11,220 nt of DNA, taken from contig CAMPJY010000089.1 of NCBI GenBank assembly GCA_946887025.1, positions 1-11,220 on the forward strand. Reading direction: 5' to 3'. Shown piece by piece: positions 1-11,220 of the stretch. The stretch comes from an uncultured Salinimicrobium sp. (GTDB lineage: Bacteria; Bacteroidota; Bacteroidia; Flavobacteriales; Flavobacteriaceae). How positions within the stretch are numbered: the stretch's first letter is position 1; every line of letters starts with the position of its first letter. The translations under genes and the position numbers were made by a program. The notes beneath the pieces were generated by a model that worked only from the letters and a program-made list of their open reading frames with translations, did no database searches and had not been told where the DNA came from.

Positions 1-54
1 CCTTTTTAGTTTCCCCTCAATTCCCCCTTTTTATTTTCCCCTCAATTCCCCCTT
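1..54. repeat. 25-bp tandem repeat at the left edge
   Basis: Bases 1-25 and 26-50 are copies of one 25-bp unit with a single difference (G at 9, T at 34). The next four bases (51-54) start a third copy before the match breaks down. The unit is pyrimidine-rich on this strand and contains TTCCCCTCAATTCCC, so the minus strand is G/A-rich. The array may continue to the left. It lies upstream of the lipoprotein gene, and I see no hairpin or ORF in it. Its function is unknown; it could be a short variable-number repeat or the remains of an intergenic repeat family. Confidence 0.75.
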
Positions 55-116
55 CGGCTTACCGGAAATATTGCTGGTTGCCCTTGTGATGTATTATTAA
101 CTATAATTTAAATAAT

Positions 117-1202
117 ATGAAAAATTATTCTTTTACGGGGATTTTGTTGCTATTGGTCATGATGCTGGCCGGATGTACAAATGACAATTTATCTGAAATT
201 ACCGGCGAGGCGGCGGCCTTAAAAAATGATCCGGCTTCTCTTAAGGTGGAGGCTTCGGGTCTTGCAGGACCTTTATTTGATCTGGAAACGACACCCAATG
301 GAAATATACTCGTTGCAGATGCGACCAGGGGGATCACCGACCTTTATGGAAATGTTGAAGTCGCCCTTCCCGGAGCTACTTCTGTAAGTTCCGTTGGACA
401 GGGAATGATGTGGGTGACTACAGGCCCTGAAGGGGAAGGTATTAATGATGAGCGGCAGAGACTATACCGGGTTAACAAAAATCGCGTGGAGCAGGTGGTG
501 AATCTTTTCGAATTTGAATCCACCAATAATCCTGCTGGTGCAAGCGTAGACTCCAATCCTTTTTCCGTCAAAGCTTTAAATGGGAATGAAGCCCTGGTGG
601 CTGATTCGGGGGCTAACGTGCTGCTTCGGATAGATAAAAAAGGGAATATTGAGGTATTGGCGATCTTTCCTTCTGAAGAGGTTTCAACTGATAATATAAA
701 AAGTCTGGGAGGTTGCCCTGAATCCGGAGCAGCTTTTTGTAATTTACCGCCTACTTTGGTAGCACAACCTGTACCCACTTCAATAGCCATTGGTCCGGAC
801 GGGTACTATTATGTAGGGGAGTTAAAAGGTTTTCCCGCACCTACAGGGGAATCCAATATCTGGCGGATCTCCCCGGATGCCATGGGAGCTGAATGCGGAT
901 CTTCCGGGGATTGTGTGAAGCTTTTTGAAGGCGGATTCACCTCCATTATTGATATGGCCTTTGGTGACGATGGGAAGTTATATGTAGCAGAAATGGACGC
1001 CAATAGCTGGTTCGCTGTCGAGGCAGGCCTTGGGGCAGGGGGAAGGATTAAGGTCTGTGATCCTCAGACGCTCACCTGTGAGGTGGTAGCCGAAGGGATC
1101 CCGATTCTGACCTCCATTGTTTTTGACAAAGAGGGGAACCTTTGGGCTACCAGAAATGCTCTTGTTCCCGGTGGGGCTGAAGTAGTGAAAATTCCGCTAT
1201 AG
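117..1202 (+). CDS. ScyD/ScyE-family exported lipoprotein (beta-propeller-like)
   Basis: This 361-residue protein starts with a lipoprotein signal peptide: a short basic start, a hydrophobic run at about residues 8-18, then the lipobox LAGC with Cys20. It is therefore probably anchored in a membrane facing the periplasm or cell surface. The mature part has repeated blade-like motifs such as the TTPNGNILVAD segment (58-68), IGPDGYYYVGE (225-235), FGDDGKLYVAE (282-292) and FDKEGNLWATR (336-346), as in NHL/SMP-30-like propellers. The whole pattern fits the ScyD/ScyE family, named for cyanobacterial scytonemin cluster proteins; no scytonemin genes are seen here, so only family membership is claimed. 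Six cysteines in three close pairs (200/208, 260/266, 314/321) suggest disulfides in the exported domain. The ATG at 117 follows an A/T-rich leader without a clear Shine-Dalgarno. The substrate is unknown. Confidence 0.8.
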   Translation: MKNYSFTGILLLLVMMLAGCTNDNLSEITGEAAALKNDPASLKVEASGLAGPLFDLETTPNGNILVADATRGITDLYGNVEVALPGATSVSSVGQGMMWVTTGPEGEGINDERQRLYRVNKNRVEQVVNLFEFESTNNPAGASVDSNPFSVKALNGNEALVADSGANVLLRIDKKGNIEVLAIFPSEEVSTDNIKSLGGCPESGAAFCNLPPTLVAQPVPTSIAIGPDGYYYVGELKGFPAPTGESNIWRISPDAMGAECGSSGDCVKLFEGGFTSIIDMAFGDDGKLYVAEMDANSWFAVEAGLGAGGRIKVCDPQTLTCEVVAEGIPILTSIVFDKEGNLWATRNALVPGGAEVVKIPL

Positions 1203-1258
1203 ATTTATTCTTAATCAGAAGTCAGCAGCATTCTGATACAGGAAATGACAGGTTCTTT

Positions 1259-1287
1259 CGGAAAGAAAATCAGGTATTTTCTTTCCG
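1259..1287. other. Perfect 12-bp hairpin between the lipoprotein and peptidase genes
   Basis: CGGAAAGAAAAT (1259-1270) is the exact reverse complement of ATTTTCTTTCCG (1276-1287), with a 5-base loop CAGGT. It lies 57 bases after the lipoprotein stop and 78 bases before the peptidase start. No T-run follows on either strand, so it is not a textbook intrinsic terminator. It could weaken read-through, protect an mRNA 3' end or bind a regulator. Confidence 0.6.
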
Positions 1288-1364
1288 GGAGTATGTCATG
1301 TAAAGGAGGAAGAAATTATTTTTTCCTAATTTTAGGAGAATTCTAACAACCTGAACCTTTATTC

Positions 1365-3449
1365 ATGAAAAACTATCTCTGCCTGTTATCCCTGTTTTTT
1401 ATTTTTCTCAGTTTCCCATTGTCCGCCCAGGAAATTTCCATGGAGGATTTTGCGAAATTTTCCTTTCCCTCTGAGCTGGTGGCATCCGGAAATGGGGAAC
1501 AGCTGGCCTGGGCCATGAATGAACAGGGAAAAAGAAATATTTATCTGGCAAAAGGACCGGATTTTAATCCGAAGAGAATAACTGATTTTAATGTGGATGA
1601 CGGGCAGGAGATCAGCAGTCTGCAGTTTAGTCCCGATGGCAGCTTCCTGGTCTTCGTGCGTGGAGGCGACCATGGAGGCGGGAATGCCGAAAGGCCAGTG
1701 AATCCACTTCACCTGACTGATGAGCCTGAAGTGGAAATTTATAAACTAGATCTTGAGGATCTGAATCTGGAAGTGATCGGGGAGGGGGACGACCCGATAA
1801 TATCCGTGGAAAATCAATTGGCTTATGAGAAAAATGGGCAGGTGTGGGTTGCTGATCTGGAGAATAATGAGTCCACTGAACAACTGTTCGAAGTCAAAGG
1901 AAGAATGCATTCCCTGGAATTTTCTCCTGATGGGGAGAAGCTGTTATTCGTATCCGATAGGGGGGATTACTCCATAATCGGAGTTTTTGAAGAATCCCGG
2001 CCCATACAATGGCTTTCTCCCGGATTTTATTCAGATCAGAGTCCGCGTTGGTCTCCTGACGGCAAAAAGGTGGTATATGTCAGGACTCCCGGAGGGGATG
2101 GAGCTGCGCTACCTATTCTGGAACAAAGACACTCGCCCTGGGAAATCAGGATAGCCGATTTGGCTACGGGAGAAAGTTTCCAAAGATGGAAGGCGCCAGA
2201 GACTCTTCAAGGCTCTGTGCCTACTGTGGATGGGCGTTTTAATCTGCATTGGGCAGCCGATGATCGGCTGGTGTACCTCACCTATGAGGATGGCTGGCCT
2301 CATTTATATTCAATGGATGCTGAGGAGGGAGGGTCTGAACTGCTTACTCCCGGAGATTTTCATGTGGAACATGTAGAATTGAGTCCTGATGGGGAACGAT
2401 TGATTTTTTCTGCCAATGGAGGGCCTGAACCTCAGGATCTGGATCGGCGCCACATTGGACAGGTGGCTGTGGACGGGTCAGGTTTTGAATGGAGGACTAC
2501 AGGCGAAGGTATTGAAGCCCATCCGGTATTTTTGGGGGATGAGGGAGCCATTGCTTTTCTCAGTGCTACAGCCAAGCGACCTCTGCTACCGGCCGTTCAA
2601 AAGGATGGAAAGATTATGTTATTAGGGGAGGATCTTATCCCCGAGGAATTTCCTCAGGAAAAGATGGTGGTTCCCACACAGGTTTCTTTTCTGGCTCCTG
2701 ATGGCACCAAAGTGTATGGGCAGCTGTTCGAGAAGGAAGATGGTAGATCCGATAAACCGGGAGTTGTCTTTGTGCATGGAGGACCACAGCGACAGATGCT
2801 GTTGGGCTGGAGCTATATGGACTATTATTCCAATACTTACGCAATCAATCAGTATCTGGCGAATGCAGGATTTGTGGTGCTTTCGGTGAATTACCGCCTG
2901 GGAATAGGCTATGGCTATGATTTTCATAAACCCGCCGACACCTATTATAAGGGAGCGGCCGAATACCAGGACGTGAAAGCTGCCGGGGAATATTTAGCCG
3001 GCCTCCCGCAGGTCAATGCAGAGAAGATAGGCGTCTATGGCGGCTCCTATGGAGGTTATCTCACGGCACTTGCACTGGGGAAGGATTCTGATCTTTTTAA
3101 AGTGGGAGTGGATGTACACGGAGTTCATGATTTTGAAGGCAGGTATGATGTGCCCGAAGGTTTTGAGGTGGCTCCCGATTATGAGAAAGCCAAGGAGGTG
3201 GCCTGGAAATCATCGCCCTTTGCCTATCTGGACACCTGGAAATCCCCGGTACTTTTCATTCATGGAGACGACGACCGGAATGTGAATATCAGTCATACCG
3301 TCGATTTAATCAGAAGGTTTGATGAGAAAAACCTGCCTTACGAGTTCCTTATGGTTCCGAATGAAACGCATCACTGGATGAAGTTTTCAAATATGGTCAT
3401 GGTGGATGAGCATATCGTCAACTTTTTGGAAGAACATCTTCTGGATTAA
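1365..3449 (+). CDS. Secreted S9-family (prolyl oligopeptidase/DPP-like) serine peptidase
   Basis: This 694-residue protein has an N-terminal signal peptide (hydrophobic residues 4-20, likely cleavage near SAQ at 20-22), so it is exported. Residues of roughly 25-430 form a propeller domain with repeated PD40/WD40-like strands, for example FSPDGSFLVF, FSPDGEKLLF, WSPDGKKVVY and LSPDGERLIF. The C-terminal third is an alpha/beta hydrolase domain. HGGPQRQ forms the oxyanion region. The nucleophile elbow is GGSYGGY with Ser561. The acid is probably Asp637 in HGDDDRNV, and the base His669 in NETHHW. The complete triad and normal length suggest an active enzyme that removes dipeptides or cleaves peptides after particular residues; the specificity (DPP IV, acylaminoacyl or other) cannot be read from the sequence. 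It probably acts on peptides in the periplasm. There is no strong ribosome binding site before the ATG, which is common in this phylum. Confidence 0.92.
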   Translation: MKNYLCLLSLFFIFLSFPLSAQEISMEDFAKFSFPSELVASGNGEQLAWAMNEQGKRNIYLAKGPDFNPKRITDFNVDDGQEISSLQFSPDGSFLVFVRGGDHGGGNAERPVNPLHLTDEPEVEIYKLDLEDLNLEVIGEGDDPIISVENQLAYEKNGQVWVADLENNESTEQLFEVKGRMHSLEFSPDGEKLLFVSDRGDYSIIGVFEESRPIQWLSPGFYSDQSPRWSPDGKKVVYVRTPGGDGAALPILEQRHSPWEIRIADLATGESFQRWKAPETLQGSVPTVDGRFNLHWAADDRLVYLTYEDGWPHLYSMDAEEGGSELLTPGDFHVEHVELSPDGERLIFSANGGPEPQDLDRRHIGQVAVDGSGFEWRTTGEGIEAHPVFLGDEGAIAFLSATAKRPLLPAVQKDGKIMLLGEDLIPEEFPQEKMVVPTQVSFLAPDGTKVYGQLFEKEDGRSDKPGVVFVHGGPQRQMLLGWSYMDYYSNTYAINQYLANAGFVVLSVNYRLGIGYGYDFHKPADTYYKGAAEYQDVKAAGEYLAGLPQVNAEKIGVYGGSYGGYLTALALGKDSDLFKVGVDVHGVHDFEGRYDVPEGFEVAPDYEKAKEVAWKSSPFAYLDTWKSPVLFIHGDDDRNVNISHTVDLIRRFDEKNLPYEFLMVPNETHHWMKFSNMVMVDEHIVNFLEEHLLD

Positions 3450-3548
3450 TCCCAAATGATCAATTTGCTTAGTTGCTTTCACTTCATCGAAGAATCTTAC
3501 CGTTCATCTATAATTCCGACAAAAAGTATATAAATCAATGTTAATCTA

Positions 3549-3580
3549 TTGAAAAATTTCCTGTCTTCTGATTACATTTA
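3549..3580 (+). promoter_or_regulatory. Possible Bacteroidetes-type promoter before the small ORF
   Basis: TTG at 3549-3551 is followed by 21 bases and then TACATTTA (3573-3580), which matches the TAnnTTTG -7 element except at the last base. Transcription would start close to 3587, about 15 bases before the ATG at 3602. This is a weak match but well placed. Confidence 0.35.
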
Positions 3581-3601
3581 TAGGACAAATGTACCCCCAG
3601 A

Positions 3602-3700
3602 ATGAAGCGTTTCAAGATCAACAAAACGGTAGTTATTGCCACCCTGATATTTATTGCTGCCGCAGCCCTTTACTTTCAATATCTCATAACTCTTATTTAA
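3602..3700 (+). CDS. Possible 32-residue single-pass membrane peptide
   Basis: An ATG-to-TAA frame encodes a 32-residue peptide that begins with a basic stretch (MKRFKINK) followed by a continuous hydrophobic segment (V10 to about L23, then aromatic residues to the end). The basic-then-hydrophobic layout fits a one-helix inner-membrane peptide with its N terminus in the cytoplasm. A possible promoter sits just upstream. No Shine-Dalgarno is visible and I do not recognise a family. It could be a real small protein or chance; conservation in related genomes would decide. Confidence 0.45.
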   Translation: MKRFKINKTVVIATLIFIAAAALYFQYLITLI

Positions 3701-3826
3701 TAAGCAGGTTGCGATTTACCCGAAGTGCGAATCCATAGCCTAAATCCCAGGGCTCTGATCCGGGATCCCCTTGTTTCAACAAAAAGTTTATTTTATTGTT
3801 TGTGGCAGCCTCTGAGGGTATTTCTT

Positions 3827-3834
3827 TATTTTTG
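3827..3834 (+). promoter_or_regulatory. -7 promoter element before terC
   Basis: TATTTTTG matches the Bacteroidetes TAnnTTTG box and lies 24 bases before the TerC start codon, giving a short leader. A TTTG at 3799-3802 could be the -33 element, but the 24-base spacing is longer than the usual 19-21. Confidence 0.45.
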
Positions 3835-3858
3835 TTATAAAACCAGCCATTTTTCATT

Positions 3859-4590
3859 ATGGAAATATTTTTAGAACTCGACACCTGGATTGCCCTGCTT
3901 ACGCTGACCTTCATGGAAATAGTATTGGGGATTGACAACATAATCTTCATCTCTATTGTCGCAGGTAAACTTCCGGCGGACCAGCAGAAAAAGGCTCGCT
4001 TTTGGGGTCTTGGTCTGGCCCTTGTCATGAGGATCCTGCTCCTGTTAAGCATTACCTGGCTGGTGGGGCTTACGGAACCTGTGACCACCATCGCAGGATT
4101 CGAATTAAGCTGGCGCGATATCATACTTGCGGTGGGAGGGGTTTTCCTGCTGGTCAAATCCATCTTGGAGATCCACCACAAAGTGGAGGCGGTCGAAGAA
4201 CACGATTCTACAGGGGGCGCACCCAAAAAGATAAATGGATTTTCTTCTGCGATCCTTCAGATCGTTATGCTGGACATTATATTCTCCTTTGATTCCATTC
4301 TAACCGCAGTAGGTCTAACAGATCAGATCCTGTTAATGGTAATTGCTGTTATTGTATCCATAGTGGTGATGATGATTTTCGCCAAAGCCATAGGGGATTT
4401 CGTGAACAGATATCCCACAATCCAGATTCTGGCCCTGTCATTCCTTATCTTGATCGGCTTTATGCTGGTGGTGGAAGCCCTGCATACGCACGTTCCTAAA
4501 GGATATATCTATTTTGCCATCTTCTTCTCCCTAATCATTGAAATGCTGAATATTCGTTATCGGAAGAAAAGGGAATTGCCACACGGATAG
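3859..4590 (+). CDS. TerC-family integral membrane protein
   Basis: This 243-residue protein is almost entirely hydrophobic segments, about seven predicted helices. It carries the two TerC signature regions: MEIVLGIDNIIFISI (19-33, with acidic E20 and D26 inside a helix) and MLDIIFSFDSILTAVGL (137-153, with D139 and D145). The charged loop at about 105-125 joins the two halves, and a basic tail ends the protein. The family is named for tellurium resistance; characterised members in Bacillus and E. coli export manganese or help to supply metal to exported proteins. Metal transport across the inner membrane is the best guess, but the metal cannot be read here, and no other ter genes are nearby. 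The ATG at 3859 fits the promoter box just upstream. Transcription ends at the strong hairpin that follows. Confidence 0.93.
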   Translation: MEIFLELDTWIALLTLTFMEIVLGIDNIIFISIVAGKLPADQQKKARFWGLGLALVMRILLLLSITWLVGLTEPVTTIAGFELSWRDIILAVGGVFLLVKSILEIHHKVEAVEEHDSTGGAPKKINGFSSAILQIVMLDIIFSFDSILTAVGLTDQILLMVIAVIVSIVVMMIFAKAIGDFVNRYPTIQILALSFLILIGFMLVVEALHTHVPKGYIYFAIFFSLIIEMLNIRYRKKRELPHG

Positions 4591-4611
4591 GCCCCTGAGG
4601 TGGATGAAGTA

Positions 4612-4654
4612 ATAAAGCCGAACCAGCTGTTTCAACCTGGTTCGGCTTCTTGTT
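4612..4654. terminator. Strong intrinsic terminator, probably bidirectional
   Basis: AAGCCGAACCAG (4615-4626) pairs exactly with CTGGTTCGGCTT (4637-4648): a 12-bp GC-containing stem with a 10-base loop, followed on the plus strand by CTTGTTTT. It lies 24 bases after the terC stop. On the minus strand the stem is followed by TTTATTA, so it may also end the convergent operon whose last stop codon is at 4672. Confidence 0.88.
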
Positions 4655-4671
4655 TTACGCGGGGGTGATTT

Positions 4672-5250
4672 CTACTCTATGGAGTACAGGATAGGCTTAA
4701 AGCTCCCGTTGTTGCTGTCTTCTGCAGAACAGGCGGTGAGGCCTACGATCAGATCCATTTGCGCTTCAAAAAGAACATGATCACCTGCCTTGCTTAATGG
4801 AGGTTCCACCGTAAGTTTCCCGTTCGGGTTAAACTGTACGTTCATGAAAATATTAAAAGCCGTGGGAATATCATCGGGTTCGATCCCGTAATCCTTCAGG
4901 TTCGTATACAGGTTCTCAAAGCAGCTGGGATGGTATCCCTGGTGCTGATACATGATCTCAAAGGTTTCCTTGCTGCAGGGGGCAAGGAGAAAATCGTTCC
5001 TCCCATTGGTGTCCTCCAGAATCTTCATCATTTTCTGACTCCGATTGCTCCAAAGGAAATTGCCTTTGCTGATCAGGATGCTCTCCTCAAAATCCAGGGT
5101 CTTTCCGGAGGATAATTTTTCCCTTTTATCCAAAGCATTAAAAAGAACCATATCGCTTACCTGTTCCCCCTCTGGATCAATCACCTTTAGTTTCTGTCCC
5201 TTTTTCAGTTCGAAGGCAGCCCCGGACTGCTTGTTTATCTTAAATTCCAT
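4672..5250 (-). CDS. DUF1989 / urea carboxylase-associated family protein
   Basis: Starting at the ATG at 5250, this is a 192-residue protein. An upstream GTG at 5271 would add seven basic residues and is less likely. Family hallmarks are GEQVSDMVLFN (28-38), YHPSCFENL (106-114, with H107 and C110), FNIFMNV (132-138) and SKAGDHVLFEAQMDLIVG (153-170) followed by LTACS with C174; the conserved His, Asp and Cys residues are plausible metal or catalytic positions. DUF1989 proteins accompany urea carboxylase, and a pair called CgdA/CgdB acts as carboxyguanidine deiminase in guanidine breakdown. This window shows only one such subunit and no carboxylase, so its substrate is open. It overlaps the upstream FMN-binding gene by 11 bases, which indicates translational coupling, and is the last gene of its operon. 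Confidence 0.85.
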   Translation of the reverse strand: MEFKINKQSGAAFELKKGQKLKVIDPEGEQVSDMVLFNALDKREKLSSGKTLDFEESILISKGNFLWSNRSQKMMKILEDTNGRNDFLLAPCSKETFEIMYQHQGYHPSCFENLYTNLKDYGIEPDDIPTAFNIFMNVQFNPNGKLTVEPPLSKAGDHVLFEAQMDLIVGLTACSAEDSNNGSFKPILYSIE

Positions 5251-5854
5251 GTTCTTTCTGGATTTCTTCACTAAGTTTTTCTGCTAATGGGTCCCCGGTT
5301 TCTCTAAGATGTCGGACCACTGAATCAACGTCTTCCTTTTCATATCCCTGATGCAATTTGGCAATCCCTTCCATATGCGTGGGTTCACACCAGAATCCGG
5401 TGATCTGGGGAAGGTGCTCCCTGAGCATGTCTTTTGGAATATTCTTATAAAAAAGAGGAGCTGCCTGTTCCTTTTCAAAATGTGCCACCAGTTCCTCGAG
5501 ACAATATTCCAGCTCCGCCTTTGTCTGAAGCCTTATTCGGACGTTTACATGTACTGCGGAATAATCCCAGGTGCTGATATTCTTTTCGCGATACCAGGAG
5601 GAGGATACATAGGAATGAGCCCCTTGAAAAATCACCAGGGCCTCTGTTCCATCCTTCAGGGATCGGAACTGCTCATTGTGATTCGCCATATGAGAAAAGA
5701 GTTTGAAATTGTCGGCCTTGCCTTTCAGGAGGAAGGGCAGATGCGTAGCCACTAGTCGGGTGTCCTGAGTTACAAAGGTGGCGAAAGGATGCTGTTTTAT
5801 AAAATCCAGGAAATAGGCTTTATCAGTCTTCTGGTATTTTTTTGGCTGGTACAT
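5240..5854 (-). CDS. PaiB-like FMN-binding split-barrel protein
   Basis: This 204-residue protein matches the PaiB family along its length: THLPF (37-41), HMANHN (55-60), FQGAHSYVSSSWY (76-88), STWDYSAVHV (94-103) and ITGFWCEPTHMEGIAKLHQ (151-169). The fold is a flavin-reductase-like split barrel. In Bacillus, PaiB acts with the polyamine acetyltransferase PaiA and is described as a negative regulator of sporulation and protease genes, hence the family name; direct DNA binding is not evident from the sequence. No helix-turn-helix is obvious here, so an enzyme or flavin-carrier role is equally possible. Its ATG at 5854 lies inside the YqcI/YcgG gene (32-base overlap), and its own end overlaps the DUF1989 gene, so all three are probably made together. 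Confidence 0.88.
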   Translation of the reverse strand: MYQPKKYQKTDKAYFLDFIKQHPFATFVTQDTRLVATHLPFLLKGKADNFKLFSHMANHNEQFRSLKDGTEALVIFQGAHSYVSSSWYREKNISTWDYSAVHVNVRIRLQTKAELEYCLEELVAHFEKEQAAPLFYKNIPKDMLREHLPQITGFWCEPTHMEGIAKLHQGYEKEDVDSVVRHLRETGDPLAEKLSEEIQKEHGI

Positions 5855-6533
5855 GTTCTAAATTTTTGTGAAGGAAAGGACATTTCCAATCTTCTCCAAC
5901 TTTTCTTCCACTATACTGCCTGGCTTCACTGCCTTCATTAAAATCCTGGAGCATTGGGTTAAGGTTGCCCTGAAGTTCAATATCGCGTTCGCGTATCCTT
6001 TGTTTGACCTGCTCGTATCTCCCCTTATTGCGAAGATTCTCAAACTGCGAATGCAGATTGAATGCAATGGCGGGATAAGGAGCCTGCCGTGCTTTTCGGG
6101 AACTATTTGGATGAAGACCTACCATGTAGAAGGCATGGCCCCCAAGGCTGAAGCTGAAGTCGGCGGCTTCGGGATCCTGATTAACTTCCGGATCCCAGGG
6201 AATGTCATCCGCTTCATGAAGAAACTGGAGTTGTTTCCATAGTAACTGCTCAAATTCCTCCTCAGAATAACTGATTTTTCCGTCAAATACGGCAAGAAAA
6301 GTATAAACCAGATCTGTCTCCTCATCATAAGATTTAAGGTAGTTCCTCAGGTCCTGAAGCAGCAATTCAGCGGTTGACCGGGAACCTAACTCCGGATAGA
6401 CATGAAAGTCCAGATTGTCTCCCCCAAAGACGGCCTGTGCCATAATACATGGATGATCCCCGACGACAATAAATTCCTCAAATTCCTGTAAAATTTTTGA
6501 CTCTTTGGGTTCCTCCTTTATTTCCGATCGCAT
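5823..6533 (-). CDS. YqcI/YcgG family protein, DcsA/GntA-like heme-dependent N-hydroxylase
   Basis: This 236-residue protein has the YqcI/YcgG signature: DHPCIMAQ (26-33), the charged segment around EFEQLLWKQLQFLHEAD (93-109), the long conserved core beginning GGHAFYMVGLHPNSSRKAR (131-149) and continuing YPAIAFNLHSQFENLR (153-168), QGNLNPMLQDFNEG (188-201), and WKCPF (216-220) near the end. Characterised relatives are heme proteins that hydroxylate guanidino nitrogens: DcsA makes N-hydroxyarginine for D-cycloserine and GntA acts in guanitoxin synthesis. Similar chemistry on arginine, agmatine or another guanidine is therefore likely but not proven; several His and Cys residues in the core could serve the heme. 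It has normal length and is intact. It heads an overlapping three-gene operon with the PaiB-like and DUF1989 genes. No D-cycloserine or guanitoxin pathway genes are nearby. Confidence 0.85.
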   Translation of the reverse strand: MRSEIKEEPKESKILQEFEEFIVVGDHPCIMAQAVFGGDNLDFHVYPELGSRSTAELLLQDLRNYLKSYDEETDLVYTFLAVFDGKISYSEEEFEQLLWKQLQFLHEADDIPWDPEVNQDPEAADFSFSLGGHAFYMVGLHPNSSRKARQAPYPAIAFNLHSQFENLRNKGRYEQVKQRIRERDIELQGNLNPMLQDFNEGSEARQYSGRKVGEDWKCPFLHKNLEHVPAKKIPED

Positions 6534-6674
6534 AACCTCAACTGTTTTGGTAATTCAATAAAACTAAATTGTTTCCTAGTAAATGCGTAGTGTATTCAGA
6601 GAGCTTTAATGAATTTATAGGAGTTCTTTAACACGGGGAGGTATCCAACCCTAACTATGGTGAACTGATGTAAC

Positions 6675-6941
6675 TCATTCCTTGTCGTCGTCATACCTGA
6701 ATATGAGGTAAAGCATGAGGCTGTTCAGCAAAAGGGCAGTTCCGTTCGTGGCGATTATTGGGAAATCGTTTTTAATGATCCCGTACACGACCCATAGGGC
6801 GAGGCCTGTTACCAGTACGAAGAACATCCCCGGAGAAACATCTTCCACCTCCTTTGTCTTCCAGGCTTTCAAAAGCTGAGGCACTACAGCAGCTGTCGTG
6901 CAGATTCCTGCTACCAGCCCTAGAATATTGGTCCAATCCAA
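6675..6941 (-). CDS. SemiSWEET-type small sugar transporter
   Basis: This 88-residue protein has three predicted membrane helices (about 5-24, 38-56 and 61-82), exactly one MtN3/saliva/PQ-loop unit. The PQ motif is at 21-22, in VVPQLLKAWKTK, and W50 and N66 lie where this family has its substrate-facing Trp and Asn. Bacterial SemiSWEETs work as homodimers that let sugars cross the inner membrane down their gradient; the sugar here is unknown. The reading frame has no ATG at its start: the frame is closed by a TAA 27 bases upstream, and TTG at 6941 is the best start because helix 1 begins directly after it. No Shine-Dalgarno is visible. It lies between the SDR gene (94-base gap) and the YqcI/YcgG gene (141-base gap), so joint transcription is possible but not shown. 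Confidence 0.9.
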   Translation of the reverse strand: MDWTNILGLVAGICTTAAVVPQLLKAWKTKEVEDVSPGMFFVLVTGLALWVVYGIIKNDFPIIATNGTALLLNSLMLYLIFRYDDDKE

Positions 6942-7035
6942 ATTATGTGGTTTAGAGGTTTGGGGATTTTAGTTGTTCTTTTTTGTTTTTGGGTTTCTGG
7001 TGTTTTTCCAGAATTAAATCCGTTCTGACGCTGTT

Positions 7036-7884
7036 TTAGCCGCCAATCATTTCGCCTCCGTTTACATGCATTACCTGTCCCGTCATATAGCTGCTGTCCT
7101 CACAAGCCAGATACACATATGCAGGAGCCACCTCACTTGGCTGGCCTGCCCGACCCATGGGTACGTCCTGTCCGAATTTGGTCACATCGTCAAAGGTGGC
7201 GGGGATCAGCGGAGTCCAAATGGGTCCCGGAGCCACTCCATTGACCCTGATCTTTTTCTTGGCCAGCATGGAGGAAAGGGAACGCGTAAAAGCGGTGATG
7301 GCTCCCTTGGTGCTCGAATAATCAAGTAAATGACTGCTGCCACGGTAGGCGGTAACGGAAGTGGTGTTGATAATGCAGTCTCCTTCCTTCAGGTGGTTGA
7401 GGGCTTCCTGAACCGTATAGAAATATGGATAAATATTTGTTTCAAAAGTCGTCTTCAGCTGCTCCTGTGAAATTTCCTGAGGAGAATTTTTCGGAAACTG
7501 CATGGCGGCGTTATTCACCAGGATATTCAGGCCGCCAAGTTTCTTCACGGTTTCCTTCACCACCTTTTTACAAAATGCCTCCTCCTTCAGGTCCCCTTCG
7601 AGCAACAGACATTCCTGCCCGGCTTCCTCCACCATTGCTTTTGTTTTCTCCGCATCCTCATCCTCGGCGAGATAGACTATGGCCACCTTGGCCCCTTCTT
7701 TGGCAAAATGTACAGCGACGCTGCGGCCTATTCCGCTGTCCCCTCCTGTGATTAGGGCGACTTTGCCTTCCAGTTTGCCGCTGCCTTTATAGTTTTTTCT
7801 GATGATCTCCGGCTCCGGGTGCATCTTCTCCTGCTTTCCCGGTTGTGATTGCTTCTGATCCGGAAATTTCTTCGGCTTGCTCAT
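7036..7884 (-). CDS. SDR-family oxidoreductase (general-stress YdaD/YhdF-like)
   Basis: This 282-residue short-chain dehydrogenase has the full classical set: the cofactor glycine motif TGGDSGIG (46-53), D98 at the adenine pocket, NNAA (124-127), and catalytic Ser176, Tyr189 and Lys193 (YSSTK), followed by PGPIWTPL (219-226). It uses NAD(P)H, with an unknown alcohol or carbonyl substrate. The hydrophilic 40-residue N-terminal extension, rich in Lys, Pro and Gln, is typical of the subgroup that includes Bacillus general-stress proteins such as YdaD. The ATG at 7884 is preceded by a purine-rich GAAGGAAAAG that can serve as ribosome binding site. The gene is divergent from the flavoprotein gene, with 172 bases of shared upstream DNA. 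A role in osmotic or oxidative stress is inferred from family members only. Confidence 0.92.
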   Translation of the reverse strand: MSKPKKFPDQKQSQPGKQEKMHPEPEIIRKNYKGSGKLEGKVALITGGDSGIGRSVAVHFAKEGAKVAIVYLAEDEDAEKTKAMVEEAGQECLLLEGDLKEEAFCKKVVKETVKKLGGLNILVNNAAMQFPKNSPQEISQEQLKTTFETNIYPYFYTVQEALNHLKEGDCIINTTSVTAYRGSSHLLDYSSTKGAITAFTRSLSSMLAKKKIRVNGVAPGPIWTPLIPATFDDVTKFGQDVPMGRAGQPSEVAPAYVYLACEDSSYMTGQVMHVNGGEMIGG

Positions 7885-8015
7885 ATGCTTCTTTTCCTTC
7901 TAAATTAGAAAACAGGCCTGAGGTTCAGTTCCGTTTAAGAAAGATTTAGCTTGATATTTAACAAAGCAGAAAAACCAGTTTCCCCACTTTCAAGCCGTAA
8001 GGCAATAAAAATAAA

Positions 8016-8023
8016 TACCTTTG
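8016..8023 (+). promoter_or_regulatory. -7 promoter element before the flavoprotein gene
   Basis: TACCTTTG is an exact TAnnTTTG match. Transcription would start near 8030, leaving about 27 leader bases that include the ribosome binding site at 8045-8052. No good -33 TTG is seen at the usual distance. The box covers the possible TTG start at 8021, which argues against that start. Confidence 0.55.
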
Positions 8024-8056
8024 CGCCTGAAAAGACTAACGGGCAAAGGAGAAAAA

Positions 8057-9301
8057 ATGACAGAACAGGATATTCTGATAATCGGCGGCGGGGCAGCCGG
8101 ATTTTTTACGGCGATAAATGCCGCCGAAATGAATCCTGCAGCCAGGATAAGTATTCTGGAAAGGGGGAATGAGGTGCTGAATAAAGTGAAGATCTCCGGT
8201 GGCGGCAGGTGTAATGTCACCCATGCGGAATTTGATCCCAGACAGCTGACAAAGAATTATCCAAGGGGCGAAAAAGAACTTCGCGGGCCCTTCCATTCCT
8301 TTATGACGGGGGATACCATCGCCTGGTTTGAATCAAAGGGAGTGGAGCTGAAGATCGAAGAGGATGGACGGATGTTTCCCGAAAGTAACTCTTCGCAGAC
8401 GATCATTGACTGTTTTCTTGAGGAAATTGAGCGGCTGGGAATTCAGCTTCTTAAAAAACATTCAGTTCAGGATATTTCGTGGGAGAATGGGAAGTGGAGA
8501 GTAAAAACAAAAACCTCCGATTTCACTGCCTTGAAACTGGTGATTGCCACAGGGAGTAATCCGAAAATATGGAACCTGCTGGAGAAGCTGGGCCATTCCA
8601 TAGTACCGCCTGTTCCATCGCTATTTACTTTTAATGTCAAGGATACCAGGATCAAAGATCTCCCCGGAGTGGCCACCCCGGCAAGCGTAAAGATCTTGGG
8701 TGAAAAACTGGAAACTGAAGGCCCTCTCCTCATAACCCACTGGGGGATGAGTGGCCCCGCCATTTTGAAATTGTCAGCCTGGGGTGCAAGGGAGCTGAGT
8801 GAATTGCCGGAATTTGAAATCCAGGTCAACTGGCTTTTGGACACAAGAGCTGAAGATGTAGTGTCTGAATTGAAGGACCTGAAACAGAAGTATCCGAAGC
8901 AGCAGATATTGAAATATTCCCAGCTTGGACTACCAAAACGCTTATGGCAGAACCTGATTTCCGCAACAGGGATTACTGACGATTTCCGCTGGGCCGATCT
9001 CAGCAATAAACAAATAGCAGAGATGGCAGAAGAACTGACTGCAGGGGTATTTAAAGTTCATGGAAAGAGTACTTTTAAAGAAGAGTTTGTCACCGCAGGG
9101 GGAGTGGATCTGAAGGAAGTGAACTTCAAGACTTTTGAGAGCAGGATTCATAAAAACCTATATTTTGCAGGAGAGGTGTTAAATATAGATGCCATCACGG
9201 GCGGTTTTAATTTCCAGAACGCCTGGACCGGAGGATACCTGGTGGCACGGGCTGTATCTGAGGATTTAAATTGTTTAGTCATAGTGCCAGCGGCACGTTA
9301 A
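8057..9301 (+). CDS. BaiN/YhiN/HI0933-family NAD(P)/FAD-dependent oxidoreductase
   Basis: The ATG at 8057 gives 414 residues and is chosen because AAAGGAGA (8045-8052) is correctly placed before it; the TTG at 8021 lies in the promoter box. Domains: an N-terminal dinucleotide-binding motif IGGGAAGF (9-16), the family motif KVKISGGGRCNVTH (43-56), THWGMSGPA (227-235) in the inserted barrel domain, and the C-terminal FAD motif FAGEVLNIDAITGGFNFQNAW (370-390). These are unambiguous for the HI0933/YhiN flavoproteins; BaiN of gut Clostridia is a proposed member in bile-acid reduction, but the usual substrate of the family is unknown. The protein is expected to be cytoplasmic. The last residues (about 402-414) look unlike the family end and are encoded inside a palindromic repeat element, suggesting that insertion of the repeat replaced the original stop codon. 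Confidence 0.93.
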   Translation: MTEQDILIIGGGAAGFFTAINAAEMNPAARISILERGNEVLNKVKISGGGRCNVTHAEFDPRQLTKNYPRGEKELRGPFHSFMTGDTIAWFESKGVELKIEEDGRMFPESNSSQTIIDCFLEEIERLGIQLLKKHSVQDISWENGKWRVKTKTSDFTALKLVIATGSNPKIWNLLEKLGHSIVPPVPSLFTFNVKDTRIKDLPGVATPASVKILGEKLETEGPLLITHWGMSGPAILKLSAWGARELSELPEFEIQVNWLLDTRAEDVVSELKDLKQKYPKQQILKYSQLGLPKRLWQNLISATGITDDFRWADLSNKQIAEMAEELTAGVFKVHGKSTFKEEFVTAGGVDLKEVNFKTFESRIHKNLYFAGEVLNIDAITGGFNFQNAWTGGYLVARAVSEDLNCLVIVPAAR

Positions 9302-9456
9302 TTTAATAGCCCCGGGTGGAGCCCCTCAGAGCTGTGTAGTGTGGGGTGCCTTTTCTACAAAGATTTGCTCTTCCAGGGCTTTTTTTGCCTCCAGAGGAGG
9401 GACATCTTTGTAGAAATTTACCTTCCACCACCTCCAGCTCCGTAGGAGCGGCACTT
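9271..9456. repeat. Palindrome-rich, REP-like multi-hairpin element
   Basis: Three short hairpins share one design, a 5-bp stem with a 3-base loop: GTGCC-AGC-GGCAC (9284-9296), CCTCC-AGA-GGAGG (9388-9400) and GCTCC-GTA-GGAGC (9437-9449). Between them, TTTCTACAAAGAT (9352-9364) is a perfect 13-base inverted repeat of ATCTTTGTAGAAA (9404-9416), enclosing a T-run. AGCGGCAC occurs in the same direction near both ends (9289-9296 and 9447-9454). The element fills the gap between two convergent genes and reaches into the last codons of the flavoprotein gene. It resembles REP/BIME-type non-autonomous repeats moved by TnpA-REP (RAYT) proteins; no transposase is present, and the copy number in the genome cannot be seen. 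It may also end transcription from both sides. The outer limits are approximate. Confidence 0.7.
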
Positions 9457-9462
9457 TTTCGA

Positions 9463-9939
9463 TTACATATTCAACCTCCAGATCTCAAAATTCAATACCA
9501 GCACGAAAAGCACCCATACTACATAGGGATACAGGAGGTAAGCGGCGGTGTCAGTCACGATCTTAAACCACTTTATGGTATAGAGGACGAGAATCAAAAG
9601 AGCCAATGCATTCAGCAACCCAAACATGGTGTTCTGCAGCCCGAAAAAGAAAATTGGCCAGGAAGCCGTCAATATAAGCTGAAAACCGAAATGATACAGG
9701 GCTACCTTTACCCATTTGTGATAAAATCCTTTGCTCCAAACAAGTCCTGCTGCAATTCCCATGAGGATATAACTGAAGGCCCATCCAATTCCAAAGGCCA
9801 ATTTGGAAGGTGTAAAAAATGGTTTTTCAAGGGCAGCGAACCAACCATTCATGGCGGCTTCAGTCGCTGCAGACGACAGGAAACCTATTAAAAGGCAAGC
9901 GGCTACGACAATCGAGCACCTTATCAGCTTTTTCTTCAT
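9463..9939 (-). CDS. tspO: TspO/MBR family membrane protein
   Basis: Starting at the ATG at 9939 this is a 158-residue protein, the usual TspO size; a GTG at 9957 would add only six residues. It has five predicted membrane helices. Family features are GWFAALEKPFFTPS (32-45), W53 and YILMGIAAGLVW (57-68) in helix 2, QLILTASWPIFFFG (87-100) in helix 3, LNALALLILVLY (109-120) and the end NFEIWRLN (150-157). TspO proteins bind porphyrins and sterol- or isoprenoid-like ligands and affect tetrapyrrole and carotenoid regulation or stress responses; the exact activity is debated. The gene is divergent from the diphosphomevalonate decarboxylase gene with a 92-base gap, so the two may share control. 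Confidence 0.93.
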   Translation of the reverse strand: MKKKLIRCSIVVAACLLIGFLSSAATEAAMNGWFAALEKPFFTPSKLAFGIGWAFSYILMGIAAGLVWSKGFYHKWVKVALYHFGFQLILTASWPIFFFGLQNTMFGLLNALALLILVLYTIKWFKIVTDTAAYLLYPYVVWVLFVLVLNFEIWRLNM

Positions 9940-10008
9940 TGTGGTCAGTTGGTCCACTAAATTAAGAATTTATTTGAATTGACTGTAAACCCCTTAAAAA
10001 GTAAAATT

Positions 10009-10016
10009 TATCTTTG
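10009..10016 (+). promoter_or_regulatory. -7 promoter element before the decarboxylase gene
   Basis: TATCTTTG matches TAnnTTTG exactly. Transcription would begin near 10023, only about nine bases before the ATG at 10032. The TTG start at 10014 would lie within the box and is excluded. No standard -33 TTG is found at 19-21 bases. Confidence 0.55.
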
Positions 10017-10031
10017 CCCAAATCCTTTTCA

Positions 10032-11117
10032 ATGACCACAGCCGATTTTGTTCCGACAGCTTATTCAAATGACCTTTCCCATGGGGAAGTGACCTGGCAG
10101 GCTCCTAGTAATATTGCTCTGGTAAAATATTGGGGCAAGAAGGTAAACCAAATCCCGGCGAACCCTTCCATCAGCTTTACGCTGGATTCCTGCCGTACTA
10201 CCTCAACCCTGAGCTTTCGGAAAAAAGAAAAGCAGGATTTAGAGTATGACTTCGAATTGTGGTTTGAGGACGTAAAAAAGGAATCCTTTCGCCCTAAAAT
10301 TGAACAGTTTTTCCAGAGGACAGAGCAGTACCTGCCATTTTTAAAGGATTACAGATTTATAATTAAAACTTCCAACAGCTTCCCTCACAGCAGCGGGATT
10401 GCCTCCTCGGCCAGCGGGATGAGTGCTCTGGCGCTTTGCCTTATGAGCCTTGAAAGAAAATTAAATCCTGATATGACGGAAGCACATTTCCTGAATAAGG
10501 CTTCTTTCCTGGCGCGTCTGGGGTCGGGGAGTGCTTGCAGAAGTATAGAAGGCGAACTGGTGGTCTGGGGAGCTCACAAAAATATTAATGGCAGCAGCGA
10601 CCTTTTTGGAACAAAATATCAAGGGGAAGTTCACGCTAATTTCCAAGACTTCCAGGATACCATCCTCCTGGTAGACAAGGGGGAAAAGCAGGTAAGCAGC
10701 AGCCTGGGGCACGACCTTATGAATGGGCATCCCTTTGCTGAAAAGAGGTTTCAGCAGGCGCACGAGAACATTATTAAACTAAAAAAGATATTTAAATCCG
10801 GGGATCTGGAGGAATTCGTTAAGGTTGTGGAGAGTGAGGCCCTTACCCTGCACGCTATGATGATGACGGGGCAGCCTTATTTTCTGCTGATGAAACCAAA
10901 CACTCTTGAAATCATTAACAGGATCATGGAATTCAGGAATTCCAGCGGCCTGAATCCCTGCTTCACCCTGGATGCCGGAGCCAATGTTCACCTGTTGTAT
11001 CCAGAAAACGAGAAATCAGCTGTTCAAAAATTCATTCAGGAAGAACTGTCGCAATTCTGCCAGAATGGGCAATATATTAACGATCGGGTAGGAAATGGGG
11101 CACGGGAATTGAATTAA
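10032..11117 (+). CDS. mvaD: Diphosphomevalonate decarboxylase (mevalonate pathway)
   Basis: From the ATG at 10032 the protein has 361 residues. It is a GHMP-kinase-fold enzyme: APSNIALVKYWGKK (24-37) with NPSISFTLD (44-52) forms the substrate region, FPHSSGIASSASG (117-129) is the ATP phosphate loop, RLGSGSACRS (162-171) carries the conserved Ser and Arg, and FTLDAGANVHLLYP (311-324) carries the likely catalytic Asp314. It converts mevalonate diphosphate plus ATP to isopentenyl diphosphate with loss of CO2, supplying isoprenoids such as menaquinone and carotenoids. Flavobacteria commonly use the mevalonate route. Related decarboxylases act on mevalonate phosphate or 3,5-bisphosphate, and the family in Bacteroidetes is often labelled for both, so the exact substrate is slightly open. 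Other mevalonate genes are not within the window but may follow downstream. Confidence 0.92.
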   Translation: MTTADFVPTAYSNDLSHGEVTWQAPSNIALVKYWGKKVNQIPANPSISFTLDSCRTTSTLSFRKKEKQDLEYDFELWFEDVKKESFRPKIEQFFQRTEQYLPFLKDYRFIIKTSNSFPHSSGIASSASGMSALALCLMSLERKLNPDMTEAHFLNKASFLARLGSGSACRSIEGELVVWGAHKNINGSSDLFGTKYQGEVHANFQDFQDTILLVDKGEKQVSSSLGHDLMNGHPFAEKRFQQAHENIIKLKKIFKSGDLEEFVKVVESEALTLHAMMMTGQPYFLLMKPNTLEIINRIMEFRNSSGLNPCFTLDAGANVHLLYPENEKSAVQKFIQEELSQFCQNGQYINDRVGNGARELN

Positions 11118-11154
11118 AGAAATTTCATTTCTAATCCCTATGTTGTTGAGGTAG

Positions 11155-11184
11155 TTGTGGTTTCAAAGAAGTGCCGTATATTTG
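11155..11184 (+). promoter_or_regulatory. Strong Bacteroidetes-type promoter at the right edge
   Basis: TTG (11155-11157), exactly 19 bases, then TATATTTG (11177-11184) fits the Bacteroidetes primary sigma consensus at both elements. Transcription should start near 11191 and read rightward. An ATG occupies the last three bases (11218-11220) and could be the start of the next gene, with a leader of about 27 bases and no clear Shine-Dalgarno. This also suggests that the gene after mvaD has its own promoter. Confidence 0.72.
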
Positions 11185-11220
11185 TAGCGTACAGCTAAAA
11201 ACTGACGCATTGAAATAATG

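Follow-up and report, generated by a model that had tools for sequence, protein, structure and literature searches.

Proteins of the YcgG and DUF1989 families form a recurrent gene pair, joined by a PaiB-like gene in part of the flavobacteria

What could be the joint role of three overlapping genes of an uncultured Salinimicrobium sp., assigned in gene order to the Pfam families YqcI/YcgG (PF08892), FMN_bind_2/PaiB (PF04299) and DUF1989 (PF09347), is the question raised by the 11,220-nucleotide stretch of DNA analysed here (the window). The original prediction described them as a tightly coupled trio on the minus strand, and the ORF listing bore out the overlaps of 32 bp (5823–5854) and 11 bp (5240–5250); the second would also be 32 bp for the longest form of the DUF1989 gene, starting with GTG at 5271, and the relatives in alignment A1 fit the form starting with ATG. 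Since the genes overlap, they are presumably transcribed as one unit. A stable hairpin between the DUF1989 gene and a convergent TerC gene may mark the end of the operon, while a simple terminator scan of the region gave no excess of sites (3 versus 2.9 in shuffled sequences), and no match was found to the Bacteroidetes-type promoter pattern. Whether the SemiSWEET transporter gene just upstream belongs to the operon is uncertain; its cluster is present at 13 of 51 loci in the ORF clustering, the window counted. At the Rfam gathering threshold, neither guanidine riboswitches nor other known RNAs were detected in the window, and a search of 22 loci yielded no guanidine riboswitch, only three tRNAs and one Flavo-1 RNA.

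Table 1. Features of the three-gene locus and its upstream neighbour (window coordinates).
Feature	Positions	Strand	Remarks
SemiSWEET transporter gene	6675..6941	(-)	just upstream; NF037968 102.6 bits, cut-off 80
YqcI/YcgG-family gene, 236 aa	5823..6533	(-)	PF08892 E 7.6e-60; predicted thiolate-haem N-hydroxylase
Cys29 codon, predicted axial haem ligand of YcgG	6447..6449	(-)	aligned with AglA Cys44
PaiB / FMN_bind_2 gene, 204 aa	5240..5854	(-)	PF04299 E 3.8e-44; predicted haem protein, PaiB–NohD–piperazate synthase clan
His55 codon, predicted haem ligand of PaiB-like protein	5690..5692	(-)	invariant 13/13 in alignment A2
DUF1989 gene, 192 aa from ATG	4672..5250	(-)	PF09347 E 4e-58; predicted to act after YcgG as a Zn-site hydrolase or lyase
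Cys92 codon, predicted Zn ligand 1	4975..4977	(-)	invariant 26/26 in A1, 83/83 linked rows
Cys110 codon, predicted Zn ligand 2	4921..4923	(-)	invariant 26/26 in A1, 83/83 linked rows
Cys174 codon, predicted Zn ligand 3	4729..4731	(-)	invariant 83/83 linked rows
Hairpin 3' of DUF1989	4614..4649 (about)	(-)	13-pair stem, -23 kcal/mol, z -4.8, 0/200 shuffles as stable

Comparison of genomes revealed that the real unit is the pair of YcgG and DUF1989, not the trio. Among 299 Flavobacteriaceae genomes, YcgG and DUF1989 were each found in 37, and 35 carry the two together (Fisher 8e-41). The exceptions are two genomes with YcgG only (G353 and G382) and two with DUF1989 only (G236 and G424). DUF1989 lies no more than 700 bp downstream of 34 of the 41 YcgG matches in this sample, and five YcgG genes have no DUF1989 on the same contig. 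The trees of the two families are correlated (r 0.78, 0 of 1000 permutations); relatedness inflates this figure as well as the Fisher value. The picture is similar in 149 genomes of Sphingomonadaceae, where 62 of 63 genomes with YcgG also carry DUF1989, directly following YcgG in 63 of 67 cases. The pair was likewise present at 46 of 50 loci picked by similarity, from Bacteroidota, Pseudomonadota, Actinomycetota and Verrucomicrobiota, and in 14 of 17 plasmid matches at 37% identity or more, including Deinococcus. Altogether, the adjacent pair occurs in at least five bacterial phyla, and well over 100 genomes have DUF1989 after YcgG, so this order is not a matter of chance. The clustering suggested as a check in the original prediction exists and is very strong for YcgG and DUF1989. 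That the trio is the unit is not supported, since in Flavobacteriaceae a PaiB gene separates the two in only 9 of the 34 close pairs.

More distant YcgG subfamilies have other neighbours; in Natrinema the partner is a different kind of hydrolase, annotated as a cysteine hydrolase. Class-wide sampling, with 2 of 198 genomes, was too sparse. Two loci that appeared to carry a YcgG–DUF1989 fusion (L026 and L071) have a stop codon between the genes and no fusion. All three Pfam families were detected in Bacillus subtilis, used as a control, where the gene order is presumably ycgG–ycgH–ycgI. The pair seems to be undescribed: a literature search, with most subscription papers lying outside its reach, returned no paper that mentions DUF1989 together with YcgG, YqcI or guanitoxin.

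The first protein matches PF08892 with 202.8 bits (cut-off 27) and the NCBIfam equivalog model NF041366, named after the guanitoxin enzyme GntA, with 306.7 bits (cut-off 145). Taken literally, the latter score would make it a true GntA of the guanitoxin pathway. However, all 30 YcgG proteins sampled across several phyla match the same model at an E-value of 1e-10 or better, and most of these adjoin DUF1989; the GntA name tells little about function. Moreover, the Pfam families of the ten scanned window proteins suggest no other gene of the pathway. A role in guanitoxin synthesis is accordingly very improbable.

An AlphaFold2 model of the YcgG protein (pLDDT 86.6) has the sandwich fold of AglA, its best match (9ubb, TM 0.77, E 2.8e-11), the next unrelated match having an E-value of only 0.26. 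The haem of AglA is ligated by Cys44, according to the accessible part of PMC12866846; the aligned Cys29 is invariant in 30 of 30 YcgG members (alignment A3), and Arg149 occupies the place of the propionate-binding Arg166. As for the substrate pocket, Phe152 and Phe182 of AglA are replaced by aromatic residues (Tyr136 and Phe164), while Gln177 and Arg179 are changed to Asn159 and His161 in all 30 YcgG proteins; given these two changes, a guanidino substrate is inferred from the family. The protein is predicted from sequence and model to be a haem enzyme oxygenating a nitrogen, probably of a guanidine group, much as the original prediction of a haem N-hydroxylase homologue had it; haem ligation by Cys29 and N-hydroxylation as the first step are predicted by analogy with solved or assayed relatives. 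The Pfam family, the predicted fold, the position of the haem-ligating cysteine and the Arg149/Arg166 correspondence are shared with AglA, ChmN, GntA, DcsA, AmbT and Mhr24. Unlike the AglA-type enzymes, the window protein has two of four pocket residues changed, DUF1989 as its partner and no biosynthetic cluster around it.

The modelled DUF1989 protein (pLDDT 95.2) matches 3siy with a TM-score of 0.92, and the three cysteines of its predicted metal site are intact. The columns of Cys92 and Cys110 hold Cys in the trimethylamine N-oxide (TMAO) demethylase Tdm and in UAAP2, and Ser and Ala, respectively, in UAAP1. In the Cys174 column, Tdm and UAAP2 have Cys, as do two of four UAAP1 sequences. 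By analogy with solved or assayed relatives, zinc binding by this triad and cleavage as the second step are predicted. The protein is recognised by the models of neither known class. It scored below the cut-offs of all three NCBIfam models matched (carboxyguanidine deiminase UAAP1 and UAAP2, and TMAO demethylase), with 120.8 and 86.5 bits versus 284.7 and 205.95 for the UAAP models, which the tandem DUF1989 genes of two genomes, taken as positive controls, passed. YcgG-linked DUF1989 proteins group in a single clade that excludes UAAP1/2, Tdm and two further ones (31 versus 15 rows, 1 change, support 94). The DUF1989 fold and the three-cysteine site, as in UAAP2, are shared with the carboxyguanidine deiminase CgdAB, whose subunits we take to correspond to the UAAP1/UAAP2 models. 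However, CgdAB is encoded by tandem genes and has other residues at conserved positions, while the window has a single DUF1989 gene and no carboxylase among the ten proteins scanned.

With Tdm, a DUF1989–GcvT protein, the window protein shares the cysteine site and the Asp33 and His107 columns, His107 not being shared with five UAAP2 controls; in Tdm, His276 is an Fe ligand, as far as the available text of PMC12560246 goes. It could be supposed, then, that the substrate is no guanidine at all, YcgG N-oxygenating an amine or amidine and DUF1989 demethylating or cleaving the N-oxide as Tdm does, and the two altered pocket residues of YcgG would agree with this. However, the window protein consists of PF09347 only and lacks the GcvT-like C-terminal domain of Tdm (192 aa versus a 763-position model), and, in the literature available to us, the YcgG members with a stated activity act on guanidino groups, although that of DcsA was not confirmed in vitro. 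We consider such a substrate decidedly unlikely.

The middle protein had been proposed as a flavoprotein electron supplier. Its matches in the PDB are 2ol5 (E 4.7e-19), the N-hydroxylamine dehydratase NohD 9oqs (E 1.4e-17) and 9qlk (E 2.1e-10), and PaiB and piperazate synthases bind haem, according to the available text of PMC13274692. His55, Thr95 and Lys166 do not vary among the 13 linked members and align with the haem clan of PaiB, NohD and piperazate synthase, His55 with the histidine of PaiB 2ol5, of NohD 9oqx and of 9kea; the tie to His61, Thr102 and Lys173 of piperazate synthase rests on constant numbering offsets of 6–7. Because the haem-clan residues are kept and the solved relatives bind haem, a haem protein is more likely than a flavoprotein, and the electron-supplier role is not supported. 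The asparagine found two positions after the histidine in the piperazate synthase SbPZS (His61, Asn63; accessible part of PMC13274692), in 9kea and in NohD 9oqw is absent; all 13 linked members have alanine at this position (Ala57), like PaiB 2ol5 and NohD 9oqx, the two NohD entries, either of which may be the wild type, differing here. The protein thus shares family and His/Asn/Thr/Lys positions with these enzymes and differs from them in clustering with YcgG and DUF1989.

PF04299 as a whole was of no use as a marker, being present in 182 of the 299 Flavobacteriaceae genomes. Only the close subfamily tracks YcgG, with members in 13 of 37 YcgG genomes versus 0 of 262 others (p 1.9e-13), its lower boundary, set somewhere from 203.8 down to 127.9 bits, having been picked after the scores were seen. 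PaiB is a lineage-restricted third gene found in part of the flavobacteria, including the window. Its absence from most pairs counts against a catalytic part in the pathway, and the protein might instead bind haem or flavin and regulate the operon; according to the available text of PMC13274692, PaiB is a haem-binding protein whose first described role was regulatory and which, despite having the same residues, reportedly shows no N–N bond-forming activity. On the other hand, all 13 linked members keep the Thr and Lys residues, and the subfamily accompanies YcgG even in a genome where the two genes are about 95 kb apart (G311). A purely regulatory role is a real possibility, though we lean against it.

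Gene order and its conservation, co-occurrence, modelled folds and conserved ligand positions were computed directly, and the reading we favour, which we hold to be just about probable, is that of a three-gene operon with a YcgG N-hydroxylase and a DUF1989 metal enzyme at its core. YcgG, with its predicted thiolate haem, would N-hydroxylate a guanidino or similar nitrogen compound, and DUF1989, with its intact three-cysteine metal site, would hydrolyse or cleave the product. The PaiB-like protein would likely dehydrate an N-hydroxyl intermediate or a by-product, since His55, Thr95 and Lys166 fit the haem clan and Ala57 is the residue of PaiB and of one NohD entry, not that of the N–N bond-forming synthases. 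The operon probably allows a nitrogenous metabolite to be used or disposed of, during ordinary metabolism or under stress, rather than an antibiotic or toxin to be made; the lack of an adjacent biosynthetic cluster, already noted in the original prediction, was found again among the ten window proteins scanned.

Alternatively, the order could be reversed or the aim could be synthesis, DUF1989 supplying the substrate or clearing a side product and YcgG making a small N-hydroxy metabolite that would be exported, joined to another compound or used directly. The YcgG enzymes known so far have biosynthetic roles (accessible part of PMC12866846), serving antibiotic, metallophore or toxin synthesis in the literature available to us. 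In the archaeon Halomarina, the genes are reversed, with DUF1989 ahead of YcgG and an asparagine-synthase-like gene ahead of the two. An ATP-grasp-like gene, with weak, sub-cut-off Pfam matches in two of three tested, lies downstream of the pair at 7 of 51 loci (of Lysobacter and Rhodanobacter type and from a Verrucomicrobia MAG), which would suit biosynthesis and counts against disposal; ATPgrasp_TupA was found in 2 of 84 flank ORFs, and a LysE-type exporter near two YcgG genes that lack DUF1989. However, LysE is not annotated in the 11 annotated stretches holding the pair, and the 25 most frequent flank families of each set (out of 103 and of 63) include no ligase or NRPS family beyond those named. 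In Bacteroidota, genes for YetF, SemiSWEET, MgtC and SDR proteins are repeatedly found close to the pair (150 of 164 ORFs, 23 of 25 loci). In a second flank set, made up of 84 of 183 ORFs at 15 of 24 loci (a single locus from Bacteroidota) and excluding short ORFs and every plasmid locus, no Pfam family was found in more than two. A reversed order or a synthetic role is rather unlikely.

The favoured hydroxylation and cleavage would have parallels in known systems. In the D-cycloserine pathway, the YcgG-family protein DcsA is followed by a hydrolase acting on an N-hydroxyguanidine, the arginase-fold enzyme DcsB; the window differs in having DUF1989 as the partner and no antibiotic genes recognised nearby. 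The methylguanidine hydroxylase and lyase MgdH and MgdL similarly combine an oxygenase with a dedicated enzyme breaking the oxygenated guanidine, but they belong to other protein families, hydroxylate carbon and are controlled by a guanidine riboswitch, according to the available text of PMC12508155. A more specific proposal, which we regard as unlikely, is a free-standing, widespread route of ordinary bacterial metabolism with three metal centres. In it, YcgG as a P450-like thiolate-haem protein would N-hydroxylate a guanidine such as arginine, DUF1989 as a homomeric Zn enzyme would cleave the N-hydroxyguanidine, releasing hydroxylamine or HNO along with a ureido product, and the second haem protein would dispose of the N-hydroxylamine: a split, NOS-like system unrelated to nitric oxide synthase. 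If it were true, the DUF1989 protein of that route would add a third function to the carboxyguanidine deiminase and TMAO demethylase classes.

In the sampled genomes, YcgG usually stands with DUF1989 as a pair of its own, both in diverse bacteria and on plasmids. The NCBI guanitoxin name is applied too widely, the YcgG of the window being filed under a toxin pathway, and an orphan DUF1989 class and many proteins named GntA gain a joint candidate function.

The predicted haem N-hydroxylase gene of the YqcI/YcgG family (YcgG), the PaiB-like gene and the DUF1989 gene form a minus-strand row, and their ORF coordinates bear out the original prediction that they overlap, by 32 bp (YcgG/PaiB-like) and 11 bp (PaiB-like/DUF1989). 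A stable hairpin lies 3' of DUF1989, the last gene of the row; SemiSWEET transporter and SDR genes are located upstream of YcgG on the same strand, and a convergent TerC gene downstream. The order SDR, SemiSWEET, YcgG, PaiB, DUF1989, TerC is identical in Gramella sp. AN32. The window also carries a ScyD/ScyE-family gene (205.6 bits versus a cut-off of 80), a name stemming from cyanobacteria, which are far from the window's host.

Positions of the genes and gene rows discussed (L, compared loci; G, sampled genomes)
Feature	Location	Position	Strand	Family
YcgG	window	5823-6533	minus	PF08892
PaiB-like	window	5240-5854	minus	PF04299
DUF1989	window	4672-5250	minus	PF09347
ScyD/ScyE-family gene	window	117-1202		
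ATP-grasp-like gene	L039, L041, L042, L043, L046, L047, L050	~1.45 kb downstream of YcgG		
YcgG	L124 (G353)	4186-4908		
YcgG	L125 (G382)	4409-5140		
LigD-like pieces between PaiB and DUF1989	L122 (G012)	2003-4532		
Halomarina row	L102	1243-4651		
Haloarchaeal YcgG	L104-L108	~3908-4660		
Rahnella row	L095	5773-11058		
Chryseobacterium row	L083	5953-12624		
Hymenobacter DUF1989	L092	6647-7209		

The conserved unit is YcgG together with DUF1989. When the window's YcgG was used to scan species genomes, 50 loci were chosen by similarity, of which 46 have DUF1989 no more than 700 bp downstream; L010, L027 and L044 lack it, L048 is cut by a contig end, and the L010 and L027 genomes each carry a second YcgG. 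In 299 Flavobacteriaceae genomes (Gramella's family) not picked by similarity, PF08892 was found in 37, PF09347 in 37 and both in 35 (Fisher 8e-41), and in 149 genomes of Sphingomonadaceae (Novosphingobium's family) in 63, 77 and 62 (Fisher 3e-26), the co-occurrence figures of all samples being inflated by shared ancestry. A same-strand DUF1989 follows within 700 bp in 34 of the 41 Flavobacteriaceae YcgG matches (one of the 34 a broken copy), lies 3.2 kb downstream in one and 4 kb upstream in another, and is absent from the contig in five. In Sphingomonadaceae, it directly follows 63 of 67 YcgG genes and lies 1.8 kb upstream of one more, while 48 of the 53 other DUF1989 genes occur in tandem pairs. 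The YcgG family is patchy, occurring in 2 of 198 genomes of a class-wide sample, its centre genome included.

YcgG genes without DUF1989 (L010, L027, L044, L126-L128) belong to Gramella- and Gillisia-like genomes, as a second copy in three; judged by eye, those of L126 and L128 adjoin glycosyltransferase-looking genes, and those of two DUF1989-less genomes (G353, G382) lie within polysaccharide-like loci.

YcgG relatives were found on 35 plasmid records. At an identity of at least 37%, 14 of 17 have an adjoining DUF1989 (frameshifted in one pair, with YcgG in two pieces in another), the exceptions being two Streptomyces and one Rahnella. Among nine of the 18 weaker matches examined, one has DUF1989, that of the archaeon Halomarina sp. 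BND7, where an asparagine-synthase-like gene, DUF1989 and YcgG form a row with the pair in the order opposite to bacteria. That the pair is inverted in the archaeon, and that it turns up in several phyla and on plasmids, argues against simple descent of a single block.

In five of seven haloarchaeal plasmid loci examined, the genes for a sulfotransferase, adenylyl-sulfate kinase (cysC) and YcgG stand in a row and DUF1989 is absent, possibly an N-hydroxylate-then-sulfate pathway. On the Rahnella sikkimica conjugative plasmid, YcgG is followed by SDR, 2Fe-2S protein, LysE exporter, PheRS-beta-related and MOSC genes, which looks like a small biosynthetic cluster. On the Chryseobacterium sp. SNU WT5 plasmid, ligD and cyanophycin synthetase, an arginine-polymer gene, follow the pair, perhaps by chance. 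In Hymenobacter volaticus, the DUF1989 next to YcgG is broken into two reading frames and lacks annotation.

DUF1989 is the sole partner common to all flank samples. The 150 ORFs listed for Bacteroidota flanks include YetF (12), SemiSWEET (9), MgtC (5) and SDR (4), with occasional Ku, LigD and DUF892, which hints at a stress-survival island; in a second set of 84 listed ORFs, drawn almost wholly from other phyla, each Pfam family was limited to two ORFs at most. Downstream of the pair, 7 of 51 loci have an ATP-grasp-like gene (~360-390 aa, weak Pfam match), which is a point in favour of biosynthesis in the bacteria concerned.

The original prediction had joined all three families in one cluster; this holds for YcgG and DUF1989, and PaiB is not required. 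PF04299 is widespread (182 of the 299 Flavobacteriaceae genomes), and the scores of proteins related to the window's PaiB split into two groups, with a gap between 203.8 and 127.9 bits. The upper group occurs in 13 of the 37 genomes with YcgG and in 0 of the other 262 (p 1.9e-13). The gene lies between YcgG and DUF1989 in nine, ~2 kb upstream in two, ~95 kb away in one, and directly after YcgG in one, where LigD-like genes precede DUF1989 (in L122, three pieces, by eye separate genes from their translations). Its presence between the two genes requires four changes on the YcgG tree (two forced by well-supported branches) and five on the DUF1989 tree, both of 83 rows from which duplicates, incomplete, broken or distant copies and any locus lacking DUF1989 had been removed. 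Therefore, PaiB looks tied to the pair yet dispensable. His55, Asn60, Thr95, Lys166 and Ala57 are kept in all 13 linked members. According to PMC13274692, haem is bound by PaiB as well as by piperazate synthases, which rely on the equivalent His, Thr and Lys; these residues are present in PaiB too, yet it is reported there without N-N forming activity.

The AlphaFold2 model of YcgG (236 aa, pLDDT 86.6) matched five entries of the haem enzyme AglA (best TM 0.77, E 2.8e-11), and the search gave no other match below E 0.26. A profile alignment, mapped from the printed alignment, places Cys29 on AglA Cys44 and Arg149 on Arg166, described in PMC12866846 as thiolate haem ligand and propionate contact. 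AglA Phe152 corresponds to Tyr136 (Tyr in 20 and Phe in 10 of 30 aligned members) and Phe182 to Phe164 (30/30), while Gln177 and Arg179 are replaced by Asn159 and His161 (30/30 each).

The DUF1989 model (pLDDT 95.2) matches 3siy with TM 0.92. In a comparison with a few controls (five UAAP2 proteins, four of UAAP1 and one Tdm), every one of the 83 linked sequences has Cys92, Cys110 and Cys174, as do UAAP2 and Tdm, unlike UAAP1, which has lost Cys92 and Cys110; His107 occurs in 96% of linked rows, Tdm and three of four UAAP1, not in UAAP2, and the linked class is distinguished by Asp53, Ala176, Asn180 and Lys185. In a tree of 15 other rows and 31 linked ones, of which 27 were selected among the 83 and four were added, the linked proteins form one clade with support 94; several branches are long. 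The window's DUF1989 and those of L139, L032 and the archaeal L102 score below the cut-off of each carboxyguanidine-deiminase-type (UAAP1/UAAP2) and Tdm model, which control genes pass.

NCBI's guanitoxin model NF041366 labels the window's YcgG, and the same name is given on plasmid records of hosts ranging from Chryseobacterium to Streptomyces. As a sign of toxin production the label was set aside, since the model matches 30 of 30 sampled relatives and no other guanitoxin-pathway gene was recognised in the window.

The most likely reading is a two-step route: a housekeeping reductase would supply the electrons for YcgG to N-hydroxylate a guanidino compound or something similar, and the resulting N-hydroxy product would be cleaved at the metal site of DUF1989; the PaiB-like protein, where present, would dehydrate an N-hydroxyl compound. 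Precedents are the YcgG enzymes AglA and ChmN, and DUF1989 enzymes of which one is described as acting on an N-oxide and another on a derivative of guanidine. An RNA scan of the window and compared loci found no guanidine riboswitch near the genes, which counts against over-reading. A search of open-access literature yielded neither an assigned function for the linked DUF1989 class nor a mention of DUF1989 together with YcgG, YqcI or guanitoxin. MgdH/MgdL, as described in PMC12508155, likewise combine an oxygenase with a dedicated guanidine-breaking enzyme. The pairing of oxygenase and hydrolase is already a known principle, of which YcgG with this class of DUF1989 would be a variant.
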